From Bacteroidaceae bacterium (GTDB taxonomy: Bacteria; Bacteroidota; Bacteroidia; Bacteroidales; Bacteroidaceae), in assembly GCA_017522785.1 (NCBI GenBank), contig JAFWYF010000001.1, positions 124,001 to 188,000 on the forward strand: a DNA stretch of 64,000 bases. Direction: 5' to 3'. Positions within the stretch are counted from its first letter, which is position 1; each line of letters begins with the position of its first letter. Both the position numbers and the translations under genes were made by a program. Below the pieces are notes generated by a model. The model did not search any database, was not told the DNA's origin, and saw only the letters and a program-made list of their open reading frames with translations. Shown piece by piece: positions 1 through 64,000 of the stretch.

Positions 1-131
1 TTCTATTTGAATTTACTATATGTTCTTTATTCTAAGTAGTACATGTTACTTATCTGTTGCTAAATTAGTAATAAAAAAGGAAAATACTTTCATTCCGTCA
101 TCTAATTGTTGTTTTTATGCTCGCTTTAAAG

Positions 132-139
132 TATTTTCG
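132..139 (+). promoter_or_regulatory. Probable -7 element for dusB
   Basis: TATTTTCG matches the Bacteroides -7 consensus TAnnTTTG with one change and lies 19 bases before the preferred dusB start. A TTG-rich stretch near 107-116 could serve as a weak -33 element. The position argues against the longer reading of dusB that would start at 117. The first 130 bases otherwise hold no gene that I can see. Confidence 0.45.
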
Positions 140-158
140 CGCTCAGAATAAGTTTTAT

Positions 159-1142
159 ATGAAGATTGCCAATATAGAATTTGATAAATATCCGGTCTTT
201 CTTGCTCCAATGGAAGATGTTACCGATGAAGCTTTTCGCTTGTTGTGTAAACGTTTTGGTGCGGACATGGTGTATACCGAATTTGTTTCTAGCGACGCTC
301 TGATACGCGACATAAATAGTACAGTACGCAAACTCAATATTCATGAGCAGGAGCGTCCTGTAGCTATACAGATATATGGTAATGAGGTGGAACCGATGGT
401 TGAGGCTGCCAAACGTGTTGAAGAGGCCCACCCCGATATTTTAGATATAAATTTCGGTTGTCCAGTAAAGAAGGTTGCTCGTAAAGGTTGTGGCGCCGGT
501 ATGTTGCAAAATGTCCCCAAACTGCTGGAAATTACAAAGGCAGTTGTTGATGCTGTAAATGTGCCTGTAACTGTAAAAACCCGTTTAGGGTGGGATGAAA
601 GCAGTAAATGTATTGTGGAACTGGCCGAAGCGTTACAAGATTGTGGAATAGCAGCTCTTACAGTGCATGGTCGTACTCGCGCGCAAATGTATACAGGCGA
701 GGCCGATTGGACACTAATAGGTAAAATAAAAGAGAATCCACGAATGCACATCCCAATCATAGGCAATGGTGATATTACTACGCCGGAACGCGCCAAAGAG
801 TGCTTCGATAAATACGGTGTCGATGCTGTGATGATAGGACGTGCCAGTTTCGGGCATCCTTGGATTTTTCGCGATGTGAAATATTTCCTTGAGAATGGTG
901 AACATGCCACACCGTTTACTTTTGCAGAATGTATGAATGTTCTACGTCAGCAGGTTTGCGATAGTGTTGAGTGGTTGGGAGAGCGTCCGGGTATATTACA
1001 TGTGCGACGTCATCTTGCTGCAACCCCTCTACTCAAAGGACTGCCCGATTTTCGTCCATTGCGAATAGAAATGTTACGTGCCGATAAGTTGGAATCTTTG
1101 TTAGATGTTCTGGCTCGTATAGAGGAAATATATTCTAAATGA
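159..1142 (+). CDS. dusB: tRNA-dihydrouridine synthase (DusB family)
   Basis: This flavoenzyme reduces specific uridines in the D-loop of tRNA to dihydrouridine using FMN and NADPH. The sequence shows the Dus family opening (LAPMEDVTDEAFR), the NFGCPVKKV motif carrying the conserved cysteine, the VKTRLGWD segment, the HGRTRAQMY motif and the phosphate-binding IGRASFGHPWIF segment of the TIM barrel. The length of 327 residues fits the family. A longer frame opens at 117, but the product then gains 14 residues without family support and a promoter-like element lies inside that extension, so I chose 159. It converges on rny and shares a terminator hairpin with it. Confidence 0.93.
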   Translation: MKIANIEFDKYPVFLAPMEDVTDEAFRLLCKRFGADMVYTEFVSSDALIRDINSTVRKLNIHEQERPVAIQIYGNEVEPMVEAAKRVEEAHPDILDINFGCPVKKVARKGCGAGMLQNVPKLLEITKAVVDAVNVPVTVKTRLGWDESSKCIVELAEALQDCGIAALTVHGRTRAQMYTGEADWTLIGKIKENPRMHIPIIGNGDITTPERAKECFDKYGVDAVMIGRASFGHPWIFRDVKYFLENGEHATPFTFAECMNVLRQQVCDSVEWLGERPGILHVRRHLAATPLLKGLPDFRPLRIEMLRADKLESLLDVLARIEEIYSK

Positions 1143-1144
1143 TT

Positions 1145-1185
1145 ATACAGAAAGCGACCACTTTATTGGTGGTCGCTTTCTGTAT
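1145..1185. terminator. Bidirectional terminator between dusB and rny
   Basis: A perfect 17-bp stem with a 7-base loop lies three bases after the dusB stop and 13 bases from the rny stop. The genes converge, so the hairpin can end both transcripts, although the U-tract is short on both sides. Confidence 0.8.
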
Positions 1186-1198
1186 GTATAATAAAAGA

Positions 1199-2743
1199 TT
1201 ATCGTGCGTAGTTTACAGCGCGTGTTTCGCGTATAACAGTAATCTTTACCTGTCCGGGGTAGGTCATCTCGTCTTGAATCTTCTTTGCTATCTCTCCCGA
1301 CAATTGTTCTGTTTGCTTGTCATCAATCTTGTCTGCACCTACAATGACGCGCAACTCTCTACCTGCCTGAATTGCATAGGTCTTTGTTACTCCGGGGTAT
1401 GACATTGCGAGTTGTTCCAAGTCGTGCAAACGTTTGATGTATGCTTCTACAATCTCGCGACGTGCGCCGGGACGTGCTCCTGATATGGCGTCGCACACCT
1501 GAACAATGGGTGCTATGAGGCTGGTCATCTCTACTTCGTCGTGGTGAGCACCTATGGCATTGCAAATATCGGGTTTTTCTTTGTATTTCTCGGCAATCTT
1601 CATACCATACTCTGCGTGTGGTAATTCTGTCTCCTCATCGGGCACTTTTCCTATATCGTGGAGCAAACCGGCACGTTTTGCCTTTTTAGGATTCAATCCA
1701 AGTTCTGCAGCCATAACAGCACATAAGTTTGCTGTTTCACGTGCATGTTGCAATAGATTTTGGCCATATGAAGAACGGTATTTCATTTTTCCAATTATGC
1801 GAATTAGTTCGGGGTGCATGCCATGAATACCTAAGTCGATAGTGGTGCGTTTACCAGTTTCTATTATCTCTTCTTCAATCTGTTTCTTTACCTTTGCTAC
1901 AACCTCTTCGATACGTGCGGGGTGTATACGGCCATCGGCAACAAGCTGATGAAGTGCTAAGCGGGCAATTTCGCGACGAACGGGGTCGAATGCACTCAAT
2001 ACAATTGCTTCGGGTGTGTCATCTACTACAATCTCCACACCTGTTGCTGCTTCTAATGCACGTATGTTGCGTCCCTCTCGTCCAATGATACGTCCTTTCA
2101 TCTCATCATTGTCTATGTGGAATACGGTAACTGAGTTCTCTATCGCTGTTTCTGTTGCAACACGTTGTATTGTTTGAATAACTATTTTCTTAGCCTCTTT
2201 GCCGGCAGTCATTTTTGCCTCATCAATAATATCGTTAATATATGATGATGCTTGCGATTTTGCCTCCTCTTTTAGTGATTCTACAAGGCGCTCTTTTGCC
2301 TCTTCGGCCGACAAACCGCTTATGCTCTCGAGTTTTTCTCTTTCCTGTTGGTGTAGTTTGTCTAGCTCTTCTTGCTTGCGTTCAAGCAGGGTCTTTTGTG
2401 CTTCGAGATTCTCTTTGAATGTCTCTACTTCGTTACGACGACGTTGTAAATCTTCGCTACGCTGGTTCAGTTGAATCTCGCGTTGTTTAATGTGATTCTC
2501 GGCTTGTAGAATTTTGTTGTTACGTTGTGACACCTCTTTCTCTAGTTCGGCCTTTTTGTTAAGGAACTTTTCTTTTACCTCTAATAATTTATTTTTCTTA
2601 ATGACCTCGGCCTCTTTGTGAGCCTCGTCTATAATACGTTTGTGCTTTGCTTTTAAACCAAAGCGGAAAATCAGATATTGACATACGCAACCGACAATTA
2701 ATCCTGCCATTGCGCCAATTAGTAATAATAGCGGTGTAGACAT
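1199..2743 (-). CDS. rny: Ribonuclease Y
   Basis: RNase Y is a membrane-anchored endoribonuclease that starts decay of many mRNAs. The 514-residue protein has the expected order: an N-terminal membrane helix (about residues 4-27), a long charged coiled coil (about 30-190), a KH RNA-binding domain with [14 protein letters not shown] (217-230) and an HD phosphohydrolase domain with the metal-binding HD pair at 362-363 (LLHDIGK). Length and architecture match the family closely. It is the last gene of a leftward cluster after zapA, separated by a structured 121-base gap. Confidence 0.97.
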
Positions 2744-2767
2744 AATGTTACTTTATTTAATTTATAT

Positions 2768-2838
2768 ATAATAAAAACGCATCGCGATATTCAAGCGTAG
2801 GCACATAAATGCTTAGGCTTCTATAATATTGCAATGCG
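2768..2838 (-). other. Structured hairpin with U-tract between zapA and rny
   Basis: Read on the minus strand, two 13-base arms (2826-2838 and 2778-2790) pair with one G-U and one A-C mismatch. They enclose a second weaker hairpin and are followed by TTTTTATTAT. The shape fits an intrinsic terminator after zapA, a leader element of rny, or the 3' end of a small RNA. zapA is next to the 6S RNA gene in enterobacteria, but I see no further support for 6S here. Confidence 0.45.
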
Positions 2839-2864
2839 TGAAACTGCTATGTAAAAATGTGAAA

Positions 2865-3158
2865 TTATCCTTTTTTCGCTAGTGTGTCGTCCAACAAATG
2901 CGACAAATCATTAATAATATGTAGAGTTTCGGATAATCCAACATCATCTCTCTGCTTTACATGTTTCAATGCTATGTCAAGAGCGGCCATTGTGATTACT
3001 CTCACTCCTGCCTCACCAAATTGTTGTTTATATAGTACGATATTGTCGTTCAATAGCCTTGCTGCCTTTCTGTAGTATGGCTCTTCGCTTGCCAAAACGG
3101 TTAGCGAGAACGACATTCCGTCTATTATCAAGTTAATTCCTACATTTCTATCTTCCAT
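2865..3158 (-). CDS. zapA: Cell division protein ZapA
   Basis: ZapA binds FtsZ and promotes bundling of its filaments at the division site. The 97-residue product has the ZapA pattern: an N-terminal beta segment (VGINLIIDGMSFSLTV), the EEPYYRKAARLLND helix with the typical YRKAA core, then a C-terminal helix likely to form the tetramer coiled coil. It lies 27 bases downstream of a small coiled-coil gene in the same direction, as is usual in Bacteroidales. Confidence 0.88.
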   Translation of the reverse strand: MEDRNVGINLIIDGMSFSLTVLASEEPYYRKAARLLNDNIVLYKQQFGEAGVRVITMAALDIALKHVKQRDDVGLSETLHIINDLSHLLDDTLAKKG

Positions 3159-3185
3159 GCCGATTGTGCCTCTGTCTATTGTTCT

Positions 3186-3485
3186 TTATCCTTGTTTGTT
3201 CAGCGACTCAATACAATGGTCGATTTCACGCACAAGCTTCGATAAACGCTCTTTTGTCGTGCCTATTTCGGCATCGCTTAAACTAATTATCTTTGCCTGT
3301 TTTAGATTGTTATAACTCTTTTCTAACGCATCGTAACGCATCTGTAACTCTTTGAGCGAACACTCCAACTCCTCTATTTTGTTAGATAGGTTGTTGTTCT
3401 GTTCTGTTGTTTGCTGGTAATTGTACAGAACTCTACGGAGCTTCTCTTCAAATTGTTTCAGTATTGTCTTGTCGTTTTCGGTCAT
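3186..3485 (-). CDS. Small coiled-coil protein upstream of zapA
   Basis: I cannot assign a named family. The 99-residue protein is soluble and rich in Glu, Lys, Leu and Asn, with a heptad-like central segment (about residues 10-65) that predicts a coiled coil, followed by a shorter C-terminal helix. Its position directly before zapA suggests a role with ZapA, in the way that ZapB is a coiled-coil partner of ZapA in enterobacteria, but this is inference from context and composition. The start is an ATG just downstream of a promoter-like element. Confidence 0.72.
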   Translation of the reverse strand: MTENDKTILKQFEEKLRRVLYNYQQTTEQNNNLSNKIEELECSLKELQMRYDALEKSYNNLKQAKIISLSDAEIGTTKERLSKLVREIDHCIESLNKQG

Positions 3486-3497
3486 AATACAACAATC

Positions 3498-3515
3498 ATT
3501 CTACAAATGTAGAAT
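3498..3515 (-). promoter_or_regulatory. -7 element embedded in an inverted repeat
   Basis: On the minus strand TACATTTG (3504-3511) fits the Bacteroides -7 consensus exactly. It sits inside a perfect 7-bp inverted repeat (ATTCTAC, 4 bases, GTAGAAT). No TTTG is found at the usual upstream distance, so the promoter may be weak or controlled by a protein that binds the dyad. Confidence 0.4.
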
Positions 3516-3586
3516 AAAATTTGGAAATTAAAAAGTGTTGTACAACTTTTTTTGTAATTTGCTCCTATGCTAAAATGTCTCTTGTT

Positions 3587-4186
3587 TTAACTTAATGCTA
3601 TTTTTGCAGCCTCAAATAACTGTTTGTAGTATGTGGCTTTTTTCTCAAGAGCAAGAGGGTAGGCGCGTGATGTAGATGGCATACGCCATACGTTAACTTT
3701 GCGATTATTTATTATTATTTGGGCGCATTCTCCTATCATTGGTGTCTCTGCATTGAATTGACTTAAAACAGTATTTGCGGATTTTTCTCCTGTAACAGCT
3801 ATTGTGGTGCAATTTGGAATTTTATTAAGAAGGTCTGTAATGTCTGTTTTCTCAACAATCTCAAGATGTTGGTCCGAAGCATTACCCTTAGTTCTACGTA
3901 TTACAGTGGCCGCATCGTACATGGCAATACCTTTTTGGTTTAAGAATTCTTCTATGAGTGCTTTGTCGAACCCTTTTTTCTCTTTTAAAAGAAAGTGTGT
4001 TGGGTCTTCGAAGAATAGTAATCCTATAATTTTCCAGAAATCGTTTGTGATGTTCGGATAGTAGAAATCCATGCTCCAACGCACTTTAGGCGGTGGAAAA
4101 CTGCCGAGCAAAAGAACTTTTGCATTTTCTGGCAGGAACGGTTCCCATGGATGTTTTTCGCACGTTGTTTCTTTGAACGTTGTCAT
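3587..4186 (-). CDS. Uracil-DNA glycosylase superfamily protein (deoxyinosine/mismatch type)
   Basis: Members of this superfamily remove deaminated or mismatched bases in base-excision repair. The 199-residue protein shows the first active-site loop as LLLGSFPPPKVRW followed by an FYYP...FW segment (about residues 26-52), and a C-terminal loop MPSTSRAYP that corresponds to the second DNA-binding motif. This pattern resembles the hypoxanthine-DNA glycosylase and MUG branches more than classical Ung. The exact substrate cannot be read from the sequence. Its start overlaps the stop of the next upstream gene by four bases (ATGA), which indicates translational coupling. Confidence 0.75.
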   Translation of the reverse strand: MTTFKETTCEKHPWEPFLPENAKVLLLGSFPPPKVRWSMDFYYPNITNDFWKIIGLLFFEDPTHFLLKEKKGFDKALIEEFLNQKGIAMYDAATVIRRTKGNASDQHLEIVEKTDITDLLNKIPNCTTIAVTGEKSANTVLSQFNAETPMIGECAQIIINNRKVNVWRMPSTSRAYPLALEKKATYYKQLFEAAKIALS

Positions 4187-5079
4187 TCGGGGATAAATTC
4201 ATATCGATTGAGCATTGCGATAGGGTCGTAGGCTCTTTTTGCCTGACGCAATCCGGGGTCTCCCAAATCTTCTTCTCTGTTTATGAAAGTAATTTGGGGA
4301 TATTCTGCACAAATGTCTGTTGCAAAATACTTAGTTATTGCTTCCCCTAATCCCGGGTATTCTCGTAAGGCTTTCTCAATGTGCACATACATTGTATCGC
4401 CAAAGACTTCACCTAAGGTGAAAGCGACAATTTTGTTGTCAATCCTAATTATTCCAGCCTCTTGCGGGTAGTGCACAAGGTTTTTCACTGTTGATATGCA
4501 TTGCCCCTGCTCGTAGCATCTCATTACGGCTTGGTCGTGGCAATCGTTCGCATTTTGCAAAAACGATATAATCTCGGGAATATCATCGGCTTTGCAACGG
4601 CTGTATTGATGGTTGGGAAACTCGGCAAGGAATTTGTTGAGTCGGTTCCTGCGTTTGTTTAGTGAACGCCCCTGCATCGTAACCATTGACGTTGCTGAAT
4701 ATATATAATCGGCCCAACCATCGAGTGTTTCAACACGATGGTTGGGTAGTATCTCCTTTAACTCCTCAATAAATGGCTCGGGAACTGCTGTCAAACGTAA
4801 ATCTCTCCCTATCTCGGCACAGAATTGCTTAAGAATATCTATGCTCTCTTTCAATGGCATGTTGCCTACTGGCATTAGAAATGCCTTTTCTTGCATGTCG
4901 GCTTGTGATGTTCCCGATATAAAAAGTGTGTTATCGACAACTGTATATCGGTAGCGCATATATTGCGCCCACATTATGAGATTTCCCGGTGTGTAATCAC
5001 ACGAACGGGCAGGGATGTGCTCGACAAATGTGAGTAGTTCTTTTGCACTCTCTATTGATATGGGGTTAAATCGTAACAT
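4183..5079 (-). CDS. Phosphatidylglycerol lysyltransferase-like domain protein (DUF2156)
   Basis: The 298-residue product resembles the soluble C-terminal domain of lysylphosphatidylglycerol synthases (DUF2156), a double GNAT-like fold that transfers an aminoacyl group. The N-terminal SCDYTPGNLIMWAQYMRYRYTVVDNTLFI region and the LNKRRNRLNKFLAEFP segment are typical of the stand-alone Bacteroidales proteins. There is no membrane flippase part, so substrate and role are open; an acyl- or aminoacyltransferase activity is an inference. It overlaps the downstream glycosylase gene by ATGA and follows the unknown gene at 5092 by 12 bases. Confidence 0.75.
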   Translation of the reverse strand: MLRFNPISIESAKELLTFVEHIPARSCDYTPGNLIMWAQYMRYRYTVVDNTLFISGTSQADMQEKAFLMPVGNMPLKESIDILKQFCAEIGRDLRLTAVPEPFIEELKEILPNHRVETLDGWADYIYSATSMVTMQGRSLNKRRNRLNKFLAEFPNHQYSRCKADDIPEIISFLQNANDCHDQAVMRCYEQGQCISTVKNLVHYPQEAGIIRIDNKIVAFTLGEVFGDTMYVHIEKALREYPGLGEAITKYFATDICAEYPQITFINREEDLGDPGLRQAKRAYDPIAMLNRYEFIPE

Positions 5080-5091
5080 AAATTGCTACTT

Positions 5092-5721
5092 TTATTTATC
5101 CATGTCCTCTGCTTGTGGACGTGGTTCCTTCTTAGCGAGTGTTACAATTTTATATACGTATTCTGTCATCCACTCCTCGGAATAACCTAACTTCTCTTTG
5201 TATTGGCGAACTGCATATACGGTTTTGAATGTAGCCTCGTCCTTCCAATTGTTCTTTGTCAATATGTCGTTAATGACTTTTTGAGTCATGCTGTAGAGCA
5301 ATTTCTTGAATACTCCCGGAACGCGGAATTTCCATTGCATAAGATTGCCTACGAGCATCATTAAATCGTTGTTGAATCCTTGGAATGCAAACAAATAGGG
5401 TTGTACGCTGTTCAAATTCTTGCAGTTCTTTTTTATTGATGCGTCAATCTCCTTAAAGAAGTTGTCATTTAGGCCATAGAGCTGTTCAATCATCTTTTTG
5501 CAACGGCTACGCTCGGCTACTCCCAACTTGTTGTTTTGTGTTGCAACCTTTAGAGTGCGTTTGAATGTAGCAAGGTCGGGTAACATTCCAAGGTTTGTTA
5601 TTCCTAAATTAGCGGCAAGTACCGATTGATAGTAAACGCGTATGAGGGTCATGAAATCCTCCATGCCACCAACTCTTTCGGTCTCTTTATTTTTCTTTTT
5701 GAAAAAATCGAATAATCCCAT
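5092..5721 (-). CDS. Conserved hypothetical protein next to yidC
   Basis: I do not recognise a family. The 209-residue protein begins with MGLFDFFKKKNKE, a short amphipathic basic start, then appears as an all-helical soluble domain rich in Lys, Leu and Asn, with no signal peptide or membrane helix. It lies 20 bases after yidC and 12 bases before the DUF2156 gene on the same strand, so it probably belongs to the same transcript. Nothing in the sequence points to a catalytic role. Confidence 0.7.
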   Translation of the reverse strand: MGLFDFFKKKNKETERVGGMEDFMTLIRVYYQSVLAANLGITNLGMLPDLATFKRTLKVATQNNKLGVAERSRCKKMIEQLYGLNDNFFKEIDASIKKNCKNLNSVQPYLFAFQGFNNDLMMLVGNLMQWKFRVPGVFKKLLYSMTQKVINDILTKNNWKDEATFKTVYAVRQYKEKLGYSEEWMTEYVYKIVTLAKKEPRPQAEDMDK

Positions 5722-5741
5722 TTCTTATATTTTAATTTTTG

Positions 5742-7670
5742 TTATTTCTTATTTCTTTTTTGTTGTTCTTCCAATATACGCTGTTGTTCCTGTTGGAGTG
5801 CCTCTAAACGTGCCATCATGCCACTGCGTTTAGCAGGGTTGTTTTTGTTTGCTTCGTAGAATGCCTCCATCTTTTGCAATAATACATCTTCCTTAATGGT
5901 TTGTCGCAAGTATATGAAGATGAATACGCTTATAAGTGTCGATAGGAAATAGTAGTAGTTGAGTCCCGACGAGTATTCGTTGAACATAAAGAAGAACATT
6001 ATAGGCATTATGTACATCATCCAACGCATAATCTTCATCTGTTGCTCCTGCTCGGGTGAGCCACCAACGTTTGGTTGCATCTTCGATGTGTAATATGTGT
6101 TTAGTATCTGTGTTACACAGAATAGTAAACAGAAGATGCTTATGTGATTTCCTATTGGCCAGATAGATGTGTTCCAACTTATCAATGCATCGTAAGAAGA
6201 GAGGTCGTCGGCCCACAAGAAACTCTGCTGGCGAAGTTCTATGGCATTTGGTACAAAGTTGAATAACGCAATGAATATTGGCATTTGAATGAGCATGGGC
6301 AGACATCCTCCCATGGGGCTTGCTCCATATTTAGAGTATAATGCCATAATCTCCTGTTGTTTTTTCATTGCATCCTCCTTTTTGGGGTATTTTGCATTTA
6401 TTGCATCAATGTGTGGTTTCAAAGCACGCATTTTAGCCGATGACAAATACGATTTATATGTGAAAGGATATACAACGACCTTCACAATCAATGTCAAAAG
6501 CAGTAGCACAATGCCCATGTTCAAACCCCAACCGCTGAGCCAATCGAATAGGTACATTATGAAGAAACGGTTAATCCAACGTACAATTGGCCAACCAAAA
6601 TATATCAATTTCTCGAGTTTGGGGTCTTTGTCATTCCCTTCCTCAAGATAACTGCTTGCCTCTACAAGGTCGCTGTATTTGTTGGGGCCAAAATAGAAAT
6701 GAATATCTGTACTCTCTTTTCCGCTGGGGTCTAAAGGTAATGTCATTTCGGCAGAACAGTTCTTTAGAAAGCCACGTCCTTCGTTTAATGTGTCGGATAC
6801 CAATGATACGTTGTCAAATGGAACAGCGGGAACCATTATGCAAGAGAAAAATTGGTTTTTCATTGCAATCCAATCTACCGGCTCCGAAATGTTTTCTTTG
6901 TCGTTTGATATTTCGCTCAGATAGTCTGTTCCGTCGTTTTCAAGTTTATATGTGATATTTGAATATCTCTGCTCAAATGTAAATCCTTTCTCTTGCTGAC
7001 GTATGAGTTGGTCCCAAGTGATGGCAATATCTCGTGTGGAACTTGGGAAAAAGTTCTGCATGTTGTTAGCATCAATCTCCAATTTTACTATGTAGCTGTC
7101 GGGGAGCAGTGTATAAGTGAAATCGATATACTTTTCGGCAGATGCAACAAGGCGCATTACAACTCTGTTGCTTGTTACATCAATGGGGGTAAAGTGGAAT
7201 TTGTCGGTGTTTATGTTCTCTTCTTTACCATCTATTGTGAAGTTGATGTTGTTGCGTACCTCATTTTTACGATGTCCATGTCCTACAGTTATATTGTCGT
7301 TGCTGTCGAACAAGGTAATAGGGTTGCCCTGTTGGTTGTTGTAGTCGGCAAGTGTAGCCGAGCATATACGTGCTCCTAATGTCGAAATGCTTACAGCAAC
7401 TTTTTCGTTTTTGAGTGTAATAAATTCTTCTACTCCATTGCGTGCATTAAAGAATAGGGCAGTGCTGTCCTGCTGCAATAATGCCTGCTCTTTTTCGTAC
7501 TTTTCAATAGCTTCTATTACGGCTTTTTCCTGCTCGTATTGAACTGCTGCGATAGAGTCTCTTGTACGTTGTTGTGCTGCAATCTGCTCTTGGTTTGGCT
7601 TGTTTATGTAGAAATAGCCAACAAAAACCAAAGCAATAAGCACAAATCCTGTTATTGTATTTTTATCCAT
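5742..7670 (-). CDS. yidC: Membrane protein insertase YidC
   Basis: YidC inserts and folds inner-membrane proteins, alone or with SecYEG. The 642-residue product has an N-terminal helix (MDKNTITGFVLIALVFVGYFYI), a large periplasmic domain of the Gram-negative type (about residues 60-340), and the C-terminal core with transmembrane segments including MGIVLLLLTLIVKVVVYPF and the GCLPMLIQMPIFIALF motif, then a basic tail. The frame extends 21 codons upstream to 7733, but promoter elements lie there and the N-terminus fits best with the ATG at 7668-7670. In many relatives pyrG is adjacent; here pyrG is about 31 kb away. Confidence 0.96.
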   Translation of the reverse strand: MDKNTITGFVLIALVFVGYFYINKPNQEQIAAQQRTRDSIAAVQYEQEKAVIEAIEKYEKEQALLQQDSTALFFNARNGVEEFITLKNEKVAVSISTLGARICSATLADYNNQQGNPITLFDSNDNITVGHGHRKNEVRNNINFTIDGKEENINTDKFHFTPIDVTSNRVVMRLVASAEKYIDFTYTLLPDSYIVKLEIDANNMQNFFPSSTRDIAITWDQLIRQQEKGFTFEQRYSNITYKLENDGTDYLSEISNDKENISEPVDWIAMKNQFFSCIMVPAVPFDNVSLVSDTLNEGRGFLKNCSAEMTLPLDPSGKESTDIHFYFGPNKYSDLVEASSYLEEGNDKDPKLEKLIYFGWPIVRWINRFFIMYLFDWLSGWGLNMGIVLLLLTLIVKVVVYPFTYKSYLSSAKMRALKPHIDAINAKYPKKEDAMKKQQEIMALYSKYGASPMGGCLPMLIQMPIFIALFNFVPNAIELRQQSFLWADDLSSYDALISWNTSIWPIGNHISIFCLLFCVTQILNTYYTSKMQPNVGGSPEQEQQMKIMRWMMYIMPIMFFFMFNEYSSGLNYYYFLSTLISVFIFIYLRQTIKEDVLLQKMEAFYEANKNNPAKRSGMMARLEALQQEQQRILEEQQKRNKK

Positions 7671-7730
7671 GATATTTGAGTGTATATCTGTGTATTTATT
7701 ATGTTTTTGAAAATTTGGATGCAAAGTTAG

Positions 7731-7763
7731 CAAAAATAAAGGTAATAACTCTGTTTTAACAAA
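7731..7763 (-). promoter_or_regulatory. Promoter of the yidC cluster
   Basis: On the minus strand TTTG (7760-7763) is followed after 21 bases by TATTTTTG (7731-7738), a full match to the Bacteroides promoter pattern. A second -7-like TAACTTTG lies just downstream at 7722-7729. The predicted leader is about 50 bases long and supports the yidC start at 7670. Confidence 0.65.
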
Positions 7764-7829
7764 TAAAAATAAAACAGTTTTATAATTTATTTTACTTATA
7801 TGAAAATATGTTTTTATTCCCGATTTTAT

Positions 7830-7880
7830 TATCTTCGCGTCGTGAAATCAAAATAATGAAAACCGAAAGAATGGTTTTCA
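7830..7880 (+). promoter_or_regulatory. -7 element and 5' leader hairpin of the DUF3078 gene
   Basis: TATCTTCG (7830-7837) is a typical -7 element. Downstream, an 8-bp hairpin (7857-7864 with 7873-7880, 8-base loop) would form in the leader, about 30 bases before the ATG. It could affect mRNA stability; no function is proven by the sequence. Confidence 0.45.
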
Positions 7881-7907
7881 GGGGGAATTTATATAAATTG
7901 GGGAATT

Positions 7908-9209
7908 ATGAATTACAAAAGATTTGTCTCTTTAGTTGTGTTTGTATCGACATTGTTGTCTACAAATGCTCAAAGTAACTTAGATGCAGTTAAACAATAC
8001 CTTAACATGCGTTTAGACTCCATTGTGGCATCGTGGCAGGAGTGTAATGAAGACTCCATTGAGAGTGGTAGTCGCACAAACCCGACATATTATCGTATGC
8101 TCACCCCACCGGTGTTGTATGAATCGACTGTTAAACGTGGATTGCGCCAAGGCTTTGATATGCCATCTGCTACAGTTGGTGGTGAAATTGATATGGATAG
8201 CAAAAGAGAGGTCTTGATTGATAAACTACTTTTGGAATTATACAAAGAGAATCCATCTTTGGTTACACAAACCGAAGAACAAATGCGTAGTGTTGTGTCT
8301 TCAAAGGAGTTGGCTGCGTATGATAAGGCTCCTGATATAAAAGTCAATACACAAGCTCCTATTTTGGCATCTGAAGATGCAATATCGAGCCTCGAAACAG
8401 AATATCGTAAGCCTAACTATTGGCGTACATCGGGCTCTGTTTCATTCGATTTCACTCAAAACTATGTGTCGGGAAACTGGCATGCCGGTGGTGAAAACAA
8501 TAAGACATTGCTAACTATTTTAAAGTTGCATCTAAATTACGACGATAAGAATAAAATTAAGTTCCTAAATACTTTTGAAGCTCATTTGGGCTTTACAACA
8601 GTAAAATCGGATACACTTCATAGCGTAAAAACAAACAACGATATGTTGCGTTTGCAATCAAACTTGGGTTACAATGTTGCCAAAAACTTAGATGTTTCGT
8701 TGGATGTTAAGCTACAGACCCAGATGATGCCTAGTTACCCTTCTAATTCTCCCGATTTTGTTTCGAACTTCATGGCTCCCTTTGACGCATCATTCTCTCT
8801 CGGTTTGAACTACAATAGAAGCGGTAAGAATTGGAATGCAACACTTTTCTTTGCGCCTTTGTCGTCGTATAACTACAAATTCGTACGTTATGGCTATTTG
8901 GCATCTCGTTTTGGTATAAAAGAGGGACGTCAGCACAAAGAGGACTTCGGTACAAAGCTTGTTTTAAAACCCAATGTAAATCTGTCAAAGAATATAACAT
9001 GGAGTGCTCGCATGGAGTTCTATTCTACATATTCACGTACATTCTTTGAGTGGGAAAATACAATTAACATGCAAATAAATCGTTATCTAAAAGCATCGTT
9101 GTTGTTGCACACTCGTTTCGATGATAGCGCTCCCGGGCTCTACAGCGATTCATACGGCTATTGGCAGTTGAAAGAGTACATGACTTTGGGCATTTCTTAT
9201 CAGTGGTAA
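7908..9209 (+). CDS. DUF3078 outer-membrane beta-barrel protein
   Basis: The 433-residue protein has a signal peptide (about residues 1-21, ending before QSNLDAV) and a C-terminal half with the features of a beta barrel: alternating hydrophobic strands, the NYWRTSGSVSFDFTQNYVSGNWHAGG segment typical of DUF3078, and a final aromatic residue (ISYQW). Such proteins sit in the outer membrane of Bacteroidota; their cargo or function is unknown. The gene stands alone under its own promoter and is followed after about 50 bases by the antiporter. Confidence 0.82.
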   Translation: MNYKRFVSLVVFVSTLLSTNAQSNLDAVKQYLNMRLDSIVASWQECNEDSIESGSRTNPTYYRMLTPPVLYESTVKRGLRQGFDMPSATVGGEIDMDSKREVLIDKLLLELYKENPSLVTQTEEQMRSVVSSKELAAYDKAPDIKVNTQAPILASEDAISSLETEYRKPNYWRTSGSVSFDFTQNYVSGNWHAGGENNKTLLTILKLHLNYDDKNKIKFLNTFEAHLGFTTVKSDTLHSVKTNNDMLRLQSNLGYNVAKNLDVSLDVKLQTQMMPSYPSNSPDFVSNFMAPFDASFSLGLNYNRSGKNWNATLFFAPLSSYNYKFVRYGYLASRFGIKEGRQHKEDFGTKLVLKPNVNLSKNITWSARMEFYSTYSRTFFEWENTINMQINRYLKASLLLHTRFDDSAPGLYSDSYGYWQLKEYMTLGISYQW

Positions 9210-9258
9210 AAACGTGCAAACATACTAAATTGTTATAATAAAGATTTGAAATTGTGAG

Positions 9259-11361
9259 ATGATATATAGTACATTTTTAACTACATTGGAAAAGGGAAGT
9301 TCGTATCTTGGTTCTTTGTACGATTCAGTTACGCAGAGTTGGAATAGCATTTTCCCAATATCCGACCCTACATGGATTTTCTTTTGGGTGCTATGTATCA
9401 TTTTGTTTGCTCCTTTGTTATTTAACAAATTGCGTTTGCCACATATTATAGGCATGATTTTGGCCGGTCTTGTAATTGGCCCTAATGGCCTTAATGTTCT
9501 TGCACGTGATGACAGTTTTGAACTGTTTGGTAAGGTGGGTCTTTACTACATAATGTTTTTGGCCAGCCTCGAAATTAATTTACAAGATTTAAAACAGGCG
9601 CGTGGTGGTGCCATGCTAATTGGTCTTGCTGCTTTTGCTATACCAATTTCTCTGGGCATGTTTACAAACTTGGCTATTCTTGGCTATGGTCTTATAACAT
9701 CGGTGTTGTTGGCCAGTATGTATGCCTCGTATACGCTTATATCCTATCCAATTGTTGCACGTTATGGTTTGGCGCGTCTGAAATGTGTGAATTTTGTGGT
9801 GGGAGGAACTATTATTACCGACACGCTGACTCTCTTTGTCCTAGCTGTTGTTGGTGGTATGTTTAGCGGAGAAACCGATGGTTGGTTCTTTGTTCTGTTG
9901 TTGCTGAAACTGATAGTAATATCTCTTGTAATTATCTATCTCTATCCCCGCATAACGCGCTATTTCTTTCGTCGATATAACGATGGAATAATACAATATA
10001 TCTTTGTTATGGGTCTTTTGTTCCTTGCTGCGGGTATGATGGAACTCGTTGGTATGGAAGGCATATTGGGCGCTTTTATCACCGGTATGGTGCTTAACAG
10101 AATGATTCCACACACTTCGCCTCTAATGCGTCGTATCGATTTCGTTGGTAATGCAATATTTATTCCTTATTTCCTTATAGGTGTGGGTATGATGATAAAT
10201 ATTCGTGTACTATTTAATGGTGGTGGCTCGTTGTTGGTTGCGGTGCTAATGGTTCTTACTGCCTTAACCGGTAAATGGATTGCGTCGTGGCTCACACACA
10301 AGGTGTATAAAATGTCTTCCGATGAGCAAAGGCTTATGTTTGGTTTGAGTAGTTCGCAGGCTGCGGCAACTTTGGCTGCGGCATTTGTGGGACATGGTAT
10401 TATTCTTAGCGATGGTTCGCGTTTGTTGAACGACGATGTGTTGAATGGCACAATCCTGCTAATTCTTGTAACCTGTATAGTAAGTTCAATTGTAACAGAC
10501 AGAGCATCACGAAATTTGGCAGTATCGGGTGCTCTTCCCGACAAACCTGCAAATAAATCTAAAAAGACTTTGTTGGCACTGGCCAACCCCGATATGGTAG
10601 ACAAACTAATGGATTTGGCTTTGCTCCTGCGTAAAGAGAACTCAAAAATACCTCTTTCTGCGGTAACTGTTGTCCTCGACGAAGATGAAAAAATGATGAG
10701 CAGAGGTACTAAAGTTTTGGATACAGCAGCACATATAGCGGCATCGGTGAATGTTCCATTGCTGACAAAGGTTCGTTTGACAACTAACCTTTCTCATGGT
10801 ATTATACACGAGATGAAAGAGAATGATTATGGCGAATTGATAGTAGGATTCCATCAGAAAGAGACTGCAAACGACACATTTCTAGGAGGTGTGTTGCCAG
10901 AATTATTACGAGGTCTGTTTTGTCAGGTTGTTATGGCACGCATCTCTATCCCGCTTAGCACTGTACGCTGTATTCATGTAACATTCCCTGCAAAAGCGGA
11001 ATTTGAAGCCGGATTTTACCATTGGGTAGAGCAAACAGCACGCATGGCAACAGGGTTGGGATGCAGAATATTATATCATGGTCATCCCGATACAATGGCG
11101 TTGATAAAGAATTTTCTCGACGAATTTGGTATAAAGGGCTTGGCTGAATTCTTTGCAACCGATGGCGGAAACGACCTCAAACGATTGTCTAAACAGATAC
11201 ACGATGACCATTTGTTGGTTGTGGTAAGCGCACGTAAAGGCTCTATCTCGTTCCGTCCTTCACTCGACCACATTTTCACCCAATTGCAACGAGACTATCA
11301 GAACACAAGTGTGTTGCTGATATATCCCAATGGCTATTCGGTGAGCAGTGAGATGAATTAG
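9259..11361 (+). CDS. CPA2-family cation:proton antiporter with C-terminal USP-like domain
   Basis: This inner-membrane protein of 700 residues likely exchanges Na+ or K+ for protons. Roughly residues 30-415 form the NhaA/KefB-like membrane domain with about 12 helices, including LRLPHIIGMILAGLVIGPNG and the GMEGILGAFITGMVL segment. The remaining 280 residues are soluble and resemble a universal-stress-protein type domain pair (AVTVVLDEDEK, ELIVGFHQK, LLVVVSARKGSISF), as in other Bacteroidota antiporters. Its TAG stop overlaps the TAA of the convergent GH92 gene. Confidence 0.87.
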   Translation: MIYSTFLTTLEKGSSYLGSLYDSVTQSWNSIFPISDPTWIFFWVLCIILFAPLLFNKLRLPHIIGMILAGLVIGPNGLNVLARDDSFELFGKVGLYYIMFLASLEINLQDLKQARGGAMLIGLAAFAIPISLGMFTNLAILGYGLITSVLLASMYASYTLISYPIVARYGLARLKCVNFVVGGTIITDTLTLFVLAVVGGMFSGETDGWFFVLLLLKLIVISLVIIYLYPRITRYFFRRYNDGIIQYIFVMGLLFLAAGMMELVGMEGILGAFITGMVLNRMIPHTSPLMRRIDFVGNAIFIPYFLIGVGMMINIRVLFNGGGSLLVAVLMVLTALTGKWIASWLTHKVYKMSSDEQRLMFGLSSSQAAATLAAAFVGHGIILSDGSRLLNDDVLNGTILLILVTCIVSSIVTDRASRNLAVSGALPDKPANKSKKTLLALANPDMVDKLMDLALLLRKENSKIPLSAVTVVLDEDEKMMSRGTKVLDTAAHIAASVNVPLLTKVRLTTNLSHGIIHEMKENDYGELIVGFHQKETANDTFLGGVLPELLRGLFCQVVMARISIPLSTVRCIHVTFPAKAEFEAGFYHWVEQTARMATGLGCRILYHGHPDTMALIKNFLDEFGIKGLAEFFATDGGNDLKRLSKQIHDDHLLVVVSARKGSISFRPSLDHIFTQLQRDYQNTSVLLIYPNGYSVSSEMN

Positions 11362-13553
11362 TTATGCTTGTCTGTCATTACACATTCAAGTGTTCCACCA
11401 TCCATTATTTGCTTGTGTGTGATATTTGTCCTATTATGACGCTTTCCATTCAATAGCTTCTTTTTGATATAAAAGTTTTTACGACTTACATCTTGTGCTT
11501 TAATGGTGAATGTCTTACCATTATGCAAATGTATGCGTGTCTCGGGGAATAGTGGTGTGCCAATCTCATATTCTCCTCCAACGGGTGTAACGGGGTAGAA
11601 TCCCATAGCAGAAAATACATACCATGCCGACATTTGACCACAATCTTCATTTCCACATAGCCCGTCGGGAGTGTTGCGGTAAAGGTTGTGCATTACTTGT
11701 GCTACATATTTCTGTGTTTTATGTGGTTTCCCTATTTTATTGTATAAATAAATAACATGGTGGCTGGGCTCATTCCCATGAACATATTGTCCAATCATGC
11801 CGGTGCTGAATATTGGCAACCCTTCTTTGTCGGTTGGCGAATATGTAAACAAACTGTCGAGTTTCTCTTCAAAACGTTTTTGGCCGGTGAGTCCTATTAA
11901 TCCTTCGATGTCGTGCTGTACCGACCAAAAATAGTGCCATGCATTGCTCTCACATATATGTTGTGTATATTCATCGGGACAAAAATCGGGTTGAAATTCG
12001 CCTTTGCTGTTGCGAGGTTGCATGAATGTTGTATTTGGATTATATACATTGCGATAGTTCTTTGCGCGACGAAAAAACTCTTTTGCTTGTTGCTTCTCTC
12101 CCAATGCCTCGGCAAAACGTGCTATACAGTAGTCGTCGAATGCATATTCAAGTGTGCGCGATAGTGCCCAATTATCGGAGTTGTACTCATCGGTTACATC
12201 GTATGGTACAAATCCTAAATTCTTATATAGCCCAATCCCGCGATATTCATCGCAGTTCGCTGTTGCTATACAGGCCTGCAGTGCTTTGTGTGCATCAAAC
12301 CCCTTTATTCCTTTTAAGTATGCATCGACAATAACAGGTACAGCATGATAGCCTATCATCATGTCAGTTTCGCTTCCCCACATGTTCCAAACAGGTAGGC
12401 GACCATGTTGCTCGTAGAACGATGTAAATGATTGTATCATATCAGCAACTCGGTCGGGGCAAATGTATGTATACAATGGATGCGCTGCTCTGAACGTATC
12501 CCATAACGAAAATGTTGAATAATTTTTCCAATTATTGCTTTTGTGGTTCTTTCCATCTGCACCTCGGTATAGCCCATCTACATCGCAAAAAAGAGTTGGA
12601 GCCAACATTGTACGATATAATGCAGTGTAAAAACAGACTCTGTCGTCATGGCTTCCTCCTATCACCTCAATTTTTCCTAATTCTCTGTTCCACATAGCAC
12701 GTGCTTCGGTACGGTATAGTTCAAAATCGTTGTGTTTGGCTTCGCTTTCCAGATTCTTTGCTGCACCCTCTTTCCCTGTTCCCGATATGGAAGTTATTAC
12801 AGTCAGTTCTTTCTTTTTATTGAGTGTAAAGTCGAAACGTACAGTGCCGACACATTTATATGGTCGGCTGTTTTTCTCTATAATAGCACTATCTATTTCT
12901 ATGTTATTGAATGGAGATGAAAAACGTGTTCTAAAATATAATTCTTGATTGCGTGCCCACCCGTCGGAGTAGCGGAACCCTTCTATGGTGCATGAATCTA
13001 CTACTGCTATGTAGGTTTCTGTTGTTTTGTCCCAATTCATGGATTTGGATAGGTTCAGCAGTACCGTTGCCTCTTTTTGGGGGTATGTATATCGTTGTAT
13101 GCCACATCGTTCGGTGGCTGTTAGTTCTACAATAATGTCGTAGTCTATAAGGTGAACTTTGTAGTAACCGGCTTCGGCGGTTTCGTCGCTATGCGAAAAA
13201 CGTGAATGTACTCCAAGTGGAATTTTTCCAATCTTTAAAGGATATGTAACGGGTAGGAAACTAATATCGTATAGGTCGCCCGCTCCTGTACCCGATAGGT
13301 GTGTATGGCTAAAGCCGGCAATTGTGCTGTCGGGGTAGAAGTATCCGGCAATTCGGTCCCAGCCCGGTAGACCATTGTCGGGGCTAAGCTGTACCATTCC
13401 AAATGGCACTTGTGCACCCGGGTATACGTTCCCTGTGTAGTCGGTCCCAATAAAAGTGTTTACTAAACGTGCGTAGTCCTCTTTACCATCTCGGGCGTTA
13501 GCAGTAGTAATCGTAAATATAATAAGTGTAAGTGTAATAAATCTTTTTGGCAT
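11358..13553 (-). CDS. GH92 family alpha-mannosidase
   Basis: GH92 enzymes are exo-acting, calcium-dependent alpha-mannosidases used by gut Bacteroidales to trim N-glycans and yeast mannan. The 731-residue protein has a signal peptide (residues 1-20), the N-terminal VNTFIGTDYTGNVYPGAQVPFGMVQLSPD segment, the FSHTHLSGTGAGD motif, GNEPSHHVIYLYN and the C-terminal GNEDCGQMSAWYVFSAMGFYP motif that holds catalytic acid residues. It is not inside a recognisable polysaccharide utilisation locus: no SusC/SusD pair is nearby. It could act in the periplasm or on the surface; there is no lipobox. Confidence 0.92.
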   Translation of the reverse strand: MPKRFITLTLIIFTITTANARDGKEDYARLVNTFIGTDYTGNVYPGAQVPFGMVQLSPDNGLPGWDRIAGYFYPDSTIAGFSHTHLSGTGAGDLYDISFLPVTYPLKIGKIPLGVHSRFSHSDETAEAGYYKVHLIDYDIIVELTATERCGIQRYTYPQKEATVLLNLSKSMNWDKTTETYIAVVDSCTIEGFRYSDGWARNQELYFRTRFSSPFNNIEIDSAIIEKNSRPYKCVGTVRFDFTLNKKKELTVITSISGTGKEGAAKNLESEAKHNDFELYRTEARAMWNRELGKIEVIGGSHDDRVCFYTALYRTMLAPTLFCDVDGLYRGADGKNHKSNNWKNYSTFSLWDTFRAAHPLYTYICPDRVADMIQSFTSFYEQHGRLPVWNMWGSETDMMIGYHAVPVIVDAYLKGIKGFDAHKALQACIATANCDEYRGIGLYKNLGFVPYDVTDEYNSDNWALSRTLEYAFDDYCIARFAEALGEKQQAKEFFRRAKNYRNVYNPNTTFMQPRNSKGEFQPDFCPDEYTQHICESNAWHYFWSVQHDIEGLIGLTGQKRFEEKLDSLFTYSPTDKEGLPIFSTGMIGQYVHGNEPSHHVIYLYNKIGKPHKTQKYVAQVMHNLYRNTPDGLCGNEDCGQMSAWYVFSAMGFYPVTPVGGEYEIGTPLFPETRIHLHNGKTFTIKAQDVSRKNFYIKKKLLNGKRHNRTNITHKQIMDGGTLECVMTDKHN

Positions 13554-13572
13554 TTTTGTTGTTGGTTTTTTG

Positions 13573-13580
13573 CGAAAATA
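13573..13580 (-). promoter_or_regulatory. Possible -7 element of the GH92 gene
   Basis: TATTTTCG on the minus strand lies 19 bases before the GH92 start. No clear TTTG is seen at the usual distance upstream, so support is limited. Confidence 0.35.
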
Positions 13581-13660
13581 AGCAAAGTTTTACAACTATA
13601 CTGTGTTACGATGTTTTATTTTGTTGTTTAATGCTAATATCAATTGAATAAATAAAAAAT

Positions 13661-13684
13661 CCCTGCTACAATTTTGTAGCAGGG
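13661..13684 (-). terminator. Terminator after gdhA
   Basis: A perfect 10-bp stem with a 4-base loop is followed on the minus strand by ATTTTTTATTTATT, 28 bases after the gdhA stop. This is a textbook intrinsic terminator. Confidence 0.88.
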
Positions 13685-13711
13685 AAAACTCAAAGATATT
13701 TATAGTCTGTA

Positions 13712-15046
13712 TTATACAACTCCTTGTGCCATCATGGCTTTTGCTACTTTTAAGAAGCCTGCAACGTTTGCTCCTTTTACATAGTCGATGTAGCCATCCT
13801 CACATTTTCCATATTTTACACATGCGCTGTGAATGTTGTGCATAATCTCGTGCAATTTCTCATCAACCTTCTTGCTACTCCAATTGAGTTTGTATGAGTT
13901 CTGCGACATCTCAAGTCCCGAAACCGATACTCCACCTGCGTTAGACGCTTTTCCGGGAGCATAAAGAATTTTTGCAGCTTGGAATGTGTGAACAGCTTCG
14001 GGTGTTGAGGGCATGTTAGCACCTTCTGATACCGCGATAACTCCATTTGCAATAAGTTGTTTCGCATGTTCGCCGTTTATCTCGTTTTGTGTTGCAGAAG
14101 GAAGAGCAATATCTGCTTTTTCGCCCCAAGGTTTAGCGTCTGCTACATATTTGCAACCATATTTGTCGGCGTATTCCTTTATACGTCCTCGACGAACATT
14201 CTTGAGCTCCATGATGAAATCTAATTTCTCGCGGTCTATTCCGTCTGGGTCGTATATATAGCCGTTAGAATCGCTCATTGTAAGCACCTTACCACCGAGT
14301 TGAATAACTTTTTCAACTGTGTATTGTGCAACATTTCCTGAACCCGATACAAGGCATGTCTTGCCTTTGATATCCATGCCACGAGTTTGAAGCATTTCTT
14401 GTAAGAAATAGATATTTCCGTATCCGGTTGCTTCGGGACGAATAAGTGAACCACCAAATTCCAATCCTTTGCCAGTGAATACGCCGTTGAACTCGCGTGT
14501 CATTTTCTTGTACATGCCGAACATGTAGCCCACTTCGCGACCACCAACGCCAATATCACCGGCGGGAACGTCCATCTCGGGACCTATGTGGCGCCACAAT
14601 TCTGTAATGAAAGCCTGACAGAAGCGCATTACTTCGCCATCGCTCTTTCCTTTAGGGTCAAAGTCGGAACCACCCTTTGCACCACCCATAGGAAGTGTGG
14701 TGAGTGAATTTTTAAATGTTTGCTCAAACGCAAGATATTTTAATATTCCAACATTTACTGATGGGTGAAAACGAATACCGCCTTTATACGGGCCAATAGC
14801 GTTGTTGTGCTGTACACGATAACCGGTGTTTACTTGTACTTTTCCTTTATCATCGGTCCATGTTACACGAAATGTAAATATACGATCGGGTATACAAAGA
14901 CGCTCTATTAGATTGCTGGCTTCAAATTCGGGGTGTTTGTTATACTCCTCTTCGATAGAGTGTAATACTTCTTCTACAGCCTGAAAGTACTCAGGCTCAT
15001 TGGGAAATCTCTTTTTTAAACTCTCTAATGTTGTTTCTACTTTCAT
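13712..15046 (-). CDS. gdhA: Glutamate dehydrogenase (hexameric, probably NADP-linked)
   Basis: The enzyme interconverts 2-oxoglutarate plus ammonia and glutamate, the main ammonium entry route in Bacteroidales. The 444-residue length fits the hexameric bacterial type. Visible motifs are TGYRVQHNNAIGPYKGGIRFHP, the catalytic-lysine region LPMGGAKGGSDFDPKG, the VPAGDIGVGGREVGYM segment and the nucleotide-binding VSGSGNVAQY loop. The subfamily resembles the NADP-dependent anabolic enzyme, though coenzyme choice cannot be fixed from sequence alone. It is monocistronic: terminator on one side, promoter-bearing gap on the other. Confidence 0.95.
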   Translation of the reverse strand: MKVETTLESLKKRFPNEPEYFQAVEEVLHSIEEEYNKHPEFEASNLIERLCIPDRIFTFRVTWTDDKGKVQVNTGYRVQHNNAIGPYKGGIRFHPSVNVGILKYLAFEQTFKNSLTTLPMGGAKGGSDFDPKGKSDGEVMRFCQAFITELWRHIGPEMDVPAGDIGVGGREVGYMFGMYKKMTREFNGVFTGKGLEFGGSLIRPEATGYGNIYFLQEMLQTRGMDIKGKTCLVSGSGNVAQYTVEKVIQLGGKVLTMSDSNGYIYDPDGIDREKLDFIMELKNVRRGRIKEYADKYGCKYVADAKPWGEKADIALPSATQNEINGEHAKQLIANGVIAVSEGANMPSTPEAVHTFQAAKILYAPGKASNAGGVSVSGLEMSQNSYKLNWSSKKVDEKLHEIMHNIHSACVKYGKCEDGYIDYVKGANVAGFLKVAKAMMAQGVV

Positions 15047-15107
15047 TTTTATAATTTATTTAATAAATTTCTTACTCAATGCAAGGTTTGTTCCCTTGTT
15101 TCGCGTG

Positions 15108-15115
15108 CAAAGATA
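15108..15115 (-). promoter_or_regulatory. -7 element of gdhA
   Basis: TATCTTTG on the minus strand is a perfect -7 match, 62 bases before the gdhA start. The matching -33 element is not clear. The rest of the 370-base gap to the next gene is AT-rich, holds the divergent promoter at 15336-15367 and shows no further gene. Confidence 0.5.
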
Positions 15116-15335
15116 ATGCTTTGCTGAATAAAAATGAAGAAATGAAAGATTTTTTTTTGAAAAAAAAGAAAAATGTTTGTTGAGCGTGGGAAAAAATAGA
15201 TTTTGTTTTGTTATTATGCTTAAATATAAACTTTTTGTAAAAGTTTGCATTTTTATTCCCCTTTCTATTTATATATAATGTGTATTGTTTAACCCTGTCG
15301 CGATTTGTGAAAAAATGTATAAAAAGATGCTTGTT

Positions 15336-15367
15336 TTTGAATTGTGAACTTTTTATTTATAACTTTG
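15336..15367 (+). promoter_or_regulatory. Promoter of the PCMD lipoprotein operon
   Basis: TTTG (15336-15339), a 20-base spacer and TAACTTTG (15360-15367) give a full Bacteroides promoter. Transcription should begin near 15374, which excludes a start codon at 15344 and favours the ATG at 15419 or 15434. Confidence 0.75.
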
Positions 15368-15433
15368 CACTCAATTTGTTGTGCAAAGTGTGGCCTGTTT
15401 TTTCATTTTGTCAGCAATATGAATAATGTATTT

Positions 15434-16582
15434 ATGATTAAGAAAAGTTTTCTGTTATTGATTTTGCCTTTGTCGCTTTGTGTCTCTTGTATTCAAGACG
15501 AAGCGCCTAATGCCGAGTGTGATATTTTGGCTGTAGAAGAGGCTTGGCTCGAAGAGAATAAAGATATTATAATAGGTACTCCCATTGTACAAAATGATAG
15601 AGTGTCTGTTATGTTGAAAATAGGCACCGACCGCACAGCTTTGAATCCTTCCTTTGTGCTTACAGAGGGAGCAACTCTGACAATGGTTTCTGCCACAGGG
15701 CAAGAGGTGGATGCAAATGGTGTTGTACGTGATTTTTCTACTCCTCAGGTCTATACTACTCACTCCGAGGATGGGGCGTGGAAGAAAGAGTATAGAGTGT
15801 CGTTTGCATACCCTAATATGTTAAACACTCTTTCGTTTGAACATTTTGTGCTTGATGGTGCAAAAAATAAATATTATCGTTGGGTTGAACTAGCCGAAAA
15901 TAATGTAGATACACTCAACTATTGGGCTAGTGGCAATGCGGGTTTTGCTTTTACAGGCGTAGGTACGACTCCATCGCTATATCCAACCTCTGTTTCAGGA
16001 GAAGGAGTAAATGGTAACTGTGTTAAGTTAACAACAAGCGATACCGGACTGATTGCACAACTCAATAAAAAGCCTATAGCGGCAGGTAATATCTTTATAG
16101 GTGAGTTTAATAGTGAAAATGCTATGAAAAAACCTCTCGAGGCAACTCGTTTTGGTTTGCAACTTGTGGATAAAAAACCTTCTACACTTTCGGGTTGGTA
16201 TAAATATACTCCGGGAGAGATATTTACCGATAAAGATAAAAAAGAGGTGGTGGGAATGCGTGATGAATGCTCAATCTATTCTGTTGTGTTCGAGGTAGAC
16301 CCTAAAGACTTTGTTCCTTTGGATGGTAGTAATATCCTTTCGAGTGAGCGTATTGTTATGGTTGCGCAAGTAGAGAACCCCGGCGAGCCAAAAGATTGGA
16401 CCTATTTCGAGGCTCCATATAAATTGCGTGAAGGGAAAATTTTTGATAATGAACGCCTTAAGAATAATGGGTATGCAATAACAGTTGTTGCAAGTTCCAG
16501 CAAAGCCGGCGATTTCTTTGAGGGTGCTATCGGTAGTACTCTGTATATAGATGAGTTTGCTATTTCGTGGAAGAATGAGTAA
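15434..16582 (+). CDS. PCMD-domain surface lipoprotein
   Basis: The product of 382 residues opens with a lipoprotein signal (MIKKSFLLLILPLSLCVSC), followed by an Ig-like N-terminal part and a C-terminal PCMD domain (putative carbohydrate metabolism domain). The PCMD part shows ATRFGLQLVDKKPSTLSGWYKYTPGE, DECSIYSVVFEVD and the final GSTLYIDEFAIS strand. The family is thought to bind glycans on the cell surface of Bacteroidota; this is inference. An ATG five codons upstream (15419) is also possible. The gene is the first of three that encode exported proteins and is followed after 16 bases by the beta-barrel gene. Confidence 0.82.
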   Translation: MIKKSFLLLILPLSLCVSCIQDEAPNAECDILAVEEAWLEENKDIIIGTPIVQNDRVSVMLKIGTDRTALNPSFVLTEGATLTMVSATGQEVDANGVVRDFSTPQVYTTHSEDGAWKKEYRVSFAYPNMLNTLSFEHFVLDGAKNKYYRWVELAENNVDTLNYWASGNAGFAFTGVGTTPSLYPTSVSGEGVNGNCVKLTTSDTGLIAQLNKKPIAAGNIFIGEFNSENAMKKPLEATRFGLQLVDKKPSTLSGWYKYTPGEIFTDKDKKEVVGMRDECSIYSVVFEVDPKDFVPLDGSNILSSERIVMVAQVENPGEPKDWTYFEAPYKLREGKIFDNERLKNNGYAITVVASSSKAGDFFEGAIGSTLYIDEFAISWKNE

Positions 16583-16598
16583 AATTTTGGATATGTGT

Positions 16599-17351
16599 AT
16601 GAAAAAAATTATATTGACTCTTTTGGCTGTTATTGCAGTTGTTGTAGCAGTTGCAGAAGAAAAAAAAGATGTTACTCAAAAAGAGTGGGTTTTCCGTGTT
16701 GCTGCCGGGTATAATCTTGGTGGTACAGCTCCTTTACCTTTGCCCCGTGAAATACGCAGTATAGATGGCTTTAATCCCGGTCTTAATTATGCTCTCGAAG
16801 GAAGCGTTCAGAAACGTTTTGTGGGAACGCCATGGGGCGTAATGCTGGGCTTGCGCCTAGAGACAAAAGGAATGGAAACCGATGCAAGGGTAAAAAACTA
16901 TCACATGGAAGCTGTTAATAGTGATGGCAACGGAAAAGTTGTAGGAGCATGGACCGGTATGGTTAAGACTCGTGTAAAAAACAATTATATTTCGATGCCA
17001 ATCTTGGCAACGTACTCTATTGGAAACAGGTGGACATTGTCGGCCGGGCCATACATAGCTTGGATGTTTGACGGAGAATTTACAGGAGAGGCCTATGATG
17101 GTTATATACGCGACCAAAATCCAACAGGAGAGAAAGCCGAGGTAACAAGCGCGGTATATGATTTTAGTAGCAGTCTCGAGAAATTGCATTATGGCGTGCA
17201 AGCCGGTGGTGAGTATCGTGCAACAGAGCGCTTTGCTTTATATGCCAATTTGCAATGGGGGTTGAATGGTATTTTTCCAAACGATTTCGGCAGTGTAACA
17301 TTCGATCTCTATCCGATATATGCAACATTGGGCTTTGCGTATATGTTCTAA
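16599..17351 (+). CDS. Outer-membrane beta-barrel protein
   Basis: The 250-residue product has a signal peptide (MKKIILTLLAVIAVVVAVAE) and a small barrel of the PorT/OmpW-like kind: repeated amphipathic strands, the GVMLGLRLETKGMET and NYISMPILATYSIGNRWTLSAGPY segments and a C-terminal aromatic residue (GFAYMF). This family (PF13568/PF13505-like) is common in Bacteroidota and its members have varied roles. The frame is open upstream to 16551 but would overlap the previous gene; the ATG with signal peptide is at 16599. Confidence 0.8.
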   Translation: MKKIILTLLAVIAVVVAVAEEKKDVTQKEWVFRVAAGYNLGGTAPLPLPREIRSIDGFNPGLNYALEGSVQKRFVGTPWGVMLGLRLETKGMETDARVKNYHMEAVNSDGNGKVVGAWTGMVKTRVKNNYISMPILATYSIGNRWTLSAGPYIAWMFDGEFTGEAYDGYIRDQNPTGEKAEVTSAVYDFSSSLEKLHYGVQAGGEYRATERFALYANLQWGLNGIFPNDFGSVTFDLYPIYATLGFAYMF

Positions 17352-17396
17352 ATGAGAATAGTAAACATAAGTATAATAAAAATTAAATTTTAGCGT

Positions 17397-17990
17397 ATGA
17401 AGAAATTTTTACTCACAGTGGCTATGGCAACATGTACACTATTTGCTATGGCACAAAAAAACTACACAGACGACCTTGTTGTAACAATTGATGGGGCATC
17501 ATCTCCGGTGCAGTCTTCTATAATCGAGGTGGTAGACAACGGTGATAACACTTGTACTCTCACTCTTAAAGACTTCTTTTTGAAATCAGGTGGCATTGAA
17601 ATGCCTATTGGTACTATTGTTCTGACAAACATTCCTGTACAGGCAACAGAGAAAGGATACTCTACAATTGAAACAAATCAGAATATTGTAATTCAACAAG
17701 GTTCTTACGTACATGATTGGGTCGGTCCTATGCTTGGCGAGATTCCGGTAGACCTCAAAGGCAAAATGTCAGCAGAGAAACTCTATTGTACAATAGATAT
17801 TGATATGTCTGGAAGTTTGGGCCAGATAATAGAGGTCGTTTTTGGTAGCGATTTTGTAGAGACATCAATTAATGGCGTTGAAGCAGAGAATGGCGCAGTA
17901 GTTGTTTATGATTTGTTGGGTCGTCGTGTTAAAGATGTAGTTACACCCGGTGTCTACATCGTTAATGGAAAGAAAATGATTGTGAAATAA
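17397..17990 (+). CDS. Calycin-like domain protein with sorting-signal-like tail
   Basis: The 197-residue protein has a signal peptide (residues 1-19) and a lipocalin-like or calycin-like domain (about 22-155) with the pattern YTDDLVVTIDG...VVDNGDNTCTLTLKDFFL typical of the family in Bacteroidales. The last 27 residues, from VVVYDLLGRRV to NGKKMIVK, resemble the end of type A C-terminal domains recognised by the type IX secretion system. Whether the signal is functional depends on the presence of that system elsewhere in the genome. It is the third gene of the exported-protein operon. Confidence 0.8.
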   Translation: MKKFLLTVAMATCTLFAMAQKNYTDDLVVTIDGASSPVQSSIIEVVDNGDNTCTLTLKDFFLKSGGIEMPIGTIVLTNIPVQATEKGYSTIETNQNIVIQQGSYVHDWVGPMLGEIPVDLKGKMSAEKLYCTIDIDMSGSLGQIIEVVFGSDFVETSINGVEAENGAVVVYDLLGRRVKDVVTPGVYIVNGKKMIVK

Positions 17991-18012
17991 CAATACTACA
18001 CTCTTTGTCTCT

Positions 18013-18042
18013 ATTCTCCACATCTGTAAGGGTGTGGAGAAT
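18013..18042 (+). terminator. Terminator of the PCMD operon
   Basis: A 12-bp stem with one G-U pair and a 6-base loop is followed by TTTTATAC, 23 bases after the calycin-like gene. Confidence 0.85.
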
Positions 18043-18114
18043 TTTTATACTATGGGCAATTGTGTCATTTATAGCTGTTTTGAACAGAATAATTTAAAAA
18101 GGTTGTTGTAAAAG

Positions 18115-18145
18115 TTTGATAATTGAAAAAATATCTCTATCTTTG
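18115..18145 (+). promoter_or_regulatory. Promoter of rpsF-rpsR-rplI
   Basis: TTTG (18115-18118), a 19-base spacer and TATCTTTG (18138-18145) form a full Bacteroides promoter 50 bases before rpsF. Confidence 0.8.
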
Positions 18146-18195
18146 CACCCGCGTTTAGATAAACGAATGTTTAACCAAATTTTTTATTAACTAAA

Positions 18196-18537
18196 ATGAA
18201 TCAATACGAAACCGTTTTCATTTTAACTCCCGTTTTATCTGATGTTCAGATGAAGGAAGCGGTAGAGAAATTCAAAGGCATTCTCACAGCTGAAGGTGCT
18301 GAGATTGTCAATGAAGAGAACTGGGGTCTAAAGAAACTTGCTTACCCCATTGAGAAGAAAACAACCGGATTTTACGTTATGTTTGAGTTCAACGCAGATC
18401 CTAAAGTGATTGCAAAACTCGAGTTGCAGTATCGTCGCGATGAGCGCATTATTCGCTCTTTGGTTGTTAAGTTGGATAAATATGCAGCAGAATATGCCGC
18501 TAAGAGAAGAAGTTTAAAAGCAAATAAGGAGGATTAA
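18196..18537 (+). CDS. rpsF: 30S ribosomal protein S6
   Basis: S6 binds the central domain of 16S rRNA together with S18. The 113-residue product has the family start [14 protein letters not shown] and the core [24 protein letters not shown]. It is the first gene of the usual rpsF-rpsR-rplI operon and lies two bases from rpsR. Confidence 0.97.
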
Positions 18538-18539
18538 TT

Positions 18540-18809
18540 ATGGCACAGACACCTTCAGAAATCAGATATTTGACACCTCCCTCGGTTGATGTCAAGAAAA
18601 AGAAATATTGCCGTTTTAAAAAGAACGGAATTAAGTATATCGACTACAAAGATCCTGAATTCTTGAAGAAATTCTTGAACGAGCAGGGTAAGTTGCTTCC
18701 CCGTCGCATAACAGGAACCTCTTTGAAATTCCAACGCCGTATAGCACAAGCCGTTAAACGTGCTCGTCACTTGGCTTTGTTGCCTTTTGTTACTGACATG
18801 ATGAAATAA
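18540..18809 (+). CDS. rpsR: 30S ribosomal protein S18
   Basis: S18 pairs with S6 on the platform of the small subunit. The 89-residue protein has [19 protein letters not shown] and the conserved end [27 protein letters not shown]. It retains only one cysteine near the N-terminus, as in the zinc-free form. Confidence 0.97.
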
Positions 18810-18825
18810 TAAAGGAGGAATAATT

Positions 18826-19287
18826 ATGGAGTTAATACTTAAAGAAGACGTAATCAACTTAGGTTACAAAGACGATATCGTAAAGGTAAAAGACGGTTAT
18901 GGCCGTAATTATTTGATCCCTACAGGTAAAGCAGTTATAGCAACACCATCTGCAAAGAAAGTTTTGGCAGAGAACTTGAGACAACGTGCTCACAAGTTGG
19001 CTAAGATTAAAGCTGATGCAGAAGATTTCGCTAAGAAGTTCGAGGGTGTTTCTCTTACAATTGCAACAAAGGTTAGTGCAACCGGTACTGTATTCGGTTC
19101 GGTAGGTGCAATTCAAATTGCAGACGAACTTGCAAAACTTGGTATCGAGGTAGATCGTAAGATTATCTCTGCTGAGTCTGCTAAGGAGGTTGGTAACTAC
19201 ACCGCTACAATCAGATTGCACAAAGAGGTATCTGTAAAGGTTCCTTTTGCAGTTGTTGCTGAGGTAGAGGAGACTGTAGCTGAATAA
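18826..19287 (+). CDS. rplI: 50S ribosomal protein L9
   Basis: L9 binds 23S rRNA near the L1 stalk and helps reading-frame maintenance. The 153-residue product has the N-terminal domain (MELILKEDVINLGYKDDIVKVKDGYGRNYLIP), a long connecting helix and the C-terminal domain. A GGAGG-like AAAGGAGGAAT precedes the start, which is unusually strong for this phylum. A terminator follows after 19 bases. Confidence 0.97.
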   Translation: MELILKEDVINLGYKDDIVKVKDGYGRNYLIPTGKAVIATPSAKKVLAENLRQRAHKLAKIKADAEDFAKKFEGVSLTIATKVSATGTVFGSVGAIQIADELAKLGIEVDRKIISAESAKEVGNYTATIRLHKEVSVKVPFAVVAEVEETVAE

Positions 19288-19306
19288 TTTTAGCAATAAA
19301 TATTCT

Positions 19307-19342
19307 AAAAAATCAGACTATCATACGATAGTCTGATTTTTT
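19307..19342 (+). terminator. Terminator of rpsF-rpsR-rplI
   Basis: A perfect 16-bp stem with a 4-base loop ends in a run of Ts (19337-19344). It is A-rich on the left and T-rich on the right arm. Confidence 0.92.
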
Positions 19343-19468
19343 TTGTTCCCTATTTGCAAGAAAATAACCAAAAATATGAACAAAATATTCTCCATGCTGT
19401 TTAGTAGATGTAATATACAAGAACTTACATACCGTAAAATTACTTTTTCTTAATCATTCAATTCCCCC

Positions 19469-19502
19469 AAGCAGCCTTCCGTAGTGATACGCAAGGCTGT
19501 TT
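19469..19502 (+). other. GTGA-loop hairpin before the sensor gene
   Basis: A 10-bp outer stem (19469-19478 with 19493-19502, one G-U), a C-C mismatch and a 4-bp inner stem close a GTGA tetraloop. A T- and C-rich run follows. It lies within the 299-base gap after rplI, 85 bases before the sensor start. It may be a second terminator, the end of a small RNA, or a leader element; no coding sequence is visible around it. Confidence 0.5.
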
Positions 19503-19586
19503 CTTCTCTCTTTTTATAATAAATTGCTATAATGGTTCATACTTTTGCGATAATTTGGTAACTTCGCCCTGAACGATGTTATAACA

Positions 19587-22500
19587 ATGACAAAATTTCC
19601 ATTCGTTGTGCTTATTGTTCTATTATCAATACTCATGCAAATAGCATGTGTTGGAAATAGCAGTGGTGTAGAAAATTCTACGCTTGCCGACTCATTGTGT
19701 AGCGAACTACGTGAACTTCGTTACGAGAGTGCCGAAAAAGTAGAAAATGTTGCAAACAACATCCTAAAGATTTCAAATGCAAGTAATGAACATGTGGCTA
19801 TTGCATACAATGCTCTTGCATATTCGGCCTTTATGCGTATGGACTATTTTAAAGCAGATAGTCTATATAAAGAGGTCTTGTTACATGCGGAGTGCGAAGT
19901 AGAACGTTTTGTTGCCGATGTCGGAATGATGATGCTGTGCTACAGAACATCTGCGAACCGTGAATTTTTTGATTATCTGACAAGTGCACAAGGTAGAATT
20001 AAAAGAATAGAAGAAGAGTTTGAATTCTTGCCTTTAGACGAGAAACAACGCTTTATAAATGCACAAATAGAGAAGGAAATCGTTTCAATTTGTTATTTTG
20101 CTAACATAGGTATAGAGCAAGACATGAAAACTGCTCTGGAAAAATTAAAAGAGACAATTCCTATGTTGCACGATATGCCTTTGCGCATATACGCACGCAT
20201 GATATTGACTATGCAAACCGATATATCCCTTCTTCAACGTGCTGAATCTCTTTTTATGGTGTTGCAACGCTGTAACTCAGCAAATATGTTGTGGTTAAGG
20301 GCTAATTGTCGTTTACTACTGGCAATACTATTACGTGATGACAATGCACGTTCGTTAATTGTAAAAGAGATGCCCGAAAGAATTTATATTTCTACCGGGG
20401 ACTCTTTGCAACTCAAAGATATTCCACTAAATTTTGCTCTTGATGCTGTTGCCGATTTTGAATCTTACGGCGATAACTACATGGCTATAGAGGGGTTGGC
20501 CGTTGCTGCATCATGCAATACCCAAATAGGTGAATATGATAGCGCATTGGCTTTGCTGGATAAGGCAATTGGTTATATAAATAATTATTACTCTGTAACC
20601 GACTCGTTGCAGATGTTCTCTTTGCATAATGTCTATGATACAGAGATAGAACAATTTGATAACGAAGATGAGATAAATATTGCAGAGTGTCTTTTGAGTG
20701 TACGTCGAGAAGCAAGTTGTGCCTATGCAGGTCTTGGCGATAAATATCTATCTGATATAAACAGAAACAGTTATTTGGATTTGTTGAAAACTACTCGTCT
20801 GAATAAACAGATGGAGAGTCGTGCGATAGCCGCCGAGGAGAGTGCAAATCGCATGTATATATGGTTCTTAATTGCCATTATAGCTCTTGTAGCTGTTTCT
20901 GTCGGTATATATATGCTTAGTGCGGGATGGCGGAAACGCACTGCAAACCATACAGCACATATGAAGTCTCTGCTTCGATTGTGTCGTCATCTAATGACTG
21001 CTTTACCGCATGAACTCGAAGACAAAGAGTCGGTCTATCGTGCTGTAGAAAATATTCTTAATCGCGATATGGGCCATTTCTCGGGTAGTACACAGTTTAG
21101 AATATGTGATAAAGAATCTTTGCTACAAGATGCTTGTAATATTTTCCCGCTAGAGCGTGTAAGTAGTAATACCAATGAGTATCTTTTGGTGCTATGCAAC
21201 GAGGAACTATCGGCAGAGAAACGCTCTTTAATAGAACTTGCTCTTCCGTATGTGAGTGTTGCAATAGATGAAGGGCTTAGAATCTCCGAGATTGCAGATG
21301 AACAGACCGAAGCAGAGCAACAACGTGTTTCGTATAATTATTATCTTGCAGAACACAAACGTGAGAATATATTAAAACGTGTCTCTTTGTCTATCGTTAG
21401 TGGCATGCGTCCATACATGGATAGAATGTTGAATGAGCTGAGCCACCTATCTCGTTCATCCACATGTAGTGATATTGAGCGCCTGCGACTAGAATATATT
21501 GCAGAACTAACAGATAAACTCGACGATTACAATACGATATTGGAGCGTTGGATTAAAATGCGTCGAGGAGAATTAAGTCTGCACATAGAAAATTTTGTTC
21601 TTGCTGAACTGTTTGAAATTATTGCCAAAGGCGCACAAACATTTGAGTTGAAAGGGATAACACTCGATGTTAAAGATTCTTTTAATGTTGTAAAAGCCGA
21701 CAAAGCTCTAACGCTATTCATGATAAATACACTTGCCGATAATGCCGGAAAGTTTACATCACCGGGTGGTCGGGTAACCGTAGAAGCTCTTGAAGGAGAT
21801 GATTACGTGGAAGTCGCAGTTAGTGATACAGGGGTTGGCATAGCACAAGAAGATATCGACCGTATATTGAATGAAAAGGTATATGATGCCTCTCTAATTG
21901 GTCGTGAAAATAGTCTGGCAAAGAATAAAGGAGGTGGCTTCGGGCTTATGAACTGTAAAGGTATAATTGATAAATATAGAAAAACTGATGCTCTTTTTGG
22001 TGTATGCAGAATGGATATCACAAGCACACAGGGAAAAGGCAGTCGTTTCTCGTTCCGTTTGCCAAAAGGTGTTCTTAGAATATATTCTATATTGTTGTTG
22101 ATGTTTTTGCCATGCTCATTATTGGCTAATAACCATAATATAGATAATGTAGAGAACCTTGCAGATTCAGTATACCAGTGCAATGTCGATGGACGCTATT
22201 CCGATGCTTTGATTTATGCAAAAAACGCATTACACGAACTAAATAACTTTTATCTTGCAACAGTTGGAGCAAATGATACCTTGTGCTTTGAGCAGGGAGC
22301 ATTTGCTGAGATTAAATGGTGGCGCGATGCTCTCTTTTCCGATTCATTGAAAGAAGAGGTTTTTTACAACCTTCTCGATATACGTAACGAGGTTGCTGTG
22401 GCATCATTAGCTTTACAAAACTGGGCCTGCTATCGTTATAATAATGCGATATATGCTCAATTGTATCGTCTTGTGCACGAAGATAAAGGCATTGCTCTTC

Positions 22501-23825
22501 ATTATGAGAAAATGCAAAGTTTAGCCAATAACCGACATATTGCAGTTGTGCTATGCATAACCTTGCTTTTATTGTTGCTCATAGCATATGCGATGTTCTA
22601 TGTTCGACATGGTGTAGTTGAGCGAATGAATGGGCAATTGGTACAGCAGATGAACAGACGATTGTTGAAGTTGATTAGCGGTCCTAGAATTGACAACAGA
22701 GAACTAGCCCAGAGTGTTGCCACAGAGATGCTGTCGGGAATGAGTGAATTGCTACGAATAACAAATGTTTCTGTATTGCTAAAGAATACAAGTGAATCAG
22801 TGATAACTTCTGCAGTAGGTGTTGTAGGTGATGTTAATGAGTTATATCTTCTCCGAACATATGAGAATTGTAAACAAACTTCTTACAACGGTGGTTTGTT
22901 GCATCTCTTTCCTTTGGTTGCAGTATCGTCGGGTGAGCAGTGTGTGCTGGGTGCCATATCAATAGACACTGAACGCAATTTGACAGAGAATGAGCAGATG
23001 ACTGTTGAACTTATTATAGGCTATGTTGCTTCGGCAATATATCATTCTTCAATTCGTTTGGCCGGCAAATATCGCACACTGGACGAAATACAGGATGAGT
23101 TGGAACGTGTAAAAATGGAAGAAAATCGTTTGCATGTGCAGAATCTTGTTATGGATAACTGTCTATCTGTAATAAAACATGAGACAATATACTATCCGGG
23201 TCGTATTCATGAACTTGTCTGTCAATTGCGTAACAACAATCTCGATGAGTTGGTGTGGCGCGAGAAGATAACGGCAATGAAGGAGTTGATGGATTATTAT
23301 AATTCAATTTTTGGTGTGCTTGCTTCGTGTGCCATGAGACAGCTCGACGATACAGCGTTTAAAGTTTCCTCAATTCCATTAAATACACTATGGAAACATT
23401 TGCGGAATTTTGTCGTTAAGCGTGCTACAAAGAGTAATATAGATATTGAACTACAGTGTAAAGATACAACAGCCATAGTGTATGGCGATAAAGACCTTAT
23501 ATCTTTGCTGTTTGAATCGTTACTAAATGGTTTAATGGCTGAACACGTGCCGGGTTCTCTCATTTTACGTGCCGTAGAGGAAAAGGGAGTTGTAAGAGTT
23601 GAAATATTAGACAAACGTCGTCATGTGTCTAACGATGAACTTGCAGAACTATTTACTCCATCACGAAATAAACTTGTGGGAGGTGATGTTGTTGGCATGG
23701 AATTTCTTGTGGCAAAAGAGATTGTGCGTATGCACGAAGATGTAATGGGTTGGAGAGGTGGCAGAATGGAGGCTCGTGATTCGAATGATGGTGTGGTGTT
23801 GTATTTTACCTTGCCACGATTGTAA
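19587..23825 (+). CDS. Tandem two-module sensor histidine kinase-like protein (DUF5112/5113 type)
   Basis: The 1412-residue membrane protein contains two sensor-kinase-like modules. Module 1 has a signal-like helix (residues 4-21), a TPR-like helical sensor (about 30-410), a membrane helix (about 421-445), a dimerisation-like helix pair (about 590-650) and a HATPase domain with N-box (N714, D718, N719), G1 DTGVGI (from 747) and G2 GGGFGL (from 782). Module 2 has a membrane segment (about 831-847), a second periplasmic part, a helix (about 984-1010), a GAF-like region, a helix with a His-Glu pair (H1198) and a degenerate ATPase-like end. In module 1 the aligned phosphoacceptor position is G606. 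The response regulator follows after 28 bases. The frame is continuous, so this is one fused gene, not two. Confidence 0.85.
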   Translation: MTKFPFVVLIVLLSILMQIACVGNSSGVENSTLADSLCSELRELRYESAEKVENVANNILKISNASNEHVAIAYNALAYSAFMRMDYFKADSLYKEVLLHAECEVERFVADVGMMMLCYRTSANREFFDYLTSAQGRIKRIEEEFEFLPLDEKQRFINAQIEKEIVSICYFANIGIEQDMKTALEKLKETIPMLHDMPLRIYARMILTMQTDISLLQRAESLFMVLQRCNSANMLWLRANCRLLLAILLRDDNARSLIVKEMPERIYISTGDSLQLKDIPLNFALDAVADFESYGDNYMAIEGLAVAASCNTQIGEYDSALALLDKAIGYINNYYSVTDSLQMFSLHNVYDTEIEQFDNEDEINIAECLLSVRREASCAYAGLGDKYLSDINRNSYLDLLKTTRLNKQMESRAIAAEESANRMYIWFLIAIIALVAVSVGIYMLSAGWRKRTANHTAHMKSLLRLCRHLMTALPHELEDKESVYRAVENILNRDMGHFSGSTQFRICDKESLLQDACNIFPLERVSSNTNEYLLVLCNEELSAEKRSLIELALPYVSVAIDEGLRISEIADEQTEAEQQRVSYNYYLAEHKRENILKRVSLSIVSGMRPYMDRMLNELSHLSRSSTCSDIERLRLEYIAELTDKLDDYNTILERWIKMRRGELSLHIENFVLAELFEIIAKGAQTFELKGITLDVKDSFNVVKADKALTLFMINTLADNAGKFTSPGGRVTVEALEGDDYVEVAVSDTGVGIAQEDIDRILNEKVYDASLIGRENSLAKNKGGGFGLMNCKGIIDKYRKTDALFGVCRMDITSTQGKGSRFSFRLPKGVLRIYSILLLMFLPCSLLANNHNIDNVENLADSVYQCNVDGRYSDALIYAKNALHELNNFYLATVGANDTLCFEQGAFAEIKWWRDALFSDSLKEEVFYNLLDIRNEVAVASLALQNWACYRYNNAIYAQLYRLVHEDKGIALHYEKMQSLANNRHIAVVLCITLLLLLLIAYAMFYVRHGVVERMNGQLVQQMNRRLLKLISGPRIDNRELAQSVATEMLSGMSELLRITNVSVLLKNTSESVITSAVGVVGDVNELYLLRTYENCKQTSYNGGLLHLFPLVAVSSGEQCVLGAISIDTERNLTENEQMTVELIIGYVASAIYHSSIRLAGKYRTLDEIQDELERVKMEENRLHVQNLVMDNCLSVIKHETIYYPGRIHELVCQLRNNNLDELVWREKITAMKELMDYYNSIFGVLASCAMRQLDDTAFKVSSIPLNTLWKHLRNFVVKRATKSNIDIELQCKDTTAIVYGDKDLISLLFESLLNGLMAEHVPGSLILRAVEEKGVVRVEILDKRRHVSNDELAELFTPSRNKLVGGDVVGMEFLVAKEIVRMHEDVMGWRGGRMEARDSNDGVVLYFTLPRL

Positions 23826-23853
23826 TAAAAAAAGATGCGTATAAGTTATAGCT

Positions 23854-24576
23854 ATGAATAATAAGTTTACAGTAATAATAGTTGAAGATGCAAAATTGGA
23901 ATTGAAAGGTACAACAGAAATTTTTCGTACTGAAATTCCCGAAGCCGACATAATAGGTGTGGCGATGAGTGAACCCGAAGTCTTCCCGTTGCTAGAAAAG
24001 CAGACACCGGATTTGCTATTGCTCGACTTGGGATTAGGTGGCTCTACAACTGTCGGAGTTGAAATTTGTGCCAAAGTAAAAGAGTCCTATCCGCAAGTTA
24101 AGGTGCTGATATTTACAGGTGAGTTGCTAAACGAAGAACTATGGGTCGATGTGCTAAATGCCGGAGCCGACGGTATTGTGCTGAAAACAGGCGAACTGCT
24201 TACAAAATATGAAATTCATAATGTGATGTCGGGACGTCGATTTGTATTTAATCAGCCCATATTGGAAAAGATTGTTGCACGTTTCTGCGATTCAGTGATG
24301 CAAGATGCTACTAGAAGAAAATCGTTGATAGAGTATGAAATTGACCGTTACGATGAGTGCTTCCTAAGACATCTGGCTCTTGGATATACCAAAGAAATGA
24401 TTGCAAATTTGCGTACAATGCCGTTTGGCGTAAAGTCGTTGGAGAAGCGACAGAGCGACCTCGTTTCGCGTCTTTTCCCCGAAAATGAACAGCGTGGAAT
24501 TAATGTTACACGTTTGGTAGTAAGAGCAATAGAATTACATATTTTAGATATAAATAATCTCGAAGCAGATGAATAA
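23854..24576 (+). CDS. Response regulator with receiver and helix-turn-helix-like domain
   Basis: The 240-residue protein has an N-terminal receiver domain with the acidic pair E11/D12, the phosphoacceptor D58 (LLLLDLGLG), T88 and K111, all the residues expected of an active receiver. The C-terminal part (about 160-235) is helical and contains a LuxR-like region (LRHLALGYTKEMIANLRTM) that is diverged from the usual NarL pattern. It directly follows the tandem sensor and is almost certainly its partner. It overlaps the next gene by eight bases. Confidence 0.88.
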   Translation: MNNKFTVIIVEDAKLELKGTTEIFRTEIPEADIIGVAMSEPEVFPLLEKQTPDLLLLDLGLGGSTTVGVEICAKVKESYPQVKVLIFTGELLNEELWVDVLNAGADGIVLKTGELLTKYEIHNVMSGRRFVFNQPILEKIVARFCDSVMQDATRRKSLIEYEIDRYDECFLRHLALGYTKEMIANLRTMPFGVKSLEKRQSDLVSRLFPENEQRGINVTRLVVRAIELHILDINNLEADE

Positions 24577-25300
24577 AAGAACTGCATATTATCTTCCCGC
24601 ATTGGCTTATATAGTGTTGCTTTTGTTGGTATGGCTGTTGTCGTGGATTATTGGCGTTGTAAATATTGTAGATGATGGCAATTTGATGAATAGTCTAATG
24701 ACAAGTGAAGGCTTACGGTGGGCTCTACGTAGTTCTGAGCAGAGCCTGAACAATGCACCGTGGGGTACTGCTATGTTTATACTTGTGATATTTGGCTTGC
24801 TCGATTGCTCGGGGTTGTTGCGACTTTTTGGCGATATAATATCTTTTCGTACTATATCAGTGAACCGTCGTCGTGCGGCATATATGGCTCTATTGGCTCT
24901 ATTGCTATATGTTTGCCTTTTGTGTCTTAGTGTTCTCTCTTCATGGCGATTGCTGATGGGTGTTACCGACGATTTCTCATCATCGCCCATTATGCATGGA
25001 TGGATGTTGTTACTTTTCATGGCAACTCTCTTTGTTTCTGTGATATATGGCTATGTATACGGTAACTTCCGTTCAACAACCGATGTAATTTGTGGAGTAG
25101 GGTGTAGTGTCGCTAAATTTATTCCGGCATTATTGGCAATGCTGCCTGCAACAGCGGTTTTGTCGTGTTTGCAATATATGGGTTTACCTGCTTTTTGGGG
25201 GTTAAGTGATGTGCACATGGAATATGCAGGAATACTCTTTTATTTGTTGCCATTTCTTTTTGTTGCATTCTTGAATCTGAGAACTGATACTATTAAATAA
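24569..25300 (+). CDS. Polytopic membrane protein of the sensor locus
   Basis: The 243-residue product has about six hydrophobic segments and no soluble domain. The segment NAPWGTAMFILVIFGLLDCSGLL recalls the core of AbgT/YfcC-type transporters, which are about twice as long, so it could be a half-length relative; this is a weak resemblance. It overlaps the response regulator by eight bases, so it is translated with the two-component pair and may be a transporter or signal-sensing partner. Confidence 0.72.
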   Translation: MNKRTAYYLPALAYIVLLLLVWLLSWIIGVVNIVDDGNLMNSLMTSEGLRWALRSSEQSLNNAPWGTAMFILVIFGLLDCSGLLRLFGDIISFRTISVNRRRAAYMALLALLLYVCLLCLSVLSSWRLLMGVTDDFSSSPIMHGWMLLLFMATLFVSVIYGYVYGNFRSTTDVICGVGCSVAKFIPALLAMLPATAVLSCLQYMGLPAFWGLSDVHMEYAGILFYLLPFLFVAFLNLRTDTIK

Positions 25301-25339
25301 TAGATGCTTGGCATAATTGCCAAGCATCTATTATTTAAT
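25292..25339. terminator. Bidirectional terminator with 21-bp perfect stem
   Basis: Two 21-base arms pair perfectly around a 6-base loop. The left arm includes the TAA stop of the membrane protein gene, and the right arm ends two bases before the stop of the convergent acyl-CoA ligase gene. A- and T-rich arm ends can serve as U-tracts in both directions. Confidence 0.9.
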
Positions 25340-25341
25340 CT

Positions 25342-26994
25342 TTATTGGTATAAGTATCGTTTGATACTCTTCTTTGGAGTCTTTTCGAACTCTTCTTGCA
25401 TTATGCGTATGGTTGATATATGTTCGTATGATGGTATCTGCTGATTGAGCATCTTGCGAACCTCCTCCATCTTTGCTTCTATACCGTTCTCTTCAATACC
25501 AGCCTCTTTTAGAGCGTCGTGGTCGGGGAAAACAAGTCCAATAAATTTCTCTCCCTCCTGTATCACTAACGATTCTGCAACAAAAGGCATCTCATTTAAA
25601 CGTGCTTCAATCTCTTCGGGATATATATTCTGGCCGTTTGCTCCAAGTAACATGTTTTTGCAACGTCCTTTAATAAATAGATAACCATCCTTGTCTATAA
25701 TGCCAAGGTCGCCGGTATGATACCAACCCTCTTTGTCCAAAGTCTGTTCTGTTGCTTCGGGGTTTTTGTAATATCCGAGCATTACATTGGGACCACGTAC
25801 AATAATCTCTCCGGGAACATTCTCGGGGTCATTGCTCAACACTTTTACTTCCATGTTTATTGTTGCTCGTCCGCAACTACCCACCTTAGCCTCTTTCCAG
25901 TCGCTGTAACAAATTATTGGAGCGCACTCTGTTGCACCATATCCAACTGTAAATGGGAATTTTAAGCGATGTAGCAGTGCATCGATGTCGCTACTACATG
26001 CTGCGCCTCCTGCAATGACTGTTGTTACGTTGCCTCCAAATGCTTTGAGCATGCGTTTGCGTATCTTGCCATAGATAATATTGTTTATTCCCGGTATTTT
26101 TGTTGCAATGCGCATAATTGGTTTGTTGAGCTTTGGCAACACACTCTTACGAACAATTTTCTCAATAATAAGAGGTACGGCTATAACTGCAATAGGACGC
26201 ACCTTGCCAAATGCATCGAAAATAATACGAGGGCTGGGAGTACGTGTCAGGAAATATACTTGCACTCCGCGTGTGAGCTCGTAAAGGAACTCGAATGCCA
26301 TTCCATACATGTGTGCCATAGGAAGAATTGATAGCATTGTCATACCCGGTTTCATGGGTAAAGCTATTCTACCAAACATCATGTTATTGTATAGCGCACG
26401 ATAGGGAATAAGTACTCCCTTTGAGAATCCGCTTGTTCCCGATGTGTAGTTTATTATTGCTACCTCCTCGGGAGAGTCTTGGTGATACTTTATATCGGCC
26501 GATGTGAACCCATTGGGATAGGCCTCTTTGTATGCTTCCTCAATATTTGTATGTGCCTTGGTGAATTTCTCGTTACGGCTCATGGGCATAGAGAAATCCT
26601 CGATACGAATAACAGCTTCGAGTTCGGGCATTTCGTCGTAGTTCAATTGTGAACGATTTGAATCGCTTACAAATAGTAAACGTGAATCGGAATCATTTAC
26701 AATGTTATGCACATTATCCGATTTGAAATCGTGTAGAATGGGAACAGCTATTGCGCCATAAGTGAAAATAGATAGGAATGATATTCCCCAGTGAGCACTG
26801 TTTCTGCCACATACAGCAATGTGGTCGCCGGGTTTTATACCACTATTCTTGTAGAAAAGGTGTAATTTGGCAATTCGGCATGCAATATCTCCGTATGTGT
26901 ATGAACTACCTTTGTAGTCGGTTAAGGCACTATGCACCCAGTTGTCTTTAAAACTGTCGGCAAATAGCCTAATGAAACTTTGATTGTCAGGCAT
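25342..26994 (-). CDS. AMP-dependent acyl-CoA synthetase (long-chain type)
   Basis: The enzyme activates a fatty acid as acyl-AMP and transfers it to CoA. The 550-residue product shows the adenylation motifs in order: NYTSGTSGFSKGVL (P-loop), GYGATECAP, GWYHTGDLGIIDKDGYLFIKGR with the catalytic aspartate, NGQNIYPEEIEA, and a C-terminal KTPKKSIKRYLYQ holding the expected lysine. The group resembles FadD or long-chain acyl-CoA ligases of Bacteroidales, but chain length specificity cannot be told. It is monocistronic with its own promoter. Confidence 0.9.
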   Translation of the reverse strand: MPDNQSFIRLFADSFKDNWVHSALTDYKGSSYTYGDIACRIAKLHLFYKNSGIKPGDHIAVCGRNSAHWGISFLSIFTYGAIAVPILHDFKSDNVHNIVNDSDSRLLFVSDSNRSQLNYDEMPELEAVIRIEDFSMPMSRNEKFTKAHTNIEEAYKEAYPNGFTSADIKYHQDSPEEVAIINYTSGTSGFSKGVLIPYRALYNNMMFGRIALPMKPGMTMLSILPMAHMYGMAFEFLYELTRGVQVYFLTRTPSPRIIFDAFGKVRPIAVIAVPLIIEKIVRKSVLPKLNKPIMRIATKIPGINNIIYGKIRKRMLKAFGGNVTTVIAGGAACSSDIDALLHRLKFPFTVGYGATECAPIICYSDWKEAKVGSCGRATINMEVKVLSNDPENVPGEIIVRGPNVMLGYYKNPEATEQTLDKEGWYHTGDLGIIDKDGYLFIKGRCKNMLLGANGQNIYPEEIEARLNEMPFVAESLVIQEGEKFIGLVFPDHDALKEAGIEENGIEAKMEEVRKMLNQQIPSYEHISTIRIMQEEFEKTPKKSIKRYLYQ

Positions 26995-27046
26995 AGATTG
27001 TTTATGTTAGATTGTTAGATTGTTCTTTATGTGATTGTTTGCGATG

Positions 27047-27079
27047 CGAAGTTAATACTTATTTTGTGAAAATCACAAA
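27047..27079 (-). promoter_or_regulatory. Promoter of the acyl-CoA synthetase gene
   Basis: On the minus strand TTTG (27076-27079), a 21-base spacer and TAACTTCG (27047-27054) fit the Bacteroides pattern, 52 bases before the start. Confidence 0.65.
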
Positions 27080-27164
27080 TAAAAAATAAAATTTTTGCAC
27101 AAAAAGGGGTGTTTTGTGCAAAAATGTATGTATGTTTACTCAAAATAGGGGTTTTTAGTGGTCA

Positions 27165-27839
27165 TTATATCTCGGGGCTTCCAAAGATATCTGAACCGAT
27201 ACGTATATGGGTACTTCCGTTTGCAATGGCAATTTTATAGTCATCGCTCATGCCTGCCGATATTATACCGAAGCTATCGTCGTCGGCAAAATATTTCAAT
27301 TTGATTTCGTCGAATAACTGTTTTACTGTGGCAAATTCATTTGTAATTTGTTCGCTATTATCTGTGTTGCTGGCCATACACATAACGCCTCTTAATTCAA
27401 TGTTATGCATATTACGCCATTCGCCACCTGCAAGCATGGCAAGACACTCGTTGGGGGTGAACCCAAATTTTGTCTCTTCTTGTGCTATATGAATTTGCAG
27501 CAAGCATGGAATTTTGCGCCCAACTTTTGCTCCTTGTTTATCTATCTCTTGCAAAAGACGAAGGCTGTCTACACTATGAATAAGGTGAACAAAGGGTGCA
27601 ATATATTTTATTTTGTTACTTTGAAGATGACCAATGAAATGCCATTTTATGTCATTGGGCAGTTCTTCTCTTTTAATGCGCAGGTCTTGTGCTTTGCTCT
27701 CACCAAAATCTCTTTGACCAGCACTGTAGGCAGCCTCAATAGCCTCTTTAGGGTGATATTTGGACACAGCTATTAGTGTTACTCCTTTTGGGAGTAACGC
27801 ATGTAACTCTTTAATCTTATCTGCAATATCAGCCCTCAT
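27165..27839 (-). CDS. YggS family pyridoxal-phosphate homeostasis protein
   Basis: YggS/PLPBP proteins bind pyridoxal 5'-phosphate and help balance B6 vitamers; they have no known catalytic activity. The 224-residue product has the PLP lysine in LIAVSKYHP, then GQRDFGESKAQDL, the WHFIGHLQSNKIKYI motif, and the phosphate-binding SAGMSDDYKIAIANGSTHIRIGSDIFG end. Its start overlaps the end of the upstream DUF4494 gene by 11 bases, indicating a two-gene operon. Confidence 0.92.
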   Translation of the reverse strand: MRADIADKIKELHALLPKGVTLIAVSKYHPKEAIEAAYSAGQRDFGESKAQDLRIKREELPNDIKWHFIGHLQSNKIKYIAPFVHLIHSVDSLRLLQEIDKQGAKVGRKIPCLLQIHIAQEETKFGFTPNECLAMLAGGEWRNMHNIELRGVMCMASNTDNSEQITNEFATVKQLFDEIKLKYFADDDSFGIISAGMSDDYKIAIANGSTHIRIGSDIFGSPEI

Positions 27840-28266
27840 AAGGGAAAATATCTACAATGGGACTCTCATTTACAGCAGCAAGGTCGTAGTTCATTATAGA
27901 GTCTTCCATGTGTTTTGTAAGACGTTTTACAGCACCTGCTACATCCTCTGCTTTAACCAATATTACAACCGATGTCTTTTTCTCTTTTGCACTTACCTCA
28001 TCAATAGTGAGCATAACTATTTTACATTTGAACCATTTGTCGGCATTTTCATCATCGGTATTTACAAGCTCATTGTATTTTGTGCGTTCCATCTTGTTAA
28101 TATCGAATGAGCCTGTTACTTGTGGCTGTAACTCCATAGTAAGTCGTTTTTCAACCTCGGTATATGAGAAAGCCTGAGTCAGATAAACCTCATTTACTTT
28201 TGTGTTCAATCCTTTTTCGCCTGCACGTTCGTATGTTACTTTACATTCAAACCAACTAAGTGTCAT
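27829..28266 (-). CDS. DUF4494 domain protein
   Basis: The 145-residue protein belongs to a small family known mainly in Bacteroidales. It begins with MTLSWFECKVTYERAGEKGLNTKVNEVYLTQAFSYTEVEKRL, the signature of the family, and is predicted soluble with mixed alpha and beta structure. Function is unknown. It is the first gene of the operon with yggS, downstream of a TATCTTCG -7 element at 28320-28327. Confidence 0.85.
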   Translation of the reverse strand: MTLSWFECKVTYERAGEKGLNTKVNEVYLTQAFSYTEVEKRLTMELQPQVTGSFDINKMERTKYNELVNTDDENADKWFKCKIVMLTIDEVSAKEKKTSVVILVKAEDVAGAVKRLTKHMEDSIMNYDLAAVNESPIVDIFPYEG

Positions 28267-28319
28267 AATTCTATATTGTTTAATTGTTGTGATGGGAAAT
28301 TTTTGTTTTTAAATTTCTG

Positions 28320-28327
28320 CGAAGATA
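28320..28327 (-). promoter_or_regulatory. -7 element of the DUF4494-yggS operon
   Basis: TATCTTCG on the minus strand lies 53 bases before the DUF4494 start. The -33 element is not clear. Confidence 0.45.
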
Positions 28328-28424
28328 ACAAATGAAAACCGTTATTTTCGTTTTTTTTGAAAGAAAACTTCTGTTATAAATGTAAAAAAATATAATTCAT
28401 CAATAGTATTAAACCATTCATGGT

Positions 28425-28455
28425 TTTGTTCTTTTGTCGTTTTATGCTATCTTCG
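28425..28455 (+). promoter_or_regulatory. Promoter of the nitroreductase-maf operon
   Basis: TTTG (28425-28428), a 19-base spacer and TATCTTCG (28448-28455) fit the Bacteroides pattern and lie 19 bases before the nitroreductase start. Confidence 0.72.
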
Positions 28456-28474
28456 CAATCAAAAGAAATTTGAT

Positions 28475-29011
28475 ATGGAAAGTTTTCTTGAACTATTGAA
28501 GAAAAGGCGCAGTTGTCGTCGCTTTACCGATGAACCGGTAGACGAAAATGCAGTATGTAATATAATGAAAGCGGCATTGATGTCGCCATCGGGACATCGA
28601 ATAAATCCTTGGGAATTTGTTCTTGTAGAGGATAAAGAGATGCTGAAAAATCTTTCGGTAAGCAAAGTTGCCGGAGCACAATTGCTCGAAGGTGCAGCAA
28701 TGGCTATTGTTGTAGTTGCCGATACAACCAAAAGCGATGTGTGGGTGGAAGATTGCTCAATTGCAACAATACTCATGCAGTTGGCAGCCGAAGAGATGGG
28801 ACTCGGTAGTTGTTGGGTACAGATTCGTTTGCGAAAAGATTCAGAAGGTGGTTCTGCCGAACAAAATGTGAAAACATTATTACAGTTGCCTGAGCATTAT
28901 GCAGTGCTCTCAATTCTGGGAGTAGGGCACAAAGAACGTGAGAGCAAACCGTTTGATGAGGATAAAATGCAGTGGGAAAAGGTGCATGTTGAACGATTCG
29001 GAGAAAAATAA
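28475..29011 (+). CDS. Nitroreductase family flavoprotein
   Basis: Nitroreductase-fold proteins bind FMN and reduce nitro compounds or quinones with NAD(P)H. The 178-residue product has the FMN-phosphate site in LKKRRSCRRFTDEPVD, the SPSGHRINPWEFVLV segment and GLGSCWVQIR. The true substrate is unknown. It heads a tight operon: the next gene begins 26 bases before its stop. Confidence 0.87.
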   Translation: MESFLELLKKRRSCRRFTDEPVDENAVCNIMKAALMSPSGHRINPWEFVLVEDKEMLKNLSVSKVAGAQLLEGAAMAIVVVADTTKSDVWVEDCSIATILMQLAAEEMGLGSCWVQIRLRKDSEGGSAEQNVKTLLQLPEHYAVLSILGVGHKERESKPFDEDKMQWEKVHVERFGEK

Positions 29012-29780
29012 AAGAAGAATAGCTCTGGTTGGAGCAGGTAACGTTGCAACATCGCTTGCTTTGGCATTGCAAAATGCAGGGGAAACAATTGTCGCAGTAT
29101 GGAGTCGTTCGAATGAGTCGGCCATGTTGTTAGGTAAGCGTCTTGAGTGTTCTTTCACTACAGAAGTAGAATTGTTGCCCGATGCCGATATTGTAATAAT
29201 AACAGTAACAGATACTGCGCTACCTGCTGTTGCTCGTGATGTAGCCAAACACTACCCCAAAGCACTTGTGGTGCACACTGCCGGTAGTATCCCTATGTCT
29301 CTTTTGTATGAATCGGGCTTCAAATATTACGGGGTCTTCTATCCAATGCAAACATTCAGTAAGGCACGTATTGTAGATTTTTCAACAGTAAGTCTGTTTG
29401 TGGAAGCATGCAATAAAGAGGCGCTTGAAATGTTAAAATCTCTAGCCGGTAAACTTACTGACAAGGTCTACTCAGTTACAAGCGAACAACGGCGCTATCT
29501 GCATCTTGCAGCAGTGTTTGCTTGCAATTTTGTAAATGCTTCATATTCTATGGCTGCAGAACTGCTGGAACAGAACGGGTTGCCTTTCGATGCAATGTTG
29601 CCACTGATTGACGAGACAGCAAGGAAAGTGCACAATTTGCAACCACGAGACGCGCAAACCGGTCCGGCACAACGCGGAGATAATACCGTAATGTCGCAAC
29701 AACGTGAATTGCTCGATGAAGATTTTCGTCGGGTATATGATATTATGAGTGAGTATATACAAAAAAACAGACATATATGA
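28986..29780 (+). CDS. Rossmann-fold DUF2520 oxidoreductase-like protein
   Basis: The 264-residue protein has an N-terminal NAD(P)-binding fold ([18 protein letters not shown]) and a C-terminal helical DUF2520 domain with [26 protein letters not shown] and TGPAQRGD. The family resembles ketopantoate reductase and F420-dependent reductases, but its reaction is not known. The frame opens earlier at 28938; the ATG at 28986 gives the normal N-terminus. It overlaps both neighbours, by 26 and four bases. Confidence 0.85.
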
Positions 29781-30295
29781 TAAACTACGATTTAAAAAAG
29801 ATAAAGGCTATTGTATTCGATGTAGATGGTGTGCTAAGCAAGGAGACAATCCCAATGCATCCAAGTGGAGAACCTATGCGCACTGTTAATATAAAAGATG
29901 GATATGCGTTGCAATTGGCTGTTAAAGCGGGGTTGCATATTGCAATTATCACAGGTGCTCGTGTAGAAGCTGTCAGGGTTCGTTATAATGGACTCGGAAT
30001 AAAAGATGTATATATTGGTGCATCAATCAAAAGAGTCTGTTTCGAAGAATTACTGGAAAAATATAATCTCCAGCCCGATGAGGTGCTTTATATGGGTGAT
30101 GATATACCCGATTACGAAGTTATGCAAATGTGTGGCTTGCCATGTGCCCCGGCCGATGCAGCAGTGGAAATAAAGGAAATTTCTAAATATATTTCTCCAC
30201 GTTGTGGTGGCGAAGGTTGTGGACGCGATGTTATAGAGCAGGTTATGCGTGCACAGGGTAAGTGGATGGACAAGGCAAATGCTTTTGGATGGTAA
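29777..30295 (+). CDS. KdsC-like HAD phosphatase
   Basis: KdsC removes phosphate from KDO-8-phosphate in the synthesis of the inner core sugar of lipopolysaccharide. The 172-residue product has the HAD motif [11 protein letters not shown], the second motif [13 protein letters not shown], a lysine at ASIKRV, and [10 protein letters not shown] as the metal-binding motif, with no cap domain, as in KdsC. The start overlaps the previous stop (ATGA), so translation is coupled. The specific substrate is inferred from the family. Confidence 0.87.
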
Positions 30296-30302
30296 TTTAG
30301 TT

Positions 30303-30887
30303 ATGCTTGATAATCTAAAAAAATATAAAGTGGTGCTTGCATCGGCTTCGCCACGTCGTCGTGAACTTATGCAAGGGTTGGATATTCCTTTTGAGGTGCG
30401 TTCATTACCCGATGTCGATGAGTCTTTTCCACAGGAACTGCAAGGCGGAGATATTCCTCTTTATATTTCCCAAATAAAGGCCAATGCCTATCGTCCATTT
30501 ATGGACGATGATGAACTTATAATCACAGCCGATACAATTGTTTGGCTCGACGGGACTGCTCTTGGTAAACCAATTGATGAGGAAGATGCACGACGTATGT
30601 TGCATAATATGTCGGGTAAGACACACTCGGTTTACACAGGAGTTACAATAACAACCAAAAACGAACAACGTAGTTTTGTGGCATGTTCCGATGTCTTGTT
30701 CGCTTCTCTTTCCGATGAGGAAGTAGATTATTATATAAATAAATATTCTCCAATGGATAAGGCCGGTGCTTATGGTGTGCAGGAATGGATTGGATACATA
30801 GGAATAGAAAAAATTGAAGGTTCCTATTTTAATGTAATGGGCTTGCCGGTTCAAAGGCTCTATGGCGAACTGAAAAAGATATCTTAA
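30303..30887 (+). CDS. maf: Maf family nucleotide pyrophosphatase
   Basis: Maf proteins hydrolyse non-canonical or pyrimidine nucleoside triphosphates and have been linked to septum formation. The 194-residue protein has VVLASASPRRRELM, the catalytic EEL-like region DDELIITADTIVWLDG, LGKP and DKAGAYGVQEW. The frame starts at 30249 but the conserved N-terminus begins at the ATG at 30303, seven bases after the kdsC-like gene. It closes the four-gene operon. Confidence 0.93.
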   Translation: MLDNLKKYKVVLASASPRRRELMQGLDIPFEVRSLPDVDESFPQELQGGDIPLYISQIKANAYRPFMDDDELIITADTIVWLDGTALGKPIDEEDARRMLHNMSGKTHSVYTGVTITTKNEQRSFVACSDVLFASLSDEEVDYYINKYSPMDKAGAYGVQEWIGYIGIEKIEGSYFNVMGLPVQRLYGELKKIS

Positions 30888-30960
30888 GGAGGCTTGTATT
30901 TGCTGTTTTTACAAAAAGTATAGAATTTTCTCGATTTTGATGAAAAAATATATAAAAAAG

Positions 30961-30991
30961 TGTTGTATTTAAAATGTTTTGTATATATTCG
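30961..30991 (+). promoter_or_regulatory. Probable promoter of the his operon
   Basis: TGTTG (30961-30965), 18 bases and TATATTCG (30984-30991) resemble the Bacteroides promoter with changes. It lies 22 bases before the leader peptide start and upstream of the attenuator-like terminator. Confidence 0.5.
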
Positions 30992-31013
30992 CGACATAAA
31001 TATAGAAAATAGA

Positions 31014-31067
31014 ATGAAACAAATTTGCAGACATCATCACCACCATTTGCATCCTTTTACATCATAA
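31014..31067 (+). CDS. hisL: Histidine operon leader peptide
   Basis: A 17-codon reading frame encodes MKQICRHHHHHLHPFTS, with five histidine codons in a row and a sixth two codons later. It stands between a promoter and an intrinsic terminator, 100 bases before hisG. This is the arrangement of a transcription attenuator in which ribosome stalling at histidine codons, when charged tRNA-His is scarce, favours read-through. The 31027-31032 region can pair with 31083-31088 (TGTCTG), as expected for the pause hairpin. The mechanism is inferred from enteric precedent. Confidence 0.85.
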   Translation: MKQICRHHHHHLHPFTS

Positions 31068-31105
31068 AGGGTTAGTGCGGTGTGTCTGTATTTTATTGAT
31101 ATATG

Positions 31106-31150
31106 ACGGAAGCCTTCCCTAGAGTGTAAGGTTTCCGTTTTATTTTTTAA
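31106..31150 (+). terminator. Attenuator terminator before hisG
   Basis: An 11-bp stem with one G-U pair (31106-31116 with 31128-31138) and an 11-base loop is followed by TTATTTTTTAATAAT. It lies after hisL and 30 bases before hisG, so it would end transcription before the structural genes. Confidence 0.85.
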
Positions 31151-31167
31151 TAATAAAAACAAAATAT

Positions 31168-32019
31168 ATGCTAAGAATTGCAATACAAACAAAAGGGCGT
31201 TTGAACGAACAGAGTTTGGGACTTTTGCGAGAAGCAGGAGTTACTATCAGAGAGGAAAAAAGAAAATTCCTTATGCGTGCCGCCGATTTCCCTGTAGAGA
31301 TTCTCTTTTTGCGTGATGATGATATACCACAAACTGTTTCAATGGGTGCAGCTGATTTGGGAATAGTTGGTTATAACGAGGTTGCAGAGAGAGGCTACAA
31401 TGTTGAAATTCTGCAAAAATTGGGCTTTGGTGGTTGTCGCATATCGTTGGCTATTCCCAAAACAGAGAAGTACGAGGGACTCTCTTATTTCAATGGTAAA
31501 CGTATCGCAACATCCTATCCCAATGTCCTGCAACGCTTTTTTGACGAAAAGGGTATCAATGCAAAAATACATACAATAACAGGTTCTGTTGAAATTGCCC
31601 CGGCTGCAGGGCTGGCCGATGCTATTTTTGATATAGTATCTTCTGGGGGAACTCTTATATCCAATGGCCTTGTAGAGGTGGAACAGATATTGCAATCGGA
31701 GGCAGTGCTCATAGGTACTCCCGGCTTGAGCGAAGAGAAGATGGCAGTAGCACGCCAGTTAATGTCGCGTTTCGAATCTGTGCAAAAAGGGTATGGAAAA
31801 AAATATCTGTTACTGAATATTCCAATGTCGGCACTCGATGAGGCTGTAAAAATATTGCCTGCAATGCGTAGCCCGACAGTGATACCGCTTGCACAAAAAG
31901 ATTGGTGTTCAATGCAAACTGTAGTGGATGAATCTGTTTTGTGGAGTACAATAGAGAAGCTAAAGGCAATAGGTGCCGAGGATATTTTGGTGCTTGCTCT
32001 CGAAAAAATAGTATTGTAA
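31168..32019 (+). CDS. hisG: ATP phosphoribosyltransferase (long form)
   Basis: HisG joins ATP and PRPP in the first and feedback-controlled step of histidine synthesis. The 283-residue length fits the long form with a C-terminal ACT-like regulatory domain (about 215-283), which does not need HisZ. Visible motifs are MLRIAIQTKGRLNEQS, ADLGIVGYNEV, CRISLAIP and the PRPP-binding IFDIVSSGGTLISNGL. It is the first structural gene of the operon. Confidence 0.97.
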   Translation: MLRIAIQTKGRLNEQSLGLLREAGVTIREEKRKFLMRAADFPVEILFLRDDDIPQTVSMGAADLGIVGYNEVAERGYNVEILQKLGFGGCRISLAIPKTEKYEGLSYFNGKRIATSYPNVLQRFFDEKGINAKIHTITGSVEIAPAAGLADAIFDIVSSGGTLISNGLVEVEQILQSEAVLIGTPGLSEEKMAVARQLMSRFESVQKGYGKKYLLLNIPMSALDEAVKILPAMRSPTVIPLAQKDWCSMQTVVDESVLWSTIEKLKAIGAEDILVLALEKIVL

Positions 32020-32036
32020 GAAACCGTTTCTTAAAT

Positions 32037-33347
32037 ATGAAACAGATGATAAAGAGATATATAAATCCGGAACGTAATGAGTGGAAAGCACTTACAGAGC
32101 GTTGCTTGTCCGATGATGCCGATATAAAAAATCGTGTTGATGATATAATTGAACAGGTGAAAAATGGTGGCGATGATGCTATTCGTCGTCTGGTTAGTAG
32201 TATAGATAATGTGGAACTTGAATCTTTGGAGGTTTCCGAGGAGGAGCGTCGTGAGGCTTTTGAACTCGTACCACAGGAATTGAAGGATGCAATCTCAAAG
32301 GCTGTACGAAATATTACGCTTTTTCATGCTGCGCAACGTTTCGAGCCTGTACGTGTTGAAACAGTACCGGGTGTGCTATGTGTTCAACGTGCAGTTCCTA
32401 TCAAACGGGTTGGTCTTTATGTGCCGGGTGGCACTGCACCTCTTTTTTCAACAGTGCTCATGCTTGCTGTACCGGCAAAGGTCGCAGGTTGCGAAGAGAT
32501 AATTTTATGTACACCGGCAAACAAAGAGGGCAAGGTTGCTCCTGCAGTGTTGTTTGCCTCTATGGTGTGTGGTGTTCATAGAGTTTTTAAGGTTGGTGGA
32601 GCACAGGCTGTAGCGGCTATGGCATACGGTACAGATACAATACCTGCGGTAGATAAAATTTTTGGTCCCGGAAACAGATATGTAACAAAGGCAAAAGAGA
32701 GCGTGAGTAGCAAGGTGGCAATTGATATGCCCGCAGGTCCCTCCGAAGTTCTTGTCATGGCCGATGATACAGCAGTTCCCTCTTTTGTGGCAAGCGATTT
32801 GTTGTCGCAAGCAGAGCATGGTACCGATTCTCAAGCAATTCTGGTGTGCTCTAGTGAAGAAATTGCAGATGCTGTATCGGCAGAGGTGGCACGTCAAATA
32901 GAGCTACTTCCTCGCAAAGAACTTGCCTTGAAGTCATTGGAGAATAGTAGAATAATAGTACTCTCAACTGCCGATGATAGAATAGAGTTTGTAAACTTAT
33001 ATGCTCCTGAACATCTCATTATTTCCACCCATGATGCGTGGGGTGTGTCGGCTCGCATAACAGCTGCCGGTAGTGTGTTTATAGGAAACTACTCCCCTGA
33101 GAGTGCCGGTGATTATGCATCGGGAACAAATCATACATTGCCTACATCGGGATGGGCGCGTTCACATAGTGGGGTGAATCTCGATAGTTTTGTGCGAAAA
33201 ATAACCTATCAGGAATTGACTTCCGAAGGCATGAATTCATTAGGCAAGGTAATTGTTGAGATGGCACGTGCCGAAGGCTTGGATGCTCATGCCAATGCCG
33301 CACTTTTAAGAATGGAGAATATAAAAGATGCAAAAGATGAAAATTGA
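32037..33347 (+). CDS. hisD: Histidinol dehydrogenase
   Basis: HisD oxidises histidinol to histidine in the last two steps, using NAD and zinc. The 436-residue product has KRVGLYVPGGTAPLFSTVLM, the PGNRYVTKAKE segment, DMPAGPSEVLVMAD, LLSQAEHGTDSQ and the YAPEHL and HTLPTSGWARSHSGV segments with the conserved histidines. The frame is open back to 31941 inside hisG; the ATG at 32037 gives the normal N-terminus, 17 bases after hisG. Confidence 0.96.
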   Translation: MKQMIKRYINPERNEWKALTERCLSDDADIKNRVDDIIEQVKNGGDDAIRRLVSSIDNVELESLEVSEEERREAFELVPQELKDAISKAVRNITLFHAAQRFEPVRVETVPGVLCVQRAVPIKRVGLYVPGGTAPLFSTVLMLAVPAKVAGCEEIILCTPANKEGKVAPAVLFASMVCGVHRVFKVGGAQAVAAMAYGTDTIPAVDKIFGPGNRYVTKAKESVSSKVAIDMPAGPSEVLVMADDTAVPSFVASDLLSQAEHGTDSQAILVCSSEEIADAVSAEVARQIELLPRKELALKSLENSRIIVLSTADDRIEFVNLYAPEHLIISTHDAWGVSARITAAGSVFIGNYSPESAGDYASGTNHTLPTSGWARSHSGVNLDSFVRKITYQELTSEGMNSLGKVIVEMARAEGLDAHANAALLRMENIKDAKDEN

Positions 33348-34374
33348 GGATGTATTGCGCTTAGTGCGTAAAAATATATCAGGCTTGGCTCCTTACTCTA
33401 CAGCACGTGATGAGTATAAAGGGGCTTTAGGTGTTTTTCTGGATGCTAACGAAAATCCCTTTGAGAATGGATATAATCGTTACCCCGACCCTAGGCAACA
33501 GAAACTGAAAGAGATAATATCCAATATAAAGTCTGTGCCGGCGGAGCAAATATTTGTGGGCAATGGTAGTGATGAGGCTATAGACTTGTGCTATCGCATC
33601 TTTTGTGAGCCTCGTGTAGATAATGTAGTAACCATTTCTCCTACTTACGGAATGTATCGTGTGGCAGCCGATATAAACGATGTTGAGGTACGCGAGGTTG
33701 CACTGAACTCCGATTTCTCTTTGCCAATAGAGCAATTGTTGGCAACATGTGATGAACACACGAAGCTAATGTTTGTATGTTCGCCTAACAATCCTTCGGG
33801 GAATATTTATCCTATCGAGCAGATAAAACAACTTTTGGATAGCTTTTCGGGTATTCTTGTTGTAGATGAGGCGTATATAGATTTTGCTAATCAGAATAGT
33901 GTGGCAACTTTATTATCTGAATACAAAAATCTCATAGTGTTACAGACGCTCTCTAAAGCCTATGGACTTGCCGCACTACGTTTGGGCTTGGCGTTTGCTG
34001 ATGAATCTGTTATGCAACTGTTTGCAAAGGTGAAATATCCTTATAACATAAATTTGGCAGGAATGGAGCAGGCTGCTGTCTTGTTGAAACGTGATGTTCG
34101 TGCCGAAATCGAGAAATTGAAAAATGAGCGTGAACGTCTGTCGGCGGAACTTGTAAATATACCGGGTGTGTTGCATGTGTATCCATCCGATGCAAATTTT
34201 ATTCTTGTAAAAATAGAGAATGCTCGCGATGTGTATGATTTTTTGATAGCACAACAAATAATAGTACGCGACCGTTCGCATGTGCCGGGTTGCGAAGATT
34301 GTCTAAGAATTACAGTTGGAACTCCTGCCGAAAACGAACGTTTGATAGCAGTTATGAAGAACCGAGATAAATAA
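33328..34374 (+). CDS. hisC: Histidinol-phosphate aminotransferase
   Basis: HisC is a class I/II PLP aminotransferase that converts imidazole-acetol phosphate to histidinol phosphate. The 348-residue protein has LDANENPFENG, FVGNGSDEAIDL, MFVCSPNNPSGN, VVDEAYIDFA and the PLP lysine in TLSKAYGLAALRLG. Its start overlaps hisD by 20 bases; a second ATG three codons later (33337) is possible. Confidence 0.96.
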   Translation: MQKMKIEDVLRLVRKNISGLAPYSTARDEYKGALGVFLDANENPFENGYNRYPDPRQQKLKEIISNIKSVPAEQIFVGNGSDEAIDLCYRIFCEPRVDNVVTISPTYGMYRVAADINDVEVREVALNSDFSLPIEQLLATCDEHTKLMFVCSPNNPSGNIYPIEQIKQLLDSFSGILVVDEAYIDFANQNSVATLLSEYKNLIVLQTLSKAYGLAALRLGLAFADESVMQLFAKVKYPYNINLAGMEQAAVLLKRDVRAEIEKLKNERERLSAELVNIPGVLHVYPSDANFILVKIENARDVYDFLIAQQIIVRDRSHVPGCEDCLRITVGTPAENERLIAVMKNRDK

Positions 34375-34381
34375 TTTCTAT

Positions 34382-35506
34382 ATGAAAAAAGCACTCTTTA
34401 TAGACCGCGATGGTACGATAATTGTGGAACCTCCTATAACAGAGCAGGTAGATACTCTTGAGCAATTGGAATTTTTGCCGGGAGCAATCGGTGCATTATC
34501 CAAAATTGCGGAACTCGATTTTGAGTTGGTATTGGCAAGTAATCAGGATGGTTTGGGTACAAGTAGCTATCCTTTAGAACAGTTTAATGTGATACATAAT
34601 AAAATGCTATCTACATTATCGGGAGAAGGTGTCTCATTTGCCGACCAACTTATAGACAACCACTATAAAACAGATAATTCGCCTAATCGTAAACCGGGAA
34701 CAGGCATGTTTGCCAAATATATGAGTGGGGAATATGATTTATCAAACTCCTATGTTATAGGTGATAGATTAACCGATGTTGAGTTGGCTAAGAATCTTGG
34801 TACAAAGGCTATTCTCATAACAAGTGATGCACATCGCATCGATGAGATGCGTCTTTTGCCTTATGCCGATGTTTGTGTACTTGCAACAGATAGTTGGCAC
34901 AAAATTGCAGAGTTCTTGCGTTGTGGCGAGCGTCGAGCTACTGTTGTTCGCAAAACAAAAGAGACTGATATTGAAATAACAATTGACATTGATGGTAAAG
35001 GATATTCCGATATTGATACGGGGTTGAATTTTCTCAATCACATGCTGGACCAGATAGTTCATCATGCTGGTGTTTCGCTTATGGTAGAAGCCAAAGGCGA
35101 TTTACAAGTCGATGAGCATCATACTATGGAAGATGTTGCAATTGTGCTAGGCGAGGCAATAACAAAAGCTTTGGGCAACAAACGTGGTATCGGGCGTTAT
35201 GGCTTCGTGTTGCCAATGGACGAGAGCAGAGCATTGGTGCTGTTGGACTTCGGAGGCAGAATAGATTTTAGTTGGAATGTGAATTTTACACGTGAGTATG
35301 TTGGTGATGTACCAACAGAAATGTTTAGCCACTTCTTCAAATCTTTGGCTGCTGCAATGAATTGTAATTTGCACATAGAGGCAAAAGGTGATAATAACCA
35401 TCACATAGCCGAAGGAATATTTAAGGCATTTGCACGTGCATTGCGAATGGCTGTCAAGCGTGAGCCGTTTAGTTATGAACTGCCAAGTAGTAAAGGATTG
35501 TTATGA
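34382..35506 (+). CDS. hisB: Bifunctional histidinol-phosphatase / imidazoleglycerol-phosphate dehydratase
   Basis: This two-domain enzyme carries two steps of the pathway. The N-terminal HAD domain (about residues 1-165) has FIDRDGTIIVEPP and the VIGDRLTDVELA motif and removes phosphate from histidinol phosphate. The C-terminal domain (about 185-374) has LNHMLDQIVHHAG, DEHHTMEDVAIVLG and NNHHIAEGIFKAFARAL, the manganese-binding motifs of the dehydratase. The fused form matches enterobacteria and many Bacteroidota. Its TGA overlaps the hisH start. Confidence 0.97.
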   Translation: MKKALFIDRDGTIIVEPPITEQVDTLEQLEFLPGAIGALSKIAELDFELVLASNQDGLGTSSYPLEQFNVIHNKMLSTLSGEGVSFADQLIDNHYKTDNSPNRKPGTGMFAKYMSGEYDLSNSYVIGDRLTDVELAKNLGTKAILITSDAHRIDEMRLLPYADVCVLATDSWHKIAEFLRCGERRATVVRKTKETDIEITIDIDGKGYSDIDTGLNFLNHMLDQIVHHAGVSLMVEAKGDLQVDEHHTMEDVAIVLGEAITKALGNKRGIGRYGFVLPMDESRALVLLDFGGRIDFSWNVNFTREYVGDVPTEMFSHFFKSLAAAMNCNLHIEAKGDNNHHIAEGIFKAFARALRMAVKREPFSYELPSSKGLL

Positions 35507-36093
35507 TTGCAATAATTGATTATGATACAGGCAATTTGCGTTCAGTTTGCAATGCATTGGAACGCATCGGTGCAAAATATTGTGTAACAGATGACGTTGC
35601 TGTAATACGTTCTGCCGATAAAGTGCTATTGCCCGGTGTTGGAGAGGCTTCATCGGCAATGAGTAAATTAAAGGAACGTGGCTTGTGTAACGTAATCAAA
35701 GAACTTACTCAGCCGGTTTTGGGCATTTGTATTGGAATGCAGTTAATGTGTATGCACAGCGAAGAGGGTGATGTCGATTGTTTAGGTATCTTTCCAACAG
35801 GTGTACGTCGTTTTATTGCCGATAGAGAACATGGAGTGAAGGTTCCACACATGGGTTGGAATCGAATAAATAATCTGAAATCTCCACTTTTTAAAGATAT
35901 CGACGAAGGTGCTTTTGTCTATTTTGTTCACTCCTTTGCTCCCGATGTGTGCGATGAGGCTATTTCGCTCTCATGTAATGGCAGACAATTTGCCTCGGCA
36001 TTGGCAAAAGGTAATTTTTATGGAACTCAGTTTCACCCCGAAAAGAGCGGTGATGTCGGAGAACAGATATTGAAAAATTTTATTGAACTATGA
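35503..36093 (+). CDS. hisH: Imidazole glycerol phosphate synthase, glutaminase subunit
   Basis: HisH releases ammonia from glutamine for HisF. The 196-residue protein is a class I amidotransferase with IIDYDTGNLRSV, LPGVGEAS, the nucleophile cysteine in LGICIGMQLM and the His-Glu pair in GTQFHPEKSG. The start overlaps hisB and its end overlaps the hisA start by four bases (ATGA). Confidence 0.97.
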   Translation: MIAIIDYDTGNLRSVCNALERIGAKYCVTDDVAVIRSADKVLLPGVGEASSAMSKLKERGLCNVIKELTQPVLGICIGMQLMCMHSEEGDVDCLGIFPTGVRRFIADREHGVKVPHMGWNRINNLKSPLFKDIDEGAFVYFVHSFAPDVCDEAISLSCNGRQFASALAKGNFYGTQFHPEKSGDVGEQILKNFIEL

Positions 36094-36818
36094 TGGAATT
36101 AATACCTGCTATAGATTTAATAGATGGCCGTTGCGTACGTCTTACACAGGGCGATTATGAAAAAACGAAGGTATATAGTGAGAATCCTATCGATATGGCA
36201 AAGCGATATGCCGATAGTGGAGTACGTCGTCTGCATGTAGTAGACCTCGATGGCGCAAAAGCTAAAGAACCTTGTAATTTACGCGTTTTGGAACAGATTG
36301 CAACAGCAACATCATTGGACATAGAATGGGGTGGTGGCATTAAGAGTACCGATGCTTTGTGTTCTGCTATAAATGCCGGCGCGTCGCGCGTTATATGTGG
36401 TAGTGTTGCAGTTGACAATAGAGAACTTTTTGCGCAATGGTTGCAAGAATATGGCTCGCACCGGGTTATCTTGGGTGCCGATGTTCGTAACGGCAAAGTG
36501 GCAACTCATGGATGGCTCAAAGATGGTGGGGTAGGCGTAGAGGAACTTGTAGAATCTTTTCTGCCTTGTGGCTTGTCGCAACTCATCTGCACCGATATAA
36601 CAAAAGATGGTATGATGCAAGGACCCAATTTCCCTTTATACAAGGATTTGCAGGAGCGTTATCCAATGGTGAATGTAACGCTGAGTGGTGGAATCAGCTC
36701 CATGAGAGATATTCAGCAGGCGCATGAAATGGGTTTGCGTGCTGTGATAATAGGAAAAGCAATATATGAGGGCTCAATAACTCTTAATGATTTAGAACAA
36801 TGGTTGCAAAACGTATAA
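36090..36818 (+). CDS. hisA: Phosphoribosylformimino-AICAR ribotide isomerase
   Basis: HisA is a TIM-barrel isomerase that opens the ribose ring in the fourth step. The 242-residue product has LIPAIDLIDGRCVRLTQGDY, VDLDGAKA, GGGIKS, the catalytic Asp in CTDITKDGMMQGPN and LSGGISSM. A second ATG lies one codon later. It overlaps hisF by 19 bases. Confidence 0.96.
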   Translation: MMELIPAIDLIDGRCVRLTQGDYEKTKVYSENPIDMAKRYADSGVRRLHVVDLDGAKAKEPCNLRVLEQIATATSLDIEWGGGIKSTDALCSAINAGASRVICGSVAVDNRELFAQWLQEYGSHRVILGADVRNGKVATHGWLKDGGVGVEELVESFLPCGLSQLICTDITKDGMMQGPNFPLYKDLQERYPMVNVTLSGGISSMRDIQQAHEMGLRAVIIGKAIYEGSITLNDLEQWLQNV

Positions 36819-37555
36819 TACCATGCCTCGATGTTAAAGATGGGCGCACAGTGAAAGGTGTGAATTTTCTGCAATTGCAAGATGTGGGCGATGCTGTAGA
36901 ACTTGGGAAACTTTATGCAGAGCAGGGCGCCGATGAACTTGTATATTTGGATATAAGTGCAACTGTCGAAGGACGAAATACTTTTACCTCTCTTGTAGAG
37001 TGCATAGCACTTAATATAAACATCCCTTTTACTGTTGGCGGTGGCATATCTACAATTGACGATGCGGCACGTCTGCTAGATGTCGGTGCCGATAAAATAT
37101 CAATAAATAGCGCTGCGGTACGAAATCCGTCGTTAATTGACGAGATAGCATCTAAGTATGGAAGTCAATTTGTTGTTCTGGCGGTAGATGCAAAAAGCAT
37201 AGATGGCAAATATTTTATAACAACTCATGGCGGAAGGCAAATGACGGAACGTGAGCTTTTTGAATGGGTACGTGAAGGACAAGAGCGTGGTGCCGGAGAA
37301 ATTCTTTTGACGTCGATGGACCACGATGGAACTCGTTGTGGCTATCCATGCGAACTATTTGCTGAACTATCGGAACAATTGTCAATCCCAATAATAGCAT
37401 CAGGTGGCGCAGGTTCTGTTTCGGATATTGTAGATGTTTTGTCTAAAGGACGTGCTGATGCCGCTTTGGCTGCCAGTATATTTCACTATGGTGAGATAAC
37501 AGTTGGAGAACTAAAAAAGGAATTGATGAAACATGGAATAAATGTGAGAATATAA
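36800..37555 (+). CDS. hisF: Imidazole glycerol phosphate synthase, cyclase subunit
   Basis: HisF uses ammonia from HisH to form imidazole glycerol phosphate and AICAR. The 251-residue TIM barrel has RIIPCLDVKDGRTVKGVNF with the catalytic aspartate, VYLDISAT, VGGGIST, DKISINSAAV, LLTSMDHDGT with the second catalytic aspartate and IASGGAGS. Confidence 0.97.
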   Translation: MVAKRIIPCLDVKDGRTVKGVNFLQLQDVGDAVELGKLYAEQGADELVYLDISATVEGRNTFTSLVECIALNINIPFTVGGGISTIDDAARLLDVGADKISINSAAVRNPSLIDEIASKYGSQFVVLAVDAKSIDGKYFITTHGGRQMTERELFEWVREGQERGAGEILLTSMDHDGTRCGYPCELFAELSEQLSIPIIASGGAGSVSDIVDVLSKGRADAALAASIFHYGEITVGELKKELMKHGINVRI

Positions 37556-37589
37556 GAATAATAGTGTCGTAAATAAATAATATGTTGAT

Positions 37590-38189
37590 ATGAAATTTTC
37601 AGATTTTGATTTATCCAAAAATAGTGATGGTCTGTTGCCTGTTATCGTACAAGATAGTGCAACATTAAAGGTTCTCATGGTTGCATATATGAACGAAGAG
37701 GCTTTTGAAAAGAGTGTAACAACCGGAAAAGCAACCTTCTTCAGCCGTTCTCGTGGTACTTTGTGGACAAAAGGAGAAACAAGCGGAAACTATATTGAAA
37801 TTGTAGCAATGTACCCCGATTGCGATAAAGATACACTTTTGCTCATGGGGAAACCCTATGGGCCTGCATGTCATCGTAACACTGTCAGTTGTTTCGACAC
37901 CCCAAACAACGAGGGCTTTATAAGAAAATTGCAGGCTGTCATACAGCAACGACATAAAGATATGCCCGAAGGCTCCTACACTACACATCTTTTTAATAAA
38001 GGGGTAAATAAAATTGCGCAGAAAGTTGGAGAAGAGGCTGTGGAGACAGTGATAGAGGCAATTGATAACAATAAAGAGCGCTATTTATACGAGGCCAGCG
38101 ACCTAATATATCATTTGCTGGTGTTAAATGAGCAAATGGGCTTTTCCCTTGCTGACATAGAAGAAGAACTTGCGAAAAGACATAAATAA
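37590..38189 (+). CDS. hisIE: Bifunctional phosphoribosyl-AMP cyclohydrolase / phosphoribosyl-ATP pyrophosphatase
   Basis: This fusion carries steps two and three of the pathway. The HisI part (about residues 1-110) has LPVIVQDSATLKVLMVAYMNEEA, SRSRGTLWTKGETSGN, the metal-binding DCDKDTLLL and the CHRNTVSCF motif. The HisE part (about 115-199) has TTHLFNKGVNKIAQKVGEEAVETVIEA, an all-helical MazG-like fold. It completes the set of biosynthetic genes in the operon. Confidence 0.97.
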   Translation: MKFSDFDLSKNSDGLLPVIVQDSATLKVLMVAYMNEEAFEKSVTTGKATFFSRSRGTLWTKGETSGNYIEIVAMYPDCDKDTLLLMGKPYGPACHRNTVSCFDTPNNEGFIRKLQAVIQQRHKDMPEGSYTTHLFNKGVNKIAQKVGEEAVETVIEAIDNNKERYLYEASDLIYHLLVLNEQMGFSLADIEEELAKRHK

Positions 38190-38197
38190 TTTTGTAT

Positions 38198-38566
38198 ATG
38201 AATAGATTTTCTGTTTCTGTCTTTGCTTTACTACTTATATCTTTCCTTGCTACATGTAAAAGCAACAAAGAGGAAAAGAGCGCAAATCCTTTGTGGGGGT
38301 TGTGGTTGCAGGTAGAGCCTGTAACCTCCTCAAAATGTGAGTTGATGTTTAACGAGGACTTTTCGGGCTTTGTTTTCAATGCCGATACTTTAGTAAGTCA
38401 AACAACTTGGTCGCACAATGATGTTTTAAAAGTGAATTACTCTGCAAACTCGATACATGGTGTTGTTGAGACAGTAGTTTATGATTGCATTTTGAATGCT
38501 GACACTCTTGTTTTGAATGATAAATCCTCGTTAGCCTGTAAACGTTATTTGCGAGTGAAAGAGTAA
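38198..38566 (+). CDS. Small lipocalin-like lipoprotein
   Basis: The 122-residue product has a lipoprotein signal (MNRFSVSVFALLLISFLATC) and a short beta-rich domain (LWGLWLQVE...GFVFNADTLV...LVLNDKSSLACKRYLRV) like those of lipocalin-like proteins of Bacteroidales. It follows hisIE by eight bases and may be co-transcribed with the his operon, but has no obvious role in histidine synthesis. The frame also has a TTG two codons upstream; I prefer the ATG. Confidence 0.7.
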   Translation: MNRFSVSVFALLLISFLATCKSNKEEKSANPLWGLWLQVEPVTSSKCELMFNEDFSGFVFNADTLVSQTTWSHNDVLKVNYSANSIHGVVETVVYDCILNADTLVLNDKSSLACKRYLRVKE

Positions 38567-38645
38567 CATGAAAAATGCGTAAAATAATTATTAACATCCT
38601 GCTTTTTTTCTTGCCAAAAGTGAATAGGGTGTAAAATTTCTTTTT

Positions 38646-38690
38646 TATCTTTGCGGTGCAGAATTGTTTTTCTGCACCGTATTGTTTTTA
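38646..38690 (+). promoter_or_regulatory. pyrG promoter element with overlapping hairpin and U-tract
   Basis: TATCTTTG (38646-38653) is a full -7 match. It abuts a perfect 10-bp inverted repeat (38654-38663 with 38670-38679) with a 6-base loop, followed by TATTGTTTTTAAT. The transcript should start within the left arm, so the first RNA bases could form a short hairpin with a U-tract. This may be a leader attenuator, as is known for pyrG in Firmicutes by another mechanism. No clear -33 element is visible. Confidence 0.5.
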
Positions 38691-38708
38691 ATCTACAAAT
38701 ACACCTAG

Positions 38709-40358
<1,650 letters not shown>

Positions 40359-40386
40359 ATAAGGAACGTATTAGTTTAAATTATAT

Positions 40387-40420
40387 GCGGGAACAGTAGT
40401 CAAATGACTATTGTTCCCGC
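40387..40420 (+). terminator. Terminator of pyrG
   Basis: Two 16-base arms pair with one G-U around a tight turn, 28 bases after the pyrG stop, and are followed by TTAATTTTAT. Confidence 0.87.
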
Positions 40421-40455
40421 TTAATTTTATAAAGTAATAAGAATTAAGTTTTATT

Positions 40456-40523
40456 AACTAATAAAATTAGTTATGTAACTATAGAATTTAGTTTATTTGT
40501 GGTGTGAACTAAAAATAATAGTT
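40456..40523 (+). promoter_or_regulatory. Three copies of dyad AACTA-N7-TAGTT before blaI
   Basis: Three 17-bp dyads with identical half-sites lie at 40456-40472, 40477-40493 and 40507-40523. The last ends four bases before the blaI start and covers the ribosome binding region. Their number and place fit operators for the BlaI-like repressor encoded directly downstream. Spacing between copies is about 21 and 30 bases. Confidence 0.7.
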
Positions 40524-40527
40524 TTAT

Positions 40528-40884
40528 ATGAAAGGATTAACAAAACGCGAAGAGGAAATAATGAATCTCTTTTGGAACAAAGGTCCCATGTTTGTGAAGG
40601 AACTTATAACCTATTTTGATGAGCCTAAGCCACACTTTAACACTATTTCTACAATAGTGCGTGGTTTGGAAGAAAAAGGTTTTGTGGCTCATAAGGTTTT
40701 TGGAAATACATATCAGTATTATGCGGCAGTAGGGGAAAATGAGTATGGTAGAAATACTCTTAAGAGTATTGTAAACAGATACTTTGGCAGTTCATATTTG
40801 AATGCTGTTTCTTCTTTGGTTGAAGAAGAGAAAATTTCTCTAGATGAATTAAAAGAACTCATTAAGAAAGTAGAAAATTCTTAA
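40528..40884 (+). CDS. BlaI/MecI family transcriptional repressor
   Basis: The 118-residue protein has a winged helix (MKGLTKREEEIMNLFWNKGPMFVKELITYF) and the PKPHFNTISTIVRGLEEKGFVAHKVFGNTYQYYA segment of BlaI repressors, then a helical dimerisation end. These repressors are cleaved or released when a partner M56 peptidase is activated. The partner follows after 10 bases. Likely targets are the three dyads just upstream, so autoregulation is expected. Confidence 0.92.
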   Translation: MKGLTKREEEIMNLFWNKGPMFVKELITYFDEPKPHFNTISTIVRGLEEKGFVAHKVFGNTYQYYAAVGENEYGRNTLKSIVNRYFGSSYLNAVSSLVEEEKISLDELKELIKKVENS

Positions 40885-40894
40885 TTATAAGCTA

Positions 40895-43351
40895 ATGGAA
40901 GCTCTGTTTCTATATCTTATTAAGTCTTCACTAATATTGGCTTTGTCAATGGTGTTGTTTCTGCTATTAATGACAAAGGAGACTTTTCATGGCTTTAATC
41001 GTTCTTTAATTCATATAATTTCAGTTTTGTCCTTGGTGTTGCCAATTGTAAATATTGGTATGTACACGCCATTTTCAAAAATTGGAGTTACATTAGAGAA
41101 TTTATTTGGTATTGGTACCACTACTGCAGATATTTCTGAAGTTGTTATAGATTATAACCAACCATTGATAACATACAATACTGTACATCCCGCAGTTGTT
41201 TATGATACATCTGTTTTTGATGCTCTCACTCCTTTTAATTATGCTGCTATAATATACTTTGGTGTAGCTGTAGTTTTGCTGTTACGTCTTGTGTATATGT
41301 ATATATGCGTAGTTCGCAAGATAAATAGATGTAATCGCGAAATGAATACGTCCTATGAACTGCGAAATGCTGTATTATTAACTCACAACGGAAAGGAGAA
41401 GCCTTTCAGTTGGTTTAGGTGGATAGTATGTTCAAAAGAAGACCTTTCCGATGGAGGTCGTGAAATAGTTGCTCACGAAATGGCACATGTGCGTAAAATG
41501 CACTCTTTGGATATTCTCTTTGTCGATTTATTGATTATTCTGCAGTGGTTTAATCCAATGGTTTGGATAATGAAGAATGTTCTAAAAGATATTCATGAGT
41601 ATGAGGCCGATGAAGCTGTCATAGCAGGTGGTGCAGATATAAAACATTATCAACTTTTAATAATAAAAAAAGCCGTTGGCGCAAGGCTCTACTCTATTGC
41701 CAACAGCTTTAATCACAGTTTAACTAAAAAACGTATCACTATGATGTGCAAGAAAAAGTCTAATTCGTGGCGATGTGTAAGGGCTTTATACATTGTGCCT
41801 ATCGCTCTGTTTGTTGCTTGCTCCTTTTCTTCCGAAAAGAAGAATGACAAATCTGGAAACAAAGTTAATGAAAATGTTGCAACAATTGAAGTTTATGTAC
41901 CTGAAAATGTTGCCGACTCTATTGTTGAGGTGCTTGACATTGTTAATAAACCTGATACTCTTGCCGAGTATCCCGGTGGCACGGTTGCACTTATGAAATA
42001 TCTGCAAGAGAATGTAAAATATCCAGCGGAGGCTCGTGAACAGAATATGCAAGGAAAGTGCTACGTACAGTTTGTAGTAAAAGGAGATGGTTGCATAGAC
42101 TGTGTGAATGTAGCACGTAGTAGTGGTTCGCAACTGCTCGATGAAGAGGCTGTTAGAGTGATAAAATCTTTACCCCGATGGAATGCAGCGAAGCACAATG
42201 GCAAGGAGGTGAATTCACAATTTACATTGCCTGTTTATTTCAGACTTGCAGGTGGTGAGGCTCCGGCAAAGAAGAGTGAAGTTAAGGATTGCGAAAAAAT
42301 ACCTTCGCAAGCAACTGTGCATGTAAATCTCAATGACAAAGAGATTTATCAGGTAGTAGAGGAGCAACCGCAGTTTGTCGGTGGCACCGCGGGGCTTAAT
42401 GACTATTTAATTCAGAATATCAGAGTACGCGAAGAGTGGTACAACGATAATTCTTTCAAAAAGGATGCTTTTATCTCCTTGGTTATACATAAGGATGGCT
42501 CTATAAGTGAACCTAAGATTTTGATAAGTTCGGGTAATAGCGACTACGATAAAGAACTATTGCGCGTTGTTTCTGAAATGCCTAAATGGAAACCGGGAAA
42601 AATGCATGGTGAGCCTGTGTGTGTAAGGCATAATATAGCTGTTTCGCAAAGTTCAATACATTCAAGGTACAATGAACTGCAAAAAAATACAAAGGATACG
42701 GTTAAAACAGCGTTACATTTCGTACAGGCGGAACCAACAGAAAATATTCAAGATACTGTAAACGCTGCAGTTATATTCGATAACAATGCAGGACAGCCTC
42801 TGTATATCGTAGATGGTGTACATCTAGACAATTATACTGGCAACACTAATGATATAGAGTCAATTACTGTGTTGAAAAGTGATGTGGCAATATCTCTCTA
42901 TGGTGATAGTGGAAAAGATGGTGCCGTCATTATGACAACAAAGAGAGGTACTGTAGATTCTAAAAAAACTAAGATAAAGGTTGATGTTAGAGTAAAGGAT
43001 GGTTTTATAAATATAGCATATGCATCTCCTCAAAAAGTAGTTCATAAGAAGATTGAATATACACTAAGCCATATTCCCATTGAGGCTTTTAAATATTACG
43101 AAGAGGTCGTATGCTTTTTCAGGCTTAATGTTGATTCGAAAGGTCGTACAAATGCTGTTTCCGACCATAGGATGAATATTAAATATAATTATTCGGAGTA
43201 TAACGACGAGATGCTTGAATTGCGTGGTGAGTACTCGCGTTTGTTTATGGAAGAGGCTGTGCGCATTGCTGGCACTTTTATTGATACTCTAGACGATAAT
43301 AGCTATAAGGATGGTGCAGATGTAATGGCCAATGTTCTTTTTCGTATGTGA
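40895..43351 (+). CDS. BlaR1-like M56 peptidase with TonB C-terminal domains and plug-like segment
   Basis: The 818-residue protein has an N-terminal membrane part with an M56 zinc peptidase site HEMAH (194-198) and the downstream glutamate in HEYEADEAV, then a membrane helix (about 294-311). The periplasmic part holds two TonB C-terminal-like domains (about 355-450 and 485-585) and a segment at 634-686 that reads like a SusC receptor plug (PLYIVDGV, NDIESITVLK, SLYGDSGKDGAVIMTTKRG), then a unique tail. It is expected to sense an envelope signal and act on the BlaI-like repressor encoded upstream. No beta-lactamase gene is adjacent; a class C-like hydrolase lies about 6 kb away. Confidence 0.9.
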   Translation: MEALFLYLIKSSLILALSMVLFLLLMTKETFHGFNRSLIHIISVLSLVLPIVNIGMYTPFSKIGVTLENLFGIGTTTADISEVVIDYNQPLITYNTVHPAVVYDTSVFDALTPFNYAAIIYFGVAVVLLLRLVYMYICVVRKINRCNREMNTSYELRNAVLLTHNGKEKPFSWFRWIVCSKEDLSDGGREIVAHEMAHVRKMHSLDILFVDLLIILQWFNPMVWIMKNVLKDIHEYEADEAVIAGGADIKHYQLLIIKKAVGARLYSIANSFNHSLTKKRITMMCKKKSNSWRCVRALYIVPIALFVACSFSSEKKNDKSGNKVNENVATIEVYVPENVADSIVEVLDIVNKPDTLAEYPGGTVALMKYLQENVKYPAEAREQNMQGKCYVQFVVKGDGCIDCVNVARSSGSQLLDEEAVRVIKSLPRWNAAKHNGKEVNSQFTLPVYFRLAGGEAPAKKSEVKDCEKIPSQATVHVNLNDKEIYQVVEEQPQFVGGTAGLNDYLIQNIRVREEWYNDNSFKKDAFISLVIHKDGSISEPKILISSGNSDYDKELLRVVSEMPKWKPGKMHGEPVCVRHNIAVSQSSIHSRYNELQKNTKDTVKTALHFVQAEPTENIQDTVNAAVIFDNNAGQPLYIVDGVHLDNYTGNTNDIESITVLKSDVAISLYGDSGKDGAVIMTTKRGTVDSKKTKIKVDVRVKDGFINIAYASPQKVVHKKIEYTLSHIPIEAFKYYEEVVCFFRLNVDSKGRTNAVSDHRMNIKYNYSEYNDEMLELRGEYSRLFMEEAVRIAGTFIDTLDDNSYKDGADVMANVLFRM

Positions 43352-43399
43352 TTTTGGTAATAGCACGAATTTGTGAACATTTTGAACCGTTAGCATATA

Positions 43400-43442
43400 A
43401 ATACAGAAAGTGAGTCAAAACATTTGACTCACTTTCTGTATT
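43400..43442. terminator. Bidirectional terminator with 20-bp stem
   Basis: Two 20-base arms pair perfectly around a 3-base loop, between the M56 gene and the convergent leucine-rich-repeat gene. The right side runs into TTTATATTAT. Confidence 0.9.
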
Positions 43443-43446
43443 TATA

Positions 43447-44616
43447 TTATCTGTGCAACTCCTCTAGCAGTTTATACTCCTTCCAAATAGGTTTAAACTG
43501 GAATTGGTCTATAGTGCCTCTTGGTACGTAAATTTTTGAATTTATATCGGGTAGTGCCAAATCTGCTCCTATCTCAAAAGGCTTTGTGTGCTTTATATGA
43601 AGTTCCTTAATTGCTACACAGTTGGCAAAAGCAAACGATTCTACCTTTCTAATGCTTGTTGGCAGTTCTATCTCTTTTAGCGATACGCATCCATTGAACG
43701 CCGCCATTCCTATTATCTCCAGAGAATTGTTGAACTGTACATTTTCTAATCCTGTACATTTACTAAAGGCAAAAGAACCTATTTTCTTGGTACTTGCCGG
43801 CAATGATATGCTTTTTAGTGCAGTACATCCTCCAAACATATCTTCGGGTATCTCGTTCAAACAATCGGGTAACTTGGCCTTTTGCAACGATGTGCATAAT
43901 GATAAAATTCCTGCTTCCAGTTGTGTTATACTCTCCGGAATCTCTATATATTGTAGTGCTGTACAATTGCTGAATGCCAATGATGCAATACTCTCTAAAG
44001 TGCGTGGTAACTCTACAGCTGTGAGCGATTGACAATTGAAGAATGTTCCCTCTTCTATCCTTTTTATACTATTTGGAATGGCAATGCTTTCCAGTAAAGC
44101 GCATCCTTGAAATGCATATTTGCCAATATATTCTATTCTATCGGGTAACTCTATATTACTTATTCTTTTACAACGTGAGAAAGCCTCTTCTCCTATGCTT
44201 TTTAGTGTGTTTGGTAGCACCAATCTGGTTAGTCTATCACAACCCGATAGAGCTTTTCTCCCAATATGCGTTATACTATCTTGTATTATAAGTTCACTTA
44301 AAGCACGCTGTTGGACTAGCGCATAGTCGTCGATACTTGTAACATTGTAGCTTATTCCGTTTACATCAATTTTGTTGGGTATAACCAACCTCCCTTTGTA
44401 TTGGTAGCGGTTGGGTGAGTAGGGCTCTTTGTTCCTGCTATCCCATGTTAATACAGCCTCTCCTTTTTCTGTTATGCGAAAATGGAGTGGTGTGGTGTCG
44501 TTGAATACAACGGTAATGAGTGAGTCGTTTACTGTGGTAGATGTCTGCTTAATTGTAGGGACATTACCACATGCCACAAGAAAGAGTGTGGCAAATATAG
44601 CTACTATCTGTCGCAT
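43447..44616 (-). CDS. Leucine-rich repeat (BspA-type) lipoprotein
   Basis: The 389-residue protein has a lipoprotein signal (MRQIVAIFATLFLVAC) and about ten LRR_5 repeats of 23 residues (about 100-350) of the form LKSIGEEAFSRCKRISNIELP. The BspA family is found on the surface of Bacteroidales and in some protozoa and is linked to adhesion. The repeats are regular and intact. The gene follows fabG by 21 bases on the same strand and may share its transcript, though the link in function is not obvious. Confidence 0.85.
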   Translation of the reverse strand: MRQIVAIFATLFLVACGNVPTIKQTSTTVNDSLITVVFNDTTPLHFRITEKGEAVLTWDSRNKEPYSPNRYQYKGRLVIPNKIDVNGISYNVTSIDDYALVQQRALSELIIQDSITHIGRKALSGCDRLTRLVLPNTLKSIGEEAFSRCKRISNIELPDRIEYIGKYAFQGCALLESIAIPNSIKRIEEGTFFNCQSLTAVELPRTLESIASLAFSNCTALQYIEIPESITQLEAGILSLCTSLQKAKLPDCLNEIPEDMFGGCTALKSISLPASTKKIGSFAFSKCTGLENVQFNNSLEIIGMAAFNGCVSLKEIELPTSIRKVESFAFANCVAIKELHIKHTKPFEIGADLALPDINSKIYVPRGTIDQFQFKPIWKEYKLLEELHR

Positions 44617-44637
44617 TTCTCTTTTGTGAAAATGGTT

Positions 44638-45384
44638 TTAGCAGTTCATTCCTCCACAGCAATTTATTACCTGTCCGGTAACATACGACGATAGGTCGCT
44701 GGCAAGAAATAGTGCAGTATTTGCGACATCTTCGGGTGTTCCTCCACGACGTAAAGGTATTGTCTTGCACCATGCCTCGCGCATCTCTTCCGACAATGCC
44801 GATGTCATGTCTGTCTGAATGAATCCCGGTGCAATGCAGTTTACACGTATACCACGAGGCCCCATCTCTTTGGCTACAGATTTTGCAAAACCAATGAGCC
44901 CCGCTTTAGAGGCTGAATAGTTACATTGTCCTGCATTGCCACTAACACCAACCACCGACGACATGTTTATGATGCTTCCACAGCGTTGCTTTGCCATTAT
45001 AGGTACAGTTGCACGTGTGAAATTGAATGCCGATTTAAGGTTGGTTGTTATAACTGCATCCCATTGCTCTTCACTCATGCGCATGAGCAAACCATCTTTT
45101 GTTATTCCTGCGTTGTTTACAAGAATGTCTATACGACCGAAATCGGCTATAACTTGTTTTACAACCCCTTCTGTTGCAGAATAGTCTGCTGCATCAGCTG
45201 CATATCCTTTGCATTTTACTCCTAGTGCTTCTATGCTGCTTTCAACCTCTTCGGCAGTACCATTTTTCTGACGATAGGTAAATACAATATTAGCACCCTG
45301 CTCTGCAAATTTTGTTGCAATAGCACGGCCAATACCACGTGTTGCACCGGTAATCAGTGCTACTTTTCCCTCTAATAGTTTCAT
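44638..45384 (-). CDS. fabG: 3-oxoacyl-ACP reductase
   Basis: FabG reduces 3-oxoacyl-ACP with NADPH in fatty-acid elongation. The 248-residue short-chain dehydrogenase has ITGATRGIGRAIA, LVNNAGITKDGLLMRM, the catalytic serine in INMSSVVGVSGNAGQCNY and the YSASKAG tyrosine/lysine pair, then the ending CIAPGFIQTDMT. The C-terminus ends in CCGGMNC, an unusual cysteine-rich end. A TATCTTCG -7 element lies upstream. Confidence 0.92.
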   Translation of the reverse strand: MKLLEGKVALITGATRGIGRAIATKFAEQGANIVFTYRQKNGTAEEVESSIEALGVKCKGYAADAADYSATEGVVKQVIADFGRIDILVNNAGITKDGLLMRMSEEQWDAVITTNLKSAFNFTRATVPIMAKQRCGSIINMSSVVGVSGNAGQCNYSASKAGLIGFAKSVAKEMGPRGIRVNCIAPGFIQTDMTSALSEEMREAWCKTIPLRRGGTPEDVANTALFLASDLSSYVTGQVINCCGGMNC

Positions 45385-45421
45385 ATCTTATTCTGTTTTT
45401 TGCTTGTTTGGTTATATGTTG

Positions 45422-45429
45422 CGAAGATA
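45422..45429 (-). promoter_or_regulatory. -7 element of fabG
   Basis: TATCTTCG on the minus strand, 37 bases before the fabG start. The -33 element is not clear. The rest of the 267-base gap to the next gene is AT-rich with no further gene. Confidence 0.5.
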
Positions 45430-45651
45430 ACTATTTTATGCTCTAAACAGTAATTTTTTATGTGAAAATCTATGTTTAAAAATGTCTAAAGTTATTGTTA
45501 AAATGCTTTTTTAGCTTTTTTAACCATTTTTGTTTTGTGCTGAAAATCAACCTTTTGCAAGAGCGTATATTACTGATATATAGCAATATACACACTTGCC
45601 TGTTTCTTGTTTTTTTAATAAATTTACATCAAGGATATAAATATTATATGT

Positions 45652-45960
45652 ATGAATAAAATTTATTTGGAGCCGGTTAATAAGGCTCGTGATTTAATTG
45701 ATGGTGTTAAGAAACAGAGTGATTTACTTGCAAAAATAGGTATCTCTATCGATGTCGATTTATTGTCGAAAATGTGTCGGGATTTAGAGGACGCCGGTAG
45801 TGCTCAAGACAAAATAGAAGCCGAATTGAAGGTTGCACGCGAAAATGCTCATCGTTGTTTGGAATTATTAAAAACTGCCTACAACTCTTCTAAAGCACCT
45901 ATTAAACAAAATTTTGCTCCCGAAACATGGCAATCTTTCGGCTTGGCAGATAAGAAATAA
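45652..45960 (+). CDS. Small hypothetical protein
   Basis: I do not recognise a family. The 102-residue product is soluble, helical and charged, without signal peptide; residues 40-85 could form a short coiled coil. Codon use and base composition match neighbours. It stands alone between fabG and the cytidylyltransferase gene. The TAA stop lies inside the left arm of the terminator that follows. Confidence 0.68.
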   Translation: MNKIYLEPVNKARDLIDGVKKQSDLLAKIGISIDVDLLSKMCRDLEDAGSAQDKIEAELKVARENAHRCLELLKTAYNSSKAPIKQNFAPETWQSFGLADKK

Positions 45961-45996
45961 TAAAATGGTTGGAACATTCCAACCATTTTATTATTT
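45955..45996. terminator. Bidirectional terminator containing two stop codons
   Basis: Two 20-base arms pair perfectly around a 2-base turn. The left arm holds the TAA of the small hypothetical gene and the right arm holds the stop of the convergent cytidylyltransferase gene, so both genes end inside the hairpin. Confidence 0.9.
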
Positions 45997-46635
45997 CTCT
46001 ATGCTTATAACCTTTTCGGCAAATTCAAAATCTTCGGGATAATCAATGTCTATACCTTCAATGGTATCTACGATTGCCATATAGGGGCTGTTGCCCACTC
46101 GTTGATGATGTTCGCACCACACCTCGCGACGGAAAATGTAGAATGCGCTTGTCTCTACATATATTGGTTCTATGGTTTGTGTACGAGGAATCTCTTTCAA
46201 ATTGTAATTTAAAGGTTTGCCGTTGAACCAAGTGAATGTTCTAATCTGCTGAGCCGAGAATGCAGAATCGTGTTCACTCGACAAAACTTTTTCAATGGCA
46301 TTACCCACTGTTTCGGCCTTTATAAATGGTGATGTGGTGTGTGCAAGCATGTAAACATCGGCATTGACTTCCTTTACAAAAGCGTCGTATATATCCTGTC
46401 CCAATGTCTCATCGCTGTCAAGCGATGTGTCTCTCTTTAGAAACTTAACTCCTTTGGGCAGGTAGGGTATTATGCTCTCCTGACTGCAATATACATACAC
46501 TTCGGATATTTGAGAAACCTTTGTGAGGGTTTCCAAAATATAACTTAGCAGTGGCTTGTTGCCTAACTGCTTAAGGTTTTTGCCAACTACTCGTTTGCTG
46601 TTGAGCCTTATGGGTACGAACGCAACTACTTTCAT
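45991..46635 (-). CDS. Acylneuraminate cytidylyltransferase family protein
   Basis: Enzymes of this family transfer CMP to acidic sugars such as sialic, legionaminic or pseudaminic acid. The 214-residue product has the start VAFVPIRLNSKRVVGKNLKQLGNKPLLSYI, the nucleotide-binding signature of the group, and LAHTTSPFIKAETV. It differs from typical KdsB. The gene lies nine bases after a kpsF-like gene, so the pair may serve CMP-activation of a sugar acid in surface glycan synthesis, but the sugar cannot be told. Confidence 0.8.
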   Translation of the reverse strand: MKVVAFVPIRLNSKRVVGKNLKQLGNKPLLSYILETLTKVSQISEVYVYCSQESIIPYLPKGVKFLKRDTSLDSDETLGQDIYDAFVKEVNADVYMLAHTTSPFIKAETVGNAIEKVLSSEHDSAFSAQQIRTFTWFNGKPLNYNLKEIPRTQTIEPIYVETSAFYIFRREVWCEHHQRVGNSPYMAIVDTIEGIDIDYPEDFEFAEKVISIEK

Positions 46636-46644
46636 CTGTTTCTG

Positions 46645-47592
46645 TTATAAGCAACTGAATGCGTCGATAACACCTACAAATTGTTTTTCGGAGTTCACTA
46701 CAATGAGCGAGTGAATATTATGTTTACGCATAATCTGCTCGGCTTGTGTGAGCTTTGCTGTCTCCTGTATGGTTTGAGGGTTATGACTCATTAAATCCTT
46801 CGCTGTCAATTCAAAGAAGTGCTCTTGGTCGCGTTGCATTGCACGACGAATATCGCCATCGGTTACAACACCAAGAATCTCTCCGTTCTCTATAACAACT
46901 GCAATTCCCATTTTGGTGCTACTAATTTGCATTAGAGCATCGCTAATCTTCGATTCACGTGTTATGATAGGCAGGTTTGTGCTAATCATGGAGTCTTTTA
47001 CACGTGATAGCAAACGACGCCCAAGTGCTCCTCCCGGGTGGAACTGTGCAAAGTCCGATGCTTTAAATTTGTATACGGTCATCAATGCACATGCTATTGC
47101 ATCGCCCATTGCAAGTGTTGCTGTTGTCGATGATGTGGGAGCAAGGTTCAAAGGACATGCTTCGCGTTCAACCGAAACATTCAAGTGGCAATTAGAGTAT
47201 TTTGCCAAAAGCGACTGGGGGTTACCCGACATAGATATAATAGGTATATTACGCTCGGTTAGCAATGGAATGAAACGTAATAGTTCGTCGGTTTGTCCCG
47301 AGTTTGATATTGCGAGCACAACGTCTCCTTCTGTAAACATACCGAGGTCGCCATGAAATGCATCAAGAGGATTTACAAAGAATGATGGTGTTCCGGTACT
47401 TGCCAATGTAGACGCTATTTTTGCACCTATATGTCCCGATTTTCCTACCCCGGTAACAATGAGTTTTCCTTTGCTCTCTTTAATAATCTCTATTGCTTTT
47501 GTGAAATTTTCATCTAGTTTGGGAATAAGGTTCAGAATTGCTTCTGCTTCATCCTTAAAACATTTTATTGCTACACTTAATACGTCTTCCAT
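46645..47592 (-). CDS. kdsD: KpsF/GutQ family arabinose-5-phosphate isomerase
   Basis: This isomerase forms arabinose 5-phosphate from ribulose 5-phosphate, the first step to KDO. The 315-residue product has an N-terminal SIS domain (VTGVGKSGHIGAKIASTLASTG, SNSGQTDELL, and FHPGGALGRRLL) and two CBS domains in the C-terminal part (about 205-315). The order matches KdsD/KpsF. It has its own promoter and precedes a cytidylyltransferase of the acylneuraminate type; a KdsC-like phosphatase gene lies about 17 kb away. Confidence 0.92.
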   Translation of the reverse strand: MEDVLSVAIKCFKDEAEAILNLIPKLDENFTKAIEIIKESKGKLIVTGVGKSGHIGAKIASTLASTGTPSFFVNPLDAFHGDLGMFTEGDVVLAISNSGQTDELLRFIPLLTERNIPIISMSGNPQSLLAKYSNCHLNVSVEREACPLNLAPTSSTTATLAMGDAIACALMTVYKFKASDFAQFHPGGALGRRLLSRVKDSMISTNLPIITRESKISDALMQISSTKMGIAVVIENGEILGVVTDGDIRRAMQRDQEHFFELTAKDLMSHNPQTIQETAKLTQAEQIMRKHNIHSLIVVNSEKQFVGVIDAFSCL

Positions 47593-47710
47593 ATTGTGTT
47601 TCTCTTTTTTATTATTTAAATGCTTTTTTAGAGGGTGTTAAAAATCGTTTGCCTCTAAAAATGTACTAATTTAAATAGGTACTTTTCGCATTATACAATA
47701 TTGTCGGTGG

Positions 47711-47742
47711 CGAAGATAGTATAAAAATACAAAACAGACAAA
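47711..47742 (-). promoter_or_regulatory. Promoter of the kdsD-cytidylyltransferase pair
   Basis: On the minus strand TTTG (47739-47742), a 20-base spacer and TATCTTCG (47711-47718) form a full Bacteroides promoter. The leader before kdsD is about 110 bases long, AT-rich and without clear structure. Confidence 0.72.
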
Positions 47743-47821
47743 TTGTGAATGGGTTCTTCTTAATTTAGGTGTGGATTTTCTATAAACGAAAGGTGGTGAT
47801 TTATTGACCTATTATCACATT

Positions 47822-48937
47822 TTATACTTTTAGGAATATCTTTTGTTTGAACAGAACAGCCATTATGCAAAATAGAATTACGCTGTTCCCGGTCGTTAGT
47901 AGTAGGGGATACCAATCGCCAATGTATTGCTCTGCTCCATGACAAAGCGACGAAACAATACTTCTGAAATTTATTACCTCTCCAAGCATGTAGGCCGTTA
48001 TGGCATTACAACCATAAAACTGCAACCATTGCAATCCTTTTTTGTGCCCTTTGACATCTATCCACCAATAGAATATTGCAAGCAGTGCAAAGCACCAACC
48101 TGCACTGTAAATAGTCATGCTTCCACTCCAAATACGTTTAATAATCGGATGCCACATGCCCCAGATACTTCCAAGAATAATAAACGATATTCCAATTAGC
48201 AATAGAGTAACGGCTGTTTTATTACGGTTGTTGTTGCCTCTTTTTATTATCTCTCCGGCAATACTGCCCAATGCAACGGTGCAACAGAATGTTATGCTAC
48301 TCCACACCCAAGTATAATCGTACCATTGTGCCACTTGCCATGTGCCGTCGGTGGCCAAAAAACTTTGGTCTCTAAAGCGGCCTAGCACTAAATTATCAAC
48401 CTCTGCTGCAAAATTGCCATGCTGGCTCCAATCGCCAAACAGAACCATTGGTATAGTATATATTATTAGCAGAAGAATAATTGCCATAATCTGCATGCGT
48501 GGTTTCAGATAAACTACCAATGGCACTGTGAGCAAGTATCCTATGGCTATTGCTTGCAGGGTATTGCTGTATAGATATACAGCGTTTGGGTTTAACGAAA
48601 GAATGTTGCCCTGTACAATCATTCCGAATAGCCATAGCAGAAGCACACGCTTTAGCACTCGTTTCCACAATGCAATGTTGCTATGCTGTCTCAAATATTT
48701 AGGTAATGAGAATGGCATTGTAACACCCGACATGAACAGGAATAGAGGCATAACCAAGTCCCATGCGGTGAATCCTTTCCACTGTACATGGTCTAATTGA
48801 TAGAGCAGTGTGCTGTTTAGTGCCGAACTATCGAGCGTGATAAGAAATTGACGCAATATGGGCTGTAGGCCGACAAGCATGAATAGGTCGAAACCACGTA
48901 ATATATCTAATGATAGTAATCTTTTATTCTCTGCCAT
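47822..48937 (-). CDS. DUF5009 membrane acyltransferase-like protein
   Basis: The 371-residue protein has about ten membrane helices and the start KRLLSLDILRGFDLFMLVG, followed by GFTAWDLVMPLFLFMSGVTMPFSLPK. These are features of the family related to heparan-alpha-glucosaminide N-acetyltransferase (YeiB/NagX-like), which moves an acetyl group across the membrane onto a sugar. Its substrate is not known. The frame opens at 48997, but a -7 element lies inside that extension, so the ATG at 48937 is preferred. Confidence 0.85.
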   Translation of the reverse strand: MAENKRLLSLDILRGFDLFMLVGLQPILRQFLITLDSSALNSTLLYQLDHVQWKGFTAWDLVMPLFLFMSGVTMPFSLPKYLRQHSNIALWKRVLKRVLLLWLFGMIVQGNILSLNPNAVYLYSNTLQAIAIGYLLTVPLVVYLKPRMQIMAIILLLIIYTIPMVLFGDWSQHGNFAAEVDNLVLGRFRDQSFLATDGTWQVAQWYDYTWVWSSITFCCTVALGSIAGEIIKRGNNNRNKTAVTLLLIGISFIILGSIWGMWHPIIKRIWSGSMTIYSAGWCFALLAIFYWWIDVKGHKKGLQWLQFYGCNAITAYMLGEVINFRSIVSSLCHGAEQYIGDWYPLLLTTGNSVILFCIMAVLFKQKIFLKV

Positions 48938-48954
48938 GAATGTGCTATTTTTTG

Positions 48955-48962
48955 CGAAGATA
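48955..48962 (-). promoter_or_regulatory. -7 element of the DUF5009 gene
   Basis: TATCTTCG on the minus strand lies 17 bases before the ATG at 48937 and excludes the longer reading from 48997. Confidence 0.5.
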
Positions 48963-49039
48963 CGAAATACTTTAAAAAACAGCTTTATTTTATGCATGCA
49001 TCTGTGCTTTTTTGTGGAATTTGAAGTATGTTTGCATCT

Positions 49040-49729
49040 ATGAATATAGAACCAATAGCATATTTCCGTAGTTCCTTCCCCACTAAATTTGGTATTCCGC
49101 GCCAGAGTGGCATAGTCGATGAACTTTGTGGAACAATTGTCTTTGAACCAAAGTACCGTAATCCCGATGCGTTGCGTGGTTTGGATGGGTTCGATTATCT
49201 ATGGCTCATTTGGGAGTTTTCTGCAAATAAGAAAGAGGGCAATGCAGGTTGGCATCCAACAGTGCGTCCACCGTTGTTGGGTGGTAACAAGGCTATGGGT
49301 GTTTTTGCAACACGCTCTCCTTTTCGCCCAAATGCTTTAGGGCTGTCGTCTGTAAAAATAGAAAGTATTGAGGAGACTATTGCTGATGGTGTCGTTATAC
49401 ATGTGCGAGGTGCCGACTTAATGGACGGTACCCCTATATTCGATATAAAACCATATATTGCTTATGCCGACTCGCATCCCGATGCTCACAGTGGCTTTGT
49501 CGACGAAAAACCATGGCAACCTCTTGTTGTGAATATACCATCCGAAATTTGTAGCCAACTCCCCGAAGCCCTTCTCTCGGCTTTGAAAAAGGTGCTGGAG
49601 CTCGACCCACGTCCTCAATATCATAACGACCCTGAAAAGGTGTACGGTATGCCTTTCGAAGCCTACGATGTGCAGTTCAGAGTCTCAGCAGAAAATGTGC
49701 TTACCGTTGTTGCTCTCCACCACTTATAA
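49040..49729 (+). CDS. trmO: tRNA t6A37 methyltransferase TrmO
   Basis: TrmO (YaeB/TsaA family) methylates N6-threonylcarbamoyladenosine at position 37 of tRNA-Thr using S-adenosylmethionine. The 229-residue product has PIAYFRSSFPTKFGIPRQSGIV, FDYLWLIWEF, RPPLLGGNKAMGVFATRSPFRPNALGLSSVKI and the DGTPIFDIKPYI segment. An ATG four codons upstream (49028) overlaps a TATGTTTG element and is less likely. The 3' end overlaps the convergent serine hydrolase gene by 29 bases. Confidence 0.92.
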   Translation: MNIEPIAYFRSSFPTKFGIPRQSGIVDELCGTIVFEPKYRNPDALRGLDGFDYLWLIWEFSANKKEGNAGWHPTVRPPLLGGNKAMGVFATRSPFRPNALGLSSVKIESIEETIADGVVIHVRGADLMDGTPIFDIKPYIAYADSHPDAHSGFVDEKPWQPLVVNIPSEICSQLPEALLSALKKVLELDPRPQYHNDPEKVYGMPFEAYDVQFRVSAENVLTVVALHHL

Positions 49730-51014
49730 GATAGTTGGCTATTGCTTCGTATGCCGGTAAGGACAATGGGTCTATCTCCAAATTACCGGAGTGATAGGTA
49801 GATGCCAAACGCACTATTACCATTTCGGCTGCAGGGTCAATGTATATTGCCTGTCCATGTACCCCACGTGCCATGTATGCTCCATGACTGTTTTCGGTAA
49901 TCCACCACATATTGCGGTAGCTCCAACCTCTAAGACTTTTCCCATATACCGATTTAGCAAAAGCCTCTTTGTTTCCGCCATTTATTATATCTTCTATGGC
50001 TTTCCGAGGAATAATTTGCTTTCCATGCCACATGCCACCACAACGCATCATCTCGCCAAAACGTGCTAAATCGCGTAACCCGGCATCGAGCCCGCCACCT
50101 GCAAAAGGAATTCCTAGTGCATCCACTTGGTAATAGGCATCCTGCTCCATTCCCAATCTGCTCCATATCCTTTCGGTAAGCTGTTCTGCAACAGATTTTC
50201 CTGTAACAATGGAAATTATCCATCCCAACACTTCGGCATTCACTGTCTTGTAACCGAAGATATTACCATGTCCGCTATCCTGCAGTATTGTTGGAAGATA
50301 ATCGTAATAACCTTGTGGTGTGCCTTTGGGGTGCTCTATCATGGGGTTGCCTGCAACCGAGAATTTCCATATCTCGGCATTGGGGTTGTTGTAATCCTCG
50401 CTATATCTTATTGCTGTTGTCATGTCCATTACTTCACGCACCGTAGCATTGCCAAAACCGCTGTTTGCAAGTTGCGGAATATAGTCGCCAACTAATTTAT
50501 GCGGGTCTAATTTGCCCTCTGCTACCAATATAGATGCAAGTGTTCCTGTAAACGATTTTGTTACCGACATCACTGCATGCACCCTCTCGGGTGTAAGTTC
50601 TCCAAAATATTTTTCATATACGACATCTCCACGATGCAGAACAATTATGCCATCGGTATAATTAAGGTCGAGCGACTTACGCCAAGTGATAGCCTCTTTC
50701 TCTCCTGTCGGAATAAATTTTATACTATCGATATTGTTGTTCGGTTTATATCGGAACATGATAGGTTGTTGTTTGTTCCCTCGTGGCACATTCACTGTTG
50801 GCATGAATTCCCGCATGTGCACAACGCTGTAGCGAATTGCCGGAAACTGAAAAAATGAACCGTCGCGTGCGTTTATACGCTTGTCAATAGAGGGTGGAAA
50901 ACCTTGCATGTAACAGGTTTTCATTGGGTTCGACTCTTGTGCATCGGGGATGCTGATTTGCGCTGTCGCTGTTCCTGCAAACATAGTTAAGTAGATAAAA
51001 AACTTTCTATACAT
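49701..51014 (-). CDS. Serine hydrolase of the beta-lactamase class C family
   Basis: The 437-residue product has a signal peptide (MYRKFFIYLTMFAGTATAQ) and the penicillin-binding-protein fold with the nucleophile motif SVTK (AVMSVTKSFTGTL), a YSEDYNN region in the place of YxN, and a C-terminal HGQAIYIDP strand in the place of KTG. Such proteins can be esterases, peptidases or beta-lactamases; the modified motifs argue against a classical beta-lactamase. The frame continues to a TTG at 51029, but the ATG at 51014 fits the signal peptide. Its 3' end overlaps trmO. Confidence 0.87.
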   Translation of the reverse strand: MYRKFFIYLTMFAGTATAQISIPDAQESNPMKTCYMQGFPPSIDKRINARDGSFFQFPAIRYSVVHMREFMPTVNVPRGNKQQPIMFRYKPNNNIDSIKFIPTGEKEAITWRKSLDLNYTDGIIVLHRGDVVYEKYFGELTPERVHAVMSVTKSFTGTLASILVAEGKLDPHKLVGDYIPQLANSGFGNATVREVMDMTTAIRYSEDYNNPNAEIWKFSVAGNPMIEHPKGTPQGYYDYLPTILQDSGHGNIFGYKTVNAEVLGWIISIVTGKSVAEQLTERIWSRLGMEQDAYYQVDALGIPFAGGGLDAGLRDLARFGEMMRCGGMWHGKQIIPRKAIEDIINGGNKEAFAKSVYGKSLRGWSYRNMWWITENSHGAYMARGVHGQAIYIDPAAEMVIVRLASTYHSGNLEIDPLSLPAYEAIANYLISGGEQQR

Positions 51015-51017
51015 AAT

Positions 51018-51065
51018 TATACCCTTCAAAAGAGAAACTTCATTGACTCTCTTTTGAAGGGTATA
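51018..51065 (-). other. 18-bp inverted repeat just upstream of the serine hydrolase start
   Basis: Arms 51018-51035 and 51048-51065 pair perfectly around a 12-base loop. The near arm ends four bases before the ATG at 51014, so in a transcript it would cover the ribosome binding region. There is no U-tract on either side. It could still mark the end of the upstream DedA transcript. Confidence 0.6.
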
Positions 51066-51115
51066 ACAAACGACACAGCTATTTGTTTGTATCTAAATGT
51101 CGTCTATGTGTTAAA

Positions 51116-51748
51116 TTATTTTTTACTTTTCTTTAATCCTTGATATGTAAGATATGCTACAATAAACACACCCAAAGCAATGAACACGTAACCAATCTCG
51201 TGGCTATACTGTGTTACTTTTTCTTGCAGTTGGTCTTCGGGTACAATGCCATTTAAATACCATCCTATTGTAGCCAATATAGTGTTCCATATACCGGCAC
51301 CCAACGTTGTGTAAAAAAGGAATGTCCCTAGGTTCATACGTGCCAATCCTGCAGGGATAGAAATCAATTGGCGAACAGCCGGTATCAATCGTCCAATGAA
51401 TGTCGATAGTGCACCGCGTTTTTCGAAATACTCTTCGGCATGTTTAACCTTTGCTTCGTCTATAAGACAAATATGTCCCATACGGCTGTTTGCAAACTTG
51501 TATACAATAGGTCGTCCCAACCATTTGGCAAGGTAATAGTTTATGAGTGCGCCAATGTTCGCTCCAATAGTAGCAAATATTATCACTAAAAAGATGTTCA
51601 TTTCGCCCGATGCAGCTTTGTATGCGGCGGGGGGAACAACAATCTCCGACGGAAAAGGTATGAATGAACTCTCAATAGTCATCAATAGTGTAATAGTCCA
51701 GTAGTTGAGATGCTCTAAACACCATTCGATAAAGGCCAATGATTCCAT
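51116..51748 (-). CDS. DedA family membrane protein
   Basis: DedA proteins are inner-membrane proteins linked to lipid flipping and membrane integrity. The 210-residue product has FIPFPSEIVVPPAAYKAA, GANIGALINYYLAKWLGRP, and the GRLIPAVRQLISIPAGLARM motif that is conserved in the SNARE-associated (VTT) domain, then a C-terminal membrane helix and basic end. The frame opens earlier at 51787, but the ATG at 51748 gives the standard N-terminus and follows a TATCTTTG -7 element. Confidence 0.92.
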   Translation of the reverse strand: MESLAFIEWCLEHLNYWTITLLMTIESSFIPFPSEIVVPPAAYKAASGEMNIFLVIIFATIGANIGALINYYLAKWLGRPIVYKFANSRMGHICLIDEAKVKHAEEYFEKRGALSTFIGRLIPAVRQLISIPAGLARMNLGTFLFYTTLGAGIWNTILATIGWYLNGIVPEDQLQEKVTQYSHEIGYVFIALGVFIVAYLTYQGLKKSKK

Positions 51749-51773
51749 AATCTGTTTTTTCGTATTATTGTTG

Positions 51774-51781
51774 CAAAGATA
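51774..51781 (-). promoter_or_regulatory. -7 element of the dedA gene
   Basis: TATCTTTG on the minus strand is a full -7 match 25 bases before the ATG at 51748; the -33 element is not clear. Confidence 0.5.
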
Positions 51782-51849
51782 GTGCAAAAAAACGAGATAG
51801 CCGTAATTGTTCCTCTATATTATGCAGTGGGTTGTTCATAACAAAAATG

Positions 51850-52329
51850 CTACAGCATGCTTTTTTTGCGATATCCTCCCTCTTTCAGTCTGTTCTTTAC
51901 CTTATTATATTTTATCTTCAAAATCTCTTGCAGGAACGGATCGATAGACATGCTCTCCTTTTTCTTTACCTGCTCGTCAAATGGAGGAATAATGTATGCC
52001 TTTTCGCGCAACAGTGCCTCGTAGAATGCTTTAAGTGTGGGGCCTGTAATCTTTTCCGATATGTGCGATGCCGCTATGTAGCTGAAACTGCTTTCGCATT
52101 TACGGGCATAATCGATAATCTCATCTTCGTAACTATCGAAAAATGGAGGAATCGTTGTTTCAATATCGGGATGATAAATGTTAGCACGGGTAATTTTAAT
52201 GAGGCTCATACGCTCTGCCAAGAATTTTATGTACGCCTCATTACGTTCTTTAGAATACGGTGTGGCATTTTCTCTGTTGTTCTTTGTACTTTTCTTACCG
52301 AAAATTCTTTTGAAAAAATCTGAAAACAT
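51850..52329 (-). CDS. Hypothetical protein next to the recombinase region
   Basis: I do not recognise a family. The 159-residue product begins with a short amphipathic basic segment (MFSDFFKRIFGKKSTKNN), followed by a soluble helical domain with many charged residues and a basic end. A frame of similar length runs antisense to it, but composition (charged, no long hydrophobic runs) and the MFSDFFKRIFGKK start favour this strand. The start resembles that of the unknown protein encoded at 5092-5721. Confidence 0.6.
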   Translation of the reverse strand: MFSDFFKRIFGKKSTKNNRENATPYSKERNEAYIKFLAERMSLIKITRANIYHPDIETTIPPFFDSYEDEIIDYARKCESSFSYIAASHISEKITGPTLKAFYEALLREKAYIIPPFDEQVKKKESMSIDPFLQEILKIKYNKVKNRLKEGGYRKKSML

Positions 52330-52733
52330 AGTAATAGGTTTTTAGTATATAAAAATAGGTTTATGGTCTATTACCAATACATTGCCATACATGCCAATAC
52401 TATACACTAAATAAAGCCGACACCTTACAGTGTAATAATTTGCAAATTGCAGCGGATAGTTTAATTTTTATGTTTGGCGAATTTTACTGGTAACCCCTTG
52501 CAATATGTAAACACTTAATATGTCTGTTTCAATTCTTTTTTCTTCTTTTTTTTAAGATTATTTAACAGTTAACAACCCTTTATCCTTTATCATATCTTGC
52601 AAAGATACTCTTTTTTTAAGTTAAACAATAATAGAAATGTGAACTTAATTCATAGATAACATCACTTTTGCGTTAGACTTTTTACAGTCTTCTATATTCA
52701 GGATATTGTATAACATAAAACTCAATCAGAATT
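52330..52733. other. 404-base gap before the recombinase
   Basis: No gene is visible. The left end holds two copies of AATAGGTTT (52333-52341 and 52354-52362) and three imperfect 10-base units (RCCAATACAT-like) at about 52373-52400. A minus-strand -7 element TATCTTTG lies at 52600-52607 within a short dyad and could drive the gene at 51850. The rest is T-rich. The repeats could be protein-binding sites, possibly for the recombinase. Confidence 0.45.
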
Positions 52734-53933
52734 ATGACAAGTATTAAGGTAAAGTTCAGAGCATCTAAAAACAAGCAAAAAGCAGGAACTATCTATTATC
52801 AGATTATTCACAACAGGGTTGTTCGCCAGCAAAAAACCGATTATTATCTTTTTGCACACGAATGGGATGATAATAAAGGTGTTGTTGTAATTACCAACGG
52901 CGAGCGTCTTGTCTATTTACAATCTATTCAGCAGCGAATTGGTTTCGACATAAAACGATTACAAGAAATTATTCTCAAATTAGAGAGCAGACAACAACGG
53001 TATACGGTAGATGATGTCATTGATATGTTTCGCCATTCGCTCATAGAAAAGTCTCTGTTTAATTTTATGCATGAAGTTATTGTTCAACTGCAGCAGATGG
53101 GGCGTTTGCGAACATCGGAAACATACAGAGCCACACTACGTAGTTTTATGCACTTTCGTGAGAACAGCGATATCTTTTTAGACGAGTTCACACCCGATTT
53201 AATGATTATGTACGAAGCCTATCTGCATAATCGTGGGTTAATAAAGAACAGTACATCGTTCTATATGCGAATACTGCGTGCAGTATATAATCGTGCAGTA
53301 GAGAAGGGGATTGTAGATAATCAATATCCGTTTAAGCATGTGTATACCGGTATAGACAAGACCGTAAAACGTGCTATCTCACTCAGAGTAATCAAGCAGA
53401 TAAAGAAACTCGATTTATCATCTCAACCCTCATTGTGCTTTGCTCGCGATATGTTTCTATTCTCGTTCTACACACGTGGAATGTCATTTATCGACATGGC
53501 CTATCTTAGAAAGAAAGACCTTTGTCAAGGCGTATTGTCCTACCGTCGACGTAAAACCGGTCAGCAACTATTTATAAAGTGGGAGAGGTGCATGCAGACA
53601 ATTGTTACAAGATACAATGTGCCACAGTCGGAGTATCTGCTACCTATTATAAAACCGCAGAATGGCGATGAACGAAGGCAGTATCAAAATGCAATGTATC
53701 AGGTAAATCGTAAACTTAAAATAATAGGTAAAATGGTAAATCTGCAACAACCGCTCACTCTCTATGCCGCACGCCACTCGTGGGCTAGTATTGCAAAAAA
53801 TAATAATATTCCAATATCGGTAATCAGCAAGGGAATGGGGCACGACTCCGAGATGACGACACAAATTTATTTGGCTTCACTCGACAGCGCTGTAGTGGAT
53901 AGGGCAAATAGCATGATTATCAGGTTGCTTTAG
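52734..53933 (+). CDS. Tyrosine-type site-specific recombinase
   Basis: The 399-residue protein has an N-terminal arm-binding-like domain (residues 1-90), a SAM-like core-binding domain (about 100-210) and a catalytic domain with R248 (YTRGMS), K274 (RRKTGQ), R347-H348 (YAARHSW), H370 (MGHDSEMTTQ) and the nucleophile Y379. The first residue of box II is tyrosine (Y344) instead of histidine, which is common in Bacteroidales integrases. It could be a remnant or intact integrase of a small island or a DNA invertase. No tRNA, excisionase or mobilisation gene is nearby. The catalytic set is complete. Confidence 0.92.
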   Translation: MTSIKVKFRASKNKQKAGTIYYQIIHNRVVRQQKTDYYLFAHEWDDNKGVVVITNGERLVYLQSIQQRIGFDIKRLQEIILKLESRQQRYTVDDVIDMFRHSLIEKSLFNFMHEVIVQLQQMGRLRTSETYRATLRSFMHFRENSDIFLDEFTPDLMIMYEAYLHNRGLIKNSTSFYMRILRAVYNRAVEKGIVDNQYPFKHVYTGIDKTVKRAISLRVIKQIKKLDLSSQPSLCFARDMFLFSFYTRGMSFIDMAYLRKKDLCQGVLSYRRRKTGQQLFIKWERCMQTIVTRYNVPQSEYLLPIIKPQNGDERRQYQNAMYQVNRKLKIIGKMVNLQQPLTLYAARHSWASIAKNNNIPISVISKGMGHDSEMTTQIYLASLDSAVVDRANSMIIRLL

Positions 53934-54136
53934 TGAGAGCCTATGATTAAAGAAACGATATCCTTTGCTTTCTAGTTTAGAATAAGAGATTGTCTGAATT
54001 TATATCCTTGAAATTTTATTTGTGCAGTATGATTATTTTATTTGAGAGAAATTTAAACAGTTTCTAATTTCCTTTTATAAAATATTATTGATAGATTTAC
54101 TTGCTATTTCTACTCTATTTTACAAAAGTGCATAAT

Positions 54137-55462
54137 ATGAATATTTGGAACAAGCAGTGTGCCGGTAAAGTACAAAGGGAGCATAACGCAATGAGGCTCT
54201 ATTCTGAACTATCCAAAATAGATTTTACAAAATATGGGTATAGGACAGAGGATAAGGGCGATGATATCTACATTATTCAACAGTCTATTGGTGGGTGGTG
54301 GAAACAGCGTTATTTAATTGACAAAAGACGGCATTGTGCATACGAAATTATGGATAGTGGAATGAATTTTGTCCATTTTACTGCCGATGATATAGATTGG
54401 GATAGTCTCAAGAATCTATCTGACAGGGTCAAAATGCGTGCTCGTAATTTATCGGTAATCTATCCTACATTTGTCGGTAGTTTTCAGTATGATGTTGCTG
54501 AAGTCTCTTGGCAACTTAATCCGGACGGACGCTATTTTATGGATTCCGACGGCTATGGTATGACCGACGACGAAGAGGTAACACTCTATGGCTTCATAGA
54601 CCGGGAGATGAATGTTTTAGTTAAGTTTCAATTTATTGAAAACGGTAGCAGGGATTTAAACAGATTACGGCGGGAGGCCGAAGCGAAAAAAGGGATTGCG
54701 ACATCGAAGATATGTTTTCCGCACCCGATAAGAGGCGATTTTGAGTCGTTACAGGATGCTTATGATATGTTGTACCGTCGTGCTTTTGGTTGGAACGACA
54801 ATACTCTCTTTGAAATTGTAAGATGTAACACCCGCTTTCGTAATCATTTCCGTAAATATGGTTCGTATGCTTTAATGGCAATGATTTTGCAAGATGAGTG
54901 CCTATTGACAATGAACAAGGCTTCTATGACACACCTTTTAAAGGCTGCGATTCATTGGCCCATTGCTCCCTATGATATACAATGCTATAATGTATGTGAT
55001 AGAATAACTGTTCTCGGGCACACTTTTAATGGATTGGAAGATATAAATAGGCATGTAGAGATTGTCGGTAGCAAGCAATCCGAAACTCTTCATTGTACTC
55101 CGATAAAGGATGCATTGCAAGGTGGGGATGTTCACGTAGGAAAATTTTATGAGCCTTATCCGCGATACGATAATAGCAACTGTGGCGAAAAATATTGTTT
55201 TGTGAACTACATCTTTAGAACAGAGCCTATCACTGAAACGGATATGGTTAATGCATACGACTCGATACGTTGTGGCTCCAATTTTTGCATGGTAAGCGAG
55301 GAAATTCCTACTGAGCTATTGCCACTTCTCTATTGTAATGGTGGTAATTACATGTTTTATGCGTCGTGGAATGATGCACGAGGCCTGTTTGATGCAGTTG
55401 ATGAACAGCAGGATACTGACGATGATATCAAAAAGAAAAGTATGTTCACCGCATCAAAATAA
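54137..55462 (+). CDS. Unrecognised protein downstream of the recombinase
   Basis: I cannot place this 441-residue protein in a family. It is soluble, without signal peptide or membrane helix. The N-terminal half has beta-rich segments (YIIQQSIGGWWKQRYLIDKRRHCAYEIMDSG and ADDIDWDSL), the middle is helical (FESLQDAYDMLYRRAF, LMAMILQDECLLTM), and the C-terminal half has several cysteines. The end is acidic and low in complexity. The frame reaches a TTG at 54101, but the ATG at 54137 is preferred. It lies about 200 bases after the recombinase in the same direction and may be its cargo. Confidence 0.75.
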   Translation: MNIWNKQCAGKVQREHNAMRLYSELSKIDFTKYGYRTEDKGDDIYIIQQSIGGWWKQRYLIDKRRHCAYEIMDSGMNFVHFTADDIDWDSLKNLSDRVKMRARNLSVIYPTFVGSFQYDVAEVSWQLNPDGRYFMDSDGYGMTDDEEVTLYGFIDREMNVLVKFQFIENGSRDLNRLRREAEAKKGIATSKICFPHPIRGDFESLQDAYDMLYRRAFGWNDNTLFEIVRCNTRFRNHFRKYGSYALMAMILQDECLLTMNKASMTHLLKAAIHWPIAPYDIQCYNVCDRITVLGHTFNGLEDINRHVEIVGSKQSETLHCTPIKDALQGGDVHVGKFYEPYPRYDNSNCGEKYCFVNYIFRTEPITETDMVNAYDSIRCGSNFCMVSEEIPTELLPLLYCNGGNYMFYASWNDARGLFDAVDEQQDTDDDIKKKSMFTASK

Positions 55463-55513
55463 AAGTTTATAAAGAAAATAAAAACTTTATGTGATGACAT
55501 TTATCCTTATAAA

Positions 55514-55547
55514 AAATTTGGAGCAACCGAGAGGTTGCTCCAAATTT
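55514..55547. terminator. Bidirectional terminator before ppdK
   Basis: A perfect 15-bp stem with a GAGA loop lies between the unknown gene and the convergent ppdK gene, with A-rich left and T-rich right flanks. Confidence 0.88.
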
Positions 55548-55568
55548 AGTTTAGTGTATATTGAGTTA

Positions 55569-58289
55569 TTACTCTTCCACAGCAGCCTGAGCGGCAGCAA
55601 GACGTGCGATGGGCACGCGGAAGGGTGAACAACTTACGTAGTTCAAACCTGTTCTGTGGCAGAACTTAACTGACTCGGGCTCACCACCATGCTCACCGCA
55701 AATACCGCATTTGAGGTTTGCATTTACACCGCGACCTTTGCTTGTTGCCATTTCAACGAGCTGGCCAACACCTGTTTGGTCAAGAACTTGGAATGGGTCG
55801 TTCTTCAAAATCTTCTTCTTCAAGTAGATGGGGAGGAACGAGTTCACGTCGTCGCGTGAGTAACCGAATGTCATCTGTGTAAGGTCGTTTGTACCGAATG
55901 AGAAGAACTCTGCTTGTTGTGCAATCTGGTCTGCTGTGAGAGCTGCACGAGGTATCTCAATCATAGTACCAATCTTGTACTCTACGCTGTCGCCAGCCTC
56001 TGCAAAGAGTGCATCTGCTGCTTCAACGATAGCTTTCTTCTGCTCCTCGAACTCGGTGATGATACCTACTAGAGGAACCATAATCTCGGGATATACTGCG
56101 ATACCCTCTTTTTTCAACTCGAGAGCTGCGCCAAGGATAGCACGTGTCTGCATCTTTGTAATCTCGGGATATGTGTTACCAAGACGGCAACCACGATGAC
56201 CCAACATGGGGTTGAACTCCTCGAGTGCTTTTACGCGGCGCTGAACAGACTCAACGGTCTTGCCCATAGCCTCTGCCAACATCTGCTGACCTTTAGCCTC
56301 GTGGGGAACGAACTCGTGGAGAGGGGGATCGAGAAGACGTACTGTAACGGGAAGGCCTGCCATTGCGCGGAAGATACCAACGAAGTCTGCCTTTTGGAAG
56401 GGGAGTAGTTTGTCGAGTGCAATTTGACGCTCTTTCAAAGTCTCTGCGAGAATCATCTCACGCATTGCCTTAATTTTCTCACCCTCGAAGAACATGTGCT
56501 CTGTACGGCAAAGACCGATACCTGTTGCACCAAAGTTGCGAGCAACTTCTGCATCGTGAGGTGTGTCGGCATTTGTGCGCACTGCAAGACGAGCATATTT
56601 GTTGCAAATCTCCATCAGCTCTGCGAAGTCGCCACTAAGCTCGGGAGCCTTTGTCTCAACTTTACCCTCGATAACTTGTCCTGTAGAACCGTTCAATGAG
56701 ATGTAGTCGCCCTCATTCAATACAAGACCGTCTACTGTAACTGTACGTTTCTTGTAGTCGATAACCAATGTGCCTGCACCCGATACACAGCACTTACCCA
56801 TACCACGAGCAACAACGGCTGCGTGAGAGGTCATACCACCACGAGCGGTAAGAATACCCTGAGCGGCTGCCATACCTGCGAGGTCCTCGGGAGAGGTCTC
56901 AATACGTACAAGAACAACTTTCTTGCCATCCTCAGCCCATTTAGCTGCATCTTCTGCAAAGAATACGATGCGACCTGTTGCAGCACCGGGAGATGCGGGA
57001 AGACCATTTGCGATAACCTTAGCCTTTGCAAGAGCTGCTGTGTCGAATACGGGGTGGAGAAGCTCGTTGAGTTTCTCTGGCTCCATACGTTTCAAAACAG
57101 TCTTGTCATCGATGATACCGTCGCGGTAGAGGTCCATTGCAATCTTAACCATTGCTGCACCTGTACGTTTACCGTTACGTGTCTGCAAGAACCAGAGTTT
57201 GCCCTCTTGTACGGTGAACTCCATATCCTGCATATCTTTGTAGTGGTCCTCGAGACGTGTCTGTATTGCATCGAGCTCTTTGTAGATTTCGGGCATAGCC
57301 TCTTCCATTGAAGGATATTTGCTTGCACGCTCCTCTTCGCTGATGTTCTGCAATGCAGCCCAACGCTGTGAACCAATCTTTGTAATCTGTTGAGGTGTAC
57401 GAATACCGGCAACAACGTCCTCACCCTGTGCGTTGATAAGATACTCTCCGTTGAAGAGGTTCTCACCTGTTGCAGCGTCGCGAGAGAAGCATACACCTGT
57501 TGCAGATGTTTCGCCCATGTTACCAAATACCATTGCTTGTACCGATACTGCTGTTCCCCACTCATCGGGAATTTTCTCCATACGACGATAGAGGATAGCA
57601 CGCTCGTTGTTCCAAGACTCGAATACTGCGCAGATAGCGCCCCAAAGTTGCTCGTAAGCGTCGGTGGGGAAGTCTTTGCCTGTTTGAGCCTTAACAGCAG
57701 CCTTGAACTCAGAAACAAGACGTTTAAGTGCATCAACACTCAAATCTTTGTCGAGAACAACGCCTTCTTCGTGTTTAACTTTCTCGATGATAGCCTCGAA
57801 TGGGTCAATCTCCTCTTTGCTTGTAGGCTTCATACCCAAAACAACGTCTCCGTACATCTGTACGAAACGGCGGTAAGAGTCCCATGCAAATTTGGGGTTG
57901 CCGGTCTTTTCAGAGAGACCTTCTACTACGATGTCGTTGAGACCAAGGTTGAGGATGGTATCCATCATACCGGGCATAGATGCACGAGCACCTGAACGAA
58001 CCGAAACAAGAAGAGGGTTCTTAGGATCTCCGAATGTAGAGTTCATCAATTTCTCTACGTGATTAACGGCTGCAGTAACCTCGCTTCTAAGCAACTCGAT
58101 TACTTGCTCACGACCCAACTTGTAATATTCGTTACAAACTTCTGTTGTGATTGTGAATCCGGGAGGAACAGGAATACCGATAAGGTTCATTTCTGCCAAG
58201 TTAGCACCTTTACCTCCTAACAAATTCCTCATTGTTGCGTTACCCTCGGCACTTCCGTTACCAAAGGTATAGACTCTTTTGTCTGTCAT
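55569..58289 (-). CDS. ppdK: Pyruvate, phosphate dikinase
   Basis: PPDK interconverts pyruvate, ATP and phosphate with phosphoenolpyruvate, AMP and pyrophosphate, an energy-saving step of glycolysis in anaerobes. The 906-residue product has the ATP-grasp start (GGKGANLAEMNLIGIPVPPGFTITTEVC), the phosphohistidine motif GGMTSHAAVVARGMGKCCVSG and the PEP-binding TIM barrel ending with CGICGEHGGEPESV. Length is normal. The coding sequence is a little more GC-rich than its neighbours and uses preferred codons, in line with high expression. Confidence 0.97.
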   Translation of the reverse strand: MTDKRVYTFGNGSAEGNATMRNLLGGKGANLAEMNLIGIPVPPGFTITTEVCNEYYKLGREQVIELLRSEVTAAVNHVEKLMNSTFGDPKNPLLVSVRSGARASMPGMMDTILNLGLNDIVVEGLSEKTGNPKFAWDSYRRFVQMYGDVVLGMKPTSKEEIDPFEAIIEKVKHEEGVVLDKDLSVDALKRLVSEFKAAVKAQTGKDFPTDAYEQLWGAICAVFESWNNERAILYRRMEKIPDEWGTAVSVQAMVFGNMGETSATGVCFSRDAATGENLFNGEYLINAQGEDVVAGIRTPQQITKIGSQRWAALQNISEEERASKYPSMEEAMPEIYKELDAIQTRLEDHYKDMQDMEFTVQEGKLWFLQTRNGKRTGAAMVKIAMDLYRDGIIDDKTVLKRMEPEKLNELLHPVFDTAALAKAKVIANGLPASPGAATGRIVFFAEDAAKWAEDGKKVVLVRIETSPEDLAGMAAAQGILTARGGMTSHAAVVARGMGKCCVSGAGTLVIDYKKRTVTVDGLVLNEGDYISLNGSTGQVIEGKVETKAPELSGDFAELMEICNKYARLAVRTNADTPHDAEVARNFGATGIGLCRTEHMFFEGEKIKAMREMILAETLKERQIALDKLLPFQKADFVGIFRAMAGLPVTVRLLDPPLHEFVPHEAKGQQMLAEAMGKTVESVQRRVKALEEFNPMLGHRGCRLGNTYPEITKMQTRAILGAALELKKEGIAVYPEIMVPLVGIITEFEEQKKAIVEAADALFAEAGDSVEYKIGTMIEIPRAALTADQIAQQAEFFSFGTNDLTQMTFGYSRDDVNSFLPIYLKKKILKNDPFQVLDQTGVGQLVEMATSKGRGVNANLKCGICGEHGGEPESVKFCHRTGLNYVSCSPFRVPIARLAAAQAAVEE

Positions 58290-58388
58290 AAATCTTTGAG
58301 TTTATATGTTGTTGATAATAAGAAGATTAATTTCAATAGCTCACACGAAAAGCCAATACTCTGTTACAAGCATCTCTTTTCTAATCTG

Positions 58389-58396
58389 CAAATATA
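58389..58396 (-). promoter_or_regulatory. -7 element of ppdK
   Basis: TATATTTG on the minus strand matches the -7 consensus, 99 bases before the ppdK start; the -33 element is not clear. The 260-base gap also holds TATTTTTG at 58501-58508 on the plus strand, which may serve rlmD. Nothing else is visible. Confidence 0.45.
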
Positions 58397-58549
58397 GAAA
58401 AAATGTTCGTAAAATAAAATAGTATACAAAAAATATGAACTATAAAACTTAAAAATCGAAGATATTAACTTAAATATGCCAAAAATCGGGATTTTGGTTG
58501 TATTTTTGTCGATGGTGCGTTTTTGCGCTTGTAAGAACAATTACATGAT

Positions 58550-59968
58550 ATGGCAAGAAAAAAGAAAGAGTTACCTATTTTAGAAAAAGTGAAGATAACA
58601 GGTGTTGCCGCCGAGGGCAAGGCTGTGGCGCGTGTAAACGATTTGGTGGTGTTTGCTCCTTATGTGGTGCCGGGTGATGTGGTAGACCTCCAACTGCGTC
58701 GCAAAAAGAATAGTTATGCCGAGGCCGAAGCAGTGAATTTTCATGAATACTCATCGGAGCGTGATGTCCCTTTTTGCAAACATTATGGCGTGTGCGGTGG
58801 CTGTAAGTGGCAATGTCTTGCCTATGAACATCAAATAAAATATAAACAGCAACAAGTCTATGATGCTCTCACCCGCATAGGCAAGGTGGAGTTGCCCGAG
58901 ATTTCTCCAATATTGGGCTCGGAACAAACACGCGAATACCGTAATAAGCTGGAATTTACCTTTAGCAACAAACGTTGGCTCACATGGAAAGAGGTCGAAG
59001 AGAATACAAAATATGATAATATGAATGCTCTCGGTTTCCACATTCCGGGTGCATTCGACAAGGTGCTCGATATCGAAGAGTGCCATTTGATGACCAACCT
59101 GAACAACCGCTTGCGCAACGGCATACGTAATTTCGCTATTGAGCAGGGAATACCTTTCTTCGATTTGCGTTCTCAGCAGGGTGTTTTGCGTGGCATCATG
59201 TTGCGCACCTCTACAACAGGAGAGGTCATGTTGCTTGTTCAGGCAAAAGTTACCGATGATGCCGAAATGAATCAGTTGCAAACTGTTCTGCAATATGTTG
59301 CCGACAATTTCCCCGAGGTAACATCTTTGCTATATGTTATAAATAATAAATGTAATGACACGTTTGGCGATTTGGATGTTCACACATTCAAGGGCACCGA
59401 TGTAATCTTCGAAGAGATGGAGGGGTTGCGTTTTAAAGTTGGCCCGAAATCTTTCTATCAGACAAATAGTCGTCAGGCATACAACTTGTATAAAGTGGCT
59501 CGCGATTTTGCTGCTCTGACAGGAGACGAGGTTGTTTACGACTTATATACAGGAACAGGTACCATTGCCAATTTCGTTGCCCGCAAAGCTCGCAAGGTGA
59601 TAGGTGTGGAATATGTCGAGGATGCGGTGATAGATGCTCGCGTAAATTCGGAATTGAACGGCTTGGATAACCTCACATTCTTTGCCGGGGATATGAAAGA
59701 TATTCTCACACGCGAATTTATAGAGGAGCATGGACGTCCCGATGTCATTATAACCGACCCTCCACGTGCAGGCATGCATAACGATGTGGTGGATACAATT
59801 CTTTTTGCTGCTCCACGTCGTATAGTATATGTCAGTTGCAACCCTGCAACTCAAGCACGAGATTTGTCGTTGCTCGACAAAGATTACAAGGTAACAGCGG
59901 TGCAACCGGTAGATATGTTTCCTCATACCCATCATGTCGAGAACGTTGTTTTGCTCGAACGTCGATAA
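58550..59968 (+). CDS. rlmD: 23S rRNA (uracil-C5)-methyltransferase, RlmD/TrmA type
   Basis: The enzyme methylates a uracil of 23S rRNA at C5 with S-adenosylmethionine. The 472-residue protein has an N-terminal TRAM domain (about 10-65), the four-cysteine iron-sulfur site around FCKHYGVCGGCKWQC, then the methyltransferase domain with YDLYTGTGTIANF, TDPPRAGMH and the catalytic cysteine in YVSCNPATQARDL. Which of the positions 747 or 1939 is modified cannot be told with certainty; Bacteroidota copies are usually named RlmD. Confidence 0.92.
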   Translation: MARKKKELPILEKVKITGVAAEGKAVARVNDLVVFAPYVVPGDVVDLQLRRKKNSYAEAEAVNFHEYSSERDVPFCKHYGVCGGCKWQCLAYEHQIKYKQQQVYDALTRIGKVELPEISPILGSEQTREYRNKLEFTFSNKRWLTWKEVEENTKYDNMNALGFHIPGAFDKVLDIEECHLMTNLNNRLRNGIRNFAIEQGIPFFDLRSQQGVLRGIMLRTSTTGEVMLLVQAKVTDDAEMNQLQTVLQYVADNFPEVTSLLYVINNKCNDTFGDLDVHTFKGTDVIFEEMEGLRFKVGPKSFYQTNSRQAYNLYKVARDFAALTGDEVVYDLYTGTGTIANFVARKARKVIGVEYVEDAVIDARVNSELNGLDNLTFFAGDMKDILTREFIEEHGRPDVIITDPPRAGMHNDVVDTILFAAPRRIVYVSCNPATQARDLSLLDKDYKVTAVQPVDMFPHTHHVENVVLLERR

Positions 59969-59989
59969 TCATCTGTTTAAAATTGAGTT

Positions 59990-60877
59990 ATGCGAAGAAA
60001 TATAAAAACATTGCTAAGTTTCAACGTAACAGAGGCTACCCAGTTGCTTCCTTTCCTCATGGAGAAGATGCATGGTATAAGCCGTAATCGTGTTAAGGCC
60101 CTGCTCACAAACAGAGTTGTTTTGGTGGATAATAAAATAACCACCCATCCGCTTACGGAACTTGTGCCGGGGCAGTTGGTGCAACTCGACCGCTCAAAGC
60201 ATAAAATGGCTTTTCGCAGCAAAGATATAGATATTGTTTACGAAGACCCATATCTGTTGATTGTAGACAAACGTCCCGGCTTGCTGTCGATGAGCAATAA
60301 TACACGTCAGGAGACGGTGCAGACAGTTCTTAACCGCTATCTCGAAAAGGGTGGTGGGCGCAACACGTCGCATCTTGTACATCGCCTCGACCGAGATACT
60401 TCGGGGCTCATGGTTTATGCCAAGGATGTGCAAACCCAACAAACATTAATACGTGGCTGGCAAGAACTTGTTACCGACCGAAGATATATAGCTCTTGTGT
60501 CGGGAGAGCTGGAGAAACCCGATGGCGTGGTGCGCTCGTGGCTCACCGAAGATAAGCGTTTTATAATTCATTCGAGCAAGATCGATAATGGCGGGCAATA
60601 TGCGGTAACTCATTATCATCTTCTCGAAAAAGGGAACGGATATTCGTTGGTGGAACTGGAGCTGGAAACCGGAAGAAAAAACCAGATACGTGTGCACATG
60701 GCCGACTTAGGGCACCCTGTTGTTGGCGACCACAAATATGGTAGCGACGACGACTCTATTCGCAGGCTGGGGCTACATGCCTACATGCTCTGTTTCCGTC
60801 ATCCTGTTACGGGCAAGTATCTGCGTTTTGAGACTCCTGTTCCCGAATGTTTTGAACGTAGAATGAATGGCAGGTAA
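59990..60877 (+). CDS. RluA family pseudouridine synthase
   Basis: These enzymes convert uridines in rRNA to pseudouridine. The 295-residue product has an S4 RNA-binding domain (about residues 12-70) and the catalytic domain with HRLDRDTSGLMVYAKD (catalytic D134) and the ETGRKNQIRVHMADLGHPVVGDHKYG motif. It follows rlmD by 21 bases, so the two rRNA-modifying enzymes are probably made together. Its end overlaps the next gene by 11 bases. Confidence 0.93.
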   Translation: MRRNIKTLLSFNVTEATQLLPFLMEKMHGISRNRVKALLTNRVVLVDNKITTHPLTELVPGQLVQLDRSKHKMAFRSKDIDIVYEDPYLLIVDKRPGLLSMSNNTRQETVQTVLNRYLEKGGGRNTSHLVHRLDRDTSGLMVYAKDVQTQQTLIRGWQELVTDRRYIALVSGELEKPDGVVRSWLTEDKRFIIHSSKIDNGGQYAVTHYHLLEKGNGYSLVELELETGRKNQIRVHMADLGHPVVGDHKYGSDDDSIRRLGLHAYMLCFRHPVTGKYLRFETPVPECFERRMNGR

Positions 60878-61409
60878 ATTATCGAAACTATTTTTTGTTC
60901 TGTTACTTGTGTCAATGTGTCAAAATGTTGATGCACAATTCAATAGTCGTGATTCGCTTTTGCGTTTTTCGAATAGGGGAATGTGGGGTGGCAAACGCAA
61001 AGAGGTCAAAAACAGTTCCGAAGAGAAAGTAAATAAGAATAAAAAAGGTACAACGTCTAAATACAACACCAAAAAGAGGTCGTCTGCTAAACGGGTAAAA
61101 AAGAGCGAAACAAAAAAAGAGCCTCGCGTAGATTCCGTTCTATATGCTCCAAAATATGCTTTTGGCGATAGGGTGATAATGCGTGGAGACTATGGTCCCG
61201 ATGTAAAAAAAGTTGCCGATATATTAGTGCAGAACCTCTTTATAGACGAAAAAGATATTCCTTATACAACCGATGGGCAGGTGCTCTACGATGGCGAACT
61301 TGTTAAGGCTGTTAAACTATTTCAAAAGGTTGAGGGGCTTTTCGACGATGGCATGATAGGAGAAACAACAATAAAGAAACTCCGTAGTCGCACTGCACGC
61401 AAGCGATAA
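60867..61409 (+). CDS. Exported peptidoglycan-binding domain protein
   Basis: The 180-residue protein has a signal peptide (about residues 1-24), a lysine- and serine-rich linker (about 40-85) and a C-terminal PG_binding_1 domain (about 105-175) with DYGPDVKKVADIL...VKAVKLFQKVEGLFDDGMIGETTIKKL. Such a domain binds the cell wall. There is no catalytic domain, so it may anchor or regulate another wall enzyme. It overlaps the pseudouridine synthase gene by 11 bases. Confidence 0.82.
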   Translation: MAGKLSKLFFVLLLVSMCQNVDAQFNSRDSLLRFSNRGMWGGKRKEVKNSSEEKVNKNKKGTTSKYNTKKRSSAKRVKKSETKKEPRVDSVLYAPKYAFGDRVIMRGDYGPDVKKVADILVQNLFIDEKDIPYTTDGQVLYDGELVKAVKLFQKVEGLFDDGMIGETTIKKLRSRTARKR

Positions 61410-61423
61410 TGTCGCTTGCTTTT

Positions 61424-62317
61424 TTATTGCCATTTCGAGGGATAGTAAACTCTCTCCACACTGTTTTCTGTCTTGTCGGGCAGGTTGCAGAAAAAGTCTA
61501 TTCCGCTTTTCTCTTCCAGCTCGTCTATGGTCATGGCATAGTCCCAAATGGTTCCTTCGAGGTCGCGCTCGTGCTCAAGCCAAAATGCAATTCCGTTGTA
61601 AATATTGTTTTTGCGACTAAGTATCGCCATAAAATAGTATAGTGGCACTGTTCTGCATGTACCAACCTGTTTGTAATAGCCCGGGTTAATTGTTCCGCCT
61701 TTTACTACATACAATGTGTCGCAGAACGATTCGTTTCTTCCATGCTTCTGTACCACTCCTTCGAGATTGCTCCATAGACCGGTGTTGAAATCGTTGTACA
61801 TTGGCGACATGTTGGAATAGTAAAATGTCTGTTCATTGGCATCCTTGGAGTAAACTCTGTCGTACGATGCCACCAAGTGTCCGCGGTCGAAGCCGTTTTT
61901 GTTAATCTCGCTTTTTGTGAAAACATAGCTTTCGGGCATCTCCGGGTCGGGCTGAAAGGGATCGCCTCCCCATTCGGTGTATTTCCATGACTTTCTTTGC
62001 CATGCGATTTCCCGGTTGCTGTCGTCGAAAGTGAATGCAACCCAACGGCTGTGTTTGCGTTCCGCGTTGTGCGATATGCTGTATGTGATGTTATCTTTTC
62101 CGGCAACTCTTGTTGTGTGTGTGATAAAAATATCGTTGCTGTTTAGCGCCGGAATCTCTATTCGCCTCGAGTAGCTATTTCCTCTGTTTTCGTTCTTGTT
62201 CTCCGGGTTTGTAAATTCCTCGCCACTGCCACCACCATCGTTGCTACACGACACAATCAGTAGGGCAGTGCAGTATATATATATAAGGTATAGGGTTGCA
62301 GAAAATAGTTTTTTCAT
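61424..62317 (-). CDS. DNA/RNA non-specific endonuclease lipoprotein
   Basis: The 297-residue protein has a lipoprotein signal ending in LIVSC, a Gly/Glu/Asn-rich linker, and a nuclease domain of the NUC1 or Serratia type with the DRGHLVAS motif whose histidine is the general base, and the metal-binding NMSPMYNDFNTGLWSNLE segment with the conserved asparagine. It is likely attached to the outer membrane and may degrade extracellular nucleic acid. It converges on the peptidoglycan-binding gene with 14 bases between stops. Confidence 0.9.
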   Translation of the reverse strand: MKKLFSATLYLIYIYCTALLIVSCSNDGGGSGEEFTNPENKNENRGNSYSRRIEIPALNSNDIFITHTTRVAGKDNITYSISHNAERKHSRWVAFTFDDSNREIAWQRKSWKYTEWGGDPFQPDPEMPESYVFTKSEINKNGFDRGHLVASYDRVYSKDANEQTFYYSNMSPMYNDFNTGLWSNLEGVVQKHGRNESFCDTLYVVKGGTINPGYYKQVGTCRTVPLYYFMAILSRKNNIYNGIAFWLEHERDLEGTIWDYAMTIDELEEKSGIDFFCNLPDKTENSVERVYYPSKWQ

Positions 62318-62386
62318 TTTGTGAATTATAGAGTGCTTTAGAGTTTTCTTGTGCCGCTGTTCTTTCTGTTCATTAAAAATGGGTGT

Positions 62387-62420
62387 GCCAAAAAATTAGC
62401 ACACCCATTTGTTTGTTATT
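62387..62420 (-). terminator. Terminator after rpmE
   Basis: A perfect 12-bp stem (62387-62398 with 62409-62420) with a 10-base loop is followed on the minus strand by TTTTTAATG, starting 10 bases after the rpmE stop. Confidence 0.85.
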
Positions 62421-62430
62421 CGCTCGGAAA

Positions 62431-62685
62431 TTACTTCTTCATAGTTTTACCGTAGCGGCTCATGAACTTATCAACGCGACCTGCGGTATCGACAAGTTTA
62501 GCCTTACCTGTGTAGAAGGGGTGAGATGTGTTTGAAATCTCAAGCTTTACAAGGGGATATGTTTCGCCCTCGAACTCAATAGTCTCTTTTGTGTTGCAAG
62601 TAGACTGTGAAAGGAAGCAATCGCCGTTTGACATGTCTTTGAAAACAACGGGACGGTATCCTGCGGGATGAATCTCTTTTTTCAT
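62431..62685 (-). CDS. rpmE2: 50S ribosomal protein L31 type B
   Basis: L31 binds 23S rRNA and helps to join the subunits. The 84-residue product has [29 protein letters not shown] and [25 protein letters not shown], and lacks the zinc-binding CxxC pairs, as in the type B form. The open frame begins at 62751, but the promoter lies there, and the ATG at 62685 is clear. Confidence 0.96.
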
Positions 62686-62748
62686 TGTTATATTCTGTTT
62701 TAATTTATTTGCTGGTAACAAAAAATATGTGTAATGGCTTTCGGAGTG

Positions 62749-62779
62749 CAAAGGTAGTCAAACAATTCGAGATGACAAA
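62749..62779 (-). promoter_or_regulatory. Promoter of rpmE type B
   Basis: On the minus strand TTTG (62776-62779), a 19-base spacer and TACCTTTG (62749-62756) give a full Bacteroides promoter, with a leader of about 60 bases. Confidence 0.78.
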
Positions 62780-62927
62780 ATAATTTCTGTAATTATTTTT
62801 GTGTTGGCATCTAAAAGTTCTCATCAAAAGATGCCGTCTCTTTTGCTATTCTCTTTTTTACCCTTTTAAACCTCGTTATATAATAAAATATCCTAAAGCT
62901 CTACAAATTAATAGATTAACTTTTAGG

Positions 62928-64000
62928 CTATTCTACGTATAGCACAAGTCCTTTGAGATATTCACCCTCGGGGTGGTAGATATTTACAGGGTGGTCGGCC
63001 GGCTGTGTCAGTTGGTGCAGTATGCGCACTTTGCGCTTTGCCATTGCCGCTGCTGTAAATACTGCTGTACGGAAATTCTCTTTGCTGACAACTTGTGAGC
63101 AGGAGAATGTGAACAGTATGCCTCCGGGCTGTATCTTCTCTATGGCTTTTGCATTCAAACGTCTATAGCCAATGAGCGCATTGCGCAGGCTGTCGCGATG
63201 TTTTGCAAAGGCCGGTGGGTCCAATATTATAAGGTCGTAATTGTTACCCATGCGCTCTAGGTATTCAAAGGCGTCTTCGGCGTATGCGGCATGGCGCTTG
63301 TCGTCGGGGAAATTTATAGCGACGTTGGCATTTGTAAGGTCAATGGCCTTTGATGAACTGTCTACTGAATGTACAAGTTCGGCATTGCCACGCAGTGCGT
63401 AAATGGAAAATCCACCGGTGTAGCAGAACATGTTAAGCAATTTACGTCCTTTGGCATATTTCTCGAGCAAAGCGCGGTTCTCGCGTTGGTCTACAAAGAA
63501 TCCTGTTTTTTGGCCTCGTAGCCAGTCAATATGGAACTTCAGCCCATACTCTGTAGATATGTTGCTTGCATTGCCTCCAAGTAGGTAGCCGTTGTCTTTG
63601 TTTATGTCGGCTTTGTAGGGTAGGGTTGTGTCCGACTTATAATATATATTTTTGAGGCTGTCGCCCAATGTCTCTTTCAGTGCGTCGGCTATAACTTGGC
63701 GATTTACATGCATTCCGACACTATGTGCCTGCATCACTGCTGTGTCGCCATAGATGTCTATTATCAATCCGGGAAGGTTGTCGCCCTCGCCATGTACCAA
63801 ACGATATGTGTTGTTGTTGGGGCTGTTTGCAATGCCTATGCTTGTACGCAGATGATAGGCAATGGCAATGCGCTTACGCCAAAAATCATCGGTAATTGGT
63901 TCGTCTTCGAATGTGAGCACTCGAACAGCTATACTGCCTACCTGTACGTGTCCGCGAGCAATAAACTGCTTGTCGTTGGTGTATACGGTAACAATATCGC
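62928..64000 (-). CDS. RlmI-like 23S rRNA methyltransferase, N-terminus cut by the window edge
   Basis: The reading frame is open to the right edge, so the start lies outside. The visible part begins with a PUA-like segment (IVTVYTNDKQFIARGHVQVG), then VRLVHGEGDNLPGLIIDIYGD, KTGFFVDQRENRALL, the SAM-binding LNMFCYTGGFSIYAL and the motif IILDPPAFAKHRDSLRNA, and ends with YHPEGEYLKGLVLYVE. This is the order of RlmI/RlmK-type m5C methyltransferases of about 390-400 residues, of which about 357 are present. A GTG at 63920 is not the true start. The 240-base gap between this stop and the rpmE start holds the rpmE promoter. Confidence 0.9.
   Translation of the reverse strand, partial: DIVTVYTNDKQFIARGHVQVGSIAVRVLTFEDEPITDDFWRKRIAIAYHLRTSIGIANSPNNNTYRLVHGEGDNLPGLIIDIYGDTAVMQAHSVGMHVNRQVIADALKETLGDSLKNIYYKSDTTLPYKADINKDNGYLLGGNASNISTEYGLKFHIDWLRGQKTGFFVDQRENRALLEKYAKGRKLLNMFCYTGGFSIYALRGNAELVHSVDSSSKAIDLTNANVAINFPDDKRHAAYAEDAFEYLERMGNNYDLIILDPPAFAKHRDSLRNALIGYRRLNAKAIEKIQPGGILFTFSCSQVVSKENFRTAVFTAAAMAKRKVRILHQLTQPADHPVNIYHPEGEYLKGLVLYVE

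Follow-up and report, generated by a model that had tools for sequence, protein, structure and literature searches.

Gene organization

The window (the whole 64,000-nucleotide stretch of Bacteroidaceae DNA that was analysed) carries a tandem sensor kinase gene at 19587..23825 on the forward strand, and all other features described here lie on the same strand. Re-reading the sequence returned the single unbroken frame of 1412 aa given in the initial annotation. A response regulator gene, encoding a receiver and DUF5932 (PF19355, E 8.4e-55), follows at 23854..24576.

Pfam models found DUF5112, two DUF5113 stretches and one HATPase_c domain (aa 712-827) in the kinase. DUF5112 and both DUF5113 stretches lie above the curated cut-offs in one frame, which is how a tandem sensor is defined here. 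HisKA gave no Pfam match in the window protein at E values up to 1, and GAF gave none; we call the linkers of both modules "GAF-like" as a label derived from predicted secondary structure.

Module 1 begins with an N-terminal signal sequence (aa 1-21, 19587..19649; KD segment 4-22), which is possibly a lipoprotein signal with Cys21, and a loose Cys lipobox-like pattern is present within the first 70 aa in 149 of 178 homologue rows. DUF5112 (aa 34-291, 19686..20459; PF17139, E 4.2e-37) is expected to be periplasmic and is followed by the first DUF5113 (aa 294-445, 20466..20921; PF17140 match G000:C17:144466-144921, 76.1 bits), which overruns the transmembrane helix TM2 (aa 423-441, 20853..20909; KD19 2.6). 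Next come DHp1, a helical hairpin recognized by alignment and predicted structure (aa 596-668, 21372..21590) that lacks a conserved acceptor (S605/G606), and CA1, an intact ATP-binding domain (aa 690-828, 21654..22070). Only a few residues separate the end of CA1 from the hydrophobic segment that follows, an arrangement that would hold CA1 near the membrane and puts its reach to a raised DHp2 in question, a point against the mechanism proposed below.

Module 2 opens with a segment (aa 829-847, 22071..22127) that resembles a signal peptide in hydrophobicity, charge and AxA pattern, with a possible signal peptidase site after A847. The second DUF5113 follows (aa 854-1007 by Pfam borders, 22146..22607; PF17140, E 1.2e-50 over the whole protein, with 854-1007 as the best stretch), together with the transmembrane helix TM4 (aa 985-1003, 22539..22595; KD19 2.96). 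The DHp2 hairpin (aa 1187-1262, 23145..23372; helices in the predicted model) carries K1197-H1198-E1199, invariant in 179/179 rows, with the His1198 codon at 23178..23180, and the frame ends with CA2, a degenerate ATPase-like domain (aa 1285-1410, 23439..23816). The earlier view that each module has its own membrane segments holds for the hydrophobic stretches themselves (aa 4-22, 423-441, 829-847 and 985-1003), with the correction that the third is more like a signal peptide than a membrane anchor.

The two modules match colinearly in a profile alignment over 501 columns (E 1.8e-35). By its sequence, the 1412-aa protein consists of an entire membrane sensor-kinase module duplicated internally.

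Conservation of the catalytic and acceptor motifs

The alignment comprised 179 proteins, that is, the query and 178 homologues from the Bacteroidaceae. Module 1 of the window protein has the intact ATP-binding motifs originally described (N-box at about 714-722, DTGVGI from 747 and GGGFGL from 782); the residues N719, D747, G749, G751, G784 and G786 are invariant across the 179 proteins, and [DE]NAxK is found in 175 of the 178 homologues. In module 2, the N-box, G1 and G2 boxes are replaced, as the initial annotation had listed. An intact second ATP-binding domain, sought in the 178 module-2 regions, was not recovered, with NAx[KRH] in 4, DxGxG in 8 and GxG[FIL]G in 0.

The acceptor side shows the reverse pattern. 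Gly606 does stand at the position first proposed for the phosphoacceptor of module 1, in the segment LSIVSGMRPYMDRML, and none of the 178 homologues has His in that column. His1198-Glu1199 is likewise present in LSVIKHETIYYPGRI, but the ungapped pairing of Gly606 with His1198 is one register of two, since the profile alignment of the modules places a one-residue gap there and sets His1198 opposite Ser605. The latter register also fits a single-module relative, with the segment LSIFRHDMSPYI. In the better-aligned column 605, His occurs in 13 of 178 homologues; of these, L197 alone has an acidic residue next (H605-D606, with N719 kept). With L080 set aside, the homologue truncated by its contig end, H1198 is the one His that is invariant across the remaining 178 rows.

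Module 1 might still be a complete autokinase that uses His605, His616 or a non-His residue, and besides the His605 cases, His616 is present in 26 of 120 rows, 20 of them with a following Glu. We give this reading very little credence, as module 1 has no conserved His and these places are taken by Ser605, Gly606 and Asn616 in the window protein.

Mean pairwise identity over 120 rows is higher in CA1 (0.59) than in CA2 (0.31), and higher in the first-helix core of DHp2 (0.66) than in that of DHp1 (0.41); conservation is thus concentrated in CA1 and the His helix. Loss of complementary motifs, the acceptor from module 1 and the nucleotide boxes from module 2, holds in the 178 homologues and, as a pattern in these sequences, is therefore far beyond chance. 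Neither module combines an acceptor His with an intact CA domain, as a conventional histidine kinase would; judged by motif, the catalytic and acceptor functions appear to lie on different, complementary units, which is one defining feature of a split kinase. Another is that the units lie on two polypeptides; here, both share one frame in all homologues retrieved, with a possible internal cleavage site between them. The division of labour first suggested for the two modules is thus supported by motif counts over the family. According to the available part of one source, H-E/D-x-x-N/T is the phosphatase motif of bifunctional HisKA kinase/phosphatases (PMC3591291); here, the H+4 position (1202) is Y in 62, W in 3, S in 1 and F in 1 of 67 rows, and the motif is absent.

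A different reading would make module 1 an ATP-binding regulator and the tandem protein a phosphotransfer scaffold, with His1198 phosphorylated by a separate kinase. Pseudo-histidine kinases such as DivL do exist (PMC9430884, in the part available), and the CA domain of DivL is among the solved structures matched by CA1, but all 179 rows agree in each of the six catalytic-box residues of CA1 that were counted, and H1198 is the sole invariant His in the chain. We consider the scaffold improbable.

The adjacent response regulator and relatives of the kinase

Relatives of the regulator lie downstream of the tandem gene in 121 of the 124 loci examined, and the receiver Asp, D58, is invariant (118/118). 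The adjoining regulator is missing in at least three homologues of one genus (L099, L191 and L300). The ribosomal genes upstream (S6, S18 and L9) were considered as a functional clue and set aside, L9 being present in only 8 of the 50 loci whose sequence extends 1500 nt or more beyond the start of the frame.

The single-module relative mentioned above belongs to another family, lies beside a DUF5932-like regulator and has H-D and an intact CA domain; from its sequence, it plausibly represents the un-duplicated state. DUF5113 gave one match above cut-off outside the family (G109), in a protein that by eye is TPR-like and not a kinase.

Predicted structure and probable pairing of the modules

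The initial annotation treated the two segments as dimerization helices, a view that AlphaFold2 supports in part, placing both in hairpins of long helices, with a CA-type fold after each hairpin. The models with both modules in one chain reached pLDDT 88.8 and pTM 0.68 for aa 420-1412 of the window protein, and pLDDT 86.9 and pTM 0.69 for 545 aa of a short homologue (L151). In a structure comparison of the model, both CA1 and CA2 matched CA domains of solved kinases; module 2 has retained an ATPase-like fold and lost the nucleotide motifs. Matches to ShkA (6qrj) and a LOV-kinase (8a7f_A) that span both modules are defined by their end points only and were not counted as evidence.

Prediction and weak coevolution suggest that DHp1 and DHp2 pair with each other. 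The pTM values bear on this pairing only indirectly. Couplings between the modules fall in the register of one four-helix bundle (narrow band, p 0.003 and 0.008), and wrong-orientation controls were negative. This signal is suggestive only, because p rises when columns with more than 5% gaps are removed (0.12 and 0.15) or mutual information is used (0.25 and 0.13), and because the narrow band was set after the top pairs had been inspected. Linker lengths are also matched, with TM-to-DHp lengths agreeing within 6 residues in 15 of 16 homologues that have a short linker in both modules; the linker length class differs between modules in 27 of 178 homologues.

Two further coupling results were discounted: none of 60 within-clade shuffles of module 2 reached the observed bands, but the shuffle lowers all between-module couplings, and a wider band centred on 1848 scored better, but its centre was picked after the profile had been inspected. 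Coupling over all domains was noisy, with CA1-CA2 pairs among the most frequent at the top.

The same division of labour could operate with homotypic pairing, each module dimerizing with its own counterpart in another chain. CA1 would then reach His1198 of a neighbouring bundle within a larger complex, much as CheA3 is acted on by CheA4. Conventional DHp domains do pair homotypically, and the weakness of the coevolution signal leaves room for this arrangement. We nevertheless regard it as unlikely in view of the couplings in bundle register, the matched linkers and the pTM of the single-chain models.

An internal signal-peptide-like segment

When membrane segments were counted with a KD cut-off of 1.6, the third one came out split or was missed in many homologues, which led to a test of its likeness to signal peptides. 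Its hydrophobicity equals that of the N-terminal signals (mean KD19max 1.70 for both), as compared with 2.92 for TM2 and 2.79 for TM4, and in 178 of 179 proteins FRLP is followed within 7 aa by K or R. A strict AxA pattern was found in 102 of 179 (TM2, 22; TM4, 14), a loose one in 177 (TM2, 67; TM4, 50) and a lipobox in 42 (TM2, 1; TM4, 7), although three of the 42 are false by eye. An internal translation start at V829 was rejected, as codons 829-835 have no fixed ATG, GTG or TTG.

The third segment may therefore be an internal signal peptide at which signal peptidase cuts the product into two proteins. In such a polyprotein, signal peptidase I (signal peptidase II in other clades) would cut after the internal signal, at A847 in the window protein, yielding a catalytic module 1 and an acceptor module 2 at a fixed 1:1 ratio, that is, an obligate heterodimeric histidine kinase that senses through two periplasmic domains. 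We hold this tentatively and lean slightly towards a protein that stays whole, in which aa 829-847 act as a signal anchor that is not cleaved and each of the four hydrophobic segments crosses the membrane. This alternative competes with cleavage and not with the split kinase. The case for cleavage consists of sequence patterns, the window's own putative site (SLLA followed by NN) falls short of a strong consensus, and both modules share a single frame in all 178 homologues, as would fit selection for one chain. Against an intact protein stand the signal-like hydrophobicity and the lipobox- or AxA-like ends, which are family-wide and well above the TM2 and TM4 controls.

FbcH, the cytochrome b/c1 precursor of Bradyrhizobium, is a polyprotein cut at an internal signal peptide into two membrane proteins. 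The likeness is that of one gene, two membrane proteins (here predicted) and an internal signal peptide at the junction; FbcH belongs to a respiratory complex and its cleavage is known, whereas the present protein acts in signalling and its cleavage is a prediction.

Comparison with known split kinases

The window protein is a member of the Pfam DUF5112/DUF5113 proteins of Bacteroidaceae, whose domains are unnamed. No papers naming DUF5112, DUF5113 or DUF5932 were found in the open-licence papers searched. Among the matches listed there for internal signal peptides and for histidine kinases of tandem, dual or pseudo type, judged by titles and the starts of abstracts, no such system appeared.

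With laboratory-made EnvZ variants, His-less and kinase-dead subunits complement each other, by trans-phosphorylation in an unequal DHp dimer. EnvZ domains split onto separate chains are also mentioned in the available part of PMC3591291. Trans-phosphorylation between unequal DHp subunits is what we propose here, fixed by evolution within one gene. DivL keeps its CA domain, carries Tyr and is separate from the kinase that it regulates. Module 1 resembles it as a kinase-like module that has a CA domain and lacks an acceptor His; here, however, the partner is in the same frame.

In CheA3-CheA4 of Rhodobacter sphaeroides, as described in the accessible part of PMC3591291, the kinase domain and acceptor reside on separate partners, neither of which autophosphorylates alone. 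By motif, the present protein similarly has a catalytic unit without an acceptor and an acceptor unit without intact nucleotide boxes. On the same partial source, CheA3-CheA4 comprises two genes of chemotaxis CheA architecture, whereas here a single gene codes for a membrane sensor module in duplicate, whose His is of the DHp type and still has a degenerate CA domain next to it. Hik36-Hik43 of Synechocystis is a split histidine kinase proposed jointly to serve one response regulator (PMC7656254, in the part available). The shared feature is two kinase-like units that are proposed to serve one regulator; going by that text, Hik36-Hik43 consists of two separate proteins with CheA-type domains, known from two-hybrid data and mutants, and the present case is one gene known from sequence.

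Proposed mechanism and significance

We propose, with a probability of roughly three in four, that the gene encodes a split histidine kinase in which CA1 phosphorylates H1198 and the regulator is supplied from there. The two halves would go back to an ancient duplication or fusion of the whole module. Module 1 (signal, DUF5112/5113 sensor, TM2, GAF-like linker, DHp1 and CA1) would provide ATP binding and catalysis without an acceptor, and module 2 (signal-like segment, DUF5113, TM4, GAF-like linker, DHp2 and CA2) would provide the acceptor His1198 without an ATP site. DHp1 and DHp2 most likely form one heterotypic helical bundle, so that CA1 would phosphorylate His1198 of the partner module, and the phosphate would then pass to D58 of the adjacent response regulator, its presumed partner. 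The transfer to His1198 could take place inside a single chain, from one copy to another or between fragments left by cleavage.

Histidine kinases are normally symmetric homodimers, and it is therefore hard to tell the sensing, catalysing and accepting subunits apart. The gene described here would offer an asymmetric enzyme fixed by evolution, with halves that can be mutated separately within one gene, in a widespread family (DUF5113 in 241 of 299 sampled Bacteroidaceae genomes). With it, one could test directly whether phosphorylation runs in cis or in trans, what a retained pseudo-ATPase does and how two periplasmic inputs are integrated. New in this analysis is that the third membrane segment looks like a signal peptide. 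If it is cut, this would be a bacterial signalling polyprotein, and a membrane two-component sensor would be born from one frame and matured by the protein-export machinery.

Gene and Domain Anatomy

The initial annotation described a single unbroken protein of 1412 residues with two sensor-kinase-like modules, and this is borne out by the reading frame at 19587-23825 (+), in which all of the motifs listed for both modules are found in place. It is the sole match to itself found in its own genome. Pfam assigns DUF5112 to aa 34-291, DUF5113 in two matches (best stretch aa 854-1007), and HATPase_c (best stretch aa 712-827), all on the + strand. The profiles of modules 1 and 2 are colinear along 501 columns (probability 99.9, E 1.8e-35), spanning DUF5113, the membrane helix, the linker, and the helical hairpin (DHp) up to the end of the ATP-binding domain (CA). 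The protein is thus a repeat of a single sensor-kinase module, preceded by DUF5112. The linkers can be labelled GAF-like from predicted secondary structure; there is no GAF match in Pfam.

Division of Motifs Between the Modules

We collected the gene at 182 loci, of which 175 are in the sampled genomes and 7 on named contigs; they were picked by hand for genus spread and from what the match lists showed. Removing four duplicate sequences gave 178 homologues, or 179 rows with the query. Row L080 is truncated at a contig end and lacks columns 605-606; genomes G513, G553, and G581, where the modules were spread over two contigs or lay at the end of one, were left out.

The proposed complementarity of motifs is real and family-wide. 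In all 179 rows, K1197, H1198, E1199, and P1204 are invariant in module 2, as are N719, D747, G749, G751, G784, and G786 in module 1, and H1198 is the sole invariant histidine in the whole protein (178 rows, L080 excluded). The ATP-binding boxes of module 2 are gone, with NAx[KRH] in 4, DxGxG in 8, and GxG[FIL]G in none of 178 regions. Mean pairwise identities (120 rows) show the same cross pattern: 0.59 for the CA domain of module 1 (CA1) versus 0.31 for that of module 2 (CA2), and 0.66 for the first-helix core of the module 2 hairpin (DHp2) versus 0.41 for DHp1 (module 1). CA2 retains its fold. It also carries a conserved helix at aa 1381-1385 (RMHED in the window), where position 1383 is His in 105 of 120 rows; such a helix in a domain that has lost its nucleotide motifs suggests a putative new binding role.

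The Acceptor Place of Module 1

Gly606 had been named as the counterpart of His1198. No row has His at column 606 (G 118, S 25, A 16, E 7, D 6, N 5, T 1), but when the module profiles are aligned, H1198 falls opposite column 605 rather than 606, and in a single-module relative the His four residues before Pro likewise corresponds to column 605. The acceptor place in module 1 is column 605 or 606 and varies somewhat. His occupies column 605 in 13 of 178 homologues, and only in L197 (genome G382) does an acid follow (H605-D606), so module 1 has no conserved acceptor, but in a minority of homologues a histidine may have persisted or reappeared. The acid could make module 1 of L197 a complete kinase; there, His replaces Asn714 and N719 is kept, as in all rows. 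Position 616 is His in 26 of 120 rows, with Glu next in 20 of those.

Possible Pairing of the Two Hairpins

With 178 rows, direct-coupling analysis recovered both hairpins in their respective registers (sums 1252 and 2437; z 6.7 and 5.6). For the between-module register sum of 1844.5, taken from model turn positions when the top coupled pairs had already been seen, the register predicted for a single four-helix bundle gave z 2.9 (p 0.003) for module 1 helix 1 with module 2 helix 2 and z 2.4 (p 0.008) for the reciprocal pairing; wrong-orientation controls were negative. These p values became 0.12 and 0.15 once columns with >5% gaps were removed, and 0.25 and 0.13 with mutual information, by which even the hairpin inside module 2 reached only p 0.08. 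The parallel helix-1 test holds at p 0.005-0.007. Coevolution is suggestive of DHp1 and DHp2 pairing in one bundle.

A second clue, which we regard as a hint, comes from 16 homologues of few lineages with a short linker, judged by length alone, in both modules: in 15 of them, the spacing between membrane helix and DHp differs by at most 6 residues from one module to the other. Two linkers of different length classes are present in 27 other homologues, so equal lengths are not a requirement. The compact homologues L145 (997 aa) and L151 (969 aa), the latter without most of the second periplasmic domain, have short linkers in both modules and are suited to structure work.

A Signal-Like Segment at the Junction

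Directly after CA1, aa 829-847 form a weaker and shorter hydrophobic stretch than the membrane helices TM2 (aa 423-441) and TM4 (aa 985-1003). Across 179 rows, its mean maximum 19-residue hydropathy is 1.70 versus 2.92 and 2.79, and its mean uncharged run 15.4 residues versus 20.4 and 22.1, respectively; the lipoprotein-type signals at the N-terminus of module 1 also average 1.70 (93 rows with a recognised lipobox). A basic residue lies ≤7 positions after FRLP in 178 of 179 rows. The lipobox pattern matches the junction segment in 42 of 179 rows (L080, L211, and L296 false by eye) versus 7 for TM4 and 1 for TM2, the strict AxA pattern in 102 versus 14 and 22, and the loose AxA pattern in 177 versus 50 and 67. 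Example sites are VLAGC (L086), LLTGC (L245), and PTSYA before Q (L145). These patterns are a strong lead that the segment is a signal peptide retained within the frame and perhaps cut by signal peptidase.

The Response Regulator and a Single-Module Relative

The gene next to the tandem kinase encodes a response regulator (receiver and DUF5932, Pfam), which lies downstream in the same orientation at 121 of 124 loci examined. Of the misses, L138 ends at the contig end, and L099 and L191 have room downstream and no regulator gene; the regulator is likewise absent from the stretch examined in L300, outside the 124. L099, L191, and L300 all belong to genus g199, as does L194, which has the regulator. 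The receiver acids and the Asp D58 show no variation among distinct regulators (118 of 118). The kinase lacks the usual phosphatase motif behind its acceptor His (Y, W, S, or F occupies H+4 in all 67 rows examined), so dephosphorylation may proceed by another route. Overlapping the regulator end is a gene for a 243-aa membrane protein (24569-25300, +) that is also found at 78 of the 124 homologous loci; its match to the AbgT transporter is partial and barely over the cut-off (29.5 versus 27 bits, Pfam).

DUF5113 is present in 241 of 299 sampled Bacteroidaceae genomes, with two matches in most of those 241. Outside the family, an order sample (295 genomes, 5 of them Bacteroidaceae) had DUF5113 over the cut-off in one genome only, G109, whose protein is TPR-like by eye and was rejected as a relative, and DUF5932 in G091 and G245 alone. 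Among 296 genomes sampled from the class, none from another family had DUF5932 over the cut-off, and there were two weaker matches.

In G091 and G245, from another Bacteroidales family, the DUF5932-like regulator adjoins a 710-aa kinase (L238, 8730-10862; L239, 5257-7389). Judged by eye, the kinase has a single signal sequence, a single membrane helix, a DHp carrying CLSIFRHDMSPYI, and CA boxes that are all intact. This kinase scores 64 and 62 bits against the module-2 profile, at the top of the non-family kinases tested (others, 25 loci, ≤54), and only mid-rank against the module-1 profile (78-79 bits versus up to 100 for others). It gives a plausible view of the kinase before it was duplicated and is at most a candidate ancestor.

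Relation to Known Systems

PMC3591291 counts 1556 of 42417 HisKA proteins in SMART without HATPase, so a split kinase is in itself a known kind of enzyme. In mechanism, the split kinase CheA3-CheA4 comes nearest (PMC3591291), and Hik36-Hik43 is a further one (PMC7656254); neither is one gene with a duplicated membrane sensor, unlike the window protein. The library searched yielded no paper on DUF5112, DUF5113, or DUF5932, and the matches listed for tandem, dual, or pseudo histidine kinases do not describe the system.

At the level of sequence, our results support the initial annotation as a good reading of the feature, and add to it the internal duplication, the 605/606 acceptor place, the fold kept by CA2, and the signal-peptide-like junction. 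Cutting at the junction, pairing of the modules, and phosphotransfer are predictions, in which CA1 would phosphorylate His1198 of module 2.
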